From: Cloacibacillus evryensis DSM 19522
GTDB taxonomy: Bacteria; Synergistota; Synergistia; Synergistales; Synergistaceae
Reading direction: 5' to 3'
Length of the DNA: 64,000 nt
Assembly (NCBI RefSeq): GCF_000585335.1
Contig: NZ_KK073872.1
Location: 2,967,283-3,031,282 of the forward strand
The position numbers and the translations under genes were made by a program. This document shows positions 1 through 64,000 of this stretch, piece after piece. Numbering within the stretch: position 1 is the first letter of the stretch; each line of letters starts with the position of its first letter. The notes beneath the pieces were generated by a model. The model was given only the letters and a program-made list of their open reading frames with translations, was not told the DNA's origin and ran no database searches.

Positions 1-1422
1 AAGCTGAACATCTATGAACTGCTGCGCAGACACCTGCCGGCGGTACGCTCCGTACAGGGGCTGATAGAAACGGAGGTAAAGGTATCCGGTACGGTGGGCG
101 ACCCGAAATTTGACGGCTCCGGGCGCATCGCCCCGCTCCGTTACCGCGGCTTCATGCTGCCGATGATGGATGTCAAATACCACGGCTCGCTGAAAGACGT
201 CGTCATCAGCGAGGCTTACGCGTTGCTGCGCGACGGGACATTCAAGGCCTACGGCCATTTCTACGAAAACGGGGACGACTGGCACGGCAAGTTCAACATC
301 AAAGGGGAAAAGATAGACATGCGCCAGTTCGGCGCTTATCTGCCCGAGACTTTCCGCTCGCGTTTCGGCGGCACGGCCGATTTCTCGATGAACGGCGAAG
401 GCAAACTCTCCGAGCTTACCGGCACCGGTATCTTCTCCGCGCCCAATATGAGGATCATGGGAATACGCTTCGAAAATGTTAAAGCGCCTTTCTTCGTCTC
501 AAAGAACTTCATGATGATAGAAGATCTCAACGCCGCAACGAACGGGGGAACGCTGACGGGAGGCGTCGGCTTCGACCTCAAGAAAAGCGAATGGGGCGGC
601 AACCTCACGGTAATGAGCGCGGACGTGCAGACGCTTGTCAAACAGGCCGCTCCCAAAATAAAAGGGACGATATCGGGCCGCGGCGACCTCAAGATACGCG
701 GCGGCGGAGAGACGGGGCGCGCCTCGACGATCAAGGCCGGCGGCGCGATCTATCTCCATAACGGAGAGCTGACAAGTTTCGACGTCATCGAAACGGCGAA
801 AAAATTCACCGGCGGCAAGCCGCTGCGCTTCAGTTCGGTACAGGCGACCTTCACCTACGACGGCGGAGATCTCAACATCCTCCCCGGGAGCCAGGCGACC
901 GCGCCCAAGAACGACCCGCTCTACCGCTACGTGATGCTGGACGGCTATATCAGCCGCAAAGAGGACGTCCGCCTCTTCGCGATGGGAAAGGTCAATATCC
1001 GCGCGCTGAACTCGCTGATCGGAGCCTTCCAGGGACTGGTATCGGCCGGCGTCGACCTGGCCTCGGGACAGCTTGACAAGGGCGAGGTGATCCAGAACGT
1101 GCTCGGCGGCGTTCTCTCGGGATTCGCGAAGAATGAGTTCCGTTTTGTGACGATGAATATCGGCGGGACGATAAAGGACCCCAATTTTTATAACGTAAAG
1201 GTGCAGCAGGCCGTGCGCCAGAAATCCGCGAAGGATTCGATACCGACGAGCAACAGCGATCCGGACGAAAAAAGCCTCACGCAGGAGGGCAATACGACCT
1301 TCCGGTTCAAGTTTGAGATACCGGTCGGCCCCGGCAACGGCGGCTCTCAGGGCGACGCCAAGGGACAGGTCTTCGAGCAGACGCTTGAAAACCTTCTCAA
1401 AAACGTCGACTTCGGTATATGA
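1..1422 (+). CDS. AsmA-like protein, C-terminal part (5' truncated by window edge)
   Basis: The reading frame is open from base 1, so the start lies left of the window; the first Met inside the window (position 94) is internal. What remains is about 473 residues rich in beta-strand-like stretches with alternating Gly and hydrophobic residues, ending in NVDFGI at the stop. Phrases such as GNLTVMSADVQTLVK and IKGTISGRGDLKI resemble the C-terminal AsmA/TamB-like region of large envelope proteins that bridge inner and outer membrane and take part in lipid or outer-membrane protein handling. No membrane segment is visible in this part; an N-terminal anchor would be outside the window. Its stop overlaps the start of cobU, so the two may be co-transcribed without a shared function. 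The family call rests on pattern only. Confidence 0.6.
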   Translation, partial: KLNIYELLRRHLPAVRSVQGLIETEVKVSGTVGDPKFDGSGRIAPLRYRGFMLPMMDVKYHGSLKDVVISEAYALLRDGTFKAYGHFYENGDDWHGKFNIKGEKIDMRQFGAYLPETFRSRFGGTADFSMNGEGKLSELTGTGIFSAPNMRIMGIRFENVKAPFFVSKNFMMIEDLNAATNGGTLTGGVGFDLKKSEWGGNLTVMSADVQTLVKQAAPKIKGTISGRGDLKIRGGGETGRASTIKAGGAIYLHNGELTSFDVIETAKKFTGGKPLRFSSVQATFTYDGGDLNILPGSQATAPKNDPLYRYVMLDGYISRKEDVRLFAMGKVNIRALNSLIGAFQGLVSAGVDLASGQLDKGEVIQNVLGGVLSGFAKNEFRFVTMNIGGTIKDPNFYNVKVQQAVRQKSAKDSIPTSNSDPDEKSLTQEGNTTFRFKFEIPVGPGNGGSQGDAKGQVFEQTLENLLKNVDFGI

Positions 1423-1988
1423 CGATGGGAGAGATAACGCTCGTCCTCGGCGGCGCGAGAAGCGGCAAGAGCACATTCGCCGAAGAACTCGCGCTGAGCC
1501 GGAAAGAGCATGTAACATACCTCGCGACCGCGGACTGCCGGGACGGGGAGATGAAAAAACGCATAGAGATACACAAGAGCCGCAGGCCCTCCTCATGGAG
1601 CACCTGGGAGGGCGGTCCGCGCGAACTGCCGCGCGCCGTCGCCGCGGCCTCCGGCCTGTTGCTGCTGGATTGCCTGACGATGTGGCTGACACGCCTCTTT
1701 CTGGCCTATCCCGAATCCGAGGGCGACGACGAATCGGCCTGGTTTAAATGCGAGGGTGAAATAGCCGCTCTCGCGAGAGGGCTTTGCGAAAGCGTCAGAG
1801 AGGATTCGTCGCTTATAATAGTGAGCAACGAGGTCGGCTTCGGGCTTGTGCCCCCATACCTGATGGGGCGCCGTTTCCGCGATATGCAGGGACGCATGAA
1901 CCAGCTCTGCGCCGGGTACGCGAGCAATGTCGCGCTCGTGGTCGCGGGCTGCCCGCTCTGGATAAAGGGAGGCCATGACCGGCCTTAG
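1419..1988 (+). CDS. cobU: Adenosylcobinamide kinase / adenosylcobinamide-phosphate guanylyltransferase
   Basis: This bifunctional enzyme phosphorylates adenosylcobinamide and then adds GMP to give adenosylcobinamide-GDP, in the nucleotide-loop assembly branch of B12 synthesis. The N-terminus carries the P-loop GGARSGKST (about residues 11-19). It is followed by the family segments LLLDCLTMWL and IVSNEVGFGLVP, the latter typical of CobU. At 189 residues it has the usual length. The ATG at 1419 overlaps the upstream TGA as ATGA; an in-frame ATG six bases later is an alternative start, and no clear Shine-Dalgarno decides between them. cobS follows after about 100 bases, so the two make consecutive steps of one pathway. 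Confident call. Confidence 0.95.
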   Translation: MTMGEITLVLGGARSGKSTFAEELALSRKEHVTYLATADCRDGEMKKRIEIHKSRRPSSWSTWEGGPRELPRAVAAASGLLLLDCLTMWLTRLFLAYPESEGDDESAWFKCEGEIAALARGLCESVREDSSLIIVSNEVGFGLVPPYLMGRRFRDMQGRMNQLCAGYASNVALVVAGCPLWIKGGHDRP

Positions 1989-2092
1989 AGCTTTATTGCG
2001 CCGGCACGCCCAACGCCGGTTATAATCATATTGTAACAAACCGCTTCTCCGGTCCATGCGCCGGGCGCGGCGTAAAAACGGAATTATTATGG

Positions 2093-2923
2093 ATGGTGAA
2101 CCCAATGGATGACTATCGCGAAAAACTACGGGAATATTCGGAGAGGCTTGACGCGGAGCTTCACGACAGGGGCTTCAAGAGGGATCTCGCGGCGCGCTTT
2201 GTCGTCGTCTGGACGCTGCTTTCGCGCATCCCGCTGCCTAAAGAGTGGTGGCCGGAGACGGTCCCCGCGGGGAACCGCGCGCTCGCTCTCGCGCCGCTTG
2301 CCGGCGGCCTGCTCGGACTGCTGACGGGGCTCGCGGTATCCGCCGCCTCGTCGCTGGGGCTCAACGCGGCGGCAAGCGCCTGGATCGGCGCGGCCTTTTA
2401 TTTCCTCATCGGCTGGGCGCTCCACCTGGACGGCTGGGGGGATCTGTGGGACGGCGTCGGCTCCGGCCGCACCGGCGACGGGCTGCGCGAGGTGATGAAG
2501 GACAGCCGCCTCGGCTCCTTCGGCGGCGCTTCGCTGATAATCGCCTTCGGCCTCTGGACCTCGCTGCTCGCCACGGTCGCTCCCGATATGCGGCTTGCCG
2601 CCTGCGTCACTTCGGCGGCGGCGGCGCGATTTGCGGAAAACGTGGCCGCCTTTTTTGGAAAATATCCCTGGGAGTACGGAATGGGCAAAGGCTGGGTGGA
2701 CACCTTCACCTCCTATGACCTGTTCATCTCGGCGCTCTGCCTCGTCGTGTTCCTGCCCGTCTCGATATTCCATTTCGCCGTCTGCATCGCGGTATCGGCG
2801 GCCATCGGCTTCGGGCTCGCCCTGCACATGAACCGCCGCCTCGGCGGCGTGAACGGCGACGTGATGGGCGCGGCGGCGGTAGCGGCGGAGCTCGCTTCGC
2901 TGGCGGTGTGGGCGGCGCTATGA
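2093..2923 (+). CDS. cobS: Adenosylcobinamide-GDP ribazoletransferase (cobalamin synthase)
   Basis: CobS is a membrane enzyme that joins adenosylcobinamide-GDP to alpha-ribazole (or its phosphate) to form adenosylcobalamin (phosphate). The family signature is clear: HLDGWGDLWDGVGSG with MKDSRLGSFG about 25 residues on, supplying the acidic metal-binding residues. Several hydrophobic segments follow the first 60 residues. The N-terminus is about 30 residues longer and more charged than in many CobS proteins, so the in-frame ATG at 2105 is an alternative start. The 104-base gap after cobU contains TATAAT-like sequence near 2026 but no convincing promoter. The downstream HAD gene overlaps this stop, indicating translational coupling. 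Confidence 0.94.
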   Translation: MVNPMDDYREKLREYSERLDAELHDRGFKRDLAARFVVVWTLLSRIPLPKEWWPETVPAGNRALALAPLAGGLLGLLTGLAVSAASSLGLNAAASAWIGAAFYFLIGWALHLDGWGDLWDGVGSGRTGDGLREVMKDSRLGSFGGASLIIAFGLWTSLLATVAPDMRLAACVTSAAAARFAENVAAFFGKYPWEYGMGKGWVDTFTSYDLFISALCLVVFLPVSIFHFAVCIAVSAAIGFGLALHMNRRLGGVNGDVMGAAAVAAELASLAVWAAL

Positions 2924-3741
2924 CGACTCCCAAGCTCATCGCGCTCGATATGGACGGTACGATGCTCAACGGCGACAGCAGCTTGACCCGGCGCACCAAA
3001 GAGGCGCTGCGCGCGGCGCAGGGGAGCGGCATCAGGGTCGTCGCGGCGACGGGCCGCATGTACCCCTCCGCGATGATACATATTCGCGACATCGGCATCG
3101 AAAGCACCTCCATCTTCTACAACGGCGCGCTGATACGCGACCCGGTATCAGGCGAGACCATTTATGAGAAAAACCTGGGCAGAGAGCTCACGAAAGAGAT
3201 ACTGGACTTCTTCAGAAAACGCGGATGGTATGTGCAGATATACTCCGGCGACAGGCTCCTCGTCAAAGACCGCTCGGACGAACGCTGCAAATACTATGAA
3301 AACATCTGCGGACTTAAGGCTGTCGGGCTCGGAGACGGCTTCTGGGAGTGCGGCCTTGACTCCGCAAAGCTGCTCGGCATCTCCTTCGACGTTCCTGAGT
3401 TCGAGCGAATGTGCGCCAAGGTCCGGCAGGGGTTCGGGGAAAGGATATACCAGGCCACCTCGTGGGGGGCCTTCATCGAGATGGTCCACCCCACCGTCAA
3501 CAAAGCCAAAGCGCTGAAACGCGTCAGCGAGTATTATGGGATCGACCGCGAGGATGTCATGGCGATCGGCGACGGCGTGAACGACATCGAGATGATAAGC
3601 TGGGCCGGAACCGGCGTCGCGATGGGCAACGCCAGAGACAACGTGAAAGCGGCGGCGGATATCGTCGCGCCGCCGAACACCGAAGACGGAGCCGCCCAAA
3701 TAGTCGAACAGATCGTGGCGGAGCTGTGGAAGCGGGGCTAA
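2920..3741 (+). CDS. HAD-superfamily (Cof-type) phosphatase
   Basis: A haloacid-dehalogenase-fold hydrolase of the Cof/YidA type: motif I is LDMDGTMLNGD near the N-terminus, motif IV is GDGVNDIEM near residue 215, and a large cap domain lies between them. Such proteins dephosphorylate sugar phosphates, FMN or other small phosphates with an Asp nucleophile and Mg2+. The start is taken at ATG 2920, which overlaps the cobS stop as ATGA; a GTG at 2908 in the same frame is possible. The position right after cobU and cobS, where many genomes carry a CobC-type ribazole phosphatase, makes a role in removing the phosphate from ribazole phosphate or cobalamin phosphate attractive, but this is inference: Cof-type enzymes are promiscuous. 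Confidence 0.88.
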   Translation: MTTPKLIALDMDGTMLNGDSSLTRRTKEALRAAQGSGIRVVAATGRMYPSAMIHIRDIGIESTSIFYNGALIRDPVSGETIYEKNLGRELTKEILDFFRKRGWYVQIYSGDRLLVKDRSDERCKYYENICGLKAVGLGDGFWECGLDSAKLLGISFDVPEFERMCAKVRQGFGERIYQATSWGAFIEMVHPTVNKAKALKRVSEYYGIDREDVMAIGDGVNDIEMISWAGTGVAMGNARDNVKAAADIVAPPNTEDGAAQIVEQIVAELWKRG

Positions 3742-3819
3742 TCGAAAAAGACCGGGCCGGACGGTTCGGACTTTGTTTTTTCATATATTTTATCATTGTA
3801 AGACAGGCAGGAGACGACG

Positions 3820-4689
3820 ATGAAAAATTTCTTCAAACTTGACAAACCGACCTTCTCCTTTGAGATATTCCCTCCCAAAGGCGCGGGCGACCTCTCGCAG
3901 ATATTCGGCACCGTGGACGCCCTCGCGAGCCTTGACCCTGACCTTATCAGCGTCACCTACGGCGCGGGCGGCACGAGCCGCGAGAACACCGCGGAGATCG
4001 CCTCGCGCATCCAGCGCGATTACGCGATCCCGGCGCTCGCCCACCTTACCTGCGTCGGCAGCACGCGCGAAGAGATGCGCGCCACGCTCGACAAGCTGAA
4101 AGAAAAGGGTATCCAGAACATCCTCGCGATGCGCGGCGACCTCGGCAGCGAGGAGACGAAGGACTTCAAATACGCAAGCGAGCTCATTAAATTCATCAAC
4201 GAGAACTACAGCTTCCGCATCTTCGCCGCCTGCTATCCGGAGAAACATCTGGAGGCTTACTCGATGGAGGAGGATCTCGAACACCTCAGAGCAAAGTGCG
4301 AATGCGGCGTCAGCGTGCTTATCAGCCAGCTTTTCTTTGACAACGCCTCCTTTTACAGCTTCAGAGAGCGGGCGAGGAAATTGGGCGTTGCCGCACCGAT
4401 CGAAGCCGGCATCATGCCGATAACCTCCCCGACGCAGATAGGCCGCATGGTCTCGATGTGCGGCGCCTCCGTGCCGGACGGGGTGCAGAAGATCATCCGC
4501 GCCTACGGCCACAACAGCATGGCGATGCGCGAGGCCGGCATCGCCTACGCGACAAACCAGATAATCGACCTGCTGGCGGAGGGCGTTGACGGCATACATC
4601 TGTACACGATGAACCAGCCCGACATCGCCAAGCGCATCTGCGAAAATATCCGCGGCGTGCTCTATTCGTTGAGGGTAAAGCGTGGCTGA
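3820..4689 (+). CDS. metF: 5,10-methylenetetrahydrofolate reductase
   Basis: MetF reduces methylene-THF to 5-methyl-THF with a flavin, providing the methyl group for methionine synthase. The N-terminal strand TFSFEIFPPKG carries the catalytic Glu, followed by DLISVTYGAGG, AHLTCVG, ILAMRGD and the flavin/NADH-site stretch ISQLFFDN, in the order expected for the TIM barrel. At 289 residues it is of normal bacterial length. The ATG at 3820 is preceded by CAGGAG at 3809-3814. The stop overlaps the GTG of the next gene, so metF, the reactivation protein and metH form one translationally coupled unit devoted to methyl transfer to homocysteine. Confidence 0.96.
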   Translation: MKNFFKLDKPTFSFEIFPPKGAGDLSQIFGTVDALASLDPDLISVTYGAGGTSRENTAEIASRIQRDYAIPALAHLTCVGSTREEMRATLDKLKEKGIQNILAMRGDLGSEETKDFKYASELIKFINENYSFRIFAACYPEKHLEAYSMEEDLEHLRAKCECGVSVLISQLFFDNASFYSFRERARKLGVAAPIEAGIMPITSPTQIGRMVSMCGASVPDGVQKIIRAYGHNSMAMREAGIAYATNQIIDLLAEGVDGIHLYTMNQPDIAKRICENIRGVLYSLRVKRG

Positions 4690-5383
4690 CGGCGCGCTGC
4701 CGCCCTCCGTCCGCGCGGAAGCGCTGCGGCTGCTCGGCGTTTCCGGCGAGCCAGAAGCGGCGCTCTCCGATGAACTGGAGCTCTGCTACGCGGAGATGCG
4801 CCGGCATTCGTCGCCGCGCGCCGTTTACAAAATATTCGGGATCAGGGCGGCGGACGAGGCCGTAGAGATAACGCCGGAGCTGCGCCTCTGCGGGGCTGAA
4901 CTAGCCAAACTCTGTAAGGACTGCCGCAGGGCGGCGCTCCTTGCGGCGACGCTGGGAGCCGGCGTGGACCGGCTTATCGCGCGCGCGCAGGCGGAATCGA
5001 TCTCCAGAGCGATGATCCTCGACGCCTGCGCCTCCGCCGAGATAGAAAGGCTGTGCGACGAGAGCGAGCCCGCGATAATGGCGGAGGCCGCGCGCGGCGG
5101 TGCGGAGCCGCGCGCGGAAATTTGGCTGACGATGCGCTTCAGCCCCGGCTACGGCGGCGTGGCACCCGACGAATCCGCAAAGATAATAGAGGCGCTCAAC
5201 GCGCGGAGGGCCATCGGCCTCTCGCTCACCCATTCCGGGATGCTCGTGCCGATAAAATCAGTGACGGCCGTGATCGGCATCGCCGACAGGCCGCAGAAAA
5301 GATACAGGAGCTGCGCGGCCTGCGCCGCCGCCGACGACTGCCCGTACAGACAGAGAGGAGCTTACTGCGGTGATAGAGCTTGA
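4682..5383 (+). CDS. Stand-alone methionine synthase reactivation-domain protein
   Basis: The 233-residue protein matches the vitamin B12-dependent methionine synthase activation domain, normally the C-terminus of MetH, which binds SAM and remethylates oxidised cobalamin. Visible family features are the segment LWLTMRFSPGYGGV-like (IWLTMRFSPGYGG, about residues 143-155), with the Arg-x-Ser-Pro-Gly-Tyr-Gly core used for SAM binding, followed by SLTHSGMLVPIKSVTAVIGI. The C-terminus has a small Cys cluster (CAACAAADDCPY) common in these short versions. GTG start at 4682 overlaps the metF stop, and its end overlaps metH by 14 bases. Since the downstream MetH lacks this domain, the two are expected to act in trans. 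Confidence 0.9.
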   Translation: MADGALPPSVRAEALRLLGVSGEPEAALSDELELCYAEMRRHSSPRAVYKIFGIRAADEAVEITPELRLCGAELAKLCKDCRRAALLAATLGAGVDRLIARAQAESISRAMILDACASAEIERLCDESEPAIMAEAARGGAEPRAEIWLTMRFSPGYGGVAPDESAKIIEALNARRAIGLSLTHSGMLVPIKSVTAVIGIADRPQKRYRSCAACAAADDCPYRQRGAYCGDRA

Positions 5384-7724
5384 TAAAATTTTATTGTTCG
5401 ACGGCGCGATGGGGACGATGCTCCAGCGGCGCGGACTTGAACTGGGAACTGTGCCGGAGGCGCTAAACGTCACCGCGCCGGAGGCTATAGAGTCGATACA
5501 CAGGGAATACCTTGCGGCGGGGGCGGACGTCATTCTCGCAAACACCTTCGGCGCCAACCGTTTCAAAGCCGAAAAGGCGGGAATGGAGCTCGCAAAGATG
5601 GTGGCGGCGGGGGTAAAGACCGCCAGAAAGGCCATCGGCGGCGCGCCGGGACGGTACGCGGCGCTCGACATCGGCCCCTGCGGCCGCGTGCTCCAGCCGG
5701 CGGGAGACCTTCCCTTTGACGAGGCGGTGGAGGTATTCGCGGAGGTCATCCGCGCGGGGACGGAGGCTGGGGCCGACTTCATCCTGCTTGAGACCTTCAC
5801 GGACCTATACGAGCTGAAGGCGGCGGTGATCGCCGCCAAGGAGAATTCGCCCCTGCCGGTATTCGCGACGATGAGCTTTGAGGCGAACGGCACGACCTTC
5901 TTCGGGGCCTCTGTGGAATCGATGGTGATGACGCTCGAGGCGCTCGGCGTCTCCGCCCTCGGCGTAAATTGCTCGCTCGGCCCCAGGCAGCTCGTGCCGA
6001 TCGTAAGGCGCATACTGGCGGCGACGCGGCTGCCGGTCCTCGTCCAGCCAAACGCGGGGCTGCCGGTGATGGAAGACGGAGTAACGCGCTACGACATAAC
6101 TCCCGAAGAGTTCGCCTCCAGCATAAGGGAATTCGTCGCGGAAGGAGTTCGTTTCGTCGGCGGCTGCTGCGGCACGACGCCGGAATACATCAGACTTACA
6201 AAATCGACGATAGCGGGCATGGCTCCCGCCGCGATAGAGACGGCGCCGCGCTGCGGCATCTGCTCGCCCTCGAAAGTGGTCGGTTTTGACCGCGTCACCG
6301 TCATCGGCGAGCGGCTCAACCCCACCGGCAAAAAGGCTCTCCAGGCGGCGCTGCGCGCGCACGACATGGACTTCGTGCTGCGGGAGGCGATCCGCGAGGA
6401 GGAGCAGGGAGCCGAGGTGCTGGACGTAAACATGGGGCTGCCCGACATCGACGAACCGGCGATGCTCTCCGAGGCGGTGCGCGAGATACAGGCCGTCACC
6501 GACCTGCCTTTGCAGCTTGACTCGGCCTCACCCGCGGCGCTCGAGCGCGCGGCGCGCATCTATAACGGCAAACCGCTGCTGAACTCCGTCAACGGGAAAA
6601 AGGAGTCGCTCGACACGGTGCTGCCGATCGCGAAGAAATACGGCTGCGCCGTGCTCGGCCTCACGCTGGATGAAAAGGGCATCCCCAAGGACGCCGAGGC
6701 GCGGCTTGCGATAGCGCGCCGCATCGTAAAGGCGGCCGAAGCCGCGGGCCTGCGCCGCGAGGACATCTTCATCGACTGCCTCATGATGACCGTCAGCGCG
6801 CAGCCCGACCAGGCGCACGAGACGATGAAGGCGATCTCCCTCGTTAAAAAAGAGCTCGGCGTAAAGACGGTGCTCGGCGTCAGCAACGTCTCCTTCGGCC
6901 TCCCCGCGCGGCCGATAATCAACCGGACGATGCTCGCAATGGCGCTGGCCTCGGGGCTTGACGCGCCGATAATGAACCCCGGCGACGCCGGCATGACGGA
7001 GACCGTCGCCGCGGCACGCGTACTGCTCGAGCAGGACGCGGACTCCAAAGAGTACGTTGAAAAATACGGCGGCGCGGCGCCGGCACAGGCAGCGCCGGTC
7101 AAAGACGAAGCGCCGCAGATCGGCTACGCGATCTCGCGGGGCCTCAAAGACGAGGCGGCCAAAGCGGCGGCGGCGCTGCTCGCCGAACAACCGCCGCTCG
7201 CGGTCGTTGAAAAAGAGATAATACCCGCGCTCGACACGGTGGGCAAAGACTACGAAAGCGGCAGGATATTCCTGCCCCAGCTAATCAAATCGGCGGAGGC
7301 GGCGAAAGCTGCCTTCGAGGTGCTGCGCGCCGAGCTGATAAAGGCCAGCGGCGACACGCAAAAGGGCAAAAAGATCGTTATCGCCACCGTCCACGGCGAC
7401 ATCCACGACATCGGCAAAAACATCGTGAAGGTGATCCTCGAAAACTACAACTTCGACGTCACCGACCTCGGCAAGGACGTCCCCCCGCGGCAAGTCATCG
7501 CGGCCGTAAAAGAGACGGGCGCTAAGCTCGTGGGGCTATCAGCGCTGATGACGACGACAGTCGCGAGCATGAGGGAGACCATAGAACTTTTGAGAAGAGA
7601 ATGCCCCGGCGTCAAGGTGATCGTCGGCGGCGCGGTGCTTACCGAGGGCCTCGCCGCATACGCCGGCGCCGACCGCTACGCAAAAGACGCAATGGAGACG
7701 GTACGGCACGCCGATTCCCTTTAA
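5370..7724 (+). CDS. metH: Cobalamin-dependent methionine synthase lacking the reactivation domain
   Basis: The enzyme transfers methyl from 5-methyl-THF through cobalamin to homocysteine. Domains in order: homocysteine-binding barrel (about 1-290; FDGAMGTML, zinc ligands in GVNCSLGPRQL and VGGCCGTTPEYI), pterin-binding barrel (about 310-560; VIGERLNPTGKK, LDVNMGLP), helical cap (about 575-660), and the B12-binding Rossmann domain with DIHDIGKNIV (Asp-x-His-x-x-Gly, near residue 675) and a later VIVGGAVLT. It ends there at 784 residues, against about 1200 for full-length MetH. The missing C-terminal SAM-binding domain is encoded by the gene immediately upstream. Start is GTG at 5370. A strong terminator follows, closing the operon. 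Confidence 0.95.
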   Translation: MIELDKILLFDGAMGTMLQRRGLELGTVPEALNVTAPEAIESIHREYLAAGADVILANTFGANRFKAEKAGMELAKMVAAGVKTARKAIGGAPGRYAALDIGPCGRVLQPAGDLPFDEAVEVFAEVIRAGTEAGADFILLETFTDLYELKAAVIAAKENSPLPVFATMSFEANGTTFFGASVESMVMTLEALGVSALGVNCSLGPRQLVPIVRRILAATRLPVLVQPNAGLPVMEDGVTRYDITPEEFASSIREFVAEGVRFVGGCCGTTPEYIRLTKSTIAGMAPAAIETAPRCGICSPSKVVGFDRVTVIGERLNPTGKKALQAALRAHDMDFVLREAIREEEQGAEVLDVNMGLPDIDEPAMLSEAVREIQAVTDLPLQLDSASPAALERAARIYNGKPLLNSVNGKKESLDTVLPIAKKYGCAVLGLTLDEKGIPKDAEARLAIARRIVKAAEAAGLRREDIFIDCLMMTVSAQPDQAHETMKAISLVKKELGVKTVLGVSNVSFGLPARPIINRTMLAMALASGLDAPIMNPGDAGMTETVAAARVLLEQDADSKEYVEKYGGAAPAQAAPVKDEAPQIGYAISRGLKDEAAKAAAALLAEQPPLAVVEKEIIPALDTVGKDYESGRIFLPQLIKSAEAAKAAFEVLRAELIKASGDTQKGKKIVIATVHGDIHDIGKNIVKVILENYNFDVTDLGKDVPPRQVIAAVKETGAKLVGLSALMTTTVASMRETIELLRRECPGVKVIVGGAVLTEGLAAYAGADRYAKDAMETVRHADSL

Positions 7725-7761
7725 AGAGGGGCGGTATCAGGATCATACCATGGGAAAACGA

Positions 7762-7794
7762 AAGCGGGCGTCCTCAACGGACGCCCGCTTTTAT
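7762..7794 (+). terminator. Rho-independent terminator after metH
   Basis: A perfect 12-bp stem (7762-7773 with 7779-7790) with loop TCAAC, followed by T-rich sequence. It sits 38 bases after the metH stop and just before the convergent small Cys-rich gene, so it probably works for both. Confidence 0.9.
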
Positions 7795-7807
7795 ATGGAG
7801 ATATCAA

Positions 7808-8095
7808 CTATTTGTTCAGCGTGAACCTTGCGAACCCCTCAAAAGAATAATCCTGTTTTCGGTCCATGTCCGGCCGCTGCTTTCTGAAAAAACAGGCCGG
7901 TATCTCGTTCTGCCGAAGGCATTCCTCCACGCAGGGGGTGCAGCCCAGCGTGCAGTTCGCCGGATTATTGGGGCATTCGCGGTCGACGCAGCTGCAAAAA
8001 TTGATATTGTCCCAAGCGGATGTTATCGCCGTCTTCTCTTCGCCCATCACGACCACCTCTTCCGATCTGCCGTCATTACCGTTCTCATCGGCCAT
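7808..8095 (-). CDS. Small Cys-rich protein (DUF6485-like)
   Basis: A 95-residue protein whose C-terminal half holds eight cysteines: CSCVDREC, CTLGCTPCVEEC and then LPACF-like EIPACFF. The spacing and the closing IPACFF recall the small metal-binding DUF6485 family (clusters of Cys ending in LPACF), of unknown function. The start is taken at ATG 8095 because GAGGG lies a few bases upstream; a TTG at 8119 would add eight residues but has no such site. It stands alone between the metH terminator and the divergent Lrp-type gene. Metal or iron-sulfur binding is a reasonable guess, nothing more. Confidence 0.7.
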   Translation of the reverse strand: MADENGNDGRSEEVVVMGEEKTAITSAWDNINFCSCVDRECPNNPANCTLGCTPCVEECLRQNEIPACFFRKQRPDMDRKQDYSFEGFARFTLNK

Positions 8096-8238
8096 ATTTT
8101 CCCTCAAAAACACCGGCAAATAAATACCGCGGCGGAGGGATAAACGCCCCGCGGCTTTCGTTTGTAAGGCAAAAAAGCTGTTTTTAAATCAGGAATTGAA
8201 TAAAGGCCGCGATTCAGGTAACATACGAACGGAGGCGG

Positions 8239-8721
8239 ATGACTGTGATGACGGCAAACAAAAACAACAATCTGGACGCGACCGACTGGAAAATACTTGC
8301 GGAACTTCAGCGCGACGCGCGAAGCTCATACAAAGAGATCGGCGAAGCGGTCGGCATGACGCGCCCGGCGGTGCGCGAGCGAATGCTCCGCATGGAGGAG
8401 AGCGGCGTCGTCACCGGATACAGGGCGGAAATAGACACCGACGCGCTGGGGCGCGCGCTTCATGTGATGATAAGCTTCAAATTCAACAGCGACCAGAAAT
8501 ATGACAAAAAACCCAACGACATCCTCATCCCCATTTTGCGCTCCTCCTCCGACGTCATCCACTTCTGGGAGATCTACGGCGAGCTTGACTTCCTCATCGA
8601 GGCGGCCTTCGCCTCAAAAGAACGCATGCACAGCTTTCTGGACGACCTGCGCGGCTACGGCTTCGTCAGGTCGCATCTGATCGCGATGTCGACAAAGGGA
8701 GCGGTGCAGGCGCCGGATTAG
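8239..8721 (+). CDS. Lrp/AsnC-family transcriptional regulator
   Basis: About 157-160 residues: an N-terminal winged helix-turn-helix (LDATDWKILAELQRDARSS then EIGEAVGMTRPAVRERM) and a C-terminal RAM/ligand-binding alpha-beta domain (YRAEIDTDALGR, FWEIYGELDFLIEAAF). Such proteins bind DNA as dimers to octamers and respond to amino acids or similar ligands. GGAGG at 8231-8235 is too close to ATG 8239; the in-frame GTG 8245 or ATG 8248 are better placed, so the true N-terminus may be two or three residues shorter. It is monocistronic, ending in a strong terminator. Its target is not evident from the context; amino-acid metabolism is likely from family knowledge. Confidence 0.92.
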   Translation: MTVMTANKNNNLDATDWKILAELQRDARSSYKEIGEAVGMTRPAVRERMLRMEESGVVTGYRAEIDTDALGRALHVMISFKFNSDQKYDKKPNDILIPILRSSSDVIHFWEIYGELDFLIEAAFASKERMHSFLDDLRGYGFVRSHLIAMSTKGAVQAPD

Positions 8722-8779
8722 GATTATCGTCGATCTTCTGCCTCTTCCCCATATCACGCGCCGATCCATATACGATGAA

Positions 8780-8820
8780 AAAGGCATCACCTCTTACGGT
8801 GATGCCTTTGTTTTATTTTT
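8780..8820. terminator. Bidirectional terminator between the Lrp gene and citF
   Basis: A 12-bp perfect stem (8780-8791 with 8798-8809), loop TCTTAC, followed by GTTTTATTTTT on the plus strand; the minus strand also gives a T-rich tail. It separates two convergent genes. Confidence 0.9.
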
Positions 8821-8838
8821 TATCCGCTTATATGTCGT

Positions 8839-10386
8839 TTACTTTTTCAGCTGTCTTACGACGTCGATAACGGTGCCGTCCCTCCACTCGACTACTCCGA
8901 TTATTCTGTCTGTGGTCGCCACCGGGTCGGTCGGGCCGGACATTTTTTTCGCTCGCGCTTCGAGTTCTTCCATGCTGATGACGGGAAGTCCTTTGAGACC
9001 GGAGACTGCCTCTAAGAGGTCTTTTCTCTTGGGGTTGATCGTCACTCCGTATTCGGTGACTATGGCGTCTATCACTTCTCCCGGCGTGGTGACGTTGTAG
9101 ACTTTGTCTGTCACGCAGGGGATTCTGCCTCTTAGCAACGGCTGCGCTATGATCGTCAGTTTGGCTCCCGCCGCGGTGTCCTGATGCCCTCCGGTGCCGT
9201 GGAGCAGCGCTCCGTCGGCTTCGGTGTTGACGTTGGCGTTGAAGTCGGTGTCTACTTCGGTCGCCCCCAGTATCACGACGTCAAGCATGTTTACCGCCGC
9301 CCCGCAGTTCCACGGGTTGGCGTACCAGTCGGCCGAGATTTCTATGTGGTTGGGGTTTTCTCTGATGGATCTGACGGCGTCGAGGTCGAATGACTGGACG
9401 TCCATGAGTTTGTCCACTAACCCCTCTTTGAGGAGTTCGACGAAGTAGCCGGTGATTCCTCCAAGGCCGAAGCTGCCTTTGATGCCTTTTTTGATCATGG
9501 CTTCTTTCATGAAGGCGGTCACTGCCAGGGGGATTCCTCCGGCTCCGGTCTGGAATGATATGCCTTCTTTGAAGTAGGGGCTGGCTTCTATGAGTTTGGA
9601 GGCGTAGCTGGAGATGAGGAGCCGCAAGGGGTCTCTGGTGACTTTGGTGGTGCCGGAGACGATTCCCGCCGGGTCTCCTATGGAGGGGACTTCTACTACG
9701 AGGTCGGCTTTGGTCTGGGGGATGGAGACGGGGGCGGCCGGGTATTGGACGAGGTTGTCGGTTATTACTACGACTTTGTCGGCGTAGTCGGCGTCTGTGT
9801 AGGCGTAGCCGAGGGAGCCGCAGGCGGATTTGCCCAAGGTGCCGCAGATGTTGCCGTATTTGTCGACCGTGGGGGCGCCGATGAAGGCGACGTCTATGTG
9901 GACGTCTCTCGCCATTACCGCGCGGGGACGGCCTCCGTGGCTTCTGAGTACGACGGGGACGCTCATGCCGCCTTCCGATACGAGCTGGCCGATGGGGCCG
10001 TTGACGGAGCCCATGATTTTTGTCACTACTCCGCTTTTTATGTGGTCGATGACTTTTTTGTGGACTCCGAAGAGGGCGGTCGGGAATAGGGTCAGCTCTT
10101 TGATGCCCATTTCGGCGCAGGCGTCGAGGACCATGTTGACGACGTAGTCTCCGTTTCTAAGGTGGTGGTGGAAGGAGATGGTCATGCCGCTTTTGAGGCC
10201 GCTGGCTCTGATGGCTTCTTTGATCGAGCTGACTGTTTTGTCGGTGTTGTCGCTGTTGAAGCACCTGAGTTTGGCTCCCGCGATGTTTCCTTCGGGCTTT
10301 TTCGCGAAGGCTCCCTGGTAGTGTTTTACTTTGCCGTAGCCTTCTATGTAGTCGGGGATTTCCCGTTTTACTGCGTTGATTGTCAT
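8839..10386 (-). CDS. citF: Citrate lyase-like alpha subunit (acetate:ACP/CoA transferase)
   Basis: CitF swaps the acetyl group on the acyl-carrier subunit for the substrate acid, so that the beta subunit can cleave the resulting acyl thioester. The protein is 515 residues, the normal CitF length, with the CoA-transferase-fold segments GLKSGMTISFHHHLRNGD (near 60-80), GHQDTAAGAKLTI and the C-terminal VVEWRDGTVIDVVRQ typical of this family. It is the last gene of the minus-strand operon, following citD and citE. The same subunit architecture is used by citrate lyase and by citramalate lyase, so the substrate cannot be read from the sequence; homocitrate is a further possibility given the neighbours. 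Confidence 0.93.
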   Translation of the reverse strand: MTINAVKREIPDYIEGYGKVKHYQGAFAKKPEGNIAGAKLRCFNSDNTDKTVSSIKEAIRASGLKSGMTISFHHHLRNGDYVVNMVLDACAEMGIKELTLFPTALFGVHKKVIDHIKSGVVTKIMGSVNGPIGQLVSEGGMSVPVVLRSHGGRPRAVMARDVHIDVAFIGAPTVDKYGNICGTLGKSACGSLGYAYTDADYADKVVVITDNLVQYPAAPVSIPQTKADLVVEVPSIGDPAGIVSGTTKVTRDPLRLLISSYASKLIEASPYFKEGISFQTGAGGIPLAVTAFMKEAMIKKGIKGSFGLGGITGYFVELLKEGLVDKLMDVQSFDLDAVRSIRENPNHIEISADWYANPWNCGAAVNMLDVVILGATEVDTDFNANVNTEADGALLHGTGGHQDTAAGAKLTIIAQPLLRGRIPCVTDKVYNVTTPGEVIDAIVTEYGVTINPKRKDLLEAVSGLKGLPVISMEELEARAKKMSGPTDPVATTDRIIGVVEWRDGTVIDVVRQLKK

Positions 10387-10411
10387 TTCAGTTCACCTCT
10401 TGTTGGGCCGT

Positions 10412-11272
10412 TTATGCCAGGCCGGCGCGGACGAGTGTGTATTCCGCTCTTTTGACTACGGGGATGTCTACCATTTTACCGTCTACGGTGACGGCTCCCT
10501 GCCCGCGTTCTGCCGCTTCTTTGGCGGCGGCGATTATTTTCTGCGCTTTGGCTATTTCGGCTTCGGTGGGGGTGAAGATGTCGTGGATGATTTTTATCTG
10601 GTTGGGGTGGATGATGGATTTGCCCGAGAAGCCAAGCTGTTTGATGAATTCTGTCTCTTTGCGCAGTCCTTCGTCGTCTGTGATGCGCGGGAATACGGTG
10701 TCCAGAGGTTCTACTCCCGCCGCGCGCGCCGCGAAGACGAGCATTCTTCTGGCCCATTCGAGTTCGGTGCTGTCGTCTGAACGGTTGGTTTTGAGGTCGG
10801 CTCTGAGGTCTTCTCCTCCGGGGATGATGGCCTCTATGCGCGGCGAGGCTTTGGCTATTTCATAGGCGTTCCAGATGCCGTGCGCGGTTTCGAGGAGGCA
10901 GTGGAGGGTGAGTTTACCGACGGGAAGTCCGTTTTTTCTTCGAGACGGGAGAGTTCTTCGTCTATTATTTTGACGGTGCCGGCGTCTTCGACTTTGGGGA
11001 CGCGGATGCCGTCGAGGCGTTTGTTGGGGACGATGGCCGCGAGGTCGTCTTTCCAGTATTCGGTGTCTACTCCGTTGATGCGGACGGAGACGTAGCAGCT
11101 GCCGAATTCGCCCTGTTTGAGGTATTTGCTGACCAGTATCCTCGCGGTGTCTTTTTCGACCATCGCGACGGCGTCTTTCGAGGTCGAGGACTACTCCGTC
11201 CGAGCCGAAGAGGTAGCCGCGCGTGAGCATGTTGGGGTTGTTGCCGGGGAGGTAGAGCATCGTGCGTCTCAC
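10412..11272 (-). CDS. citE: Citrate lyase-like beta subunit with two compensating frameshifts
   Basis: CitE cleaves the acyl-ACP substrate into acetyl-ACP and a 2-oxo acid in a Mg2+-dependent retro-Claisen step. The open frame (286 residues, near-normal length) begins as a good CitE (MLYLPGNNPNML, GVVLDLE) and resumes at NGLPVGKLTLHCLLET through IIPGGEDLRADL to the end. The roughly 80 residues between are Arg-rich nonsense. The correct sequence for that stretch (MVEKDTARILVSKY, VRINGVDTEYW, RLDGIRVPKVED) sits in another frame. One extra base in the T run at 11176-11178 and one missing in the T run at 10932-10937 explain this. The encoded product would lack the VRING substrate-binding region, so either it is inactive or the assembly has two errors. 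Confidence 0.85.
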   Translation of the reverse strand: MRRTMLYLPGNNPNMLTRGYLFGSDGVVLDLERRRRDGRKRHREDTGQQIPQTGRIRQLLRLRPHQRSRHRILERRPRGHRPQQTPRRHPRPQSRRRRHRQNNRRRTLPSRRKNGLPVGKLTLHCLLETAHGIWNAYEIAKASPRIEAIIPGGEDLRADLKTNRSDDSTELEWARRMLVFAARAAGVEPLDTVFPRITDDEGLRKETEFIKQLGFSGKSIIHPNQIKIIHDIFTPTEAEIAKAQKIIAAAKEAAERGQGAVTVDGKMVDIPVVKRAEYTLVRAGLA

Positions 11273-11273
11273 C

Positions 11274-11552
11274 TTATTTGTCTTCCCCCTTCTGTTTCAG
11301 CAGTCTTTTGTAAGCGGCTTCGACCCGCGCGCCGAGGACGATGTCGAGCGCTCCGTTGTCCTGCACGGCGGCTTCGATGTCTTTTACGCCGAGTTCTTCC
11401 AGGGTCTCGGTTATTTTCTTTTCCATCGCGCTTTTGAAGCGGGCCGCGCTCGCTCCCGTTATTGTTATCTTGATCCCGGCTCCCGACTCCGCCTCGGTGA
11501 GCGTCACGAGGCAGTCCATTGACTCGAGCGTGCCGGCCTGGGATGTCTTCAT
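11274..11552 (-). CDS. citD: Citrate lyase-like acyl carrier protein (gamma subunit)
   Basis: This 92-residue protein carries the phosphoribosyl-dephospho-CoA prosthetic group that holds the acetyl or acyl thioester. The N-terminal AGTLESMDCLVTL matches the CitD attachment region, in which the Ser after Glu is modified, and the rest (VKDIEAAVQDNGALDIVLGARVEAA) follows the family pattern. The start at ATG 11552 is supported by AGGGGG nine bases upstream; an earlier in-frame start would add 18 non-conserved residues. It immediately precedes citE (stop and start one base apart). No citC, citX or citG needed to make and load the cofactor is present in the window. Confidence 0.92.
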   Translation of the reverse strand: MKTSQAGTLESMDCLVTLTEAESGAGIKITITGASAARFKSAMEKKITETLEELGVKDIEAAVQDNGALDIVLGARVEAAYKRLLKQKGEDK

Positions 11553-11659
11553 CTTTTCGTTCCCCCTGTTCTTATCCGAAACACGGCCCGCCTGTCGATT
11601 TTTCAACGGTAGGCAGGCCGCGCTATTATGCTTTGTCCGTTATTGATTTGCCGGAGATA

Positions 11660-12931
11660 TTAGTCGGCGAATCCGATGAGCGACTTCTCGTCCCAAGCGC
11701 ACATCTTGTGGACCTTTTCTTTGGCGGCTTCGAGTTTCGCGCCCTTGAATTCGGGATTGATCTTCTGCGCGATCGCCGTGGCCATCTCTATCGTAGAGGC
11801 CGCGTTCTTCTCCCAGTCGGGGTCGCCGCGGAAGTCGCGCAGGACGTCGTATGTAAGCGTTCCGGGCTTGCTCTCTACGAGGACTTCGCCGAGCGCCTTT
11901 TCGATCTTCTTCGCGTCTTCGTCGAGGCCGAGATATTCGAGCATCATCTTCGCGGTTAGGATCATCGCGCTCGGGTTGACGCGGTACTTATGGGCGTACT
12001 TCGGCACGGAACCGCTTGACGGCTCAAAGATCGCCGCGTCGACGCCGATGTTTCCCGACGGGGCGAAGCCCAGGCCGCCGGTGAGCTGCGAGGCTTCGTC
12101 GGAGAGGATGTCTCCGAATACGTTGGAGGCCACGACCACGCTGTAGTCCTGCGGGTTCTTGATGAGCCACATCGCCGTCGCGTCGGCGTTCTCTTCATAG
12201 GCCTTGATGCCGTACTGCTCGTATTCCTTCGCGATCTCAAGGAACTTTCTCTTCATCATGCCGTCTGTCTGGCGGATGACGTTGGCCTTGTTGCCGCAGT
12301 GTACCGTCTTGCGGCCGGTCGCCTTCGCATATTCAAACGCGGCGCGGATTATGCGCTCGCAGCCCTGCTCGGAGAATACGCGCCATGAAACGGCGACGTC
12401 GCCCTTGCCTTCCTTGAAGCGCTCCATGCCGGGATGGAGGTCGAACATCTCTTTCGGGAGCGGGAAGAATTCCACCGCCGCGTAGAGGTCTTCGGTGTTC
12501 TCACGGAACATGACGATGTCGATGTTGGGGTCCTTCGCGAGCGGGGTGCCGATTCCGGGGAGCTTCTTCGCGGGGCGGATATTGATGTAGAGGTCAAAGA
12601 GCTGACGCATCTGAAGGATGGCGGACTTGAAGCCCTTCACGCCGGCCTTGGAGGTGATGGCCGCCATAAGCGTGGCGTCCGTGTCGCGGATCGATTTGAT
12701 CGTTTCGGGCGGAACGGTGTTGCAGCGCGGGTCGCCCTCGCCGAATTTCTTGTTTGACTTCTCCCACATGCACCAGCCGAGGTCGGCGCGGTGCCAGTTG
12801 ATGGGCAGGTTCATCGCGTCGAGGACGAGGAGCGCGCCCTCCATCATATCAAAGCCGGAATCGTCTCCCGCCATGTAGGTTACGTCGTAGCGATCCTTCG
12901 TCTCTTTTACCTTCATTATGTTGCGTGCCAT
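11660..12931 (-). CDS. Isocitrate/homoisocitrate/isopropylmalate dehydrogenase family enzyme
   Basis: A beta-decarboxylating dehydrogenase of 423 residues. Family segments are MAGDDSGFDMMEGAL (N-terminal), the substrate helix FKSAILQMRQLFDLYINIRP, FRENTEDLYA, NVFGDILSDEASQLTGGLGFAPSGNIG, and a C-terminal KPGTLTYDVLRDF. It therefore oxidises and decarboxylates a 2-hydroxy-3-carboxy acid with NAD(P), or runs in reverse as a reductive carboxylase. The substrate helix keeps Ser and Arg of isocitrate dehydrogenase (Ser-x-Asn-x3-Arg) but has Ile at the Asn position, so isocitrate is not assured; homoisocitrate is an alternative. It lies between two aconitase-like pairs and citDEF in one operon, which suggests it handles the product of those dehydratases. 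Confidence 0.88.
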   Translation of the reverse strand: MARNIMKVKETKDRYDVTYMAGDDSGFDMMEGALLVLDAMNLPINWHRADLGWCMWEKSNKKFGEGDPRCNTVPPETIKSIRDTDATLMAAITSKAGVKGFKSAILQMRQLFDLYINIRPAKKLPGIGTPLAKDPNIDIVMFRENTEDLYAAVEFFPLPKEMFDLHPGMERFKEGKGDVAVSWRVFSEQGCERIIRAAFEYAKATGRKTVHCGNKANVIRQTDGMMKRKFLEIAKEYEQYGIKAYEENADATAMWLIKNPQDYSVVVASNVFGDILSDEASQLTGGLGFAPSGNIGVDAAIFEPSSGSVPKYAHKYRVNPSAMILTAKMMLEYLGLDEDAKKIEKALGEVLVESKPGTLTYDVLRDFRGDPDWEKNAASTIEMATAIAQKINPEFKGAKLEAAKEKVHKMCAWDEKSLIGFAD

Positions 12932-13112
12932 TTTTATATTTCCTCCTCTTAAAGTTTGTTTTTTATGGTCAAAACCAACGCATACTCCGCTGATTTGATG
13001 TGCCGGTCGCTAAGCGGGCAGGTCCCGCCGGACGCGGAGGCGTATATCAATACGTTGGAGCGTCTGGCGAGGCCTGTCCGCGACGCGAGTGGCGCGTATA
13101 ATCAGCGGCGCG

Positions 13113-13604
13113 CTACAGCCCCAGTTCTTTCTTGACGTGCGGTATAAGCCCGCCGTCTTTGATCAGCCCCTGGACGAATTCGGGATAGGGGGGGAAGGGA
13201 TATTCTTTGCCTCCGGCGATGATGACGCCGCGGTCAAAATCTATCTCCACCACGTCTCCGGCGTTGATCGCCTCCACCGCGTCGGCGCAGATGATGATCG
13301 GCAGGCCTTCGTTGAAGCAGTTGCGGTAGTAGATACGGGCGAAGCTCTTCGCGATGATCGCCGCGATGCCGCGCTCTTTGAGGCAGGATACCGCCTGCTC
13401 GCGGCTGGAGCCGCAGCCCCAGTTTTTACCGCCGACGATGATGTCGCCGGGCTGGGCGTTCTTCGTAAACTCGGGATCAAGGTCTTCGCAGGCGACTTTC
13501 GCCATATCCGCGCGTTCCTTGATGGTATAGGTATATTTTCCCGGGAAGATGACGTCGGTGTTGACGTCGTCGCCGTATTTCCAGACTTTACCTTTAACTG
13601 ACAT
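13113..13604 (-). CDS. Aconitase-family dehydratase, small subunit (pair 2)
   Basis: The 163-residue swivel domain of a LeuD/homoaconitase-type hydro-lyase. It shows DDVNTDVIFPGKY at the N-terminus, the Gly-rich GGKNWGCGSSREQA that contacts the substrate carboxylates, and FARIYYRNCFNEGLP. In LeuD-type enzymes the residues after the Lys/Arg-Tyr in the first loop set specificity (for example Tyr-Leu-Val-Tyr or Tyr-Leu-Arg-Thr); here it reads YTYT, unlike either. Its start lies two bases before the stop of the large subunit gene, so the two are coupled and form a heterodimer. The 181 bases between this gene and the dehydrogenase hold no clear gene. Confidence 0.9.
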   Translation of the reverse strand: MSVKGKVWKYGDDVNTDVIFPGKYTYTIKERADMAKVACEDLDPEFTKNAQPGDIIVGGKNWGCGSSREQAVSCLKERGIAAIIAKSFARIYYRNCFNEGLPIIICADAVEAINAGDVVEIDFDRGVIIAGGKEYPFPPYPEFVQGLIKDGGLIPHVKKELGL

Positions 13605-13606
13605 AA

Positions 13607-14863
13607 TTATAGCGCCTCCCTCGGGTCTGATATTTCGCCCTTGATTGCAGATGCTGCCACTGTCATCGGGCTTGCGAGATAGATGAAGCTCTCTTTATCG
13701 CCCATACGTCCCTTGAAGTTTCTGTTGGCCGTGCTGATCGCCGCTTCGCCGGGCGCGAGTATGCCCTCATGGTTGCCCATGCAGGGGCCGCAGCCTGGGT
13801 TGCAGATGACGCATCCAGCGTCGAGGAAGATGTCGAAGAGTCCCTCTTTCATCGCCTGGCGATAGACGATCCAGGAGGCGGGGATGACGACCGTGCGGAC
13901 GGCGACCTTCTTGCCCTTGAGTATCCCGGCGGCAAGCCGGAGGTCCTCGATGCGTCCGTTGGTGCAGGAGCCGAGGAACGCCTCGTGGATCGGCGTGCCC
14001 TTTACCTCTTCGATCGGCGCGTAGTTGTCGACCTTATGCGGCTTCGCGACGCCTGGCGTGATGTCGCCGAGGTCATAGTGGAGCTCCTTCGCGTAGACAG
14101 CGTCGTCGTCGGCCCAGATGGCCTCCCACTTGTCGCTCTTCGCGTTGTCCTTTATCGCGTCGAGGACCTTCCCGTCGGGGCGGCAGACGGCGTTCTTCGC
14201 GCCGAACTCGATGCCCATGTTGCAGAGGGTCATGCGCTCGGCGATGCTCATATTCTCGATCCCCTCGCCGTGGAATTCAACGCTCATGTAGTCCGCTCCG
14301 TCGGCGCGCACGTCGCCGATGAACTTGAGGATGAAGTCCTTCGCCGAGACGCCGGGCTTGAATTTGCCGGTGACGACGACCTTCATGCTCTCGGGGACCT
14401 TGAACCAGAGCTTGCCGGTGGCCCAGACCGCCGCCATCTCGGAACGGCCGATGCCGGTCGAGAAGGCGCCGTAGGCGCCGTAGGTGCAGGTGTGGCTGTC
14501 GCTGCCCACCATGACGAGCCCGGGAAGGGCATAGCCCTCTTCGCACATCTTCTGATGGCAGACGCCGCCTTCGCTCTTCACGTCGTAGAAGTTGGGGATG
14601 CCCTGCTCCTTCACGAATTCGCGGACCTCTTTATGGTTCACGGCGTGGTCGCTTGAGGGCGCGGGGACTGCGTGGTCAAGGATGAAACAGATGCGCTCGG
14701 GATATTTTACGTTTTTGACGCCGATCTTTTTAAAGGTCCTGGCTATCGGAGCGCCGTTGTCGTGGCTCATGCACCAGTCCGGCTCTACCGTCACGACCTG
14801 GTTGGCGACGACTTCGTATCCGGCCGCCCTGCCCAGGGCCTTTTCTGCAAATGTCTTGCCCAT
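13607..14863 (-). CDS. Aconitase-family dehydratase, large subunit (pair 2)
   Basis: The 418-residue iron-sulfur subunit of a 3-isopropylmalate dehydratase/homoaconitase-type enzyme that moves a hydroxyl between adjacent carbons through an unsaturated tricarboxylic (or similar) acid. It has EPDWCMSHDNGAP, the VGSDSHTCTYGA loop with the first cluster Cys, and later FLGSCTNGRIEDL and NPGCGPCMGNHEG, which supply the three Cys ligands of the [4Fe-4S] cluster. The C-terminal SPMTVAASAIKGEISDPRE closes the family pattern. It is transcribed directly after pair 1 and is clearly a paralogue of that large subunit, not a copy: the two differ over much of their length. Confidence 0.92.
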   Translation of the reverse strand: MGKTFAEKALGRAAGYEVVANQVVTVEPDWCMSHDNGAPIARTFKKIGVKNVKYPERICFILDHAVPAPSSDHAVNHKEVREFVKEQGIPNFYDVKSEGGVCHQKMCEEGYALPGLVMVGSDSHTCTYGAYGAFSTGIGRSEMAAVWATGKLWFKVPESMKVVVTGKFKPGVSAKDFILKFIGDVRADGADYMSVEFHGEGIENMSIAERMTLCNMGIEFGAKNAVCRPDGKVLDAIKDNAKSDKWEAIWADDDAVYAKELHYDLGDITPGVAKPHKVDNYAPIEEVKGTPIHEAFLGSCTNGRIEDLRLAAGILKGKKVAVRTVVIPASWIVYRQAMKEGLFDIFLDAGCVICNPGCGPCMGNHEGILAPGEAAISTANRNFKGRMGDKESFIYLASPMTVAASAIKGEISDPREAL

Positions 14864-14889
14864 AAGATTTATCCTCCCTCTGCTGCTCT

Positions 14890-15414
14890 CTACTTCGCGG
14901 CCGCTTTGGCCTTCATGTAGTTCATGAGGCCGCCGGCTTTCATTATGTCGTTTTCAAGATCGCTGACGGCGTCTCCGTGGAAGGTGTTGCCGTTGGTGAC
15001 GTCTTTGATCGTCCCCGTGGCCAGCTCGACTTCGAGCTGGTCGCCGTCCTTGATCTTTCCCTCTTTGATCGCTTCGGAGATGCCCTTCACAAAGAGGACG
15101 GGATAGCCGTTGTTGATCGCGTTTCTATAATAGATGCGGCTGCAGGTCTCCGCGAGGACGCAGGGGACTCCGGCGTACTCGAGGCAGTAGACGGCGTGCT
15201 CACGGCTTGAGCCGCAGCCGAAGTTCTTGCCGGCCACCACGAAATCGCCGGGTTTCACTTCCTTGGCGAAGTTTTCTTTGCCGGGATAGTATTCGAAGGC
15301 ATACTGCGGCATATTCTTGGGATCGGTCTCCGCGAGATATTTGTTGTGATAGATGAGGTCGGTGTCGACGTCATCGCTGAATACCCACGCTCTGCCCTTG
15401 AGAATTTCGCTCAT
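14890..15414 (-). CDS. Aconitase-family dehydratase, small subunit (pair 1)
   Basis: A 174-residue LeuD-like swivel subunit. It has [20 protein letters not shown], then [19 protein letters not shown] and [19 protein letters not shown], in family order. The specificity loop reads YLAE, different from both pair 2 (YTYT) and the standard isopropylmalate and homoaconitate types, so the two pairs probably act on different substrates or different steps. The segment IYHNKYL, with His-Asn where most family members have Pro-Gly or Pro-Ala, is unusual. The gene lies 19 bases after the large subunit of pair 1 in the same operon. Confidence 0.9.
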
Positions 15415-15433
15415 AACATTCTTCCTCCTCTGT

Positions 15434-16714
15434 CTATTTCAGTATGTCTCTCGGATCTGTGATGCATCCTTTGACGGCCGTCGCCATCGCGGTCATCGGG
15501 CTCATCAGGTAGGTGTGGCTGCCCTTGCCGACCTTGCCGATGAAGTTGCGGTTCGTCGTCGAGCAGCCGACGTCGCCGGAGGGCATCGCGCCATAATGCT
15601 CCGCTGTGCAGAGCGCGCAGGTCGGGTTCGTGAAGACGATCCCGGCGTTGAGGAAGTCCTCGGCCATCCCCTCTTTCACGCAGCGGAGCTGTATCTCCGT
15701 CGTCGAGGGGGTGATGATCGTGCGTACCTTCGGGCTGACCTTGCCGCCGCCGGCCATCAGCACCTCGTGGGCGGCCTTGATATCTTCGTAGCGGCCGTTC
15801 GAGCAGGAGCCGATATGGACCTGGTCGACGACAGTACCCGCGATCTCGCGCACCGGCTTCACGTTGTCGGGAGCGTCGGGGCAGGAGGCGAGCGGCTCAA
15901 GGTCCGTCACGTCGTAGCGGATGACCTTGCAGTATTCGGCGTCTGGATCGGCCTTCAGCTCTTCGGCGAGCTTCGCGACTTCGGGGCCGGCGCGCTCGAC
16001 GAGCCATTTGAGCACGTCGCCGTTCGGCATGATGAGGGGGACCTTCCCGCTCATCTCGGTGACCATCGAGCAGAGCGTGATGCGCTCGTCGAGGGTCGCG
16101 TTTTCGATCGTCTCGCCCGTGAACTCAACGGCGAGGAAGTCCATGCCGCCGGCTCCGAGGTCGCCGACGATATGTGTCAGGAGGTCTCTCATGCAGACGC
16201 CCTTTTTAAATTTTCCCGTGACCTCGATCTTCATCGTCTCGGGGACGCGGAACCAGTTCGTGCCCGCGATGTATGAGGCGGCGATGTCCGAGTTGCCTAC
16301 GCCCGTCGCGAAAGAGCCGACGGCGCCGAGAAGGTTCATGTGGCTGTCCGTTCCGAGAACGACGTCGCCCGGTTTTATCATCCCGGCTTCGAGCATTACA
16401 TGCTGGCCGATGCCGTGGTTGATATCGAAGAGGCGGGTGACGCCCTGCTTCTTGCAGAACTCGCGGATTATCTTCTGGTTCGTGGCGACCTTTTCCGAGT
16501 GCGCGGGAGCCTGAAGGTCAAAGGTGAAGGCGAGTTTGTCGGGGTCCCATACCTTCGCGTCCTTGCCCATCTCCTTCTCAAACTGGAGAACGACGTTCGC
16601 GCCGCCGAAGTCGCGGCAGGTCGCCCAGTCGATGTTGCACCAGACGCGGTCTCCGACCTTTACAGGATGGCCGGATGCCCTTTCCATGATCTTGACGATA
16701 GATGTCTTGCCCAT
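15434..16714 (-). CDS. Aconitase-family dehydratase, large subunit (pair 1)
   Basis: The 426-residue large subunit of a LeuC/homoaconitase-type enzyme. Cluster ligands are in the LGTDSHMNLLGAVGSFATG region, HIGSCSNGRYEDI, and NPTCALCTAEHYGAM. In the first loop the family SDSHTCTYGA is replaced by TDSHMNLLGA, so the Cys usually found there is missing, while the Cys of GSC-N-G and the C-x2-C pair are present. The C-terminal TYLMSPMTAMATAVKGCITDPRD is typical. With its small subunit it should catalyse a hydration or dehydration of a tri- or dicarboxylic acid. It is the first metabolic gene of the operon, following the HD-domain gene. Confidence 0.9.
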   Translation of the reverse strand: MGKTSIVKIMERASGHPVKVGDRVWCNIDWATCRDFGGANVVLQFEKEMGKDAKVWDPDKLAFTFDLQAPAHSEKVATNQKIIREFCKKQGVTRLFDINHGIGQHVMLEAGMIKPGDVVLGTDSHMNLLGAVGSFATGVGNSDIAASYIAGTNWFRVPETMKIEVTGKFKKGVCMRDLLTHIVGDLGAGGMDFLAVEFTGETIENATLDERITLCSMVTEMSGKVPLIMPNGDVLKWLVERAGPEVAKLAEELKADPDAEYCKVIRYDVTDLEPLASCPDAPDNVKPVREIAGTVVDQVHIGSCSNGRYEDIKAAHEVLMAGGGKVSPKVRTIITPSTTEIQLRCVKEGMAEDFLNAGIVFTNPTCALCTAEHYGAMPSGDVGCSTTNRNFIGKVGKGSHTYLMSPMTAMATAVKGCITDPRDILK

Positions 16715-16750
16715 TTTTGATATCCCTCCGTATTGGATTAGGTAGAGAAT

Positions 16751-17311
16751 TTATTTCATTCCGAGGAACGACTTTACCGACTCAAAATTGATAAAGTCGG
16801 CCTTGTTAACGAGGACGCCCTCCGGGCTGCGAAGCGTGCCGTCGCCCTCGTGCGCGTGGTTGGCGATTATGTGGCCGATCGCGTCGGAACAGCCGTTGCG
16901 CAGCGCGATGACGGTTCCGGAGAAGGGATGGCGGAGGTTCTTGCCGTTGGCTGACTTGACGGTCTCGCCCTTTTCGTTGCGCGCATACTCAACGAGTTTG
17001 CCTACGTCGTGCAGCAGCGCGCCCGCCACGAGCAGGTCGTTGTCGATCGTGAACTTCGCGTCCTTCGCGGCATAGATGGCGTTGAACTCGTCCATCGCGC
17101 GCTTGGCAACTCGCGTTACGCCGCGGACATGCTCAAGATAAGAGAAGGGGCAGTTCGGAATGAGGAGCGTAAAGGGGATCTTGTCCATATCCTCGGGCTC
17201 CCAGCCGCCCGTCTTGAGGGCGTCCACATAGGAAGCCACCACTTTGGCCTGCAGTTCGGGGTCCTTAATCCATTCGATTTCAGGAAAAAGCTCTCTGATC
17301 TTTTTCTCCAT
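16751..17311 (-). CDS. HD-domain phosphohydrolase-like protein
   Basis: A 186-residue protein with a metal-binding HD domain: LEHVRGVTRVA (first His), LLHDVGKLVEYA (His-Asp), then HPFSGT, ANHAHEGDG and KADFI (later His and Asp). HD domains hydrolyse phosphate esters of nucleotides and other small molecules; the substrate here is unknown. The start is set at ATG 17311 because AGGAGG lies ten bases upstream; a longer form starting at 17350 lacks a site. It is placed between the GntR regulator and pair 1 of the aconitase-like enzymes. A regulatory or repair role for the pathway is conceivable but not shown by the sequence. Confidence 0.85.
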   Translation of the reverse strand: MEKKIRELFPEIEWIKDPELQAKVVASYVDALKTGGWEPEDMDKIPFTLLIPNCPFSYLEHVRGVTRVAKRAMDEFNAIYAAKDAKFTIDNDLLVAGALLHDVGKLVEYARNEKGETVKSANGKNLRHPFSGTVIALRNGCSDAIGHIIANHAHEGDGTLRSPEGVLVNKADFINFESVKSFLGMK

Positions 17312-17370
17312 TGTTGCAATTCCTCCTATAAATTTTGTTTTCTGTCCCACACTTGTTTTCTTTGTTGTAT

Positions 17371-18069
17371 TTATTCGCCCGCCGCGATTCCCTTGTGCAG
17401 CGTGCGGTAAATCCTGTCGATGTGATGCGAGGCCGCCTCGCGCGCCTTCTCGACGTTATGGTCGAGGATGGCGTCGTACATGTCCCGGTGCTCGTTCAAA
17501 AACGCGTCCTTGTCGTCCAGGAGGTTGTATATCCTCTCGTGCGTGGCAAGTATCAGGTCGAAGTTCATCCTCGTAAGGTTTATGAAGACAAAATTATGCG
17601 TCGCCTCGGCGAGGAGAAGGTGGAAGTCAAAGTCGGCCTGAGCGCGCTCCTCCGGACTGGAAAGCGTCTTTTCCGTCGCTGTAATGACACGCAGTATCCT
17701 TGTGAGGTCAGAGGGGGTGGCGCGCATGGCGCTCTCCGCGGCGATCGCGGGATCGAGGATGCGGCGCGCCTCCATCAATTCAAGGATGGCGGAATCCTCA
17801 AGCTGTATCGTGTTTCTGTCCTCGGAGATGGTGCGCGGATGACGCACAAAGCGCCCCTTGCCGGGGATGGACTCAATGAGGCCGAGAAGCTCCATCACGC
17901 GGAACGCCTCGCGCAGAGAACTGCGGCTGACCCCGAAAGCATCCATGAGCTGACGCTCAGAGGGAAGCGGATCACCCGGAAGGATATTGCCCGCGGCGAT
18001 TTCACCTTTCAGTTTTTCAACCACTTTTTCATAGATTCGAGTTCCTCTTGAAACCGGCGCTTCTATCAT
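17371..18069 (-). CDS. GntR-family (FCD) regulator of the dehydratase/lyase operon
   Basis: A 232-residue FadR/FCD-type regulator: winged helix-turn-helix at the N-terminus (LPSERQLMDAFGVSRSSLREAFRVMELLGLIESIPGKG region) and a helical ligand-binding domain with the metal-ligand pattern (DFDFHLLLAEATHN, NEHRDMYDAILDHN, ASHHIDRI). Members often bind carboxylic acids. Start taken at ATG 18069 with AAGGAGG ten bases upstream. It is the first gene of the minus-strand operon and divergent from the aldehyde dehydrogenase. A typical FCD operator, TGGTCTGACCA, stands in the shared intergenic region, so it probably controls both sides in response to a pathway acid. Confidence 0.92.
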   Translation of the reverse strand: MIEAPVSRGTRIYEKVVEKLKGEIAAGNILPGDPLPSERQLMDAFGVSRSSLREAFRVMELLGLIESIPGKGRFVRHPRTISEDRNTIQLEDSAILELMEARRILDPAIAAESAMRATPSDLTRILRVITATEKTLSSPEERAQADFDFHLLLAEATHNFVFINLTRMNFDLILATHERIYNLLDDKDAFLNEHRDMYDAILDHNVEKAREAASHHIDRIYRTLHKGIAAGE

Positions 18070-18562
18070 TGTGAAAAAACCTCCTTGGTGGACTGCCCAG
18101 TACACCTTATACTACTTTTTCCAAATGTTTGCAAGCCTTTTTACATATTCTAAATAGTTAAAAAATTTAGCACATTTCAGCGAAACAATAAGTCGTATGA
18201 TTTGTGAAAGCAATTTATAACGTTGATACCAGCCGTTTTTTGGCGTTTTATGCACTTTTTTTCATTTTATTGTCAATCTAAACTAATTCGTGAGCAAAAT
18301 ACAAAACACAATATATTGAGAAATTTTTCTTTTATGGTCTGACCAATATCCGTATTGATAAGAAATTTTGAAATCACTCCCTCCGTACATGGCGCGCGGC
18401 GGGGGAAGATATGTATATGCTTCTAAATATTAGTAAACTAAATTATGTCTTTAGTTCGTTATTGCAACTTAATTGCATTTTAATAAAAATCGTGCTACAC
18501 TGCATCGGCAAAAAAAGGTAGATGCTGCAGGCAGCTTCGCTTAAAGAGGAGGAACGTATCGT
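18070..18562. promoter_or_regulatory. Divergent regulatory region between the GntR operon and the aldehyde dehydrogenase
   Basis: This 493-base gap is strikingly AT-rich compared with its surroundings. On the minus strand it holds TTGCAA (18129-18134), a 17-base spacer and TATAAG (18106-18111). On the plus strand it holds TTGCAT (18473-18478), a 17-base spacer and TACACT (18496-18501). A palindrome TGCAA-CTTAA-TTGCA (18463-18477) overlaps the plus-strand -35 box. A separate FCD-type operator is listed on its own. No gene is visible in the gap. Confidence 0.75.
18335..18345. promoter_or_regulatory. Probable FCD-type GntR operator
   Basis: TGGTCTGACCA is an exact inverted repeat around a central T and fits the TGGTnnnACCA core known for FadR/PdhR/LldR-like regulators. 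It lies between two divergent promoters next to a gene for such a regulator. Confidence 0.7.
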
Positions 18563-20095
18563 ATGGACAAAAAGACATTGACGGCAAAGTTAGGGGTGGA
18601 CGGCCTCTGCAAGGGCGCTTCCACAGGAATTAAGTGGTTTGCTTCTGAAAAGACAAAAAAACTCGTCAGCTATTCGCCGGTCGACAACCAGCCGCTGGGA
18701 AGTATTCAGTGCGCCGACGCCGGCGATTATGAAAGAGTCATGACGGCCGCGGAGGAGGCCTTCTTAAAATGGCGCGCCGTACCGGCGCCCGTCAGAGGCG
18801 AGATCGTGCGTAAGATCGCGCTGCGTATCCGCGAAAACAAAGAAAACCTCGGAAGCCTGGTCTCCATGGAGATGGGCAAAATCCTGCAGGAGGGCATGGG
18901 CGAAGTTCAAGAGATGATCGACATCTGCGATTTCGCTGTAGGCCTCTCGCGCCAGCTTTACGGGCTGACGATGCCGTCGGAACGCCCGGAGCACCGCCTC
19001 ATGGAACAGTGGCATCCTCTCGGGCCGATCACCGTCATTTCAGCCTATAACTTCCCCATCGCCGTCTGGTCGTGGAACGCGATGATCGCCGCCGTCTGCG
19101 GAGACGTCGTCATCTGGAAGCCGTCGAGCAAAACGCCGCTCTGCGCGATCGCGGTCCAGAAGATCGTCGCGGAAGTCATGGAAGAGAACGGCATGCCCGA
19201 GGGCGTATTCAACCTCATCATCGGCTCCGGCCGCGACGTCGGCGAGATCATGCTGGAGGACAGCCGCGCCCGCCTCGTCTCCTTCACCGGCTCCACCGGG
19301 ATCGGGCGTCACGTCGGCGAGACCGTCGCCAAACATTTCGGGCGTGCGATACTCGAACTTGGCGGCAACAATGCGGCCATCGTCACGGAACACGCCGACC
19401 TTTCGCAGGCGATACCCGGCATCGTCTTCGGAGCGGTGGGCACGACCGGGCAGCGCTGCACCAGCACGCGCCGCGTCATCGTGCACGAGAGCAAATACGA
19501 GGAGACGGTCCGCCGGCTGGCCGCCGCGTATGGCAAGCTGATGATCGGAGATCCGCTTAAAGACGGGGTGCACATCGGCCCGCTCGTGGACGCCGGCGTG
19601 GCGGAGGATTACGTCAAGGCCTGTGAAGAGGCCGCCGCCCAGGGCGGCGAGCTGCTTTACGGCGGTGGGCTGCTGCCTGAGCTCGGCCCATGCTACGCGC
19701 GCCCGGCGATCTTCAAAATGAGCGCTGATATGCCGCTCGTCAAAGAGGAGAGATTTTGTCCCATCCTCTACGTGATCACCTACGGCGGACCGGTCGAGAA
19801 CGCTCTAAAGATCCACAACAGCGTCATACACGGCCTCTCTTCGTCGATCTTTACCACCGACTTCCGCGAGGCTGAAAAATTCCTCAGCTACGCGGGCTCC
19901 GACTGCGGCATCGCCAATGTCAACATCGGCACAAACGGCGCCGAGATCGGCGGAGCCTTCGGCGGCGAAAAGGAGACCGGCGGCGGCCGCGAGAGCGGTT
20001 CCGACGCCTGGAAGGGATACATGCGCCGCCAGAGCAACGCCGTCAACTATTCAAGCGAGATGCCGCTCGCGCAGGGCATCAAGTTCGACTTTTAA
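18563..20095 (+). CDS. Aldehyde dehydrogenase, aminoadipate-semialdehyde type
   Basis: A 510-residue NAD(P)-dependent aldehyde dehydrogenase. The fold markers are present: [24 protein letters not shown] (cofactor Lys), [19 protein letters not shown] (general base Glu), and [11 protein letters not shown] with the catalytic Cys. The Asn-Phe-Pro motif, the GQRCTSTRR surroundings and the C-terminal [24 protein letters not shown] resemble the ALDH7/AmaB group, which oxidises alpha-aminoadipate semialdehyde (or piperideine-6-carboxylate) in lysine breakdown. The exact substrate is inferred. It has its own promoter and GAGGAGG upstream of ATG 18563, and is divergent from the dehydratase/lyase operon, with which it probably shares control. 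Confidence 0.9.
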
Positions 20096-20146
20096 AAACC
20101 GCAGCGCCCCGTAAGCGGGCAAAGGCAAAAATTACAGGATAAGACG

Positions 20147-20175
20147 GGCCGCGTGAACTTTTCCGCGGCCTTTAT
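20147..20175 (+). terminator. Terminator after the aldehyde dehydrogenase
   Basis: Stem GGCCGCG (20147-20153) with CGCGGCC (20164-20170), then TTTATAT. It lies about 50 bases beyond the stop codon. Confidence 0.65.
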
Positions 20176-20269
20176 ATCCCGTCGCGCCGGCGCTGCCCCT
20201 TCCATGAGAGCCGTTTTTGAATTAAACTATGAAACCGGCTCAAGTTTATTATTATGGAGAGGCGCGTCG

Positions 20270-21601
20270 ATGACCGGTAAAACCATTTCACAAACCCCTG
20301 AGATAAAAAAACGCCCCCTTAGGATAGAAAGCGGGGAGCTGCTCGCGATACGCGGCGCGCGGATACTCGGAGTGAACCCGCCTGTGCGCGACTTCGCCTT
20401 CATGGACCTCTGGTCGAAACCGCTCGGACTGCTCTACCTTCTGCAAAGCGTGAGAGAACACAACGAAGTCTCCCTGCTGGACTGCGTCGCGCTGGCCGCG
20501 GAGGGCGAAAAGAGCTTCGGCCGCGCGAAAATCAGGAAAACGGAGATCGAAAAACCGGAAGTTTACCGCGCCATACCGCGCCGGTACAACCATTTCGGCC
20601 TGGGCAAAAGCGAGATAACTTCATTACTGGCGTCGGTAAAAGCGCCGGATTATATATTCCTCACCTCGGCGATGACCTATTGGTACCCGGGGGTGCGGTG
20701 GATGATAGAGGTGCTGAAAGAGATATTTCCGCAAAGCCCCGTGGCGCTGGGGGGCACATACGCAAGCCTGTGCCCGGAACATGCGGCGGCGCTCGGGGCC
20801 GACCTCCTTGTGCGGGACCGCCGTGAGCCGGAGGCTCCGTACCCCGCGATGGATCTTTACGGCAGCCCCTCTTACGGAGTGGTGATGACCTCCTTCGGCT
20901 GCCCCTTCTCCTGCCGCTATTGCGCCTCAAACATACTGTGGCCGAAATACCGCCGGCGGGAGCTCGGCGATGTGCTGCGCGAGATAGACTTCCAGGCCGG
21001 TCTGGGCGCGGGGGATTTTGCCTTCTACGACGACGCGCTGCTGCTGGACAAGGAAAATTTCTTTTACCCCCTCTGTCGTGAAATTATGGCACGTTACGGG
21101 GGCGGGCTGCGGCTGCACACCCCCAACGGCCTCCACGTGCGCCAGATCGACGAGACCTGCGCGCGGGTGCTTTATGAAAATAATTTTAAAACGATACGCC
21201 TCTCGCTTGAGAGCATCGACCCCAAGGTGGCTCGCGACGGCTCCGGCAAGGTGGCGCGCGGAGAATACGCCGCCGCGGTGAAAAACCTGCTGTCCGCCGG
21301 CTACGGTTCAAAGGACTGCGAAACATACATCCTCGCCGGCCTGCCGGGACAGGATCTTGATTCGGTGAAAGAGACGATACGCTTCGTCTGGGAAAACGGC
21401 GGCACGCCGAAACTCGCCGAGTTTTCCCCCATCCCCGGCACGCCGCACTTTGAAGAGGCCGCGGCCAAGCTGCCGGAACTCCGGGAAGAACCGCTGCTGC
21501 AAAACAACTCCGTCTACTGCTCCTATTTTTCACGCGACATCACACCCGAAACGCTGCAGGAGCTGAAGGATATGGCGAGGCATAAGGAATACTCCGGTTA
21601 G
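20270..21601 (+). CDS. Radical SAM protein with B12-binding-type N-terminal region
   Basis: A 443-residue protein with the radical-SAM motif CPFSCRYC (C-x3-C-x2-C, near residue 215) preceded by VVMTSFG. An N-terminal region of about 200 residues resembles the Rossmann-like B12-binding domain of the B12/radical-SAM class (LTSAMTYWYPGVRWMIEVLKE, VALGGTYASL), though its cofactor His motif is not obvious. Later segments DFAFYDDALL, GLRLHTPNGLH, RLSLESIDP and CETYILAGLPGQ form the radical-SAM barrel. ATG 20270 is chosen for GGAGAGG seven bases upstream. It appears monocistronic, and its substrate cannot be inferred from the neighbours. Confidence 0.88.
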   Translation: MTGKTISQTPEIKKRPLRIESGELLAIRGARILGVNPPVRDFAFMDLWSKPLGLLYLLQSVREHNEVSLLDCVALAAEGEKSFGRAKIRKTEIEKPEVYRAIPRRYNHFGLGKSEITSLLASVKAPDYIFLTSAMTYWYPGVRWMIEVLKEIFPQSPVALGGTYASLCPEHAAALGADLLVRDRREPEAPYPAMDLYGSPSYGVVMTSFGCPFSCRYCASNILWPKYRRRELGDVLREIDFQAGLGAGDFAFYDDALLLDKENFFYPLCREIMARYGGGLRLHTPNGLHVRQIDETCARVLYENNFKTIRLSLESIDPKVARDGSGKVARGEYAAAVKNLLSAGYGSKDCETYILAGLPGQDLDSVKETIRFVWENGGTPKLAEFSPIPGTPHFEEAAAKLPELREEPLLQNNSVYCSYFSRDITPETLQELKDMARHKEYSG

Positions 21602-21712
21602 ATACTGTCTTTTACAGGACAGCCGCGCGCGAGGGCAAGGAGCCGTTTCCAGCTATTTGCCGTTTTCGCCCAACTGAACGGGCGCGCTCCGACACAGGAG
21701 AAATGTTCCCGC

Positions 21713-22066
21713 TTACCGGGCGGGGCGGTGTTTTTTGCCCCAGGCGCAGAGGTCTTCCATCAGCGGGAGCAGCGAGACGCCCTTTTCCGTCAGCGAATAT
21801 TCCACGCGCGGCGGGATCTGCGGGAATTCCTTGCGTTCGACGAGTCCGCTCGCATCGAGCTCCTTCAGCGCGGTGCTGAGGGCGGTGAAGGAGACGTTGC
21901 CGATGAAGCGGTGCAGTTCGTTGAAGCGCATCGTGTTGCCGTGCTGCGCGAGGGAATAGATGATTATCATCTTGTATTTGCCGCCTATCAGGGAGAGCGT
22001 GTAACCGAATCCCGTATCCTTCAGTTCGGCCCCCGGTCTGGTGCAGTCTTTCAGTTCGTAATCCAT
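21713..22066 (-). CDS. HxlR-family transcriptional regulator
   Basis: A 117-residue MarR-like winged-helix regulator of the HxlR type: GFGYTLSLIGGKYKMIIIYSL, then MRFNELHRFIGNVSFTALSTALKELDASGLVERKEF and the wing PPRVEYSLTEKG. The usual N-terminal Cys is present (DCTRP, residue 8), the residue used for redox or electrophile sensing in some members. GAGGA precedes ATG 22066, and TATAAT appears on the minus strand just upstream (around 22104). It is convergent with the radical SAM gene; the target is unknown. Confidence 0.92.
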   Translation of the reverse strand: MDYELKDCTRPGAELKDTGFGYTLSLIGGKYKMIIIYSLAQHGNTMRFNELHRFIGNVSFTALSTALKELDASGLVERKEFPQIPPRVEYSLTEKGVSLLPLMEDLCAWGKKHRPAR

Positions 22067-22116
22067 TACGAAATCCTCGTTTCGCCGGAATCATATAGGG
22101 GCATTATAGCATCTTA

Positions 22117-22153
22117 TCGCGGGGGCCGCCTTCGCATATCGGGGCCCCCGCGA
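22117..22153. terminator. GC-rich hairpin between the racemase and HxlR genes
   Basis: An 11-bp perfect stem (22117-22127 with 22143-22153) downstream of the minus-strand racemase gene. It lacks a T run, so termination is uncertain. Confidence 0.4.
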
Positions 22154-22205
22154 CAAAATTCACTTCAATTTTTAATTTTTATAGATCGGGCAAGCGACGC
22201 CCCTC

Positions 22206-23222
22206 CTAAAGGAAGAATCCTTCCGGGAGCGGGTCGCTCGGGTCAAGGACGAGTTTGTTGAAACCGCTGATGTAGGCGGAGCCTTTGATTTGGGGGATTA
22301 TCGCCTCTTTACCGCAGACGTCCTCAGACGCCGCGACGGAGCCGACGAATTCCGTGCCGAGAATGCTCGTCGAGTAGAAATCGTCCTTTTTATCCATCTG
22401 GCCTCTCGCGATGAGCAGCGCCATTCGCGCGGAGGTGCCGACTCCGCAGGGCGAACGGTCCACGGCCCCTTCGCCGACGACGCAGACGCTCCTGCTCTCA
22501 TAGCCGCCCTCTCTCTTTTCCACGGGTGAGGTGACGAGCGTTCCGTATATCCCCTTTATCCCCGGGTTTTGCGGATGGCGGATATCGACGTTTTCATTGA
22601 GCCAATCTTTTATCTCGACGGCGCGCGCCGCGATCTGCGCCCTGTTTTCGGGCAGGACTTTGAGTCCGAGCTTTTCTTCTTCCACGAAGCACATAAAGGC
22701 GCCGCCGTAAGCCACGGCGACCTCGACTTCGCCGATGCCCTTGACTGGGACCCTGATGCCGTCCTCATAGACGAAGGAGGGGACGTTCGTAAACGCGACG
22801 CTCACCGCCCTGCCGCCGTGAACGTCGGCGGCGGCTGTGACGCGGCCGGCGGGCGTGTCCACCTTTATCACGGATACGCCGTCGTCAGGCACGGCGACGA
22901 TGCCGGTATCTACGGCCATTTTTACGGCCCCGATCGTTGCGTGTCCGCACATGGTGCTCACGCCGCCGTTATAAATAAAAAAGAGCCCCATGTCGCCGTC
23001 GTCCGTCACCGGCGGCTGCAGGACGGCCCCGTACATGTCGTTGTGCCCGCGCGGCTCGCGCAGGATCATCTTGCGCAGGCCGTCATAGTTTTCCCTGAAA
23101 TAATTCATCCTATCCAGCATACTCCGGCCCCTTATCTGGGGCAGCCCGGCCGTGACAAGCCTGACCGGCTCGCCGGCGGTGTGTCCGTCAATGATGTCGA
23201 TCATGTATTTAAATTTCAGCAT
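22206..23222 (-). CDS. Proline racemase / hydroxyproline epimerase family enzyme
   Basis: A 338-residue PLP-independent racemase of the proline racemase fold. Both catalytic cysteines are visible: STMCGHATIG in the first half and DRSPCGVGTSAR in the second, which argues for racemase/epimerase activity rather than the dehydratase branch, where one Cys is replaced. DGHTAGEPVR at the N-terminus and GTEFVGSV near the end are also typical. The family includes proline racemase and 4-hydroxyproline 2-epimerase, which cannot be separated by eye. The start is set at ATG 23222, which has GGAGGA nine bases upstream. It is divergent from the DapB-like gene and the HypD-like cluster, making hydroxyproline a likely substrate. 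Confidence 0.9.
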   Translation of the reverse strand: MLKFKYMIDIIDGHTAGEPVRLVTAGLPQIRGRSMLDRMNYFRENYDGLRKMILREPRGHNDMYGAVLQPPVTDDGDMGLFFIYNGGVSTMCGHATIGAVKMAVDTGIVAVPDDGVSVIKVDTPAGRVTAAADVHGGRAVSVAFTNVPSFVYEDGIRVPVKGIGEVEVAVAYGGAFMCFVEEEKLGLKVLPENRAQIAARAVEIKDWLNENVDIRHPQNPGIKGIYGTLVTSPVEKREGGYESRSVCVVGEGAVDRSPCGVGTSARMALLIARGQMDKKDDFYSTSILGTEFVGSVAASEDVCGKEAIIPQIKGSAYISGFNKLVLDPSDPLPEGFFL

Positions 23223-23448
23223 TCTCGGCGCTTCCTCCATACTTTAAATTTTCTCCGCGGCGCGGCGGGCGCTGTCGCCCGGCAAACGTTTTCAAGGCGA
23301 TTTTATGATTGTTACACTATTGTTGTCAATACTCAACTTTGCTTTAGTATCTAATATTTTTTTGCGTTCTTGTGCAGGTAAATCCCTTCGTGATATCATG
23401 CGGCTGTAAAAGAAAAATATCAGCCGCAGGGCGATGGGAGGAAGAGCG

Positions 23449-24246
23449 ATGATCAGAGTTTTTGTTACCGGGATTTCAGGAAATGTAGGACGTGCGATCG
23501 TGAAGACTATCGAGGCGAAAGAGGGATTTGAGCTTGTCGGAGGATGGGCGAAGGAGACCGGCCTCGACATAGGCGTCGCGGCGGGGACGAAGGAGCTGGG
23601 AATGACGATCCTGCCGTCGCTCGCGGAGGCGCTGAAGGCGAGCCGCCCGGACGTGGCGATAGATTTTTCCGCGACGCCGGTCCTTGAGAACAATATGCGC
23701 GCCTATCTCGACGCGGGGCTCAACGCCGTCATCGGCACGACCGGCCTCACGGAGGAACAGCTCGCGCCGTACAGGGACGAGGTCGCGGCGCGCGGCCTGC
23801 GCTGGGCCGTGATCCCCAATTACGGGCTCGGCATCAGCCTCGCCGCCGATTTCATCAAGCATGCGCGCAAATATTATCCGTACGTCACGATCACCGACCA
23901 GCACACGAACGAAATGGCGAACGCCCCCAGCGGCACGGCGGCGGCTCTCGCGGCCGCGGCGGCCTCCGAGGGCGCTTTAGGCGCGGTCGCGAGCAGGGAA
24001 AGCTACGCCGGCGTCCTCGGCGCCGCTATCGAAGGCGTGCCGGTCTTCTCGCAGCGCCTCCCCTGGCCCGGGCCTTTCTCGGGACATGAGATCACGCTCG
24101 CGCGCAAGGATGAAGTGATAAAGATATCGGTGCAGGATTTTACGAGCGACATCTATATGGACGGGATCTTCCTCACCGCGGAGAAGATCGCGGCCTTCCC
24201 CGCCGGCTCCTTCCTGCGCTCTCTTTCCGCCGTATTGGAAGACTGA
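23449..24246 (+). CDS. DapB-like reductase lacking the catalytic lysine
   Basis: A 265-residue protein built like 4-hydroxy-tetrahydrodipicolinate reductase: nucleotide-binding RVFVTGISGNVGRAIV, AIDFSAT, NAVIGTTGLTEEQL, and the substrate motif NAPSGTAAALA. The central catalytic segment, EAHHRHKVDAPSGTA in classical DapB, reads DQHTNEMANAPSGTA: the first His remains (H152) but the catalytic Lys is Met (M156). Lysine-pathway activity is therefore doubtful, and reduction of another cyclic imine or related substrate is more likely. ATG 23449 follows GGAGGA by six bases. It is divergent from the racemase gene and upstream of the HypD-like gene, suggesting a role in the same catabolism. Confidence 0.87.
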   Translation: MIRVFVTGISGNVGRAIVKTIEAKEGFELVGGWAKETGLDIGVAAGTKELGMTILPSLAEALKASRPDVAIDFSATPVLENNMRAYLDAGLNAVIGTTGLTEEQLAPYRDEVAARGLRWAVIPNYGLGISLAADFIKHARKYYPYVTITDQHTNEMANAPSGTAAALAAAAASEGALGAVASRESYAGVLGAAIEGVPVFSQRLPWPGPFSGHEITLARKDEVIKISVQDFTSDIYMDGIFLTAEKIAAFPAGSFLRSLSAVLED

Positions 24247-24259
24247 CGGCAGCCGATCA

Positions 24260-24294
24260 CCGGGCGGCGCGCGGCATTCCCGCGCCGCACCGGC
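24260..24294. other. GC-rich hairpin between the DapB-like and HypD-like genes
   Basis: Arms GCGGCGCG (24264-24271) and CGCGCCGC (24281-24288), extended by flanking CCGG. There is no T run, so it may be an RNA-stabilising or attenuating element rather than a terminator. Confidence 0.4.
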
Positions 24295-24355
24295 GACAAT
24301 CTATTTCCCCGCCAAGACGATAACCAAAACTGACAACTGAACAGGAGGTTTTTTT

Positions 24356-26761
24356 ATGACGTCACAGCCATTGGGCGCTGCGCCGGCAGATGGCCCGCGC
24401 CTCGCGCTCACGCAGAGGGTGAAGCGCCTCAGAGAACTCAGTCGGGAGGCCGAGGTCTGGATCGATCCCGAAAGGGCGCGCGTGATCACGGCCTTTTACA
24501 GGGAAAATGACGGCAAGTACAGCATCCCCGTGCTGCGCGCGCTGGCCCTCAAGGACCTTTTTCAAAAGAAGGAGCTCTATCTCGGCGACGACGAACTGAT
24601 CGTCGGCGAGCGCGGGAGCGCCCCCAAACGCATCCCCACCTTCCCCGAGATCGCCTGCCACTCGCTCGAAGATTTGGAGATGCTCGCCTCACAGAGGATG
24701 ATCCCCTACAACGTCTCCGACGAGACGAAGGATCTTTACAAAAACGAAATCATTCCCTACTGGCGCGGCCGTTCGCTGCGGGATCGCGTATTCGGCCGGC
24801 TGGAGCGCGAGTGGATGGATATTTACGAAAGCGGCCTCATCACGGAGACGCTGGAGCAGCGCGCGCCCGGCTCGATGGCGCTGGACGGAAAGATCTACGG
24901 GACGGGGCTGCTGGGGATAAAGGAGGAGATCAAGTCCGCTGCGGCGGCGCTTGATTTCATGAACGACCCCGAGGCCTCCGACAAGCGGGAGGAGCTGACG
25001 GCGATGGATATCGCCTGCGACGCGCTCATCCTCTACGCCAAGAAATACGCGGAGCTGCTGGCTGAGAAAGCGGCTCTCTGCGCGGACGGCGCGAGACGGG
25101 CGGAGCTGGAAAAGATGGCCGACGTCTGCCGCCGCGTCCCCGCGCACGCGCCGCGCGACCTCTGGGAGGCGCTGCAGACCTACTGGTTCCTCCATGTCGG
25201 CGTGGTCACAGAGGCCAACGGCTGGGACGGCTGCAATCCCGGGCATATCGACCGCCATTTTTACCCCTTCTATAAAAAAGACGTCGAGAGCGGCGCGCTG
25301 ACGAAGGGTTTCGCGAAGGAGCTTCTATGCGCCTGGTGGATAAAGTTCAACAATCACCCCGCGCCGGCCAAGTACGGCGTGAGCGCGCTCGAAAGCGGGA
25401 CTTACAACGACTTCGTCAACATCAGCCTCGGCGGGATGACGCCGGAGGGGACGGACGCGGTCAACGAGCTCTCTTACGTCTTCCTCGACATACTCGACGA
25501 GATCGAATTCATCCAGCCGCAGGCACACATCCTGCTCAGCCGCGTCAACAGCGACGAATTTCTCAAATACGCCTGCCGCGTGATCCGCAAAGGGCGCGGC
25601 TTCCCGGCGGTCTTCAACGCCGACGCGGCGATCGAACAGCAGCTGCGCACCGGCAAGACGCTGGCCGACGCGCGCGGCGGCGGCGTCTGCGGCTGCGTGG
25701 AGACGACCTGCTACGGCAAGGAGGCCGCGCCGCTCATCGGCTATATCAACTTCCCGAAGATACTCGAACTCGCGCTCCACGACGGCGTCGATCCGCGGAC
25801 AAAGCGCCGGATCGGCCCGGCAAGCGGCGCGGCGGCGGACTTCGCTGACTATGACGAGCTGATCGCGGCCTTCAAGCTCCAGGCGAAGCACGTCATCGAG
25901 ACCAAGCTGCGCGGGACGCAGTATCTCGAGCGCATGTTCGCCGAATACCTGCCGCAGTCCTTCCTCTCCTCGCTCATCGAGGGCTGTGTCGCCAAGGGCA
26001 GGAACTACAACGACGGCGGCCCGAAGTACAGCATCTCGATGCTGCCCGGCGTCGGCATCGGCACGGTGACGGACAGCCTCGCCGCGATCAAAAAGCACGT
26101 ATTCGACGAGGGAAGGTACACTCTCGCCGAGACGGTGGAGGCGCTCGACGGCAACTTCGAGGGCCGCGGGGAGATGCGCGCCGTCTTCGCGAACCGCACC
26201 CCGCGCTACGGCAACGACGACGATTACGCCGACGCCATCATGAAGGAAATTTCCGATTATTTCATCGACGCCGTGGACGGCAGGCCCGACAGCCGTGGCG
26301 GCACCTACCGCATGGATATGCTCCCCACCACCTGCCACATGTATTTCGGCGAGATGACGCTGGCGACGGCTGACGGGCGCGCGGCCTTCACGCCGCTCTC
26401 CGAAGGGATATCGCCGGCGCAGGGGGCGGACCGCGGCGGACCGACCGCCGTGCTGAAGTCGGCGGCGAAGATGGACCACGCCCGCACCTGCGGCACGCTG
26501 CTGAATATGAAGTTCCTGCCCGACGCGCTGAAGGACGAGAACGGCATCCAAAAGCTCGCGGGGCTGATACGGACCTATTTCCGCTTCGGCGGCTATCACC
26601 TCCAGTTCAACGTCTGCGACGCGGAGACGCTGCGCGGGGCGCAGAGGGAGCCGGAGAAGTACCGCAATCTCATCGTGCGCGTGGCGGGATACAGCGATTA
26701 TTTCAACGCCGTCGGCAGGTCGCTGCAGGACGAGATCATCCGCAGGACGGCCCACAGTTAG
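24356..26761 (+). CDS. Glycyl radical enzyme, HypD-like (trans-4-hydroxyproline dehydratase candidate)
   Basis: An 801-residue glycyl radical enzyme of the pyruvate-formate-lyase superfamily. The active site Cys-x-Glu is GCVETTCYGKEA (C447, E449). The C-terminal glycyl loop is RVAGYSDYF with G778, placing the radical Gly 331 residues after the Cys. The continuation after the Cys (GKEAAPLIGYINFPKILELALHDG) looks like trans-4-hydroxy-L-proline dehydratase (HypD) rather than formate lyase or diol dehydratases. HypD converts hydroxyproline to pyrroline-5-carboxylate. AGGAGG precedes ATG 24356. An activating enzyme and a carrier follow in the operon, and a hydroxyproline-epimerase-type gene lies nearby. 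The glycyl radical family is certain; the substrate is a good inference. Confidence 0.88.
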   Translation: MTSQPLGAAPADGPRLALTQRVKRLRELSREAEVWIDPERARVITAFYRENDGKYSIPVLRALALKDLFQKKELYLGDDELIVGERGSAPKRIPTFPEIACHSLEDLEMLASQRMIPYNVSDETKDLYKNEIIPYWRGRSLRDRVFGRLEREWMDIYESGLITETLEQRAPGSMALDGKIYGTGLLGIKEEIKSAAAALDFMNDPEASDKREELTAMDIACDALILYAKKYAELLAEKAALCADGARRAELEKMADVCRRVPAHAPRDLWEALQTYWFLHVGVVTEANGWDGCNPGHIDRHFYPFYKKDVESGALTKGFAKELLCAWWIKFNNHPAPAKYGVSALESGTYNDFVNISLGGMTPEGTDAVNELSYVFLDILDEIEFIQPQAHILLSRVNSDEFLKYACRVIRKGRGFPAVFNADAAIEQQLRTGKTLADARGGGVCGCVETTCYGKEAAPLIGYINFPKILELALHDGVDPRTKRRIGPASGAAADFADYDELIAAFKLQAKHVIETKLRGTQYLERMFAEYLPQSFLSSLIEGCVAKGRNYNDGGPKYSISMLPGVGIGTVTDSLAAIKKHVFDEGRYTLAETVEALDGNFEGRGEMRAVFANRTPRYGNDDDYADAIMKEISDYFIDAVDGRPDSRGGTYRMDMLPTTCHMYFGEMTLATADGRAAFTPLSEGISPAQGADRGGPTAVLKSAAKMDHARTCGTLLNMKFLPDALKDENGIQKLAGLIRTYFRFGGYHLQFNVCDAETLRGAQREPEKYRNLIVRVAGYSDYFNAVGRSLQDEIIRRTAHS

Positions 26762-26784
26762 GCTAAAGAGACGGAGGCTTTGTG

Positions 26785-27939
26785 ATGACAAATATCAACG
26801 GGAAAACCGGCGGTTGGAAATCGATCCTCATTTTCGCCGGCAGCTACATCAGCTATTATTTCGGCTCGGGCTACGCCACTGGACAGGACCTCATGCAGTA
26901 TTATCTTCGTTTCGCCTACGGCTGGCATTTTTTACTGGGGCCGATGCTGGCGCTGGTGATCTTCTGGTATTACAACTGGAGCTTCACGCGGGCGGGGGCG
27001 CGGGAAAAATTCAAACAGCACGGCGATATCTTCACCTATTACTGCGGCAAGATCATCGGCCTCGCCTTCGACATCTTCATCATCATCTCCTGCGGCCTCT
27101 GCTATATGGTGATGTGCAGCGGCGCGGCCGCCGCCCTCGCGCAGCAGTTCGCGATGCCGGAATGGCTCGGCGCGGTCATCTTCTGTTTCTTCGTCGTGAC
27201 GACGAACATCTTCGGACTGCGCGGTATCGTGAGAGTGCTGGGGCAGCTTGGGCCTATCCTCATCGTCAGCGTCTTTCTTATCTCGCTCTTCACACTGGCG
27301 CGCAGCTATGAAAACATTCCCGAGGGCTTCCGCCTGATCCGGGAGGGCAATCTGGGACAGATATCGATCGGCCCCAACCTCTGGATCGGCTCTATCTTCC
27401 ATTCCGTCACTGTGATCGGCTGGTTCGCGGCCTTCTCGGCGGAGCTCGGGGCCAGGAGCGATCTCAAAGAGCTGTCGACCGGCATCGTGCTCGCCTGCTT
27501 CGCGGTCCTCGTCACCACCACGGTGGGCTCGTTCGCGCTCATCGGCAACATCAAAGAGGTCGCGACCGCCGCCATCCCCAACCTGATCTTGGCGAACAGG
27601 CTCTCGCCCCTGCTCGGCAACTTCTTTGCCTTCATCGTGCTCGGCAGCGTCTACACCACCGCCGTGCCCCTGCTCTGGACGACCTCCAGCCGCTTCGCGG
27701 GCGGCGACCTTTCGCGCCGCTTCCGCCTCATCACCGTCGGCGTCGGCGTGCTCGGCCTGCTGATGGCCCTTTATGTGCCATACCGCAGCTTCATCAATAT
27801 CATCTACACGCTTTGCAGCTACATCGGCATCGTGATGCTGCTCTTCATGCTGCTCAGGGACGCGCGCTTTTTCCTCGCGGGGCGCAAATTCGCCAAGGCC
27901 GCCGAAGCCGCGGGAGGCGAAGGGGAGGGCGGCAGATGA
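26785..27939 (+). CDS. YkvI-family membrane transporter
   Basis: A 384-residue integral membrane protein with about ten hydrophobic segments. Its N-terminus SILIFAGSYISYYFGSGYATGQDLMQYY matches the start of the YkvI family (Gly-x-Gly-Phe/Tyr-Ala-Ser/Thr-Gly-Gln), distant relatives of APC-type carriers. Substrates of this family are mostly unknown. ATG 26785 follows GGAGG by seven bases; a GTG three bases earlier is less likely. It lies between the glycyl radical enzyme and its activase, overlapping the activase start, so it probably imports the enzyme's substrate (hydroxyproline or a related amino acid). Confidence 0.85.
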   Translation: MTNINGKTGGWKSILIFAGSYISYYFGSGYATGQDLMQYYLRFAYGWHFLLGPMLALVIFWYYNWSFTRAGAREKFKQHGDIFTYYCGKIIGLAFDIFIIISCGLCYMVMCSGAAAALAQQFAMPEWLGAVIFCFFVVTTNIFGLRGIVRVLGQLGPILIVSVFLISLFTLARSYENIPEGFRLIREGNLGQISIGPNLWIGSIFHSVTVIGWFAAFSAELGARSDLKELSTGIVLACFAVLVTTTVGSFALIGNIKEVATAAIPNLILANRLSPLLGNFFAFIVLGSVYTTAVPLLWTTSSRFAGGDLSRRFRLITVGVGVLGLLMALYVPYRSFINIIYTLCSYIGIVMLLFMLLRDARFFLAGRKFAKAAEAAGGEGEGGR

Positions 27940-28841
27940 ACGGCACGATTTTCAACATCGAGCATTACGCTATCCATGACGGCCCCGGCATCAGGGCGAC
28001 GGTATTTTTCAAGGGCTGCCCGCTCGCGTGCCTCTGGTGCCACAACCCCGAGGGGCTATCCGTCAAGCCGCAGATCGTCTATTACCGGCAGCGCTGCGTC
28101 GGCTGTAAAAAATGCGTCTCACTCTGCGCCGCCAGCGCGCTCTCGCCGAGGGACGGCGGGATCTCTCTCGACGCCGGGAAGTGCCGCCTCTGCGGCAGAT
28201 GCGCCGAAAACTGTCCGGCCGAGGCGCTGGAAAAGGTCGGCAGAAGCGTCACGGCGGCGGAGGTTGTCGCCGAGGCGGAAAAGGACCGGATCTTCTACGA
28301 GGAATCGGGCGGCGGCGTGACATTCTCCGGCGGCGAGCCCTTCCTTCAGGCCGATTTCCTCCGCGAATGCCTGACGCTCGCGAAGACGCGGGGACTGCAC
28401 ACGGCGGTCGAGACGAGCGGCTTCGCCCCGCGCGAGGCGGTGGAAAAGGCCGCGCCTTACGTCGACCTTTTCCTCTTCGACGTCAAGCATATCCGCGCCG
28501 CCGAACACCGGAAATACACGGGGGCTGACAACGCGCCGATCAAGGCCAACCTGCGCCGCCTCTCGGAGCTGGGGAAGGAGATCGTCCTGCGCATGGTGGT
28601 GATCCCGAACGTGAACGACGATAAAGAGGCGCTGGAGGAGCTCTGCCGTTTTCTGCGCGATGAGACGTCCGTGCGGACGGTGAACCTGCTGCCGCTCCAC
28701 AAATCGGCCTCGGAGAAATACCGGCGGCTCGGCAGGGAATTCGCGATAGAGGACTTTGAGACGCCCGACGACGAGAGGATGGCCGCGGCGGCGCGCGTCT
28801 TTGCGGGGTACGGATTCAGGGTGCTGATCGGCGGACAATAA
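27936..28841 (+). CDS. Glycyl radical enzyme activating protein (radical SAM)
   Basis: A 301-residue activase that generates the glycyl radical on the upstream enzyme. The N-terminus has DGPGIRATVFFKGCPLACLWCHNPE, with radical-SAM cysteines C28, C32 and C35. A ferredoxin-like insert (CVGCKKCVSLC and CRLCGRCAENC) follows and should hold two further [4Fe-4S] clusters, as is usual in activases of the non-formate-lyase glycyl radical enzymes. Then come GGGVTFSGGEPFLQ and VETSGF. The ATG overlaps the transporter stop as ATGA, preceded by GGGGAGGG. The operon order enzyme-carrier-activase shows it serves the HypD-like protein. Confidence 0.94.
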   Translation: MNGTIFNIEHYAIHDGPGIRATVFFKGCPLACLWCHNPEGLSVKPQIVYYRQRCVGCKKCVSLCAASALSPRDGGISLDAGKCRLCGRCAENCPAEALEKVGRSVTAAEVVAEAEKDRIFYEESGGGVTFSGGEPFLQADFLRECLTLAKTRGLHTAVETSGFAPREAVEKAAPYVDLFLFDVKHIRAAEHRKYTGADNAPIKANLRRLSELGKEIVLRMVVIPNVNDDKEALEELCRFLRDETSVRTVNLLPLHKSASEKYRRLGREFAIEDFETPDDERMAAAARVFAGYGFRVLIGGQ

Positions 28842-28864
28842 ACAACAGAGACAGTCCACGACGA

Positions 28865-28899
28865 CCGCGCGTCCCCGCGCGAAACGCGGGGACGCGCGG
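28865..28899. terminator. Perfect 15-bp hairpin between convergent genes
   Basis: Arms 28865-28879 and 28885-28899 with loop CGAAA form a fully paired GC-rich stem; on the plus strand ATTAGTCTTTTTT follows a few bases later. It lies between the activase stop and the convergent large signalling gene. Confidence 0.7.
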
Positions 28900-28901
28900 C
28901 A

Positions 28902-31900
28902 TTAGTCTTTTTTGCCGCCCTTTATCAGCGCGGTGACGTCCTGGCCGATCGCGATCGCCATCGACGGCTTGCCGGAGGGGTCGAATACGGCGGTGTACGT
29001 GACGGTCATCCACTCGGCCGGCCAGAGCTTTTTGTTGTAGTGGATCGTTGCCGAGGCGGTCCTTTCGCCGTTTTTGATCTTTTCATGGAGCGCCGTATAT
29101 TCGACGGCGCTGTCCGGCATTACGATGCCGTCCGCCAGCGCCGCGCGGTAGGCTCCGGCCAACACTTCTTTGACGCCGTAGCGGTAAGCGCTGTTTGCCG
29201 ATATCGTGAAGCAGTCTTCCTTTATATCATAGGTCCAGAGCGCGATGTTGGCAGACGAGAGCGCAAGCTCCACCTTTTTGCTCTCCGTTATGTCGACGCA
29301 CGAGACCATCACCATATCGCGCCCGTTCCAGCGAAGCGGGGAGACGTAAGAGAGCACGAGCATTCCGTCCGCGCGCTGCACCTCCACGACGCGCGGCGCT
29401 TTCGGGTCGTGCAGGCGCAGGACGGGACACTCTTCACATGGCTCATCGCGCCCGATAAATTCCCGGTAACAGTTTTTGCCGACAAAATCATTTTTGTAAA
29501 AATCCTGGATCGCCTTGTTGCTGTAAATGACCTCGAAGGTATCGGACGTGATGATATAGACAAAGGCGGAGTTGTCGTCGAGCGCGGCGCGGAAATCGGC
29601 GGAGAAGGCCGCGTTGTCGGATTTGCGCAGTTTGAGCAGGAATGAAGAGACGATGCGCGATACGAACATCAGCGTTCCCACCTGTTCCTCCGTCCACCGG
29701 CGATCCGCGCGGCACTCGTCAAAGCCAACCATGCCGGAATAGACGCCGTCGTCTTTGATGGCGCACTGGAGCACCGCGAAGATGCCCTGCCGTTCAAGAA
29801 TCGCGCGAATCTCCGGCGGCAGCGCGCTCATGTCCGGACAATAGAATACTCCACTCTCGTCAAAGCAGGAGACGTATTGCCGCCATCCCCCGATCTCGTC
29901 GTAAGAAACGTGCTTCAGAAATTCCTTCTGCGGTTCCACGCCGGGAGCGCACCATTCGAAGGTGTTCTCGCTGGCGCTGTGCCCGTCCACATCTTCTATG
30001 ATATAGACGCGGCTGAGGTCGTAATATTCGCCGAGCAGGGCGAGGGTCGTCTCAACCGCACCGCTGATATCGGAGGAGCTGTAAAACAGGTCGAATATCT
30101 GGCTCACGACGTCGTCGTTGAACTTATATGCCGTAGGGGCCGCGTTGAGCCGATGCCGTATGGACTCCGCCAGCTCCGCGCGCTCTTTGAATTCCTGGAT
30201 GTCGTCGGCCTGACCAACGATGCGGTAGACACGCCCGTTCGCGTCTTCCACGCTCGAGTACCGCATCCTGAACCAGCGCATTCCCTTCCCCCACAGGTTG
30301 GCGCGGAATTCGATCTCCCCGTCCAGATGAGAAAGCCGCCCCTGCCCGATCACACGACGCAGGTCCGCGGCGCTCGCGGGATGCAGCAGCGGACTTTCAA
30401 GACAGCCATCGCAGCAATTAGGCACGGAGCGCCTTTCAACGCCCGCTCCGGGCAAATATACCTGATAATATAAAACGTCGGAGGCATAATCGTAATCAAA
30501 GAGGCCGGAGCCTGTGGCCTGCATAAGCAGGCGGCGGCGTTCGTTCTCGACCTCCTGCTCCAGCTCCATCCGTTTGCGGCCGCTGATGTCCTCGATCGAA
30601 AGATAAAGAATGGAGCTGTCCTTGTTTTTCGCCAGCAGACGTATCCTGTTGTGCGTCCACGGACGGGTTATGCCGCCGGCCCCGGGGATGCTGCGCAATT
30701 CGCAGCCGCGTTCCTCTCCGGTGGCGATCGCGTTCGTCAGCTCTTCTATGAGCTTCGCCCTGTTTTCATCGTCAAAACAGCGAAGCATGTCTCTCTGTAC
30801 CGGAAGACAGGCATCCCGCGTCGTGCCCAGCGCTTTATAGAAGTTTTCGTTGACGCGCAGCGCTTCCAGCGTTCCGCCGCTGTATTCCAGGATCGCGGCT
30901 CCGCCGACGAAGCTGTTGAATAAAAGCGCGGTCTGGGCGGAGGCGTCCCAGAATGCCGCCATGCCCTCGACATTCGTGTCTTGATATCTGTCTATCCGCG
31001 AGGACGCGCTCCGGGCCAGCAGTTCTTCAAAATCATCGTCCGGCATCGGGTGCGCGAAGTAATAGCCCTGCATATAGACGCAGCCAAGGCTTTTCAGATA
31101 GTCGGCCTGAGCCTTAGTCTCCACGCCTTCCGCTATTATGGGCAGCCTGAGCCAGTGGGCCATACGGATCACCGAGCACAGGATATTGCCGCCGCGCGCG
31201 CTGTCGGCGCAGTTGCTGAGGAATTTCATGTCGAGCTTGAGGATGTCCACAGCGACGTCCTTCAGCGTGTTGAGCGAGGAATATCCGCTGCCGAAATCGT
31301 CCATTTCCACGGTGAAGCCGGCTTTTCGCAGCGCCTCGACCGTGTCTATGAGCTGCTGCTGGCTCTCCATATAAGCGGATTCCGTAATTTCCAGCCGCAG
31401 CGCGGAGACCGGCAGTTCGTATTTTCGTATGATCTTTTTGAGAGTATCACATAATTGCGGATCGCAGATGTCGAGGCGCGAAACATTAACCGATACCGAA
31501 AAGTCCCTTGCCCACGGGAAAAGGTCTATCCATCTGCGTATGTATTTGCAGCAGCGTTCCCAAACGTATTTGTCGAGCCGCGTTATCAGCCCGTTTTGTT
31601 CAAACAGCGTGATGAAATCCGCCGGCGGGAGCAGCCCCCTTTGCGGATGCCGCCAGCGGACCAGCGCCTCCGCGCCGGTCAGGGTGCCGTTCCCGTAGTT
31701 TATCTGGGGCTGGAAATAGAGTACAAATTGTTCGCTTTCCAGCGCCGCCTCCATATCGCTCACAAGCTGCTGTTCGTCCAGCAGGCTGGCGCGCAGTACG
31801 TCGTCGTAATAGGCCAGCCTCGTGTCGAAACCGCTCTTTATGGAACGCAGCGCCAAAAGCGCCCTGTCGCACATGAGCGAAACATCCACCGACGGGTCGG

Positions 31901-34900
31901 TGACGCGGTAGACGCCGATTGAGAATGAGATGTAGAAATTCGGCGAATATCCGGCGAGCCATTTTATCAGCTTATCCACGGAACGGCGTTTGGCGCCCGA
32001 GTCGTCCGGCACGAAGAGGGCAAAGTGGTCGGACTCCAGCCTCGCGCTGAGGATTATCTGCCGGTGGTAGCGCCTTATACGGTCGGCGACGTCGCGCAGG
32101 AGGCGGTCTCCGGCCGCGGTTCCGCGCACGTCGTTATATACTTTGAAACGGTTGACGTCGAAACGGATGATCTCATATCTCATGTCGCGGCCGGCGTCCA
32201 GTATCTCCCTCACGCGGCGGTAAAAGGCCTGCTTGCCAAGCAGTCCCGTCAGTTCGTCGTTCTCGCTGACCCGAAGCATATTCATCTGCTGCTGGCAGCG
32301 AAGCTCCAGCGCGCGATAACGTTCTGCGAGGCCGCCTTCGTCATCCGCGCCGAAAGGCTCGTCCTCCGCGTCGACGTAGGCCACGGCGGATTCGCCGTAC
32401 ATTTGCGAAGCGCCGCGGCAGGCGAGAGAGGCCTTTTTCAGAAGCAGGTCGTAAGACACGCCGCCCGCCCTTCCGGTCGAGAAGCCCCCGATAAGATTCA
32501 CGTTGGTTCCAGGGTGAGCCTGCGCCAACAGTTCTTTGAGCAAAGCCATCGTGTTACGGACGCGCTCCCGCTGCTCCTCGCCGCCGCCGGCGTCAGTGCG
32601 CAGCATCACGACCCTGTTCTCGTCGAGCTGCCCGATGACCACGTCTCCGCCGATCGTTATCCTGCACATCCGGCCAAAGGTGAAAAGCACCTCCCGCGCC
32701 TCGAAGCCGCCGCTTTCCTCCCTCAGCCGCTCAATGCCGAGCATTTCGACCACGGAGACGGCGACGACTTTATCGTCCGGGCAGACGGAGATGATATATC
32801 TGGAAAAGGCCGCCATGGATTCACGCGAATAGAGCAGCAGCGTCGTGTCGCGCTGCAGCGGAGTTCCGAACGCAAGTTCCCAGCGGCGGCGCGTTTCATT
32901 GTCGCGGAGGTACCCGAAAGCCACCACGTCGCCGCTGATCGGGTGCCGCATAAGTTTTATGAAGAGGCTGGCCCAGCGGCGGGAACCGTCCGCGCCGATA
33001 TGCCGGTAATCGACAAACATCCAGCTCTCGCCGCCGCGGAACCTATCCATCAGGTATTCACGGCCGGTCAGCCGCCTGAATTGTGTCAAATCTGCCGCGT
33101 CTACAAATTTGGCGCTGTAATCGGCGCGGTATTCGTCATACGTTACGCCCCGCGTGTCATCGTAACGGTTGTCGCCGTTCATGTTGGCATATTCCACCAG
33201 GTTTTGCGTAAAATTCGCCCGCACGTGTCCGACCAGCGAGTTTTCGATTATGGAGGCGTAGCGCAGCTCGTGTTCAAAGCGGCGCATGTCGGCGTTTATA
33301 TTCGGCACCATCTGCGTGATCCCCAGGGCCCTGCGGGGCGTTCCGTTTTCGTCGCGCAGAAAGCGGAATTTGTCCTCCACCCAGAATTCCCCGCCGTTTT
33401 CGTCACATATCTTGACGTAATAGGTACCGCTGTCGCAGCCGGCATAGAGGTCCTCATAAAGTTTGCGCAGCCTGGCGACCGAATCGGGGTGGACCGTGCT
33501 CGCGCGGAGGTAGCTCTCCGGCGCGTCGGGAAATACCAGCGTCTCATAATTGAACTTCTTCCACACGGAGCCCGTGAGAGTGAGCGTTTTCGAGGCGATG
33601 TCCACCTCCCAGAGCATCGCGTCGGAAAGCTGCGCCGCGGTACGGTAACGTTCCTCCGCTTCGCGCAGCTGTTCGTTGACATGTTTAAGGCCTGTTATAT
33701 CCGTGATCACCGAGACGATGCGCTCGATGCCGTCCGCCGACTCGGGGATACGCTTGGCTCTGATACGCCGCCACTCTGTCGTGCCGCCATAAGAGACGCG
33801 GTACGAGTGATCTATGAGATCGTTGCTGCGCACCGCGTCAAAGACCGCCGCTCTGAGCCCCGGCAGGTCTTCGGGGACCACGAACGAAAATATTTTTTGT
33901 ACGCCGCCCGCGGCCTCGTCAGGGGTGTGTGCGAAGGATCTGTAAAAACTGGGACTCACATAGGTGACGCGGATGTCGTCGGTGACCTCGGCCAGCACCA
34001 CGCCGCCGTCCATATAATCCAGAAGCGTGCGCAGCTGTACGGTACCCACGTTTTCCAGAACAGGCCGGGGCTCGCCGCCATTGATGTTATTTTGCTCCTC
34101 ACGGTCAAAGAAGCTGCAGCGATTCTTTCCTCTTCTCTTCGATTGATAAAGAGCGCAGTCAGCTTCGCCGTAAAGCGTTTTAAAATCACGCTCTCCCGCC
34201 GTAAAGACCACGACGCCGACGCTGGCCGTGACCTCCAGCGTCCGTTCTCCGCAGCTGGCGGCAAACTGCAGCGCGGAAACGAGCTCGTCCGCTTTTTTTC
34301 GCACGGCCGCTTCCGAGGGCGCGCCCTTCATCAGAGCCATAAATTCGTCTCCGCCCATACGTCCGACGATATCCGAATCACGGAAAATGCCTTTTACGGC
34401 ATCGGCCACATCCGTCAACATCCGGTCTCCGTACTGATGTCCGAAATTGTCGTTGACATCCTTAAAATTATCGAGGTCGATCATAAAGAGGGCCTGCATG
34501 CCCTCGGCGCCGTCGAGATAACGCTCGATGCGCCCGGCCGTGGATTCGTGATTCAGAAGGCCGGTCATCGAATCGCGTTCGGCGGCTAAGATCAGCAGGG
34601 AGTATTCGCGTCTGGCCTTATCGATATCGTGCAGAACGATGATCAGCGACAGATTGCCGTTTACAGGGTCAAGCAGTAAGTAAAGGTCGTCGCGCACCCA
34701 GCGCTCGCCGCCGTCCGGCATCCGCCGCAGATATTCCAGAGAGCGGCCCCTCTTGCCTTTGTTGTATTCCCTCTCAAGGAATCCGGGAGAAAGCTTTTTG
34801 AAAAATTCGCGTACCTCGTCGTCGTCGACCACCGAGGCGGAGATATTCTCAAAATACTGGTCTATCTGCCCATAGCGCGAGGTCACCTGATCGCTTTCAT

Positions 34901-35405
34901 CGCGGCAGCGCACGTCGACGACGCGCCATGATGTGATATCGAACAAAACCGATAAAAGCGCCCCCTCCGGCAGCTCGAAAAGATTGCGCAGCTCGTTTTC
35001 ATAGCTCTGCCTCGCTTCATATTCGACCGTGATGTCGCGTGAAATGCCGAAGATGCCGGCCGGGTCGCCGGCCTCGTCGCGCAGGATATATTTTGAAGTC
35101 AGGCAGTAGCGCGGCCTGCCGTTTTCCGACGTTATCGGTTCGACATAATTTTCCAGAGAGCGGCCGCCCTCCACCAGACGCGCGTCATCATCCACGTAGC
35201 GCTTCGCCAGCTCTTTGTCCGCGAATATCTCAAAATCGGTTTTGCCGATAATTTCGTCCGCGCCGGCGCGGCCGGCCATCTTCGCAAAGGGCTGTGAATA
35301 GCCCATATAAACGCCGCGGATATCCTTTACAAAGGCGATATCCCGCGTATGACGCCAATATTTATCGTAAGCGCTCCACAAAAGCTCTTTCCCGTCGTTC
35401 GCCAT
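28902..35405 (-). CDS. Giant multi-PAS GGDEF-EAL-GAF signalling protein (2167 aa)
   Basis: A very large soluble-looking regulator of cyclic-di-GMP with no visible membrane segment or signal peptide. Order: PAS at the N-terminus (RDIAFVKDIRGVYMGYSQPF); a further sensory region; an intact GGDEF at 351-355 with an RxxD inhibitory site five residues before it; several PAS/PAC units (about 460-1010); a second, degenerate cyclase domain where GGDEF is ESDHF (about 1122-1126); an EAL domain from E1246 with NVSR, EITES, DDFGSGYSSL, KLD, EGVE and QGY all present; more PAS, a GAF-like region (about 1750-1900), and two last PAS domains, one with a CYREF-PCEECP cluster. It should both make and break cyclic-di-GMP. 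GGAGGG precedes ATG 35405. Monocistronic. Confidence 0.9.
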   Translation of the reverse strand: MANDGKELLWSAYDKYWRHTRDIAFVKDIRGVYMGYSQPFAKMAGRAGADEIIGKTDFEIFADKELAKRYVDDDARLVEGGRSLENYVEPITSENGRPRYCLTSKYILRDEAGDPAGIFGISRDITVEYEARQSYENELRNLFELPEGALLSVLFDITSWRVVDVRCRDESDQVTSRYGQIDQYFENISASVVDDDEVREFFKKLSPGFLEREYNKGKRGRSLEYLRRMPDGGERWVRDDLYLLLDPVNGNLSLIIVLHDIDKARREYSLLILAAERDSMTGLLNHESTAGRIERYLDGAEGMQALFMIDLDNFKDVNDNFGHQYGDRMLTDVADAVKGIFRDSDIVGRMGGDEFMALMKGAPSEAAVRKKADELVSALQFAASCGERTLEVTASVGVVVFTAGERDFKTLYGEADCALYQSKRRGKNRCSFFDREEQNNINGGEPRPVLENVGTVQLRTLLDYMDGGVVLAEVTDDIRVTYVSPSFYRSFAHTPDEAAGGVQKIFSFVVPEDLPGLRAAVFDAVRSNDLIDHSYRVSYGGTTEWRRIRAKRIPESADGIERIVSVITDITGLKHVNEQLREAEERYRTAAQLSDAMLWEVDIASKTLTLTGSVWKKFNYETLVFPDAPESYLRASTVHPDSVARLRKLYEDLYAGCDSGTYYVKICDENGGEFWVEDKFRFLRDENGTPRRALGITQMVPNINADMRRFEHELRYASIIENSLVGHVRANFTQNLVEYANMNGDNRYDDTRGVTYDEYRADYSAKFVDAADLTQFRRLTGREYLMDRFRGGESWMFVDYRHIGADGSRRWASLFIKLMRHPISGDVVAFGYLRDNETRRRWELAFGTPLQRDTTLLLYSRESMAAFSRYIISVCPDDKVVAVSVVEMLGIERLREESGGFEAREVLFTFGRMCRITIGGDVVIGQLDENRVVMLRTDAGGGEEQRERVRNTMALLKELLAQAHPGTNVNLIGGFSTGRAGGVSYDLLLKKASLACRGASQMYGESAVAYVDAEDEPFGADDEGGLAERYRALELRCQQQMNMLRVSENDELTGLLGKQAFYRRVREILDAGRDMRYEIIRFDVNRFKVYNDVRGTAAGDRLLRDVADRIRRYHRQIILSARLESDHFALFVPDDSGAKRRSVDKLIKWLAGYSPNFYISFSIGVYRVTDPSVDVSLMCDRALLALRSIKSGFDTRLAYYDDVLRASLLDEQQLVSDMEAALESEQFVLYFQPQINYGNGTLTGAEALVRWRHPQRGLLPPADFITLFEQNGLITRLDKYVWERCCKYIRRWIDLFPWARDFSVSVNVSRLDICDPQLCDTLKKIIRKYELPVSALRLEITESAYMESQQQLIDTVEALRKAGFTVEMDDFGSGYSSLNTLKDVAVDILKLDMKFLSNCADSARGGNILCSVIRMAHWLRLPIIAEGVETKAQADYLKSLGCVYMQGYYFAHPMPDDDFEELLARSASSRIDRYQDTNVEGMAAFWDASAQTALLFNSFVGGAAILEYSGGTLEALRVNENFYKALGTTRDACLPVQRDMLRCFDDENRAKLIEELTNAIATGEERGCELRSIPGAGGITRPWTHNRIRLLAKNKDSSILYLSIEDISGRKRMELEQEVENERRRLLMQATGSGLFDYDYASDVLYYQVYLPGAGVERRSVPNCCDGCLESPLLHPASAADLRRVIGQGRLSHLDGEIEFRANLWGKGMRWFRMRYSSVEDANGRVYRIVGQADDIQEFKERAELAESIRHRLNAAPTAYKFNDDVVSQIFDLFYSSSDISGAVETTLALLGEYYDLSRVYIIEDVDGHSASENTFEWCAPGVEPQKEFLKHVSYDEIGGWRQYVSCFDESGVFYCPDMSALPPEIRAILERQGIFAVLQCAIKDDGVYSGMVGFDECRADRRWTEEQVGTLMFVSRIVSSFLLKLRKSDNAAFSADFRAALDDNSAFVYIITSDTFEVIYSNKAIQDFYKNDFVGKNCYREFIGRDEPCEECPVLRLHDPKAPRVVEVQRADGMLVLSYVSPLRWNGRDMVMVSCVDITESKKVELALSSANIALWTYDIKEDCFTISANSAYRYGVKEVLAGAYRAALADGIVMPDSAVEYTALHEKIKNGERTASATIHYNKKLWPAEWMTVTYTAVFDPSGKPSMAIAIGQDVTALIKGGKKD

Positions 35406-35626
35406 AAACGTTTTCCCTCCGGGAACGGCCTGCCGGAGGCGGCGCGTCGTTCCCTTTCAATTATTCCTGCAGCTCAGATCCAAATTTGTATTTATATATC
35501 TATACGATGGTAACAAGAATTTTGCGTAAAGAACAGATTTATTTTATCGTGTTTTTCGTCCGATGAATAGACGTTTTAAACGCAATACAAAACAATTTTA
35601 CGACAGAGCGCGTCAGCCGCTCGTAA

Positions 35627-36805
35627 TTACGCCAGCCTGCGCCACTTGTATTCCTCATATACCGCCCCCAGCAGCACGAAAATGACGACGGCGCGGAAAC
35701 CGGTCACGGGCGTCGTGAGGCCGCTGATATACGAGGTAATGAGGGGCACGAGGGCGAAGTCGAGCGCCACCAGGAACCACGTCAGGGCGATCGCTTGAGG
35801 CTGCAGCCTCTGCGGCGCGTTGTCCGATACGATCGCCAGATGCAGCGGGAAGCCGAAGCCCATGCCGACGCCGAAGACGAGCCCCAATATCATCAAAGAG
35901 CAGCGGCTGGGGCTGACCGAGGCTAAGAGCAGCATCAGCGCCATACCGGCGATGATCGACGCCGAGAGCCTTCTGCGCGGATATCTGTCAAGCACCTTGC
36001 CAAATAAAAGACGCACCAAGACCCCCACGACGGCGTTCGAGGAGAGAAAATAAGAGGCCATCAGGCCATAGCTTGCCGTCATGGGGGCCATAAAGGCCGA
36101 CGCCGCGTCGGCCAGCGAAAAGAGGAACATGGAAAAGAGCGCCAGCAAGATCCTGGGGTCCTTCAGGCAGTCGCCCATACCCTTGAAGGGATTCGCCGCC
36201 GCCTGCGAGGCGTCAAGAGAGACGTCGTCCGTATCGAGCATAAAGACAGTCACGACCGCCGCCGCGACTGTCAGCGCGAGGGGGATAAAGATATAGGCGG
36301 TAAGATAACCGCGGGATAATATCCAGTCCGCCAGCGGAACGGCTGTCATCATCGGAGCCAGCCCGCCCGCCATGATCAGGGAAAAGGCGAAACCGCGCTC
36401 CTTTTCCGCAAAGGCCAGCGACTGGTAGGTGGCGACGGCGATCTGCGTAAAAGCCGTTCCCGCGCCGAGCAGGAAGCGCGCGGCAAAGGCGCTGAAAAAA
36501 GAATCCCCCGCGAAGACGATCCAGACGGAACCGGCGACGGAGGCGACGCCGCCGATCGCCAGGAACCTCTTAAAGCCGCTTTTGACAAGCAAATTTCCCA
36601 GCAAAAGGCGGAAAATCAGCGTGGCGAAATAAAAGGATGAGACAAGCAGTCCTGACTGCGCGGCGGTAAATCCCACACCGGCGTAATAGACCGGCAGCAG
36701 ATAAGAGACGTTGGAATAGCCGAACATGAAGAAAAAGCCCAGCGCCAGGAGCGTTATTTTTTTATTTTTACTCTGTATCCCCGTCCTTAGCCCGGATGAG
36801 ATCAT
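35627..36805 (-). CDS. MFS transporter
   Basis: A 392-residue major facilitator with twelve predicted membrane spans. Examples are LLALGFFFMFGYSNVSYLLPVYY at the N-terminus and the loop between spans 2 and 3, NLLVKSGFKRFLAIGG, a variant of the MFS A-motif. A long loop near the middle (DTDDVSLDASQAAANPFKG) divides the two halves. The start is taken at ATG 36805, eight bases after GGAGG; an upstream in-frame start lacks a site. It is a single gene with no metabolic neighbours, so the substrate is unknown. The 221 bases before it (35406-35626) hold no gene. Confidence 0.88.
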   Translation of the reverse strand: MISSGLRTGIQSKNKKITLLALGFFFMFGYSNVSYLLPVYYAGVGFTAAQSGLLVSSFYFATLIFRLLLGNLLVKSGFKRFLAIGGVASVAGSVWIVFAGDSFFSAFAARFLLGAGTAFTQIAVATYQSLAFAEKERGFAFSLIMAGGLAPMMTAVPLADWILSRGYLTAYIFIPLALTVAAAVVTVFMLDTDDVSLDASQAAANPFKGMGDCLKDPRILLALFSMFLFSLADAASAFMAPMTASYGLMASYFLSSNAVVGVLVRLLFGKVLDRYPRRRLSASIIAGMALMLLLASVSPSRCSLMILGLVFGVGMGFGFPLHLAIVSDNAPQRLQPQAIALTWFLVALDFALVPLITSYISGLTTPVTGFRAVVIFVLLGAVYEEYKWRRLA

Positions 36806-37234
36806 AAGCCCAGCCTCCAACGTCAATGTTTATTAAGATGTACATGCGGCCTTTATTCTACAGCAAATACACGAGACAAACCATAAGGCAAAAATGGCGG
36901 CGCCGGCGGCACACCCTAACCGGCTGAGCTCCGCACTTTAGCAGATATGCCGCGCGCTAGGCTGTATCCGGTACGGGATAAGGATATTGAATGTCAAAAC
37001 AGAAGAACAAATAATATTTTCAATCGAAAATCCATGAAGGCCAACGCAGAAATCGTCAATGATATTGTCCAGTGTGTCGTCTAAACGTATATAAAAATTA
37101 TTAATTGCAACTCTAAGCACGTGTTTGATTGTTTCTGACTCGCGCTTAGAGTTGCAATTAACACAATTAACGCATTACATCTTATAATAGTAAAATTATT
37201 GCAAAAAGTATAAAAATAACATATACTAAGGTTA
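36806..37234. other. Intergenic region upstream of the CRISPR-Cas locus
   Basis: About 430 bases without a convincing gene, shifting from GC-rich to AT-rich, which marks the left border of the CRISPR island. It holds an 18-bp inverted repeat (listed separately) and then the tracrRNA promoter: TTGCAA (37199-37204), a 17-base spacer and TATACT (37222-37227). Confidence 0.6.
37101..37161. repeat. 18-bp perfect inverted repeat upstream of the tracrRNA
   Basis: TTAATTGCAACTCTAAGC (37101-37118) and its exact complement (37144-37161) flank a 25-base loop. No T run follows. It may fold as RNA, serve as an operator, or be a remnant of a small mobile element. Confidence 0.8.
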
Positions 37235-37355
37235 CGGTTCGCATGTGTAGCATTTCGGAGTGTGGCACATTGCTATAATAAGTGCATCCCAACTGGGATG
37301 TTACCGTGAGGTTTGCCCCGGTTTTGGTTTTAGTACCTTAACCGGGGTATCCTCT
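37235..37355 (+). ncRNA. tracrRNA of the type II-C system
   Basis: The anti-repeat starts near 37248: 20 bases (TAGCATTTCGGAGTGTGGCA) pair perfectly with the 3' part of the crRNA-sense repeat. A four-base internal loop follows, and GCTATAAT pairs with the repeat's 5' end. Downstream are the hairpin CATCCC-AACT-GGGATG (37285-37300) and a long final hairpin CCCCGGTT/AACCGGGG (37316-37347), then a pyrimidine-rich stretch. The layout resembles the Neisseria II-C tracrRNA. Its promoter is TTGCAA-17-TATACT (37199-37227), giving a start near 37235. The exact ends are estimates. Confidence 0.92.
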
Positions 37356-37398
37356 TTCAAATGAACAAACAGCGACAAATAAAAAGGGAGGTTTCCTC

Positions 37399-40300
37399 AT
37401 GAATGCTTCCATACTTGAACATTACTCACTCGGCCTAGATATTGGAATTACCTCCGTCGGTTGGGCTGTTCTCAATCTAACCGTGGGGAAAATAGCTGAT
37501 CTTGGCGTCCGCCTATTTGACAAAGCGGAAGAACCAAAGACAGGAGCCTCCCTTGCCGCGCCGCGCAGAGAGGCAAGAAATATGCGCCGCAGGCTCAGAC
37601 GAAAAAGGCAGCGCATGTCAAATATTCGTTCACTCATCATCTCCTGCGGCATCCTTTCACAGACGGATATGGACAATCTTTTCAATTCTCCGCATCAATG
37701 TACTCCCTGGGAGCTTAGAACCGAAGGGCTTGACCGCCTGCTCACATGTGAGGAATGGAGCCGCATCCTCATACACATGGCAAAACATAGAGGCTTTAAA
37801 TCAAATAGGACTGTAGCTGAAAGCGACATAAAAAACAGCGAGGACGGCAGGGTCCTATCTGGAATAAAAGAAAACAGCGAACTGCTTCAAGCCGGCAATA
37901 ATGGCGCCGGTTACAGGACAGTCGGAGAACTCATCCAAAGCGACCCCAAATTTTCCGGCCACAAGCGCAACAAAGGCGGAGAATACTCGCATACGATTCT
38001 CCGTAAGGATATAGAGAAAGAAATAGAGGCTCTCTTTGAAGAACAACGTAAATTTGGAAGTACCTACGCCTCTATGGAATTGGAGAAAGAATATAAGGAT
38101 ATTTTTGGAAGACAGCTCCCATTCGCGTCCGACGGCGCGATAGAAAAACTTATTGGATACTGCTTTCTTGAGCCTGCCGAAAAAAGAGCGCCAAAAGCAT
38201 CGTGGACGGCGGAACGTTTCATCCTCCTAAGCAAAATTATGAATCTAAGAGTACGCTTAGACGGCAAAAAAGTTTCTCTGAGCGGAGATGAACGGATAAC
38301 CATTGATAACCTTGCCTACAAGAATACAAAGGTCACATATAAACAGATACGAAAAGCTCTCAACTGGCAGGATAACTTAATTTTTGACAGCCTTCCGTTC
38401 ACAAAAAAGGACAAGGACCCCGAAGATAGCGTTTTTATTGAGCTGAAGGGCTGGCACACATTCAGAAAATGCCTCTCGGAAAAATTAGGAACGGACTATT
38501 GGGAGACAATAAGCGTAAATCCGGATCTTCTTGATGATTTAGCCTACACTTTGACATTCAAAAAGACGGATGAGGATATTGCGAGGTATCTTGAGGAACG
38601 GAACATCGACAAAAAGATTATCGACGCGGTTCTTCCCCTCAATTTTTCCGGCGTCGTAAATCTGTCAGCCGCAGCGATGGGCAAGCTTATCCCGCTTATG
38701 GAAAAGGATGGCTGCCGCTATGACGAAGCCTGCGTCAAAGCCGGTTATCTCCACTATAAACCAGCGGAAAAAGAGCGCTCCCTAAAACTTCCCGTGCCGG
38801 ATTGGAAGGAAATAAGGAATCCCGTCGTCATCCGCGCCATCGCAGAGACACGCAAAGTAGTAAACGCCGTCGTGCGAAAATACGGACCGCCAGAGTCAGT
38901 TCAGGTTGAGCTTGCACGAGACCTCTCTCGTTCGAAAGAAGAAAGAGATAAAATTATAAAAGAACAGGAAGAAAATAGATCTCAAAAGGAAAAGCTGGCA
39001 AAAGAGTTTCAGGACAAGTTTGATTACGCGCCCAACGGACGGCAACTTGAGAAATTTCGTCTTTGGAAGGAACAAAACGGTTTTTGTCTATATACCGGAC
39101 AATATCTTGCACCTGAAGACGTTTTTAACGGCAGTGATGACAGCTTCGCGGAGATAGACCATATCATTCCGTACAGCATCTCTTTTGACGATAGCCGGAT
39201 AAATAAAGTATTGGCAACTTCCGGCGCCAACAGAGATAAGGGAAACCGCCTTCCATATTATTACTTCGGTGGAGACGGTGAAAAATGGAACGAATTCACC
39301 GCTCGCGTTAATGCCAATATCCAAAACAGGAAAAAGGCCGCGCGCCTGAAGATAAAAAGCCTTGATGAGAGTGACATCTCTGAAATGAAAGAACGAAATT
39401 TGAGCGATACGAGATACATAACAGAATACGTCGCAAAATGGCTAGAGGAAAACCTGTTATTTGCCGAAAAAAAGACCGAAAATCATGTCACGAGAATCAA
39501 CGGTCGGGCCACAGCAACGCTGCGCTGGCAGTGGGGAATCAATGCTCTGAAAGACCGCGAAAGCAGCGACCTTCACCATGCGCTTGACGCCTGCGTCGTC
39601 GCGGCGGCAACGCCAGGTATAATAAAAAAGATCTCCGATTATTCGCGTAACAGAGAGCTGCAAAAATTAAAGATCAACGCAGAGGGCAATAAAAAAAGAC
39701 GCTGTCCCGAACCGTGGGAGCACTTCAGGAAAGAGGTCGAAGCACGCCTCTCCGAAAATCCGGCAGAAAAGATACTGGAATTCGGCCTTGCCAGCTACAG
39801 CGAGAGCGAACTGAACGATCTGAAACCTATCTTCGTTTCCCGCCGCCCTGACCGCGGGGCGACAGGGGCGGCCCACAAGGACACTATATACTCAGCGAAA
39901 TACCTTAATGACGATCCACCCAAAATAGTCGTAAAAAAAGCGCTGACATCTCTAAAAAAAAGCGACCTCGAGAACATAGTAGGCAAAGAAAGAGACCGTG
40001 CTCTCTACGAGGCGCTTGCCAAAAAGCTCGAAGAATATGAAGATAATCCGGAAAAAGCGTTCAAAGACGTTTTTAGAAAACCGACCAGCAATGGAAAACC
40101 AGGCCCCATCGTACATTCTGTTAAAATTTTTGACTCGCGCGTTACCGGTCTGCCGGTAAACGGCGGTATCGCCTTCAACGACGGCATGGTCAGGATAGAC
40201 CTCTATCAAAAAAACGGCAAATATTTTTTAATACCATATTATATCAGTGATATAGCAAAAAAAATTGTAAAGGACAAGGCAATAGCGCAGGGCAAAAGAG

Positions 40301-40581
40301 AAGACGACTGGATCGCTATAGACGAAACCTATAACTTCGTCTTCTCCCTATTTAAAAACGATCTCGTAAGAATAATCGACAGTAAAGGCAGGGAAATATT
40401 CGGATATTACAACAGTTGCGACAGAGCAACTGGAGCTATTGAAATAAAAAAGCATGACGGAAGCGCGTCGTGGCGTGGGATAGGAATCAGAACTGCGAAG
40501 CTGATTGAAAAATATCAGGCGGACGTCCTAGGAAGCTACTACAAGATAAAGAAAGAAAAGCCGCCGCATGGGTTGGCGTAA
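37399..40581 (+). CDS. cas9: Cas9, type II-C
   Basis: The RNA-guided nuclease, 1060 residues, in the range of compact II-C forms. RuvC-I is SLGLDIGITSVGWA with D14; the Arg-rich bridge helix (RREARNMRRRLRRKRQRM) spans about 54-74; RuvC-II is ESVQVELARD with E504; the HNH domain has EIDHIIPYS with D587 and H588 and NRDKGN with N611; RuvC-III is LHHALDACV with H726, H727 and D730. All catalytic residues for cutting both strands are therefore present. A C-terminal PAM-interacting region of about 250 residues follows; the PAM cannot be read. AAAGGGAGG precedes ATG 37399. The gene overlaps cas1 by 14 bases and lies just after the tracrRNA. Confidence 0.97.
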   Translation: MNASILEHYSLGLDIGITSVGWAVLNLTVGKIADLGVRLFDKAEEPKTGASLAAPRREARNMRRRLRRKRQRMSNIRSLIISCGILSQTDMDNLFNSPHQCTPWELRTEGLDRLLTCEEWSRILIHMAKHRGFKSNRTVAESDIKNSEDGRVLSGIKENSELLQAGNNGAGYRTVGELIQSDPKFSGHKRNKGGEYSHTILRKDIEKEIEALFEEQRKFGSTYASMELEKEYKDIFGRQLPFASDGAIEKLIGYCFLEPAEKRAPKASWTAERFILLSKIMNLRVRLDGKKVSLSGDERITIDNLAYKNTKVTYKQIRKALNWQDNLIFDSLPFTKKDKDPEDSVFIELKGWHTFRKCLSEKLGTDYWETISVNPDLLDDLAYTLTFKKTDEDIARYLEERNIDKKIIDAVLPLNFSGVVNLSAAAMGKLIPLMEKDGCRYDEACVKAGYLHYKPAEKERSLKLPVPDWKEIRNPVVIRAIAETRKVVNAVVRKYGPPESVQVELARDLSRSKEERDKIIKEQEENRSQKEKLAKEFQDKFDYAPNGRQLEKFRLWKEQNGFCLYTGQYLAPEDVFNGSDDSFAEIDHIIPYSISFDDSRINKVLATSGANRDKGNRLPYYYFGGDGEKWNEFTARVNANIQNRKKAARLKIKSLDESDISEMKERNLSDTRYITEYVAKWLEENLLFAEKKTENHVTRINGRATATLRWQWGINALKDRESSDLHHALDACVVAAATPGIIKKISDYSRNRELQKLKINAEGNKKRRCPEPWEHFRKEVEARLSENPAEKILEFGLASYSESELNDLKPIFVSRRPDRGATGAAHKDTIYSAKYLNDDPPKIVVKKALTSLKKSDLENIVGKERDRALYEALAKKLEEYEDNPEKAFKDVFRKPTSNGKPGPIVHSVKIFDSRVTGLPVNGGIAFNDGMVRIDLYQKNGKYFLIPYYISDIAKKIVKDKAIAQGKREDDWIAIDETYNFVFSLFKNDLVRIIDSKGREIFGYYNSCDRATGAIEIKKHDGSASWRGIGIRTAKLIEKYQADVLGSYYKIKKEKPPHGLA

Positions 40582-41446
40582 TGTGATAATCGGCAGCCCC
40601 GCTAAGCTTTCGCTTCGGCTGAACCACCTTGTCATCAGACAAAAAGAAGAGGTGGAAATCCCGCTGGAAGACATCTCGGTTATAATCGTCGAGAATGAAC
40701 AGGCGGTCATCACCTCCAGTCTCCTCAATATGCTCGCGGAAAAGGATATACCGCTTTTTACGTGCGGCAAAAACCACATTCCCTCAGGCCTTTTAGTCTC
40801 ATACCAGGGACACAGCCGTTTTCTGAAGGTATTGAAAGGACAGTTGGGACAAACCCTGCCATTCAGAAAGAATTGCTGGCGGCTTGTGGTTCGGCAAAAA
40901 ATCAATAATCAGGCCGCCTGTCTTGAAATTCTCGGCAAAAAAGGTGTTAGTGAGCTTCGCGCCATCGCGGAAGATGTACGCAGCGGGGATAAGGAAAACA
41001 GAGAGAGCACTGCGGCAAGAATATACTTCGACAGCTATATGCCGCAGACCACCCGACAAGAGGACAATGGTGTAAATGCCGCGCTGAATTACGGATATTC
41101 AATCATGCGCGGCGCTGTGGCCAGATCCATGACATCATACGGGTTTTTGTGTGCTATCGGCATACATCATAAAAATGAACTGAACTCTTTTAATCTGGCA
41201 GACGATTTCATGGAAACGCTGCGTCCCGTGGTTGATCTCTGGACTGCACGAAATATTGAAGAAGGGCAAATTTTCACAATAAAAGACAGAACGGCGTTGG
41301 TATCTCTGCTGAATTCCCCGATAACGATCGACTATGCACGGCAAAGTATCATCAGGGCGATTGACATAATGTCCGGAAGCTTCAGTACAGCCACGTCGTC
41401 ATGCGATCCAGATCGACTGAAACTGCCTGTACTGGATCTGCGTTAG
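40568..41446 (+). CDS. cas1: Cas1 integrase, type II
   Basis: The catalytic subunit of the Cas1-Cas2 spacer integrase, 292 residues. The start MGWRNVIIGSPAKLSLRLNHLVI is typical of type II Cas1. The metal-binding triad is visible: E146 in RESTAARIYF, the His pair at 200-201 in IGIHHKNELNSFNLADDFME, and the acidic residues that follow at about 215-218. It overlaps the cas9 end and is followed by cas2 after four bases, so the three are one operon. No csn2 or cas4 is present, as expected for II-C. Nothing suggests inactivation. Confidence 0.96.
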   Translation: MGWRNVIIGSPAKLSLRLNHLVIRQKEEVEIPLEDISVIIVENEQAVITSSLLNMLAEKDIPLFTCGKNHIPSGLLVSYQGHSRFLKVLKGQLGQTLPFRKNCWRLVVRQKINNQAACLEILGKKGVSELRAIAEDVRSGDKENRESTAARIYFDSYMPQTTRQEDNGVNAALNYGYSIMRGAVARSMTSYGFLCAIGIHHKNELNSFNLADDFMETLRPVVDLWTARNIEEGQIFTIKDRTALVSLLNSPITIDYARQSIIRAIDIMSGSFSTATSSCDPDRLKLPVLDLR

Positions 41447-41450
41447 CACT

Positions 41451-41786
41451 GTGCCCGCCGCAAAAAGGTTAAGATTTTTGAGAATTCTAGTATTCTTCGA
41501 TCTTCCCGTCGTCTCCAAAGATGAACGGAGAATATATACGAGATTCAGAAAGTTCCTCATCTCCGACGGTTATGACATGCTTCAGTTTTCCGTCTATTGT
41601 AGGATAGTAAACGGGGAAGACGCGGTGGACAAGCATTTAGAACGACTGAAAAAAGAATTGCCCGAAAAGGGCTCCGTGCGATTTTTGCAGATAACGGACA
41701 GGCAATACGCTGCGATGAAACTACTCATCGGAGTGAGAACGAAAAAAGAAAAATTCGTAGATTCCCGCCAAACATTGCTCTTTTAA
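41451..41786 (+). CDS. cas2: Cas2, type II
   Basis: The structural partner of Cas1 in spacer acquisition, 111 residues. The ferredoxin-like start LRFLRILVFFDLPVVSK contains the conserved Asp; FLISDGYDMLQFSVYCRIV and RFLQITDRQYAAM follow as in type II Cas2. The start is GTG 41451, giving MPAAKRLRFLRIL; no ATG is available nearby, and the N-terminus could be a few residues shorter. The CRISPR array begins 62 bases after the stop, so the whole adaptation module is intact. Confidence 0.93.
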   Translation: MPAAKRLRFLRILVFFDLPVVSKDERRIYTRFRKFLISDGYDMLQFSVYCRIVNGEDAVDKHLERLKKELPEKGSVRFLQITDRQYAAMKLLIGVRTKKEKFVDSRQTLLF

Positions 41787-41848
41787 CAAAAAAAATAAAC
41801 GCCAAAGTTCTTGCCAAACAAGTGCTGGCAAGGATTTTGGTGTGTCCA

Positions 41849-42169
41849 ATTATAGCATTTCGGAGTGTGGCAGAGAGCTATAACTAGCATCGTCGTACAT
41901 TAACGGACCTATTAATTATAGCATTTCGGAGTGTGGCAGAGAGCTATAACTAGCATCGTCGTACATTAACGGACCTATTAATTATAGCATTTCGGAGTGT
42001 GGCAGAGAGCTATAACCAAAAAGATTGCGGGAGCTATGCGCCGCCGATTATAGCATTTCGGAGTGTGGCAGAGAGCTATAACGAACGATGATAATACCAA
42101 TATCGAGATTATATTATAGCATTTCGGAGTGTGGCAGAGAGCTATAACTGTACGGGATATAAGAACAAG
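41849..42169 (-). CRISPR. CRISPR array, cas2-proximal part (five repeats, four full spacers, one cut spacer)
   Basis: 36-base repeats start at 41849, 41915, 41981, 42047 and 42113, with 30-base spacers. The crRNA sense is the minus strand, judged from complementarity to the tracrRNA and from the GTTATAG...CTATAAT polarity shared with other II-C repeats. Each repeat ends, in that sense, with TGCTATAAT, an extended -10 promoter. The two spacers nearest cas2 (41885-41914 and 41951-41980) are identical. The fifth spacer (from 42149) is cut after 21 bases by the inserted IS. Confidence 0.97.
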
Positions 42170-44230
42170 CCCGACTTTTACATCACACCAGAGTCAAAAC
42201 CATCCGAGCCGTTGCTACAACCGATATTTTTCTCTTATCTGAGCAAAAGGCTCTGTTATGCTATTTTATCCCCTTAAGAAATCTGTTAAAGACTTCCTGC
42301 TTTGGATAAGCATCGTAGAAATCAACGCAAAATGCCTTTTGTATCTTGGCATAATCAAGCGCAATCTCGTCTTCGCAGGAAAAAGCAAGTGTGTCGACCT
42401 GTTTACCATTGCGCCCTATACGCTTTTTAAACGCCATGCTGCCGCCTACATCCAGAAGATGCACAATGCCTCCGCGCAGGACCTGGCAATTCGCCGCTCC
42501 AAGTGCCGCCGCTATTCGTTCGGCGGAGATGGCGTCTTCCCCCATTTTTAGCTGCAGCAGCCTCACTATCAGCAGAGCTGTAAAACAGATAGTGAAATGA
42601 GCCAGGATATGCTTCTGCGTGCTTACAAAGACTGGCCTTGCTTCGAGACCTGACTTCATTACCCTAAAAGACTGCTCGATGCGCCAAAGACCGCCGTAGA
42701 CCTCGCGTATCTTTGAGGCATCATATTCCATCTCGCTTGTGATGATGCAGAAATAACCGTCGAAACGGGAATCTGCCTCGGCCTTTTCTTCGTCCAGTTT
42801 GAGTCTCTTTCTGACGTTTTTTACTATATGCCCGTCGTGACCGTCGCGAATCTCTTCTTTTGTATATTCGAGGCATCCGTGCTGAATAGAATAAGCGTTA
42901 TTTTTTGTTGCGTTCTCAGCACGCAGCAATTTTTCCACACGCTTGCGGCGAGCCATTTCTGCATCTGCCCGACTCCAGTAAATAAGAACCTTGCGGCATC
43001 TTTCAACTGAGTGTCCGTCGTTGTCCTTGCCTGTGTACTCCTCTGTAAAGAGTTTGTAACGGTAACTGCCGTCTGCATTCTGTATATATCCGCCGTCATC
43101 GAACATCGCTTCATGGTAGCGGCTGCCCTTCTTGCCGCGCAGCACCTGAGACACGACATAACCGTCGCCGTTATTGCAGATCATGTCGATATTCTTTGAA
43201 GTGTTCAATCCCTTATCTGCGACAACGACAAGCCTCTTCAGACCATAGTTCCCGCGCACCTCTGCCATCACAGGCTTAAGCGTCATACAGTCGCTCCTAT
43301 TCCCCGGAAACAAAGACATACATGCAGGCAGACCCTTCTCATCAAGAAATAGCCCCATCTGGATTATAGGATCCACCCTATGTTCCTTAGAAACCCCGCG
43401 CCTGCGGTATCCTCCTTCATCGTCAGGGAAATCTATATCGAAAAAGAAATTGGTAACATCATAAAAGGCATAAGACATATCGCGCCCTATGCTGCGCTTC
43501 ACCTCATTATTCAGCCAAAGTTGGAGATCCTGCGACATATCTCCGAACACGTCGAGAGCTCGGTATGCGTCCTGCAAAGAAAAATCGCATGACAGGCCGT
43601 AGAATTCCTCCTTCATCTGACAGCTTCCCCTTTTGGAATCAGGAGCCAAAATGCGAGTCAACACAAAAAACTTAAATATCTCAGCCAAAGGAATATTGCC
43701 CTTATATCCAGAGTATGCAGCATACCGTTCAATAAAGCCGTCAATCTCAAGACTGTTATATAGTGCCTCGAGGAACCTGCAGCCATAATTCCTTACGCGG
43801 TTGGACAGTGAATACATCTTAAGCGTAGAAGGAACCTCAAGCCGTGTCACCGGCTCATTCTTGCAGTTTTCGTCATACTCGCGAACCATAGCCATAAAAG
43901 CCACAGGATCCTCCTGATCCTCCAAATAGCCAAAATTCTTTAGAGTACGCTGCTTTGGAGGACATCCTGGCCCAGGTCTGTAGCCCTCGACCACGCGAAC
44001 CTGAGTTTTGACTGCGCCGCTCTTATATACTCTGCTGTCCTTGCGGATCATGACAAATCGCCTCTTCTCCAGAAAAAGAATGAAGAACAATACAAATATA
44101 GTATAGCACAACAATAGCATAACGTAAATAGAATAAAGAAAACCCGAAACAGAATTGTAATTTTCCGCTCCGGGACTGGGTTTATTGATGGGTCGATTTG
44201 TGGACTTCTAGATTTTCTGTAAAAGTCGGG
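42170..44230 (-). mobile_element. IS1634-family insertion sequence inside the CRISPR array
   Basis: A 2061-base element with a 13-bp perfect terminal inverted repeat (CCCGACTTTTACA at 42170-42182, complement at 44218-44230) around one transposase gene. It is flanked by a 56-base direct duplication (42114-42169 and 44231-44286). Long, variable target duplications are known for IS1634-type elements. The single base C at the left junction makes the boundary uncertain by one base. Confidence 0.93.
42261..44060 (-). CDS. IS1634-family DDE transposase
   Basis: The transposase of the element in the array, about 599 residues if started at ATG 44060 (MIRKDSRVYKSGAVK), or 619 from 44120. Family features: the N-terminal GPKTKQ-like segment (CPPKQRTLKNFGYLED), YDVTNFFFDID with the first catalytic Asp, LVVVADKGLNTSKNI with the second Asp, and the C-terminal YGGLWRIEQSFRVMKSGLEARPVF, which holds the Y-x2-R/W-x-I-E signature with the catalytic Glu. 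The frame is uninterrupted, so the element may still be active. Its codon use is less GC-rich than the chromosome around it, in line with a mobile origin. Confidence 0.93.
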   Translation of the reverse strand, partial: RFVMIRKDSRVYKSGAVKTQVRVVEGYRPGPGCPPKQRTLKNFGYLEDQEDPVAFMAMVREYDENCKNEPVTRLEVPSTLKMYSLSNRVRNYGCRFLEALYNSLEIDGFIERYAAYSGYKGNIPLAEIFKFFVLTRILAPDSKRGSCQMKEEFYGLSCDFSLQDAYRALDVFGDMSQDLQLWLNNEVKRSIGRDMSYAFYDVTNFFFDIDFPDDEGGYRRRGVSKEHRVDPIIQMGLFLDEKGLPACMSLFPGNRSDCMTLKPVMAEVRGNYGLKRLVVVADKGLNTSKNIDMICNNGDGYVVSQVLRGKKGSRYHEAMFDDGGYIQNADGSYRYKLFTEEYTGKDNDGHSVERCRKVLIYWSRADAEMARRKRVEKLLRAENATKNNAYSIQHGCLEYTKEEIRDGHDGHIVKNVRKRLKLDEEKAEADSRFDGYFCIITSEMEYDASKIREVYGGLWRIEQSFRVMKSGLEARPVFVSTQKHILAHFTICFTALLIVRLLQLKMGEDAISAERIAAALGAANCQVLRGGIVHLLDVGGSMAFKKRIGRNGKQVDTLAFSCEDEIALDYAKIQKAFCVDFYDAYPKQEVFNRFLKGIK

Positions 44231-44721
44231 TTATAGCATTTCGGAGTGTGGCAGAGAGCTATAACTGTACGGGATATAAGAACAAGCTCTCTGTAATTAT
44301 AGCATTTCGGAGTGTGGCAGAGAGCTATAACCGTTGGTGGCGGCTCTACCACGAGATAGAGATTATAGCATTTCGGAGTGTGGCAGAGAGCTATAACAGC
44401 AAGCAAATTGAGGGGTTGCGCTCGCCTATTATAGCATTTCAGAGTGTGGCAGAGAGCTATAACTTTCTGTCGTTCATTGCCGTACCTCCTTCAATTATAG
44501 CATTTCGGAGTGTGGCAGAGAGCTATAACGGCCGGCACAATCGAACGCACGGGACAGCAATTATAGCATTTCGGAGTGTGGCAGAGAGCTATAACCCGCT
44601 TGTGATATGCGCGTCGGCGCGTTTTATTATAGCATTTCGGAGTGTGGCAGAGAGCTATAACAATTACGTACTAACGCTACACTATCGTCTAATTATAGCA
44701 TTTCGGAGTGACCTTATAAAC
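44230..44721 (-). CRISPR. CRISPR array, distal part (seven repeats plus one degenerate end repeat)
   Basis: Repeats start at 44230 (first base changed by the IS junction), 44296, 44362, 44428 (one G-to-A change), 44494, 44560 and 44626, with 30-base spacers, and a degenerate last copy at 44692. The first repeat and part of the first spacer duplicate sequence left of the IS. Before the insertion the array had 12 repeats and 11 spacers. In the crRNA sense the degenerate repeat comes first; only its 5' half is eroded, and the half with TGCTATAAT is intact. Confidence 0.96.
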
Positions 44722-44757
44722 CAAGGAGCTGAGCAGACCGTTTAGTAGTTCCATCAG

Positions 44758-44789
44758 AGGAGGGCCTCTCAAATAATGGGAGGCCTCCT
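44758..44789. terminator. Hairpin between the CRISPR array and the AroE-like gene
   Basis: AGGAGGGCCTC (44758-44768) pairs with GAGGCCTCCT (44780-44789) with one bulged base. It lies downstream of the minus-strand aroE-like gene and could end that operon; no clear T run. Confidence 0.45.
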
Positions 44790-44820
44790 ACTCTATTATG
44801 GGAAATATTTTTACCCGCCG

Positions 44821-45717
44821 TTACGCCTTGCCCTGCGCCCGCAGGTATTCGAGGCTGTGGTTGTACATATACTCAAGCGGCGGTTCGATGCCGAGCCAGA
44901 GGCGCATCTGTTCCGCGGCCTGGTAGGTGTTCATCCAGAGGCCGGAGAGCGTCCGGCAGCCGCGCGCGGCGGCTTCGCGCAGAAGTTTCGTCTCCACCGG
45001 CACGTAGACGACGTCGGCCACGATGTGCCGCGGCTGAAGCAGCTCGGGGTCGAAGAGTATTTCGTCGACGTTTGGATACATGCCGACTTTGGTCGCGTGG
45101 ATTATCACATCGTACTTCTCCAGCGCCGCCGCGATGCTCTTCTCAGTCATCTCGCCGATGGTGCAGACAAAGGGGAAATGGCGGTCTACGCGCTCAAAGA
45201 GGGTCTCCGCGCAGAAGTAGTCTTTCGCGATGCAAAGCGACTTTATGTCCTTTGCCCCCTCCATCGCGAGGGCGCAGGCGATCGCCGTCCCCGCGCCGCC
45301 CGCACCGAGGATGAGGTAGTTATGGTCGGGTATGACCAGTCCAAGCTGCTTTTGCAGCGAGAGGACGAAACCCGTGCCGTCGGTATTGTGCCCGATCTTT
45401 TTGCCGTCCTCGAATACTATCGTGTTGACGACCTCCGTGAAACGCGCCGAATCGGCGAGGCCGTCAAGATATTTATGGACCTGCGTCTTGAAGGGCATCG
45501 TTACGCCGGAACCGGCGTAGTGGAAATTTTCCAGGTTCGCGACGACCGGCTCGAGCTGGTCCATAGTAAGCTCCAACGGTACGTAGAGCGCGTCCACCCC
45601 CAGTTTCTGGTACACGCTGTTGTGCATGAAGGGGGCCGCGCTCTGCCCCAGCGGGCTGCCGAGCAGCCCGAAGAACTTTGTCTTTACCGTGGTATTGAAC
45701 ATCTTGACATCTTCCAT
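44821..45717 (-). CDS. Shikimate/quinate dehydrogenase family protein, TRAP-linked
   Basis: A 298-residue AroE-fold enzyme. The substrate-binding loop is GSPLGQSAAPFMHN, the catalytic Lys is in GVTMPFK, NTDGTGF holds the catalytic Asp, the Rossmann motif is LGAGGAGTAIA, and ATKVGMYPN replaces the usual NTTPLGM. It interconverts shikimate or quinate with the dehydro compound using NAD(P). CAGGAG lies about nine bases before ATG 45717. It is the last gene of the TRAP operon, so it probably serves breakdown of an imported cyclohexane carboxylate rather than aromatic biosynthesis; a second AroE at the right edge of the window may cover the latter. Confidence 0.88.
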   Translation of the reverse strand: MEDVKMFNTTVKTKFFGLLGSPLGQSAAPFMHNSVYQKLGVDALYVPLELTMDQLEPVVANLENFHYAGSGVTMPFKTQVHKYLDGLADSARFTEVVNTIVFEDGKKIGHNTDGTGFVLSLQKQLGLVIPDHNYLILGAGGAGTAIACALAMEGAKDIKSLCIAKDYFCAETLFERVDRHFPFVCTIGEMTEKSIAAALEKYDVIIHATKVGMYPNVDEILFDPELLQPRHIVADVVYVPVETKLLREAAARGCRTLSGLWMNTYQAAEQMRLWLGIEPPLEYMYNHSLEYLRAQGKA

Positions 45718-45797
45718 CTTTTACATCTCCTGTCTGAAGAAACTCCGATCAAATCAACATCGCGCCTTCTTCAATAACGCGTATAACCAGCGCTCCG

Positions 45798-47084
45798 CTA
45801 AAGCAGCGCGAGGCTGATGGCCGGTATAAAGGTTATCAGCATCAGCGAGAACAGAAAGGCGATGATGAAGGGCACGGCCTTTCTGGCTATCGTCACGACT
45901 GAGATCCCGGTCAGCGAGCTGGCGACGAAAAGGTTGACGCCCATCGGCGGCGTGACGAAGCCGATCGCGAGGTTGACGACCATGATGATACCGAAATGCA
46001 CTGGGTCGACGCCTATCTGCTTCACGAGCGGTAGCAGGATAGGCGTGAGAATGAGTATTGCCGGCGAGGTGTCTATCACCATGCCGACGCCGAGCAGGAA
46101 GAGGTTGATGACGAGGAGCACGCCGATCTTGGAGCTGACGAGGCCGGTGATGGCCATGGCTATCGCCTGGGGGGCCTGCATGATCGTCAGCACGCGCCCG
46201 AAGGCCATCGCGCCGGCGAGGATAAAGGTGATCGGCGCGTAGGTGACGACGGCCTCCCGAAAGGCGTCGACGACGTCTTTGAGGGTCATGGTCTTATAGA
46301 CGAAGCAGCAGACGATGAGCGCGTATACGACAGAGACACAGGCCGCTTCCGTGGGCGTGGTCACGCCGCCGTAGATGCCTCCGAGGATGATGACCGGCGT
46401 CATCAGGGCCCAAAAGCTGTTTGAGAAGATGTGCCAAAGGCCGTTCTTACGGAGTTCGGCGCAGTAGGCGTCCAGCTTTTCCTTGTCCTCTCCGTGCTTT
46501 TTGCAGTAATACCAGGCATAGGCCATAAGGCAGAAACCGATCAGCAGCCCCGGAAGGATGCCGGCGATGAACATCGCGCCCACCGAGACGCCGGACGAAA
46601 GGCCGTAGAGGATGAAGGGGATACTCGGAGGTATGATGACGCCCAGCCCGCCGGCGGTGGCGACGAGCGCGGTGACGAAGGTCTTGTCATAGCCGAGGCC
46701 GACGAGAAGCGGTATCGACATCGCGCCGATGGCGGCGACCGTCGCGGGGCCGGAACCGGAGATGGCTCCGTAGAAGAGGCAGGTCACTACCACCGCGCAG
46801 GGCAGCCCGCCGGTCTTGTCTCCCGCGAAATAAGAGAACATATTGAAAAGTTTATCGGAGACTCCGCCGCGGGCCATAATGATGCCTGAAAGTACGAAGA
46901 GCGGAACGGCTATAAAGGGCGTGGAGTCGACGCCGCCGACCATCTGGCGGACGATAAATTCTATTTTGGCGGGAAACATCGGGTTGAGGAAATGGGGCAC
47001 CATTGCCGAAATACCCATCGTGATGCCGACGGGGACCGTTACGGCGAGGCAGATCGCAAATACGATAAACACGTAACCCAGCAT
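45798..47084 (-). CDS. dctM: TRAP transporter large permease (DctM), copy 1
   Basis: A 428-residue membrane protein with about twelve spans, the ion-coupled translocating subunit of a TRAP carrier. Typical stretches are GVDSTPFIAVPLFVLSGIIMARGG, YGAISGSGPATVAAIG, and FVTPPMGVNLFVASSL near the end. It differs from the second DctM of the window (61073-62359) at few positions, so the two arose by a recent duplication or are kept alike. It starts one base after the small permease stop, and is followed by the AroE-like gene. The import of a carboxylate acid by a periplasmic binding protein is expected. Confidence 0.95.
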   Translation of the reverse strand: MLGYVFIVFAICLAVTVPVGITMGISAMVPHFLNPMFPAKIEFIVRQMVGGVDSTPFIAVPLFVLSGIIMARGGVSDKLFNMFSYFAGDKTGGLPCAVVVTCLFYGAISGSGPATVAAIGAMSIPLLVGLGYDKTFVTALVATAGGLGVIIPPSIPFILYGLSSGVSVGAMFIAGILPGLLIGFCLMAYAWYYCKKHGEDKEKLDAYCAELRKNGLWHIFSNSFWALMTPVIILGGIYGGVTTPTEAACVSVVYALIVCCFVYKTMTLKDVVDAFREAVVTYAPITFILAGAMAFGRVLTIMQAPQAIAMAITGLVSSKIGVLLVINLFLLGVGMVIDTSPAILILTPILLPLVKQIGVDPVHFGIIMVVNLAIGFVTPPMGVNLFVASSLTGISVVTIARKAVPFIIAFLFSLMLITFIPAISLALL

Positions 47085-47085
47085 T

Positions 47086-47574
47086 CTATTTACCTCCCAT
47101 GCGGCAGGCTTTAAGTCCGGCGATATTTATGAGGACCTGCTGCGCGCTCCTGATGATGGCCAGCGAAAAGCCGGCGGTCGAAGAGCCGTAGATGAGCCAC
47201 ATCGGGACCAGCAGCGCCGGGCTGGTCTGGCCGTTGTCCACGAGGGTCTTTGTTACGTTGACCGCTCCCTTGAGCCAGTAAAGCATCACGGCGATAATAA
47301 AAATATTTACGAAGACCAGCAGCAGACAGCGCCCCTTTTCCGAAAGGGCCGTCTGCAGGATGTCGATACGGATGGAGCTCTGGCGCCTGATACAGAGGCC
47401 GATGCTTAAAAACGCCGACCAAATGAAGAAAAACCTGGTGATCTCTTCGGCCCATGACGGCGAATCATTGAATATGTAACGCATTATGACCGAGTAAGAG
47501 ATGATCGAGGTTATGAGAAAGAGCAGCAGGGTCATCAGCATCTCTTCCAAATGATCATTTATCCACTTGAGCAT
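47086..47574 (-). CDS. dctQ: TRAP transporter small permease (DctQ), copy 1
   Basis: A 162-residue protein with four membrane segments. The motif ITRFFFIWSAFLSIGLCIRRQSSIRIDIL spans the second segment and the conserved amphipathic stretch of DctQ proteins. DctQ stabilises the large permease and links it to the binding protein. The gene lies between dctP, from which it is separated by a strong hairpin, and dctM, which follows directly. The N-terminal MLKWINDHLEEMLM is shared with copy 2 (MLRWLDDHLEEFLM). Confidence 0.93.
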   Translation of the reverse strand: MLKWINDHLEEMLMTLLLFLITSIISYSVIMRYIFNDSPSWAEEITRFFFIWSAFLSIGLCIRRQSSIRIDILQTALSEKGRCLLLVFVNIFIIAVMLYWLKGAVNVTKTLVDNGQTSPALLVPMWLIYGSSTAGFSLAIIRSAQQVLINIAGLKACRMGGK

Positions 47575-47610
47575 TATCTTTTCCTCCTTTTGCCTATTTG
47601 CGGCACTTAA

Positions 47611-47662
47611 AAAACGGGGCGGGAACCTCCGCCATAAACCTGGCCGACCTCCGCCCCGTTTT
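47611..47662 (-). terminator. Hairpin between dctP and dctQ (attenuator-like)
   Basis: AAAACGGGGCGG (47611-47622) pairs with CCGCCCCGTTTT (47651-47662); on the minus strand a T run follows. Placed inside the operon, it should reduce readthrough so that more binding protein than permease is made. Confidence 0.8.
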
Positions 47663-47702
47663 CAGGCTTCACGGGTAAAAGCTTTGAACGCGCCCGCGCC
47701 TT

Positions 47703-48695
47703 TTACTTAGCCGATTCTTTGACGGCGTCCTGAAGCTTTTTGACGAGGTCTCCGCCGACGGCCTTAGTGATGTTGTCGTAGACGGGCTTTGACTTCGCCT
47801 GCATTTCTCCGAGCATCTTTTCGTTGAGTTCGATGATCTTGACGTTGTGCTTCTTGAGGATGGATACACGGTCCGCGTGGCGCTTGTCAGCCTGCTCGCG
47901 TCCCCAGACGATGACCTCGCGCGCCGCGTCGCGGATAAGCTTCTGATCGGCGGCGGGGAGTTTGTCATAGATGGATTTGCTCATGATGATCGTTATGTAG
48001 TGGAAGAGGTGGTTCGTATCGACGACGTACTTCTGAACTTCATAAAGCTTCGTCGCCACGATAACTTCATAGGGGTTCTCCTGTCCCGTGACCGTCCCCT
48101 GCTGGAGCGCGAGGTAAAGTTCGCTGAAGGGCAGAGGGGTCGGGTTCGCGCCAAGCGCCTGCCAGTACTGTACGTGATATTTGTTCTCCATCGTGCGGAG
48201 CTTGAGTCCTTTGAAGTCGTCTATCTTGGTGATCGGCTTGTTTGACGAAAGGACGCGGAAGCCCTGATCTCCCAAACCGAGCATGATGATGCCGGCCTTG
48301 GCGTACTCGGGTTCGATATCCTTCTGGAATTTATCCAGCGCCTTGCGCGCTACCTTTTTGTTCGGGAAAAGGTTGGGAAGATCAAAGACCGCGGCCTTCG
48401 GCACGAAATTGGTTTGAGGGGCGGTCGTCTGTACGACGAACGCGAGCTCGCCGTTCTGGAGGCTCTGTGTGATCTCACGGTCTGAGCCGAGCTGTGAGTT
48501 GGTAAAGGCGTTGACCTTCATCGCGCCCTTGGACTTGGCCTCAAGGACCTCTTTAAGTTTCAGCGTCATCAGTCCCGTAACAGTGTCGTCCGTCGAGTCG
48601 TTGGCGACCGCAAACTCCTGTTTCGGGGCGGCGAGAGCCGCGGTGGCAAAGAGCATGATACATAATACCGCCGTCAGTGTTGTGAGCTTTTTCAT
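47703..48695 (-). CDS. dctP: TRAP transporter periplasmic substrate-binding protein (DctP)
   Basis: A 330-residue extracytoplasmic solute receptor. The signal peptide MKKLTTLTAVLCIMLFATAALA is followed by a cleavage-like Ala-Ala-Pro. The family pattern includes LGSDREITQSLQNGELAF, the substrate-carboxylate Arg region KGLKLRTMENKYHVQYWQALGANPTPLPFSELYLALQQGTVTGQENP and later HLFHYITIIMS. GGAG occurs a few bases before ATG 48695. It is the first gene of the operon dctP-dctQ-dctM-aroE. The second TRAP set in the window has no visible dctP of its own. Substrate: an organic acid; shikimate or quinate is suggested by the aroE-like gene. Confidence 0.94.
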   Translation of the reverse strand: MKKLTTLTAVLCIMLFATAALAAPKQEFAVANDSTDDTVTGLMTLKLKEVLEAKSKGAMKVNAFTNSQLGSDREITQSLQNGELAFVVQTTAPQTNFVPKAAVFDLPNLFPNKKVARKALDKFQKDIEPEYAKAGIIMLGLGDQGFRVLSSNKPITKIDDFKGLKLRTMENKYHVQYWQALGANPTPLPFSELYLALQQGTVTGQENPYEVIVATKLYEVQKYVVDTNHLFHYITIIMSKSIYDKLPAADQKLIRDAAREVIVWGREQADKRHADRVSILKKHNVKIIELNEKMLGEMQAKSKPVYDNITKAVGGDLVKKLQDAVKESAK

Positions 48696-49049
48696 CTATT
48701 ACACACTCCTTTTTTAATATGCCCCGTTCTGCGGGACAGTTTTTACTTTTTCTTCTGTATAGTGAAAAAAAACTCTGTTTATCGGAAACGATTATACAAT
48801 ACAGTGTATTTGATGATATGTCAATATACCAAATTTATAAAAATATATTTTTGTTAGAACAAGAAAATACGAATATTAATAAAATCCTCTGCTTTTATTT
48901 TTTCTGAAAAAAGAACAAAAAAAATCCCTTTTTAAAAAAGGGGTTTTCTTCATGAAGCGGTGATAAAAAAGATAAGAAAATTTCTATTGGCGCGGGCCGG
49001 CAAAGACACTAGCGGCCCGCGCGCGGACGGCGCAGCCTCGCTCCTGATT
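48696..49049. promoter_or_regulatory. TRAP operon 1 promoter region and GntR terminator
   Basis: The 354-base gap contains, on the minus strand, TTGACA (complement of 48819-48824), a 17-base spacer and TATTGT (48796-48801). A palindrome AATACA-G-TGTATT at 48798-48810 overlaps the -10 box. ATCGGAAACGAT (48781-48792) lies just downstream; the same arrangement precedes the second TRAP set. An AAAATCCC-loop-GGGGTTTT hairpin at about 48920-48950, with a T run on the minus strand, probably ends the GntR transcript. No gene was seen. Confidence 0.7.
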
Positions 49050-49760
49050 CTAATGGGCCGCCGGCCGGGAAGCCAAATATTTCTTCATCGTCCCAAACGC
49101 GACAAGGTACAGCTCGTCAAAATATTCCTCTTTATCCTCCCATCCCCAGTGCACATACTTGGAGAAATCAAAAAGCGATTTCGGATCGCCGTTTTTGACG
49201 ATGTCGATCATCTGTCTGTGCTCGTTCCAAAAGATTTTTTCCCACTTCAAGTGGATGTTGATATCCTTCGCCGGAAAGTCAAGGATCAGGTCCCTGTATC
49301 TCAGGACGGCGGCCCGGAGCGCCTCGTTGGGGCATTCGTCGATCATCAGCATGTGAAAATCGAGGTTTTTCTCATAACAGAGGGAGGTATCCTCCCTGCC
49401 GAGTCGCAGCAATACCTCGTCCACTATCGAGGTCATACCCTCCAGCGCGTTGTCCCTGATGTTGTAAAAGGCGGCCTCCAGCGCCGACGATTCCAGCGAA
49501 CCGGCGATCTCGTTCAATTCGATCAGCTCTTCGAAGGGCCGGTCGCGCACGACGACCCCCTTACAGGGGATGATGCTGACGATGCCCTCGGCCTCCAACT
49601 GGATCATGCAGTCGCGGAACGGCGTCTTGCTGATCCCCAGCGTCTCCAGTATCTCCTTCTGGTTTATCGCCTCGCCCCGCCTGATCTCGCCGGAGTTCAA
49701 TTTCTCTTTTATGTAAGCGTACAACTGTTTGCGCATACTTTCATTGCGAACGATTTCCAA
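49050..49760 (-). CDS. GntR-family (FCD) regulator
   Basis: About 236 residues from a likely TTG start at 49760, chosen because AGAGGT lies seven bases upstream and because a longer form would run over the apparent promoter TATACT (near 49803). The N-terminal winged helix (GEAINQKEILETLGISKTPFRDCMIQLEAEGIVSIIPCKG) is followed by an FCD domain (NLDFHMLMIDECPN, NEHRQMIDIVKNGD). The regulator is divergent from the lyase-transporter-hydroxylase genes and lies just upstream of TRAP operon 1, so either or both could be its target. Its helix-turn-helix is less Arg-rich than usual (PFRDCM instead of PVREAL). Confidence 0.88.
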   Translation of the reverse strand: MEIVRNESMRKQLYAYIKEKLNSGEIRRGEAINQKEILETLGISKTPFRDCMIQLEAEGIVSIIPCKGVVVRDRPFEELIELNEIAGSLESSALEAAFYNIRDNALEGMTSIVDEVLLRLGREDTSLCYEKNLDFHMLMIDECPNEALRAAVLRYRDLILDFPAKDINIHLKWEKIFWNEHRQMIDIVKNGDPKSLFDFSKYVHWGWEDKEEYFDELYLVAFGTMKKYLASRPAAH

Positions 49761-49906
49761 AAAAAACACCTCTTTGCCTATTGCTAAAATTTCCACAATA
49801 GTATAACATGTTTTCATGATACGCGACGTGCGGAATGCCGCATATCATTCATTGTACTACATAACATTGCTCAGATCCACAAAAGAAGAAAAGGGAGGCA
49901 GTTGGG

Positions 49907-51487
49907 ATGGAGGTTTCTTTGGATATCTCTAAAATTACGGAGGCAAAGAGGATCCGGCAGGTCCGCTTGGGCGCGGCGCCTGTGACGATCGAGGAATTTG
50001 TCGCCGTCGCACGCTTCGGCGCGGCGGTAAGCTTTTCGGAAGAGTATATGGAGCAGGTGACGCGGTCGCGGCAGCTCGCGGAAAGATTCCTCGCGGAAAA
50101 TCGCAAGGTCTACGGCCTTACGACCGGATTCGGCGACAACGTGCGCAAGATCATCCCCCAGGAACAGGCGGTGGAGCTGCAGGTCAATATTCTGCGTTCG
50201 CACTCTGTTTCCGTCGGGGAGCCGCTGAAAAAAGAATGCGTGAGGGCCATCTGGCTGATGCAGCTTCTGAGCCTGGGCAAGGGCTACTCCGGCATCAGGC
50301 CGCAGACGCTTTCGCTCATCGCCGAATGCCTGAACAACGACGTGACGCCATATGTGCCGCAGGACGGCTCCGTGCAGTATCTGGCGATCGAGGGACAGAT
50401 AAACCTCATCCTCATGGGCGAGGGCAGAGCGTGGCATGGCGGACGCCTGATGAGCGGCGCCGAGGCGCTCGCTGAGATCGGGCAAAAGCCCTGGACGCCG
50501 GCCCCCAAGGAGGGGCTCTGCCTGACGAACGGCGCGAACGCCGCCACCGGCGTCAGCGTGCTGGCTTTATATGACGACCTGATCGCGGCGCAGACGGCGG
50601 ACGTCGCGGCGGCGATGGCCTACGAGGCCTTCCGCGGCACGATCATGGCCTGCGACCCGCGCCTGCATTCGCTGAAAAAGCATCCCGAACAGGCGAACTG
50701 CGCGGCCAATATCCGCGCGCTGCTCTCAGACAGCGCGATCATGGAAAAGTATATGCACGCCAAGGTCCAGGACGCCTATATCCTGCGCTGCATCCCGCAG
50801 ATGCACGGCGCCTCCAAGCGCTTCATAAAGGACTGCGCGGCCAATATCCTCGATGAGATGGCCTCTTGCAGCGACAACCCCGTGCTCTTTCCCGAGAACG
50901 GCGACGGCACCGCTCTGATGGGGGCGAATTTTGATTCCACCTTCGCGAGCGGCAGCGCGGACATCCTCTGCATGGCGGCGGCAAACCTCGCGAAGTTCTC
51001 CGAGCGCAGGACGGACCGCCTCACGAACAGGTATTTGAATCAGACATATCCCGCTTTCCTCGCCGGCAGGCCGGGCGTGGACAACTGCTACATGATAGTC
51101 CAGTATACGGCGGCGGCGCTGGTTGGCGAGATACGTTCGCTCTGCGCCCCCGCGACGGCGGACAGCGTCCCCACCTGCGCCAATTGGGAGGACCCAGTGA
51201 GCATGGGCTGGTGGGCGGCGAGAAAATCGCTGATGGTCGCGAAAAAGCTCCATTACGTGCTCGGTATAGAGCTGATGGCGATGACGCGCGCCTTCGACCT
51301 GCTCCGGGAGGAGGAGGGCGGCTTCGCGAGCGCGACGGCGGCGGTGCACGATAAGATCAGGGAGGTCGTCCCGCCGGTGGATAAAGACCGTTACTTCGGC
51401 CCCGACATCGAAAGCACGGCCGCGCTGGTATCTGACGGCACGATCATCGAAACGGCGGAAAAGATCGCGGGAACATTGGAGCTCTAA
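49907..51487 (+). CDS. Histidine/aromatic ammonia-lyase-fold protein lacking the MIO triad
   Basis: A 526-residue member of the HutH/PAL family. Shared features: KVYGLTTGFGDNVR (catalytic Tyr loop), KEGLCLTNGANAATG, VQDAYILRCIPQMHGA and CSDNPVLFPENG. At the site where HutH has GSVGASGDLAPLAH, with Ala-Ser-Gly cyclising to the MIO electrophile, this protein reads GSVQYLAIEGQINL (G154 onward) and is three residues shorter, so MIO cannot form. Ammonia elimination by the known mechanism is therefore unlikely. The gene opens a cluster with an SNF transporter and, beyond a terminator, a molybdenum hydroxylase. AGGGAGG precedes ATG 49907. The function is open. Confidence 0.85.
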   Translation: MEVSLDISKITEAKRIRQVRLGAAPVTIEEFVAVARFGAAVSFSEEYMEQVTRSRQLAERFLAENRKVYGLTTGFGDNVRKIIPQEQAVELQVNILRSHSVSVGEPLKKECVRAIWLMQLLSLGKGYSGIRPQTLSLIAECLNNDVTPYVPQDGSVQYLAIEGQINLILMGEGRAWHGGRLMSGAEALAEIGQKPWTPAPKEGLCLTNGANAATGVSVLALYDDLIAAQTADVAAAMAYEAFRGTIMACDPRLHSLKKHPEQANCAANIRALLSDSAIMEKYMHAKVQDAYILRCIPQMHGASKRFIKDCAANILDEMASCSDNPVLFPENGDGTALMGANFDSTFASGSADILCMAAANLAKFSERRTDRLTNRYLNQTYPAFLAGRPGVDNCYMIVQYTAAALVGEIRSLCAPATADSVPTCANWEDPVSMGWWAARKSLMVAKKLHYVLGIELMAMTRAFDLLREEEGGFASATAAVHDKIREVVPPVDKDRYFGPDIESTAALVSDGTIIETAEKIAGTLEL

Positions 51488-51514
51488 CAAAACCCCCGAA
51501 GGGAGAGGCTCGAC

Positions 51515-52813
51515 ATGTCAACGAAAGAAACTTTCAGCAACAGATTGTCATTCATTTTTTCAGCTCTCGGCTGTGCCGTGGGCTGCGGCAATATCTGGAG
51601 ATTTCCTTATCTGGTCGGGAAATACGGCGGCGGCATATTCCTGCTGATGTACCTGATCATAATATTCGTCATCGCATGTCCGTTACTGACAATGGAATTT
51701 TCGCTCGGGAGGCTCACGCGCAAAGAGCCGATCGCGGCCTATCAGGAGGTCTCCAAGACAAAAGCCTGGGGCGTCACCGGTCTGCTGGGGATACTCGTAT
51801 CGTTCTGCTGGCTGGCCTACCTGACGCCGATATTCGGCATTCTGGTCGGATATCTCTTCAAGTTCATGACGGGCTTCTTCGACGGCATGTCGCCGTCGGA
51901 GATAGCCGCCAGCTATGAGACCTACAGGGTCCAGGGAAACCTGATAGCGGTGCAGTCTCTGAGCCTGCTCGCGATCATCGCCGCGGCGCTGCTCAAAGGG
52001 GTCAGAAACGGCCTTGAGAAGCTCAACAACATCTGTATGCCCGCGCTGATCGTGATCCTGTTCCTGCTCTGCATAAGATCGCTGACATTGCCCGGCGTCT
52101 GGGCGGGGCTTGATTTCTATTTAAGGCCCGATTTTTCAAAGTTCACGGCGGAGGCGCTGATCGCCGCTTTGGGACAGGCGCTCTTCTCCGTCGGCGTCGG
52201 CGTCGGCTGCGGCATCGTCTTTGGCAGCTACCTGCCGGAGGATAAGACTCCCATGACTAAAAACAGCGTCGTCGTCTGTCTGGGCGACACCGCCGTAGCT
52301 TTCTGCGCCGGGCTGATGATTTTTCCGAGCATATTTTCTTACGGGCTTGAGCCAAGCGCCGGGTCGGGGCTGCTCTTTATCACACTTCCCAATGTATTCG
52401 TGCAGCTTCCGTGGGGAAATCTGATCGCCGTCCTGACGGTGCTGCTCTTTATGCTCGCGATGCTGACCTCGCAGATCGCCTGCCTTGAGACGCTGGTCTG
52501 CTTCGCCACCGAGCGGTTCAAGTTTTCGCGCAAACGTGCCATCGCGGCCATCGTGCCGGTAATGGCGGCCCTGATCTGGCTGAACGCCGTTTCTACGGTC
52601 TCCTTCGACCGGTTCGATTGGGTGACGTCCTATATCTTCCTCAACGGCGGCGCGCTGATAAGCTCCATATTCTTCGGCTGGGTCTGGGGACCGGAAAAGG
52701 CGCTCAACGCCGCCGGCATCACGAAGCACAGGGAGCTTTGGGCGTTCGCGCTGAAATATGTAGTTCCCGCGGCGCTGCTCATTATCAATATCACAAGCTT
52801 CTGCACGCTGTAA
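51515..52813 (+). CDS. Sodium-dependent SNF-family amino acid transporter
   Basis: A 432-residue neurotransmitter:sodium symporter homologue of the bacterial LeuT type. The first span has FSALGCAVGCGNIWRFPYLVGKYGGGIFLLMYL, the canonical sodium/substrate-binding helix with the unwound Gly-Asn-x-Trp-Arg-Phe-Pro stretch. About eleven to twelve spans follow, including GQALFSVGVGVGCGIVFGSYLP (span 6). It lies 27 bases after the lyase-like gene and should be co-transcribed with it, suggesting that it imports the substrate, probably an amino acid or analogue. A terminator follows. Confidence 0.93.
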   Translation: MSTKETFSNRLSFIFSALGCAVGCGNIWRFPYLVGKYGGGIFLLMYLIIIFVIACPLLTMEFSLGRLTRKEPIAAYQEVSKTKAWGVTGLLGILVSFCWLAYLTPIFGILVGYLFKFMTGFFDGMSPSEIAASYETYRVQGNLIAVQSLSLLAIIAAALLKGVRNGLEKLNNICMPALIVILFLLCIRSLTLPGVWAGLDFYLRPDFSKFTAEALIAALGQALFSVGVGVGCGIVFGSYLPEDKTPMTKNSVVVCLGDTAVAFCAGLMIFPSIFSYGLEPSAGSGLLFITLPNVFVQLPWGNLIAVLTVLLFMLAMLTSQIACLETLVCFATERFKFSRKRAIAAIVPVMAALIWLNAVSTVSFDRFDWVTSYIFLNGGALISSIFFGWVWGPEKALNAAGITKHRELWAFALKYVVPAALLIINITSFCTL

Positions 52814-52819
52814 AGCGAC

Positions 52820-52868
52820 AGCCGTCCGTTCCCATACAGAATGGGCGCGGCGGAACGGACGGCTTTTT
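52820..52868 (+). terminator. Terminator after the SNF transporter
   Basis: A 13-bp perfect stem (52820-52832 with 52852-52864) with an inner CCCA/TGGG pairing, followed by TTTTT. It divides the lyase-transporter unit from the molybdenum hydroxylase genes. Confidence 0.9.
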
Positions 52869-52932
52869 CTCCACGATATCCAGTTATGCCCTTATCGAAT
52901 CACATCAATCCGGCAGAGACGGGGGATCAGAC

Positions 52933-55221
52933 ATGAATAAAGATAAATATGATTTTGTAGGTGAATCATTCTGCATAAACGACGCGGCCGCGAAGGCGAC
53001 CGGCGCGATGAAATTCGCCTCGGATATGAACCTCTACAGAGAGCTCCATCTGAAATTGATTTTAAGCGGCGTCGGCCACGCGCTGATAAAGAATATAGAC
53101 ACTTCCGAGGCCGAGAGGGTCGCAGGCTACCGGGCCTGCCTCAGCTATAAGGATTACCGCGGGAAGAGGTTCAACAGCTACCGGACTTTCCCCGAGCAGC
53201 CGGACTGCCCGGAGGACAGATATATCTTTGCCGAGCGGGCGCGCTTCGTCGGAGACATCGTCGCCGTCGTCGCCTGTGAGACTAAGGCGGCGGCGGAAAG
53301 GGCGGCGAGGCTGGTAAAGGTCGAATATGAAGAGCTGCCGGTGATGCCCTCCCCCGCCGAGAGCCTGCGGGAGGGCGCCTTCCCGATCCATGAGGGCGGC
53401 AACCTGATCGAGGAGTTTGAAAAGGTCCGCGAGGGAAAGCAATTCGCCGCGGGCGAGGAAGAGGCATTCAGCGTCACGACCCGCATCAGGACACAGAAGA
53501 TGAACCATGTCGCCATGGAGACGCACTCCTATCTGGCCGACTGGAACGCGCAGGAGGGGATCACGATCTGGACCCCCTCGCAGGGCATCTACGGCATCCG
53601 TACCGTAGTCGCCGAGATGCTCGGGCTTCCCTATTCCAAGGTCCGCGTCGTCAAGGTCCCGATGGGAGGCTCCTTCGGCGGCAAACAGGAATTTATATAT
53701 GAGCCGCTCGCGGCTTTCGCGGCGAGAAAGCTGGAACGCCCCGTCAAGCTCCACCTGACGCGGCGCGAGAGCATGATCGCGACGATAAACAGGACGGACT
53801 GCGACACGGAGATAACGACCTCCTTCGACGCCGGCGGGCGGATACGCTCCTGCCGCGTCGACAATCTGATCGATTCGGGGGCCTATTGCAGCTCCGGCCT
53901 TGATTTCGCGCACGCGGTGAGCGGCAAGGTCCCGCGCCTTTACCGCTGCCCCGTTTACGAGCATCACGGAAGAGTCTGCTATTCTAACTCCCCCATCGCG
54001 GGCGGGATGCGCGGCTGGGGCAGCCCCGAAATCATGACGGCGCTGGAACTCCACATGGATAACGCCGCGCGCAGGCTCGGGACGGACCCCGTCGAACTGC
54101 GGCTCAAAAACGTCGTCGAGGCGGGCGACGTCGATATCAGCAGCGGCATCTCGCTCGGCAACGCGCAGATAAAAAGATGCCTTCGGGAGGGCGCGGAGGC
54201 CTTTCACTGGAAGGAACGCTTCGCCGCGCCGCACGGAGCGGGCCGCTTCCGCCGCGGCGTGGGGATCGCCTGCGGAGCGCATAAGAACGGCATCTTCTCC
54301 GGCTCGCCGGATCTCAGCGGCATGACGCTGAGTATGAACGAGGACGGCACCGTCAACCTCCGCACCTCCGTCCACGACGTCGGCTGCGGCACGGTGCGCT
54401 CGATGCAGATCATCCTCGCCGAGGTGCTGCGCATGGACCCCGAGCTCATCTTCGTCACGGAGGGCGACACCAAATTTACGCCCTATGACTGCGGCACCTA
54501 CGGCAGCAGGACCACCTACGTCGCCGGCGCCTGCGCGAAGGAGACCGCGGAGAAATTCAAAAAACTGCTCCTCGAGACCGCCTCAAAACTGCTCGGCGTC
54601 CCCGCGCCGGGGCTGGAACTGCGGGACGGCCGCGTGGCCGGCGAAGGCGTTTCGCCCGGCGGCATCGGCTACAGAGAGATCGCGACAAGGGCGATCAACG
54701 AACTGAGCACGGAGATGATCGTCACAAACTCCTATAAAAGCGACTCCAACCCCGGCTCCTACGCGGTGAATTTCGCGGAGGCGGAGGTCGACACCCTCAC
54801 GGGGCTCGTGCGCGTCACCGATTTTCTCTCCGTCAACGACATCGGCCAGGCGATCAACAGGCAGATGGTATACAACCAGATCAGCGGCGGCGTGCAGATG
54901 GCGGCCGGTTTCGCCCTCTGCGAGGACCTGGGGATAAATTCAAAGGGCGTCCCCACGAAGGACTCCCTCAAAAAATACAATACCCTCAACGCGGCCGACA
55001 TGCCCGCCGTCAAAACCATCCTCGTCGAGGAGGGCGGCGACAAGGGGCCCTTCGGGGCGAAAAGTATCGGCGAGATTTCCACCGTGCCGGGTGCGGCCGC
55101 CATCGTAAACGCGGTCAACAACGCGCTGGGCACGGCGATAACGGAGCTTCCGCTCACTCCGGAACGGATAGTGGAAGCCTTTGGACGGAGAGGAGCGGCG
55201 AGCGATGCTGATCGAATTTGA
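52933..55221 (+). CDS. Xanthine dehydrogenase family molybdopterin-binding subunit
   Basis: The 762-residue large subunit of a molybdenum hydroxylase. Segments for molybdopterin binding are VPMGGSFGGKQEF and MRGWGSPE, ending in GPFGAKSIGEISTVPGA, where E714 matches the catalytic Glu of the family. The N-terminal AAAKATGAMKFASDM is the usual start. Such enzymes hydroxylate purines, nicotinate or other N-heterocycles, or aldehydes. The start is taken at ATG 52933 (GGGGGA just upstream), since the frame further left overlaps the transporter gene. The two partner subunits follow with overlaps. The XdhC-type maturation factor is not in the window. Confidence 0.92.
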   Translation: MNKDKYDFVGESFCINDAAAKATGAMKFASDMNLYRELHLKLILSGVGHALIKNIDTSEAERVAGYRACLSYKDYRGKRFNSYRTFPEQPDCPEDRYIFAERARFVGDIVAVVACETKAAAERAARLVKVEYEELPVMPSPAESLREGAFPIHEGGNLIEEFEKVREGKQFAAGEEEAFSVTTRIRTQKMNHVAMETHSYLADWNAQEGITIWTPSQGIYGIRTVVAEMLGLPYSKVRVVKVPMGGSFGGKQEFIYEPLAAFAARKLERPVKLHLTRRESMIATINRTDCDTEITTSFDAGGRIRSCRVDNLIDSGAYCSSGLDFAHAVSGKVPRLYRCPVYEHHGRVCYSNSPIAGGMRGWGSPEIMTALELHMDNAARRLGTDPVELRLKNVVEAGDVDISSGISLGNAQIKRCLREGAEAFHWKERFAAPHGAGRFRRGVGIACGAHKNGIFSGSPDLSGMTLSMNEDGTVNLRTSVHDVGCGTVRSMQIILAEVLRMDPELIFVTEGDTKFTPYDCGTYGSRTTYVAGACAKETAEKFKKLLLETASKLLGVPAPGLELRDGRVAGEGVSPGGIGYREIATRAINELSTEMIVTNSYKSDSNPGSYAVNFAEAEVDTLTGLVRVTDFLSVNDIGQAINRQMVYNQISGGVQMAAGFALCEDLGINSKGVPTKDSLKKYNTLNAADMPAVKTILVEEGGDKGPFGAKSIGEISTVPGAAAIVNAVNNALGTAITELPLTPERIVEAFGRRGAASDADRI

Positions 55222-55699
55222 ACTGAACGGCAAAAAATGCAAAACGGAGGCGGACCCTTCAACGAGGCTGATCGATTTCCTGCGCGAGGAGATGGGGCTC
55301 ACCGGCGCGAAAGAGGGCTGCGGCGAGGGCGAATGCGGCACATGCACTGTCATCGTCGACAGGAAGGCCGTCCACTCCTGCCTGATGCTGACCGGGCAGA
55401 TAGACGGCAGGTCGGTGCTGACCGTGGAAGGGCTCGCGGGAGAGAACGGCGAACTCTCGCCGTTACAGGCGGCATTCATCAAACACGGCGCGATACAGTG
55501 CGGCTACTGCACCCCCGGGATGCTGATGTCCGCCGCGGCGCTGCTATATGAGAACCCCGACCCGACGGAAGATGAGATAAGGACCGCCATCGCGGGAAAC
55601 CTCTGCCGCTGCGGCGACTACAGCGCTATCGCGAAGGCCGTCAAAGAGGCGGCCGAGGTCCTTCGGAGGGCGAAAGAGGAGGCCATCAGCCATGAATGA
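55205..55699 (+). CDS. Xanthine dehydrogenase family 2Fe-2S subunit
   Basis: A 164-residue small subunit carrying two [2Fe-2S] clusters. The N-terminal plant-ferredoxin domain has CGEGECGTCTV with a further Cys in HSCLML, and the C-terminal helical domain has CGYCTPGM and CRCGDY. This passes electrons from the molybdenum site to the FAD subunit. The ATG at 55205 lies within the end of the large subunit gene and follows GGAGAGGAG; a TTG at 55181 would add eight residues. It overlaps the FAD subunit gene by eight bases. Confidence 0.95.
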   Translation: MLIEFELNGKKCKTEADPSTRLIDFLREEMGLTGAKEGCGEGECGTCTVIVDRKAVHSCLMLTGQIDGRSVLTVEGLAGENGELSPLQAAFIKHGAIQCGYCTPGMLMSAAALLYENPDPTEDEIRTAIAGNLCRCGDYSAIAKAVKEAAEVLRRAKEEAISHE

Positions 55700-56546
55700 C
55701 ATCACGATGTATTCGCCGCGCAATTTGGACGAGCTCGTGCCGGCGCTGGCCGCGGCGACAGGGCTAAGCAAAATTATCGCCGGCGGCACCGACCTCACGA
55801 TCGCCATGCACGAGGGCGAGGTCTGCCCAGACATCCTCATCGACGTCAGCCGCACGGAAGAGATGCGCCGGATCTCGGAAAGCGGCGGCAAGATCGTCAT
55901 CGGTGCCGCCGTGACCTTTACCGAGGCGGAGAACGACCCGACGATAAAAAAATATTTTCCCTCGATAGCGAGGGCGGCATCCGGCGTGGGCTCAAAACAG
56001 ATACGCAACCGCGGAACGATCGGCGGCAACCTCGCGAACGCCTCGCCGGCGGGCGATATGCTGCCGCCGCTGACGGCGCTTGACGCAAGGGTCGTGACCG
56101 TAAATTCAAAAAACGAAATAAAACGCAGGACCGTAAACGACATCGTCGCACCCGGCAGCCCGCAAAAACTTAAATTCGACGAGGCCGTCGTCTCTATAGA
56201 GCTTCCCGCGCCGCGCGGAGAAAGCGTGAACACCTTCGCGAAACTGGGCTCGCGCCGGGCCGTCTCCATCGCCCGTCTGAGCGTCGCGCTCAACGCCGGA
56301 TTCAGCGGCGGCCTATTGACCGCCCCGATCGTGATACTCGGCGCGCTCGGCCGCGCCCCGGTCGACGCAAAGCGCGCCGCAGCCGCGATCGAGGGCGTCC
56401 CGCTTACGGACGAAACTGCGGAGCGCTTCGCCGAAGCGATGGCGGAAGAGGTGGACCTGGCGATCCCCGGCCGTTACTCACAGCCGTATAAGCGCGAGGC
56501 GATCAAGGGGCTGGCGCTGGACCTGCTCTCACAGCTTCCGCGCTGA
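55692..56546 (+). CDS. Xanthine dehydrogenase family FAD-binding subunit
   Basis: A 284-residue medium subunit of the same hydroxylase. KIIAGGTDLTIAMHEGE is the first FAD motif, and IRNRGTIGGNLANASPAGDMLPPL is the second, both as in XdhB/CoxM proteins. The rest (FAKLGSRRAVSIARLSVAL) fits the C-terminal domain. The FAD takes electrons to NAD or another acceptor. The three-gene order large-small-medium is one of the known arrangements. A terminator-like hairpin follows. Confidence 0.94.
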   Translation: MNDITMYSPRNLDELVPALAAATGLSKIIAGGTDLTIAMHEGEVCPDILIDVSRTEEMRRISESGGKIVIGAAVTFTEAENDPTIKKYFPSIARAASGVGSKQIRNRGTIGGNLANASPAGDMLPPLTALDARVVTVNSKNEIKRRTVNDIVAPGSPQKLKFDEAVVSIELPAPRGESVNTFAKLGSRRAVSIARLSVALNAGFSGGLLTAPIVILGALGRAPVDAKRAAAAIEGVPLTDETAERFAEAMAEEVDLAIPGRYSQPYKREAIKGLALDLLSQLPR

Positions 56547-56559
56547 CGGCGCGGAGCGC

Positions 56560-56606
56560 GCGGGCGGAGCGGCGGGCATGTGTCTCTCCGCTCCACCCGC
56601 TTTACC
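56560..56606. terminator. Terminator between the hydroxylase genes and the lyase-family gene
   Basis: GCGGGCGGAGCGG (56560-56572) pairs with CCGCTCCACCCGC (56588-56600) with one mismatch, then TTTACCTTTAATTT. It stands between convergent genes. Confidence 0.7.
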
Positions 56607-56650
56607 TTTAATTTAAGCTTCGTCTCCCGCCGCGCCGCCGTTGTCGCAGT

Positions 56651-57511
56651 CTACTCGCCGCGCAGGAATTCTCCCTCCCACTCTTTGAACTTATCGCCGC
56701 CCACCAGCTTCACATAATCGGCGAAGGATATCATATCCGTCTCGGGATTGTCCTCAGTGCCGTATTTTTTAAGCGCGCGCAGAGCCTTAAGCGAAGCCTG
56801 CACGCCCGCGAAGAGCGAGGTCATCGGATAGGTGACGATCTTGTAGCCCATGCCGAGGATGTCATGCGCGGAAAGCCCCCGCGTCGCCTCCTGCCCCGGG
56901 ATGACGCCGAAATGCAGCGGCGCGGCCACCCTTGCGGGGAGCGCCTCCAGCTCCTTCCTTGTCTTGGGAAAGATCTTTATCATATCGGCTCCGGCCTCGA
57001 TGTAGGCGACGGCGCGTTCCACCGCTTCGTCAAAGCGCGCGTCGGTGCGCGCGATGATCGCAAAGTCCTTATCGCAGCGCGCCATCACCGCGGCTCTGAT
57101 TTTGCCGACCATCTCGTCGGCGGAAATAACGCGCGGCTCGCGGATGAAGGGGCAGTTGGGGGGCAGCACCTGATCTTCGATGAAGAGCCCCGCCATGTCG
57201 GCCTTTTCAAAATCGCGCACCGAGCGGATGACGTTGATCGCGTTGCCGTATCCGCCCTCGGCGTCCGCGAGCAGCGGGATATTCACCGCGTCGGCCATCT
57301 TGCCGCAGGCGTCGACCATCTCGTTAAAGGCGAGCATGCCGTTGTCGGGAACGCCGAGGATCGTTCCGTGCATTCCGTAGCCCGTGGTACCGGCGAGCTT
57401 GAAGCCCGCCGCTTCGATCATCTTCGCGGAGAGCGCGTCATAGGCGCAGGGCGCTATCAGCGGTTCGCTGCCGGCGAGAAGTTCTCTGAATCTTTTTCTC
57501 ATAAATTTCAT
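56651..57511 (-). CDS. Isocitrate lyase / PEP mutase superfamily protein
   Basis: A 286-residue TIM-barrel protein of the family that includes methylisocitrate lyase, dimethylmalate lyase, oxaloacetate decarboxylase and PEP mutase. Seen: APCAYDALSAKMIEAAGF, TTGYGMHGTILG, PLLADAEGGYGNA (metal Asp), IARTDAR and the EAGADMIKIFP segment. The mobile catalytic loop, K-K/R-C-G-H in lyases, reads PPNCPFIREPR here: the Cys is kept and the neighbouring Lys/Arg and His are not. Substrate and reaction are therefore open. ATG 57511 is chosen with AAGGA ten bases upstream. A single gene, convergent with the hydroxylase genes. Confidence 0.85.
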   Translation of the reverse strand: MKFMRKRFRELLAGSEPLIAPCAYDALSAKMIEAAGFKLAGTTGYGMHGTILGVPDNGMLAFNEMVDACGKMADAVNIPLLADAEGGYGNAINVIRSVRDFEKADMAGLFIEDQVLPPNCPFIREPRVISADEMVGKIRAAVMARCDKDFAIIARTDARFDEAVERAVAYIEAGADMIKIFPKTRKELEALPARVAAPLHFGVIPGQEATRGLSAHDILGMGYKIVTYPMTSLFAGVQASLKALRALKKYGTEDNPETDMISFADYVKLVGGDKFKEWEGEFLRGE

Positions 57512-57919
57512 CTTAAGCACATCCTTTTGCAAGGCTAATTTTCCGCTTAATGAAATTAATAACTGTAATACGGAATATAAATACAATAGTCATTTTGACA
57601 CGGAATGTCAAGCTCTTTTCAGGAGCCTTGATCTCTAAGTTTTCGATCGGGAGCGCGCAGAATAGGCCGGACTGCATACGGCCTGTACAAAGCGGCCCGA
57701 ACATGACATAATTCTCATGGTATCAGCGTACTAACGATCAAAACAGCTTTTCGCGATATCAACCTAAAGGATAGGAGGACGGCCAAATATTTCACCTTGC
57801 ATCTGATGACTGCCGTTTTGTTTAATGCTGTGTTGTGCGGCGGCCGGGCCCGGAAACAAATTTGAGAAGCTGGTCCGCACTTGCGCGGACAAATCGATGA
57901 ATAGGAGACGGATAACGGA
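57512..57919. other. Intergenic region upstream of the subtilase
   Basis: About 408 bases between divergent genes, with no convincing gene. It is AT-rich near 57540-57610 and 57700-57800 and contains a small stem GTCCGC-ACTTGC-GCGGAC (57873-57890) shortly before the subtilase Shine-Dalgarno (AGGAG, 57904). No known riboswitch was recognised. Confidence 0.5.
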
Positions 57920-60040
57920 ATGAAGCGCACAACAAAATATATTTACCTGATATTAACGATATTCCTGCTCGCTTCGGCGGCCTTCGCGTACTCTGCGAAC
58001 GCCGCGAAGGCCCCAAAGTACGTTGAGGGCGAGGCCCTTGTAGTGATGAAGAGCTCGGCTGTGGCAAGCGCCGCCGGCAACACGGCGCGGACCGCGCAGG
58101 CGTGCTCCTCGGCGGCCGCCTCTTTGGCCGCTTCGGTGAACGCTTCGTCGGTGCAGACCTTTGACGCGCTCTCCGCGAGCTCCGGCAAGCTCTTCGCCCA
58201 TCTGCGCTCGGATACGAAGACGGCGGACGAACTGATCTCGGCGCTGAAAAAGAACCCGAACGTCATCGCCGCATCCAAAAACTATATCTCAAAGGCCGTG
58301 AAAGAGCCTAACGACCCGATGTGGAGAGATCAGTGGGGGCAGAAAAGGATCAAGGCCCCGGAGGCGTGGGAGACTACGACCGGTTCCGGCGACGTCGTGG
58401 CCGCGGTCATCGATACGGGCGTCACCTACGACCACCCGGACCTCAAAGATAACATGTGGAGGGACGAAGGCGGGGACCGCCGCTACGGCATGATGTTCCA
58501 CGACAACGGCAGCGCGACGGTCATCACCGGAACCGGCGGCACGGCCAACGCCGCTATGACGGACTGGGAGCGCGTAGGCGACGTTAGCGGCCACGGCACC
58601 CACGTGGCCGGAATAATCGGAGCGGTCGGCGGCAACAACACCGGCGTGGCGGGAGTAAACTGGAAGGTCAAAATACTCACCGTCGGCGTATTCTCGTATA
58701 TCCCGTCCTGGGACGATACCGGCGCGTACGACAGCGACACAATGAACGGATTGAATTACATCGCCGGCCTCAAAAGGAGCGGAGTCAATATCGTGGCCGC
58801 GAACATGTCGCTTGGCGGCGCCAGAGAGCTTCAGAGCGACAACAGCGCGTACGGACAGGCGATAAAGGCCGCGAGCAAGGCCGGAGACAAAGGCATACTC
58901 ATCTGCATGGCCGCCGGCAATGACGGCTATAACCTGGACGAGTTAACGGACGATTACGGCAACGAAATGAGGAACTATCCGTCATCCTACAAGTTCGCCG
59001 CCACGCTGTCGGTCGGGGCCACAGCCTCCGATGACAAAATTGCTATATGGTCCCCCCAAGGGTCAAATTACAGTCCCAGCGGCAAGTGGGTGGACGCCTT
59101 CGCCCCCGGCTCCGAGATATTGAGCACGTGCCGCACTACTCCCTTAAGCGAATATCCCGCAGGTAATCAGACCTATAATTACGCGGGATATACCTCGATC
59201 AGCGGGACGTCAATGGCCACGCCAATGGTTACTGGCGCGGCGGCGATGCTGAGCGCGGCGTATCCGACAAAGTCAGCCGCGGACATCAAAGCCCTGCTCA
59301 TAAACAACGCGACTGACGTATGCAAATCAGGCTTCAGCAGATATGGACAGATAGACCTCGCGGAGGCGATGAAAGCCGGCAGCGCGGACGTAGTGTCAGT
59401 CGAATCCATCGCCCTGAGTCAGGCGGCCTCATCCGGCAGCTCTGCCGGCAAGGCGGCGGCCACGGGGCTGTCGAGCACGCTCTATGTGGACAACACGCTG
59501 GATATTCAGTGCACGATCACGCCCGACAACGCGACGAACCAGATCCTGGAGTGGGAGAGCTCAAAAGAGGGCGTGGCCACGGTGGACGCGGACGGCATGG
59601 TCACCGCGCACTCCGGCGGGACCACGGTCATCACCGCACGGGCCACGGACGGGAGCAAAATTGGATCTAATCCGTACTCCGTCACGGTAATACCGGTCGA
59701 GTCCGTCGCTCTGAACAAATCCGCGCTCAGCCTCGCAAAAGGCGCGTCTGAAACCCTGACGGCGACGGCCAAGCCGGACAATCCGTCCGGCTACAGGGTC
59801 GGATGGTGGAGCAGCGACGAGGAAATAGCGACGGTGGACACGGGAGGCGTAGTGACCGCGGTCGCGGCGGGAACGGCCGCTATTACGGCATATGTGGGCG
59901 ACAAGAGCGCCACGTGCGACGTTACGGTAACAAACGGCGGCTCCGGCGGCGGGGGCGGCGGCGGATGCAGCGCCGGCTTCCCGGGGCTTGCGCTGCTCTT
60001 CGCGGCGGCGCTTCCGGCCATTTACATAAAGCGCCGTTAA
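57920..60040 (+). CDS. Secreted S8 subtilase with Big2-like domains and a Synergist-CTERM-type tail
   Basis: A 706-residue exported protease. Order: signal peptide (1-28); a propeptide-like region with YVEGEALVVMKSSA; the subtilisin domain with D165 (VIDTGVTYDHPDL), H225 (GHGTHVAG) and S431 (SGTSMATP); then two Ig-like bacterial repeats (about 495-580 and 590-670, each with ATVD-x3-G-x-V-T/A and V-T-V). The end has a Gly-rich linker SGGGGGGCSAGF, a hydrophobic helix and KRR. This last part is the pattern of the Synergist-CTERM sorting signal, in which the Cys is probably the processing or lipidation site. The protein should be anchored or sorted to the envelope and degrade peptides outside the cell. 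Confidence 0.94.
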   Translation: MKRTTKYIYLILTIFLLASAAFAYSANAAKAPKYVEGEALVVMKSSAVASAAGNTARTAQACSSAAASLAASVNASSVQTFDALSASSGKLFAHLRSDTKTADELISALKKNPNVIAASKNYISKAVKEPNDPMWRDQWGQKRIKAPEAWETTTGSGDVVAAVIDTGVTYDHPDLKDNMWRDEGGDRRYGMMFHDNGSATVITGTGGTANAAMTDWERVGDVSGHGTHVAGIIGAVGGNNTGVAGVNWKVKILTVGVFSYIPSWDDTGAYDSDTMNGLNYIAGLKRSGVNIVAANMSLGGARELQSDNSAYGQAIKAASKAGDKGILICMAAGNDGYNLDELTDDYGNEMRNYPSSYKFAATLSVGATASDDKIAIWSPQGSNYSPSGKWVDAFAPGSEILSTCRTTPLSEYPAGNQTYNYAGYTSISGTSMATPMVTGAAAMLSAAYPTKSAADIKALLINNATDVCKSGFSRYGQIDLAEAMKAGSADVVSVESIALSQAASSGSSAGKAAATGLSSTLYVDNTLDIQCTITPDNATNQILEWESSKEGVATVDADGMVTAHSGGTTVITARATDGSKIGSNPYSVTVIPVESVALNKSALSLAKGASETLTATAKPDNPSGYRVGWWSSDEEIATVDTGGVVTAVAAGTAAITAYVGDKSATCDVTVTNGGSGGGGGGGCSAGFPGLALLFAAALPAIYIKRR

Positions 60041-60060
60041 AAACGACTGCGAAAAAAATG

Positions 60061-60087
60061 AACTCCCGGCTTAGCCGGGAGTTTTCT
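60061..60087 (+). terminator. Terminator after the subtilase
   Basis: AACTCCCGGC (60061-60070), loop TTA, GCCGGGAGTT (60074-60083) and a T-rich tail. Confidence 0.9.
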
Positions 60088-60145
60088 TGTCGGGATATTA
60101 AGGAAAAGGCTTTTTTCGTACCGGCGTGAATAATTCCAAAGCGCC

Positions 60146-60829
60146 TCAGCGCTGGATGACGGTGCCGCCCTTTTGTTTGAAAAGATCGACGATGATCGAG
60201 AAGTGTCCGTCTATGCACTCGAGCGCCCGCACGTGGTCCGCGTTCCACAACGCGTCGATAAGCGCCTTATGTTCCGCGAGGATGACGTCGGTGTCGCGCC
60301 TCGGATAGACGGCGTGCATCACGAGACGCGTCATATCCTCGCTTATCTTCTGCCATAAGGTGTTAAGAATGGATAGGCCCATGAAATGGACGATGGTGGT
60401 GTGGAACTCCATGTCATGCTTCATAAAGTCTATCGGCGAGCCCTTCGCCTCCGCCATCTCCTGATAGACGGCGGAAAGCTGTCCGGCCAGCAGCTGCGGC
60501 TTGCCTTCGCTGATTATCTTTTTTATCGCGAACGGCTCTATCATCTCGCGCAGCGTGAAAAGTTCCATGATCTTGGAGATGGTGATTTCGGAGACGACGG
60601 CACGGCGGCGCTCCTCCCAGTCGACCCAGCCCTCCTGAGAGAGCCGTTTGAGCGCCTCACGCACGGGCGTGCGGCTCACCCCGAACTCCTCGGCGATCGA
60701 GCGCTCCATGAGGATGCTTCCAGGCAGGAACTCGCCGTTGATGATCTTGTCTTTGATCGCCTCATAAACCGCGCTTGAAAGATTCTGTTCTTTTTTGGCG
60801 GTCTTTTCGCCAGGAAGTACGTTTGCCAT
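60146..60829 (-). CDS. GntR-family (FCD) regulator, next to TRAP set 2
   Basis: A 227-residue regulator from ATG 60829 (234 from ATG 60850; GAGGG lies before the former, none before the latter). The winged helix is GSILMERSIAEEFGVSRTPVREALKRLSQEGWVDW, followed by an FCD domain with HDMEFHTTIVHFMG, AEHKALIDALWNAD and CIDGHFSIIV. It lies downstream of dctM2 on the same strand but with its own 240-base leader. It is a plausible regulator of the two TRAP promoters, which share a motif. Convergent with the subtilase gene. Confidence 0.9.
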   Translation of the reverse strand: MANVLPGEKTAKKEQNLSSAVYEAIKDKIINGEFLPGSILMERSIAEEFGVSRTPVREALKRLSQEGWVDWEERRRAVVSEITISKIMELFTLREMIEPFAIKKIISEGKPQLLAGQLSAVYQEMAEAKGSPIDFMKHDMEFHTTIVHFMGLSILNTLWQKISEDMTRLVMHAVYPRRDTDVILAEHKALIDALWNADHVRALECIDGHFSIIVDLFKQKGGTVIQR

Positions 60830-61072
60830 TCTCAAAAACACCCTCGCCATCTAAATTTCTTGACCACGGCCAACCGTTATATATCAAAACCAGGCCGCCA
60901 TATTTACAGCCGCCTGGAATACCGTCTGCTAGAATATCTTATCATATTTCCAAATACTTATACAGTTTCAGAACGCGCGTTTGCCCGGCTGATTATTGAC
61001 GATCCCAGGCAAACGCGCTCAAAAGGCTCCCGTTGAAACTCCGGCAGAAAAGGCTCTGAGCGCGGCGGCTCC

Positions 61073-62359
61073 TTAAAGCAGGGCGAGGCTTATCTCGGGT
61101 ATAAAGGTGATCAGGACCAGCGCGAAGAGGAAGGCGACGATGAAGGGCACGGCCTTTCTGGCTATCTTGACCACCGAGATGCCGGTCAGCGAACTGGCCA
61201 CGAAAAGGTTGACGCCCATCGGCGGCGTCACAAAACCGATCGCGAGGTTGACGACCATGATGATGCCGAAGTGCACCGGATCGACACCGACGCTTTTCAC
61301 AAGCGGCAGCAGTATCGGGGTGAGAATGAGGATCGCCGGCGAGGTGTCTATCACCATGCCCACACCGAGCAGGAATATGTTGATGACGATGAGCACGCCG
61401 ACCTTGCTGCTGACGAAGCTGGTTATCATCATCGCGATCTCCTGCGGAGCCTGCATGATGGTGAGCACGCGGCCGAAAGCCATCGCTCCCGCGAGGATGA
61501 AGGTGATCGGCGCGTAGGTCACGACCGCCTCTTTGAAGGTATCGATAACGTCGCGCAGGTTCATCGTCTTATAGACGAAGCAGCAGATGATCAGCGCGTA
61601 GACGACCGAAGCGCAGGCGGCCTCCGTGGGAGTGGTAACGCCGCCGTAGATGCCTCCGAGAATGATCACCGGCGTCATCAGAGCCCAAAAGCTGTTCTTA
61701 AAGATGTTCCACAGGCCGTCCTTGCGCAGGTTTTGGCAGTAGGCCGCGAGCTTTTCCTTATCCTCGCCGTGCGTTTTGCAGTAATACCAGGCATAGACCA
61801 TCAGGCAGAAGCCTATCAGCAGCCCGGGAAGGATGCCCGCGATGAACATCGCTCCCACGGAGACGCCGGAGGAGAGGCCGTAGAGGATGAAGGGGATCGA
61901 GGGCGGGATGATGACCCCGAGGCCGCCGGAGGTGGCGACGAGCGCGGTGACAAAGGTCTTGTCATAGCCGAGGCCGACCAGCAGCGGGATCGACATCGCG
62001 CCGATCGCGGCTACCGTGGCGGGGCCGGAACCGGAGATCGCGCCGTAAAACAGGCAGGTCGTCACGACCGCGCAGGGAAGGCCGCCGGTCTTGTCGCCCG
62101 CGAAGTAGGAGAACATATTGAAAAGCTTGTCGGAAACCCCGCCGCGCGCCATGATGATGCCGGAGAGCACGAAGAGCGGCACGGCGATAAAAGGAGTGGA
62201 GTCGACGCCGCCGACCATCTGCCGCACGATGAATTCGATCTTGGCGGGAAAGGCCGGGTTGAGGAAGTGCGGGACCATCGCCGATATGCCCATGGTGATC
62301 CCGACCGGTACAGTGAGCGCAAGACAGACGGCGAATACGGCGAATACATAACCAAGCAT
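61073..62359 (-). CDS. dctM: TRAP transporter large permease (DctM), copy 2
   Basis: A 428-residue permease nearly identical to the one at 45798-47084; differences are mostly conservative (for example NPMFP/NPAFP, QAIAMAIT/QEIAMMIT, EISLALL/AISLALL). All TRAP large-subunit features are kept, including the VDSTPFIAVPLFVLSG and PPMGVNLFVASS stretches. It begins one base after its small partner. Unlike copy 1 it is not followed by an aroE-like gene. It could share the DctP of copy 1 if that protein recognises both permeases, which their likeness makes possible. Confidence 0.95.
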   Translation of the reverse strand: MLGYVFAVFAVCLALTVPVGITMGISAMVPHFLNPAFPAKIEFIVRQMVGGVDSTPFIAVPLFVLSGIIMARGGVSDKLFNMFSYFAGDKTGGLPCAVVTTCLFYGAISGSGPATVAAIGAMSIPLLVGLGYDKTFVTALVATSGGLGVIIPPSIPFILYGLSSGVSVGAMFIAGILPGLLIGFCLMVYAWYYCKTHGEDKEKLAAYCQNLRKDGLWNIFKNSFWALMTPVIILGGIYGGVTTPTEAACASVVYALIICCFVYKTMNLRDVIDTFKEAVVTYAPITFILAGAMAFGRVLTIMQAPQEIAMMITSFVSSKVGVLIVINIFLLGVGMVIDTSPAILILTPILLPLVKSVGVDPVHFGIIMVVNLAIGFVTPPMGVNLFVASSLTGISVVKIARKAVPFIVAFLFALVLITFIPEISLALL

Positions 62360-62360
62360 T

Positions 62361-62828
62361 TTATTTTCCTCCTTTAATATTGATCAAAAACTGCTGGGCG
62401 CTGCGGAAGATCGCCAGCGAGAAGCCGACCACCGAAGAGCCGTAGATCACCCACATCGGCACAAGCAGGGCGGGGCTCGTCTGCCCGTTGTTCATCAGCG
62501 TCCTGGTGACGTTGACCGCGCCATAGAGCCAATAGGCCATGACGATGATGACGAAAAGGTTGACGCCGGCCAGCAGCATATTGCGCTGCTTTTCCGTAAT
62601 GGACGTGAGCAGGATGTCTATGCGTATGGAGCTTTGGCGCCTGATGCAGAGCCCGATGCTGAGGAACGCCGACCAGATGAAGAAAAATCTGGTGATCTCC
62701 TCCGCCCACGTTGGAGAGTCATTGAACACATATCTCATGACTACCGAATAGGATATGATGACCGTGATAAGAAGCAGAAGCACAGCCATAAGAAATTCCT
62801 CAAGATGATCGTCAAGCCAGCGCAGCAT
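62361..62828 (-). CDS. dctQ: TRAP transporter small permease (DctQ), copy 2
   Basis: A 155-residue four-span protein, closely similar to copy 1 (ITRFFFIWSAFLSIGLCIRRQSSIRIDIL is shared in full). ATG 62828 follows AAGGAGGA by seven bases; the longer frame from 62858 has no such site. It is the first gene of this operon: the binding-protein gene expected upstream is absent, and the space (62829-63402) holds only regulatory-looking sequence. Confidence 0.93.
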   Translation of the reverse strand: MLRWLDDHLEEFLMAVLLLLITVIISYSVVMRYVFNDSPTWAEEITRFFFIWSAFLSIGLCIRRQSSIRIDILLTSITEKQRNMLLAGVNLFVIIVMAYWLYGAVNVTRTLMNNGQTSPALLVPMWVIYGSSVVGFSLAIFRSAQQFLINIKGGK

Positions 62829-63402
62829 TGATACTTCCTCCTTTTGATTTCTCCGCACAGCGGAGGTTTTGTTATTTCAAATTTCTGTTTAGTGGAAACA
62901 TTAACTGATTATCGGAAACGATTTCAGGATACTGTATATTTTAAGCAAAGTCAATATATTTATCTATAAAGAATATATTTTTATAAGAAAAATACATAGA
63001 ATCCTTGAATATTTAAGTCGCCGCAAAAAAAGCCTCCGTGAGGGCCTAACGGTGCTTGGTCAGGTGAGTTTTTAAGAGTTTTTACCGATGTGATTTTTAC
63101 AATGACGAAAAAATCGTCAAAGAATAGCGGGACAAGGGCGGCTTTTCGGCCGCGATAGGGCGGGAAAGGGCGGCTGTACTTAGATACAAATATCTTAAAT
63201 CATCATAATTAAGATTCTTTTCCGCCCTAAAAATTCCGCTATTTGTTCTCTATTATCAACGACCGCAGGGAATACGCCGGCGCTGACCTGATTGCGATAT
63301 TTACACTGACATAAAATATCATCGGCCGCCGCGGAAAGGGAGCGGCCAATGTGACTGCATGATGCTTATGGAAATATGGCCGCCGTTCTCCGGCATGGCC
63401 GT
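62829..63402. promoter_or_regulatory. TRAP set 2 promoter and a structured non-coding stretch
   Basis: The 574-base gap carries, on the minus strand, TTGACT (complement of 62949-62954), a 17-base spacer and TATCCT (62926-62931), plus ATCGGAAACGAT (62911-62922). The spacing is identical to that of TRAP promoter 1. Further right, AATAGCGG (63123-63130) and AGGGCGG (63135-63141) are complementary to CCGCTATT (63236-63243) and CCGCCCT (63222-63228). This gives a long-range stem, with a competing AGGGCGGGAAA at 63157-63167. No gene was recognised. Confidence 0.65.
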
Positions 63403-64000
63403 TTAAGCCGCCCTGTCCGGCTCTGCGCCGTCACCCGGCCTCTTTTGCAGCCCCGCGAGGAATTTTTCGCAGCTCTCGGCCATCGTATCGACCGGCGGCT
63501 CCTCTCCGGTCCAGATACGCACGGCCTCGGCTCCCTGATAAACCAACATCCACAGCCCGTCCAGCGTCCGGCAGCCGCGCGCGGAGGCTTCGCGCAGCAG
63601 ACGCGTTTCGCGCGGGTTATAGACGACGTCGCAGACCAAGTGGCGCGGCTGAAGCAGAGCGGCATCAAGGGCTGCCGCGTCGATGTCGGGCCACATCCCC
63701 AAAGAGGTCGTGTTCACGACGAAATCAACGCTGTCAAGCGCCAGTCTGATGTTCCGGCCGTCAAGCGCCGCCGCTTCCGCAAGCCCGCAGCGGCGCGAAT
63801 TCAAATCCGCGGCAAGCCGTCCGGCCTTTTCCGCCGTCCTATTGGCGATATAAAACTTTTCACAGCCGGCAGCCGCCAACGCCGAGGCCACGCCGCGCGC
63901 CGCGCCGCCGGCCCCGACGATGAGGCACCTCTTCCCCTGCGGCTCAAATCCCGCCCTTTCCCTCAGCGCGCGTACAAAGCCGGTCCCGTCGGTGTTGTAA
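63403..64000 (-). CDS. aroE: Shikimate dehydrogenase (AroE), N-terminus beyond the window edge
   Basis: The frame is open to the right edge, so the N-terminal substrate domain is missing. The visible part (about 198 residues) begins with YNTDGTGFVRAL (catalytic Asp region), followed by the Rossmann motif IVGAGGAARGVASAL, the cofactor loop NRTAEKAGRL, VNTTSLGMWPD and VCDVVYNPRETRLLREASARGCRTLDGLWMLVYQGAEAVRIW. All fit shikimate dehydrogenase; the Asn-Arg-Thr motif suggests NADP use. It is more like the biosynthetic AroE than the TRAP-linked paralogue at 44821-45717, which lacks NRT. Transcription runs from the right, toward TRAP set 2. Confidence 0.9.
   Translation of the reverse strand, partial: YNTDGTGFVRALRERAGFEPQGKRCLIVGAGGAARGVASALAAAGCEKFYIANRTAEKAGRLAADLNSRRCGLAEAAALDGRNIRLALDSVDFVVNTTSLGMWPDIDAAALDAALLQPRHLVCDVVYNPRETRLLREASARGCRTLDGLWMLVYQGAEAVRIWTGEEPPVDTMAESCEKFLAGLQKRPGDGAEPDRAA

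Follow-up and report, generated by a model that had tools for sequence, protein, structure and literature searches.

An IS1634-family insertion sequence at the extended -10 promoter of a type II-C-like CRISPR repeat, with a long target duplication that probably spares the complete spacers

In the window of Cloacibacillus evryensis DSM 19522 DNA analysed here (the whole stretch of 64,000 nucleotides), a CRISPR array is split by an insertion sequence (IS), both flanks of which carry the same 56 bp, in which 35 of the 36 bases of a repeat are joined to 21 of the 30 bases of a spacer (Table 1). This arrangement raises the questions of whether the insertion itself made the duplication, why the element landed at this position and whether the array can still be used. 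We consider it very probable that the element inserted at the extended -10 promoter of a repeat, that the 56 bp upstream of the cut were duplicated, and that the complete spacers remain usable.

Table 1. Coordinates of the CRISPR-Cas locus, the insertion sequence and the target duplication (positions in the window)
Feature	Position	Strand	Remarks
tracrRNA anti-repeat candidate	37244..37279	+	repeat match 29/36
cas9	37399..40581	+	1060 aa; TIGR01865, 776 bits
cas1 (type II)	40568..41446	+	TIGR03639
cas2	41451..41786	+	TIGR01573
CRISPR array	41849..44727	-	12 repeats and, at 44692, a degenerate terminal one; the IS splits the array
Intact repeat left of the IS	42113..42148	-	GTTATAGC...TGCTATAAT; promoter of the next spacer kept
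Left copy of the 56-bp target duplication	42114..42169		35 repeat and 21 spacer bases; identical to 44231-44286
Remnant of the interrupted spacer, 21 nt	42149..42169	-	repeat-proximal end; own promoter displaced by the IS
IS1634-family insertion sequence	42170..44230	-	2061 bp; perfect 13-bp TIRs
DDE transposase, 619 aa	42261..44120	-	Pfam DDE_Tnp_1 and NCBIfam transpos_IS1634, above cut-off
Transposase promoter candidate	44100..44128	-	TTTACG-17-TATACT with TG (TGCTATACT)
Intrinsic terminator-like hairpin in the IS	44143..44174	-	between the IS 5' end and its own promoter
Junction repeat, 35/36	44230..44265	-	TGCTATAAC; directed into the 5' end of the IS
Right copy of the 56-bp target duplication	44231..44286		starts TTATAGCAT, i.e. 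ATGCTATAA towards the IS on the minus strand
Interrupted spacer, complete copy	44266..44295	-	TACAGAGAGCTTGTTCTTATATCCCGTACA

The CRISPR-Cas system is type II-C-like: its operon consists of cas9, cas1 and cas2 without csn2 or cas4, which is the gene content of subtype II-C, and the array starts 62 bp past cas2. The period of 66 bp corresponds to a 36-bp repeat and a 30-bp spacer. Type II-C repeats contain an extended -10 promoter within the repeat, and each repeat of the array ends, at its 3' side on the minus strand, in TGCTATAAT; we infer that the minus strand is the transcribed one. An Rfam search with the tracrRNA candidate returned no match. Neither viral contigs, searched with two spacers, nor phages, searched with the right-hand part of the array, contained an exact protospacer match, and the interrupted spacer has no second match in its own genome at up to 2 mismatches. 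In the only genome of the same genus searched (G001), a related CRISPR locus (L069) is decayed, with 4 repeats, a cas2 remnant and unrelated spacers, and neither cas9 nor cas1 was found nearby. At the cas2 end of the array, two adjacent spacers (41885-41914 and 41951-41980) are identical, a separate duplication inside the array that is unrelated to the IS. Elsewhere in the window, a 2167-aa open reading frame (28902-35405, minus strand) reads like a multi-domain sensor/cyclic-di-GMP protein.

The inserted element belongs to the IS1634 family, as an earlier note on this DNA had proposed. Its transposase scores 317.5 bits with the NCBIfam model transpos_IS1634 (NF033559; cut-off 100), its ends start with C and carry the terminal inverted repeat (TIR) CCCGACTTTTACA, and its length lies a little above the 1.5-2.0 kb quoted for the family. 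Target-site duplications (TSDs) in the family are either 5-6 bp or long and variable, and the 56- and 35-bp duplications found in this genome are of the long kind. The genome holds two more full copies, L002 and L003, both 100% identical apart from 1 bp deleted in L003. The latter copy has an exact 35-bp TSD at TGTTATAA^T, and its insertion point lies 48-57 bp ahead of a prepilin-like gene. L002 (G000:C1:961251-963311) lacks a TSD and has 134 bp of one flank in common with L003; this flank looks rearranged, or looks to have moved together with the copy.

The identity of the two flanking copies, which the earlier note had reported, extends over all 56 bases, and the symmetry of the TIRs sets the TSD at this length. 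The duplicated repeat bases prove little, because all units of the array share them; the proof of duplication lies in the 21 duplicated spacer bases and in the fact that each copy ends exactly at a TIR. A real target duplication arising from the insertion is the best reading of the sequence and is well supported, in agreement with the note, as are its claims that one repeat was added and that the interrupted spacer was kept whole. In window order, the first base of the junction repeat (44230) is at the same time the final base of the IS and carries G where the repeat otherwise has A.

The note had missed that such a duplication length is normal for the IS1634 family. For IS1634 and IS1549, direct repeats varying between 8 and 514 bp in length were reported, with no mechanistic model, and for other family members duplications of 5-6 bp (PMC2266710); that of ISGka5 is 6 bp (PMC8024623). 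Among the family relatives collected here, duplications ranged from 14 to 554 bp, and the TSDs of the subgroup to which the element belongs measured 35, 39, 56, 60, 69, 93, 136, 160 and 194 bp. Since long duplications are a habit of the family, a previously duplicated repeat-spacer unit is unnecessary. The relatives lie mostly on MAG contigs, and about half of them are without an identifiable TSD. A scan of genome contigs with a single-protein query gave no loci and one with an alignment query gave 18. Matches in plasmids were all below 60% identity, and no related IS was found in viral contigs.

The insertion point is also non-random, which the note had not recognised: the element cuts the extended -10 promoter of the repeat, the target of its subgroup. 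The ends of relatives with 31-62% transposase identity, mostly above 40%, were set by the terminal repeats only, and the flanks were read afterwards. TATAA adjoined one IS end in 16 of 16 subgroup insertions with both ends resolved, a set that includes the own-genome copies L001 and L003; the chance of TATAA at an end is about 0.7% per insertion (p ~5e-35 for 16/16). The motif was TGNTATAA in 14 of 18 cases, and each of the 7 junctions scored, from 6 insertions, had T as the following base in the native continuation, so that the intact target site reads as TGNTATAAT, an extended -10 promoter element. In a separate sample found by the terminal-repeat pattern alone, TATAA adjoined 8 of 24 single ends (p ~2e-14), where it is possible at about half of the ends at most. 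Target choice is well supported at the level of sequence. A 75%-identical IS copy, itself interrupted, is flanked by a 60-bp duplication with one mismatch and is anchored at TATATTATA instead of TGNTATAA. At the anchored end TATAA always reads towards the IS, which places the duplication upstream of the cut in the relatives too; in several cases (L003, L061, L092) a visible host gene has its start codon some 30 to 60 bp downstream of the site. Capture of a promoter for the transposase is not a rule behind this orientation, as some copies have the motif at the 5' end of the transposase and others at its 3' end.

The extended -10 rule belongs to the subgroup and not to the family, because TATAA is lacking at the TSDs of 18, 88, 96, 188 and 288 bp that flank other IS1634-family elements of this genome. 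Family-wide TATAA targeting is ruled out by the long TSDs of other subgroups that lack the motif, several of them with a T-tract end. Long duplications with one end at a T-tract were seen at L130, L136, L027, L043, L047, L044 and L050, all from other IS1634 subgroups; these ends are perhaps terminator tails. Two further arrangements were observed. A 334-bp derived MITE (L198; G192:C45) with the same TIRs is anchored at TATAT and flanked by 24-bp duplicates that differ at one base, and at L062 two IS copies stand in tandem about 194 bp apart, the second with TGATATAA towards the IS at both ends.

We propose that, when an IS1634-family element entered the type II-C array, one of its ends was joined within the extended -10 (TGCTATAA^T) at the 3' end of a CRISPR repeat and the second 56 bp upstream of this cut. 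Filling-in of the staggered target would have duplicated the 56 bp, which hold the repeat with its promoter and, from the spacer upstream, 21 nt. Since the copied segment is in every case upstream of the -10, the promoter would keep its native downstream DNA and the changed copy would face the IS. The subgroup transposase would recognise TGNTATAAT-like sites, and the likeness of these to its own subterminal repeats and transposase promoter perhaps underlies recognition. Consistent with this, many relatives carry subterminal GTTATGCTA-like repeats, and in many a promoter with TGCTATAAT or TGCTATACT is located some 100-160 bp in from the 5' end; together, these repeats and the internal promoter span about 20-160 bp inside the IS ends. 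A terminator-like hairpin lies at most about 100 bp from the 5' end in 8 of 14 elements, upstream of the promoter where one was found, and would insulate the transposase from the promoter of the landing site.

In the split array, the promoter copy facing the IS is altered from TATAAT to TATAAC, and the other copy retains its native downstream spacer. Each complete spacer is preceded by an intact repeat and followed by one whose 5' part is unchanged. With a promoter in the former and a handle in the latter, each should still yield crRNAs, and crRNA production likely continues. A II-C array of Flavobacterium psychrophilum that is split by an IS is transcribed on both sides (PMC10309648). The expectation in the earlier note that crRNAs arise on both sides is plausible by this analogy and given per-repeat promoters, production as such being a prediction. 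Its view that immunity was modified without being broken holds for the complete spacers only: the 21-nt fragment has lost its promoter, and the promoter facing the IS has changed.

Two identical repeat-spacer units could have pre-existed, in which case the IS would have entered between them without duplicating any target and would have removed 10 bp, namely 9 bases from the first spacer plus the base that opens the next repeat. The array does hold adjacent identical spacers, but this course requires an earlier duplication as well as an exact 10-bp deletion ending at TATAA, whereas the relatives have long TSDs as a rule and the sister copy has one of 35 bp; we find it very hard to credit. The TATAA anchor itself might come from RNA polymerase or a sigma factor at an open promoter, recruiting the transposase or exposing the target, rather than from sequence reading. 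The cut falls within the -10 element, host start codons often lie 30-60 bp on, where the TSD defines the downstream side, and upstream-only duplication would suit the geometry of the polymerase. However, other subgroups of the family anchor elsewhere, and direct recognition by the transposase suffices and is favoured because the target resembles the element's own subterminal repeats and promoter; recruitment by the polymerase is possible but doubtful.

As to the outcome for the host, the insertion might silence the array on one side and so damage immunity, in line with the TATAAC now present in the junction promoter and with the terminator-like hairpin at the IS 5' end. Yet the upstream repeat ending in TGCTATAAT is intact for every complete spacer, and the IS256-split F. 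psychrophilum array is transcribed on both sides (PMC10309648), which makes silencing improbable. We therefore retain the reading in which the element inserted at the extended -10 of the repeat and the complete spacers stay usable.

Already known are IS insertions in CRISPR loci, long IS1634-type duplications, and II-C arrays that are expressed although split. The present element shares its transposase family and long variable duplications with IS1634 of Mycoplasma mycoides and IS1549 of Mycobacterium smegmatis (PMC2266710); neither an extended -10 target rule for these two nor the promoter-copying geometry is described in the literature searched, which did not extend to the original IS1634 and IS1549 papers. 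F. psychrophilum CN46 likewise has a II-C array that carries promoters in its repeats and has been entered by an IS, with transcription of the two halves shown by RNA-seq, but the element is of the IS256 family and the excerpted text describes no long duplication that copies a repeat (PMC10309648). Natural IS disruption of CRISPR-Cas loci has been reported for cas genes, with immunity abolished (PMC10359306), whereas here the array was hit and complete units were kept. Fixed target motifs are also used by site-specific elements, such as the IS1202 family at dif sites (PMC10132070) and REP-targeting IS (PMC1525189); as far as the excerpts of these sources go, our case differs in that the target is a promoter -10 element and a single end is anchored.

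Taken together, we think it reasonably probable that an IS1634-type clade is specific for extended -10 promoters, that its long, one-sided duplication copies this promoter, leaving the host gene with a full one and giving the element a copy next to it, and that II-C repeats are natural landing pads at which stored spacers are spared. An end anchored at a fixed motif, with the other end floating upstream, is a constraint for any model of IS1634-type duplication. The finding would link transposon targeting to promoters, explain how II-C arrays are hit yet stay usable, and provide for the addition of a repeat to an array by a route other than Cas1-Cas2.
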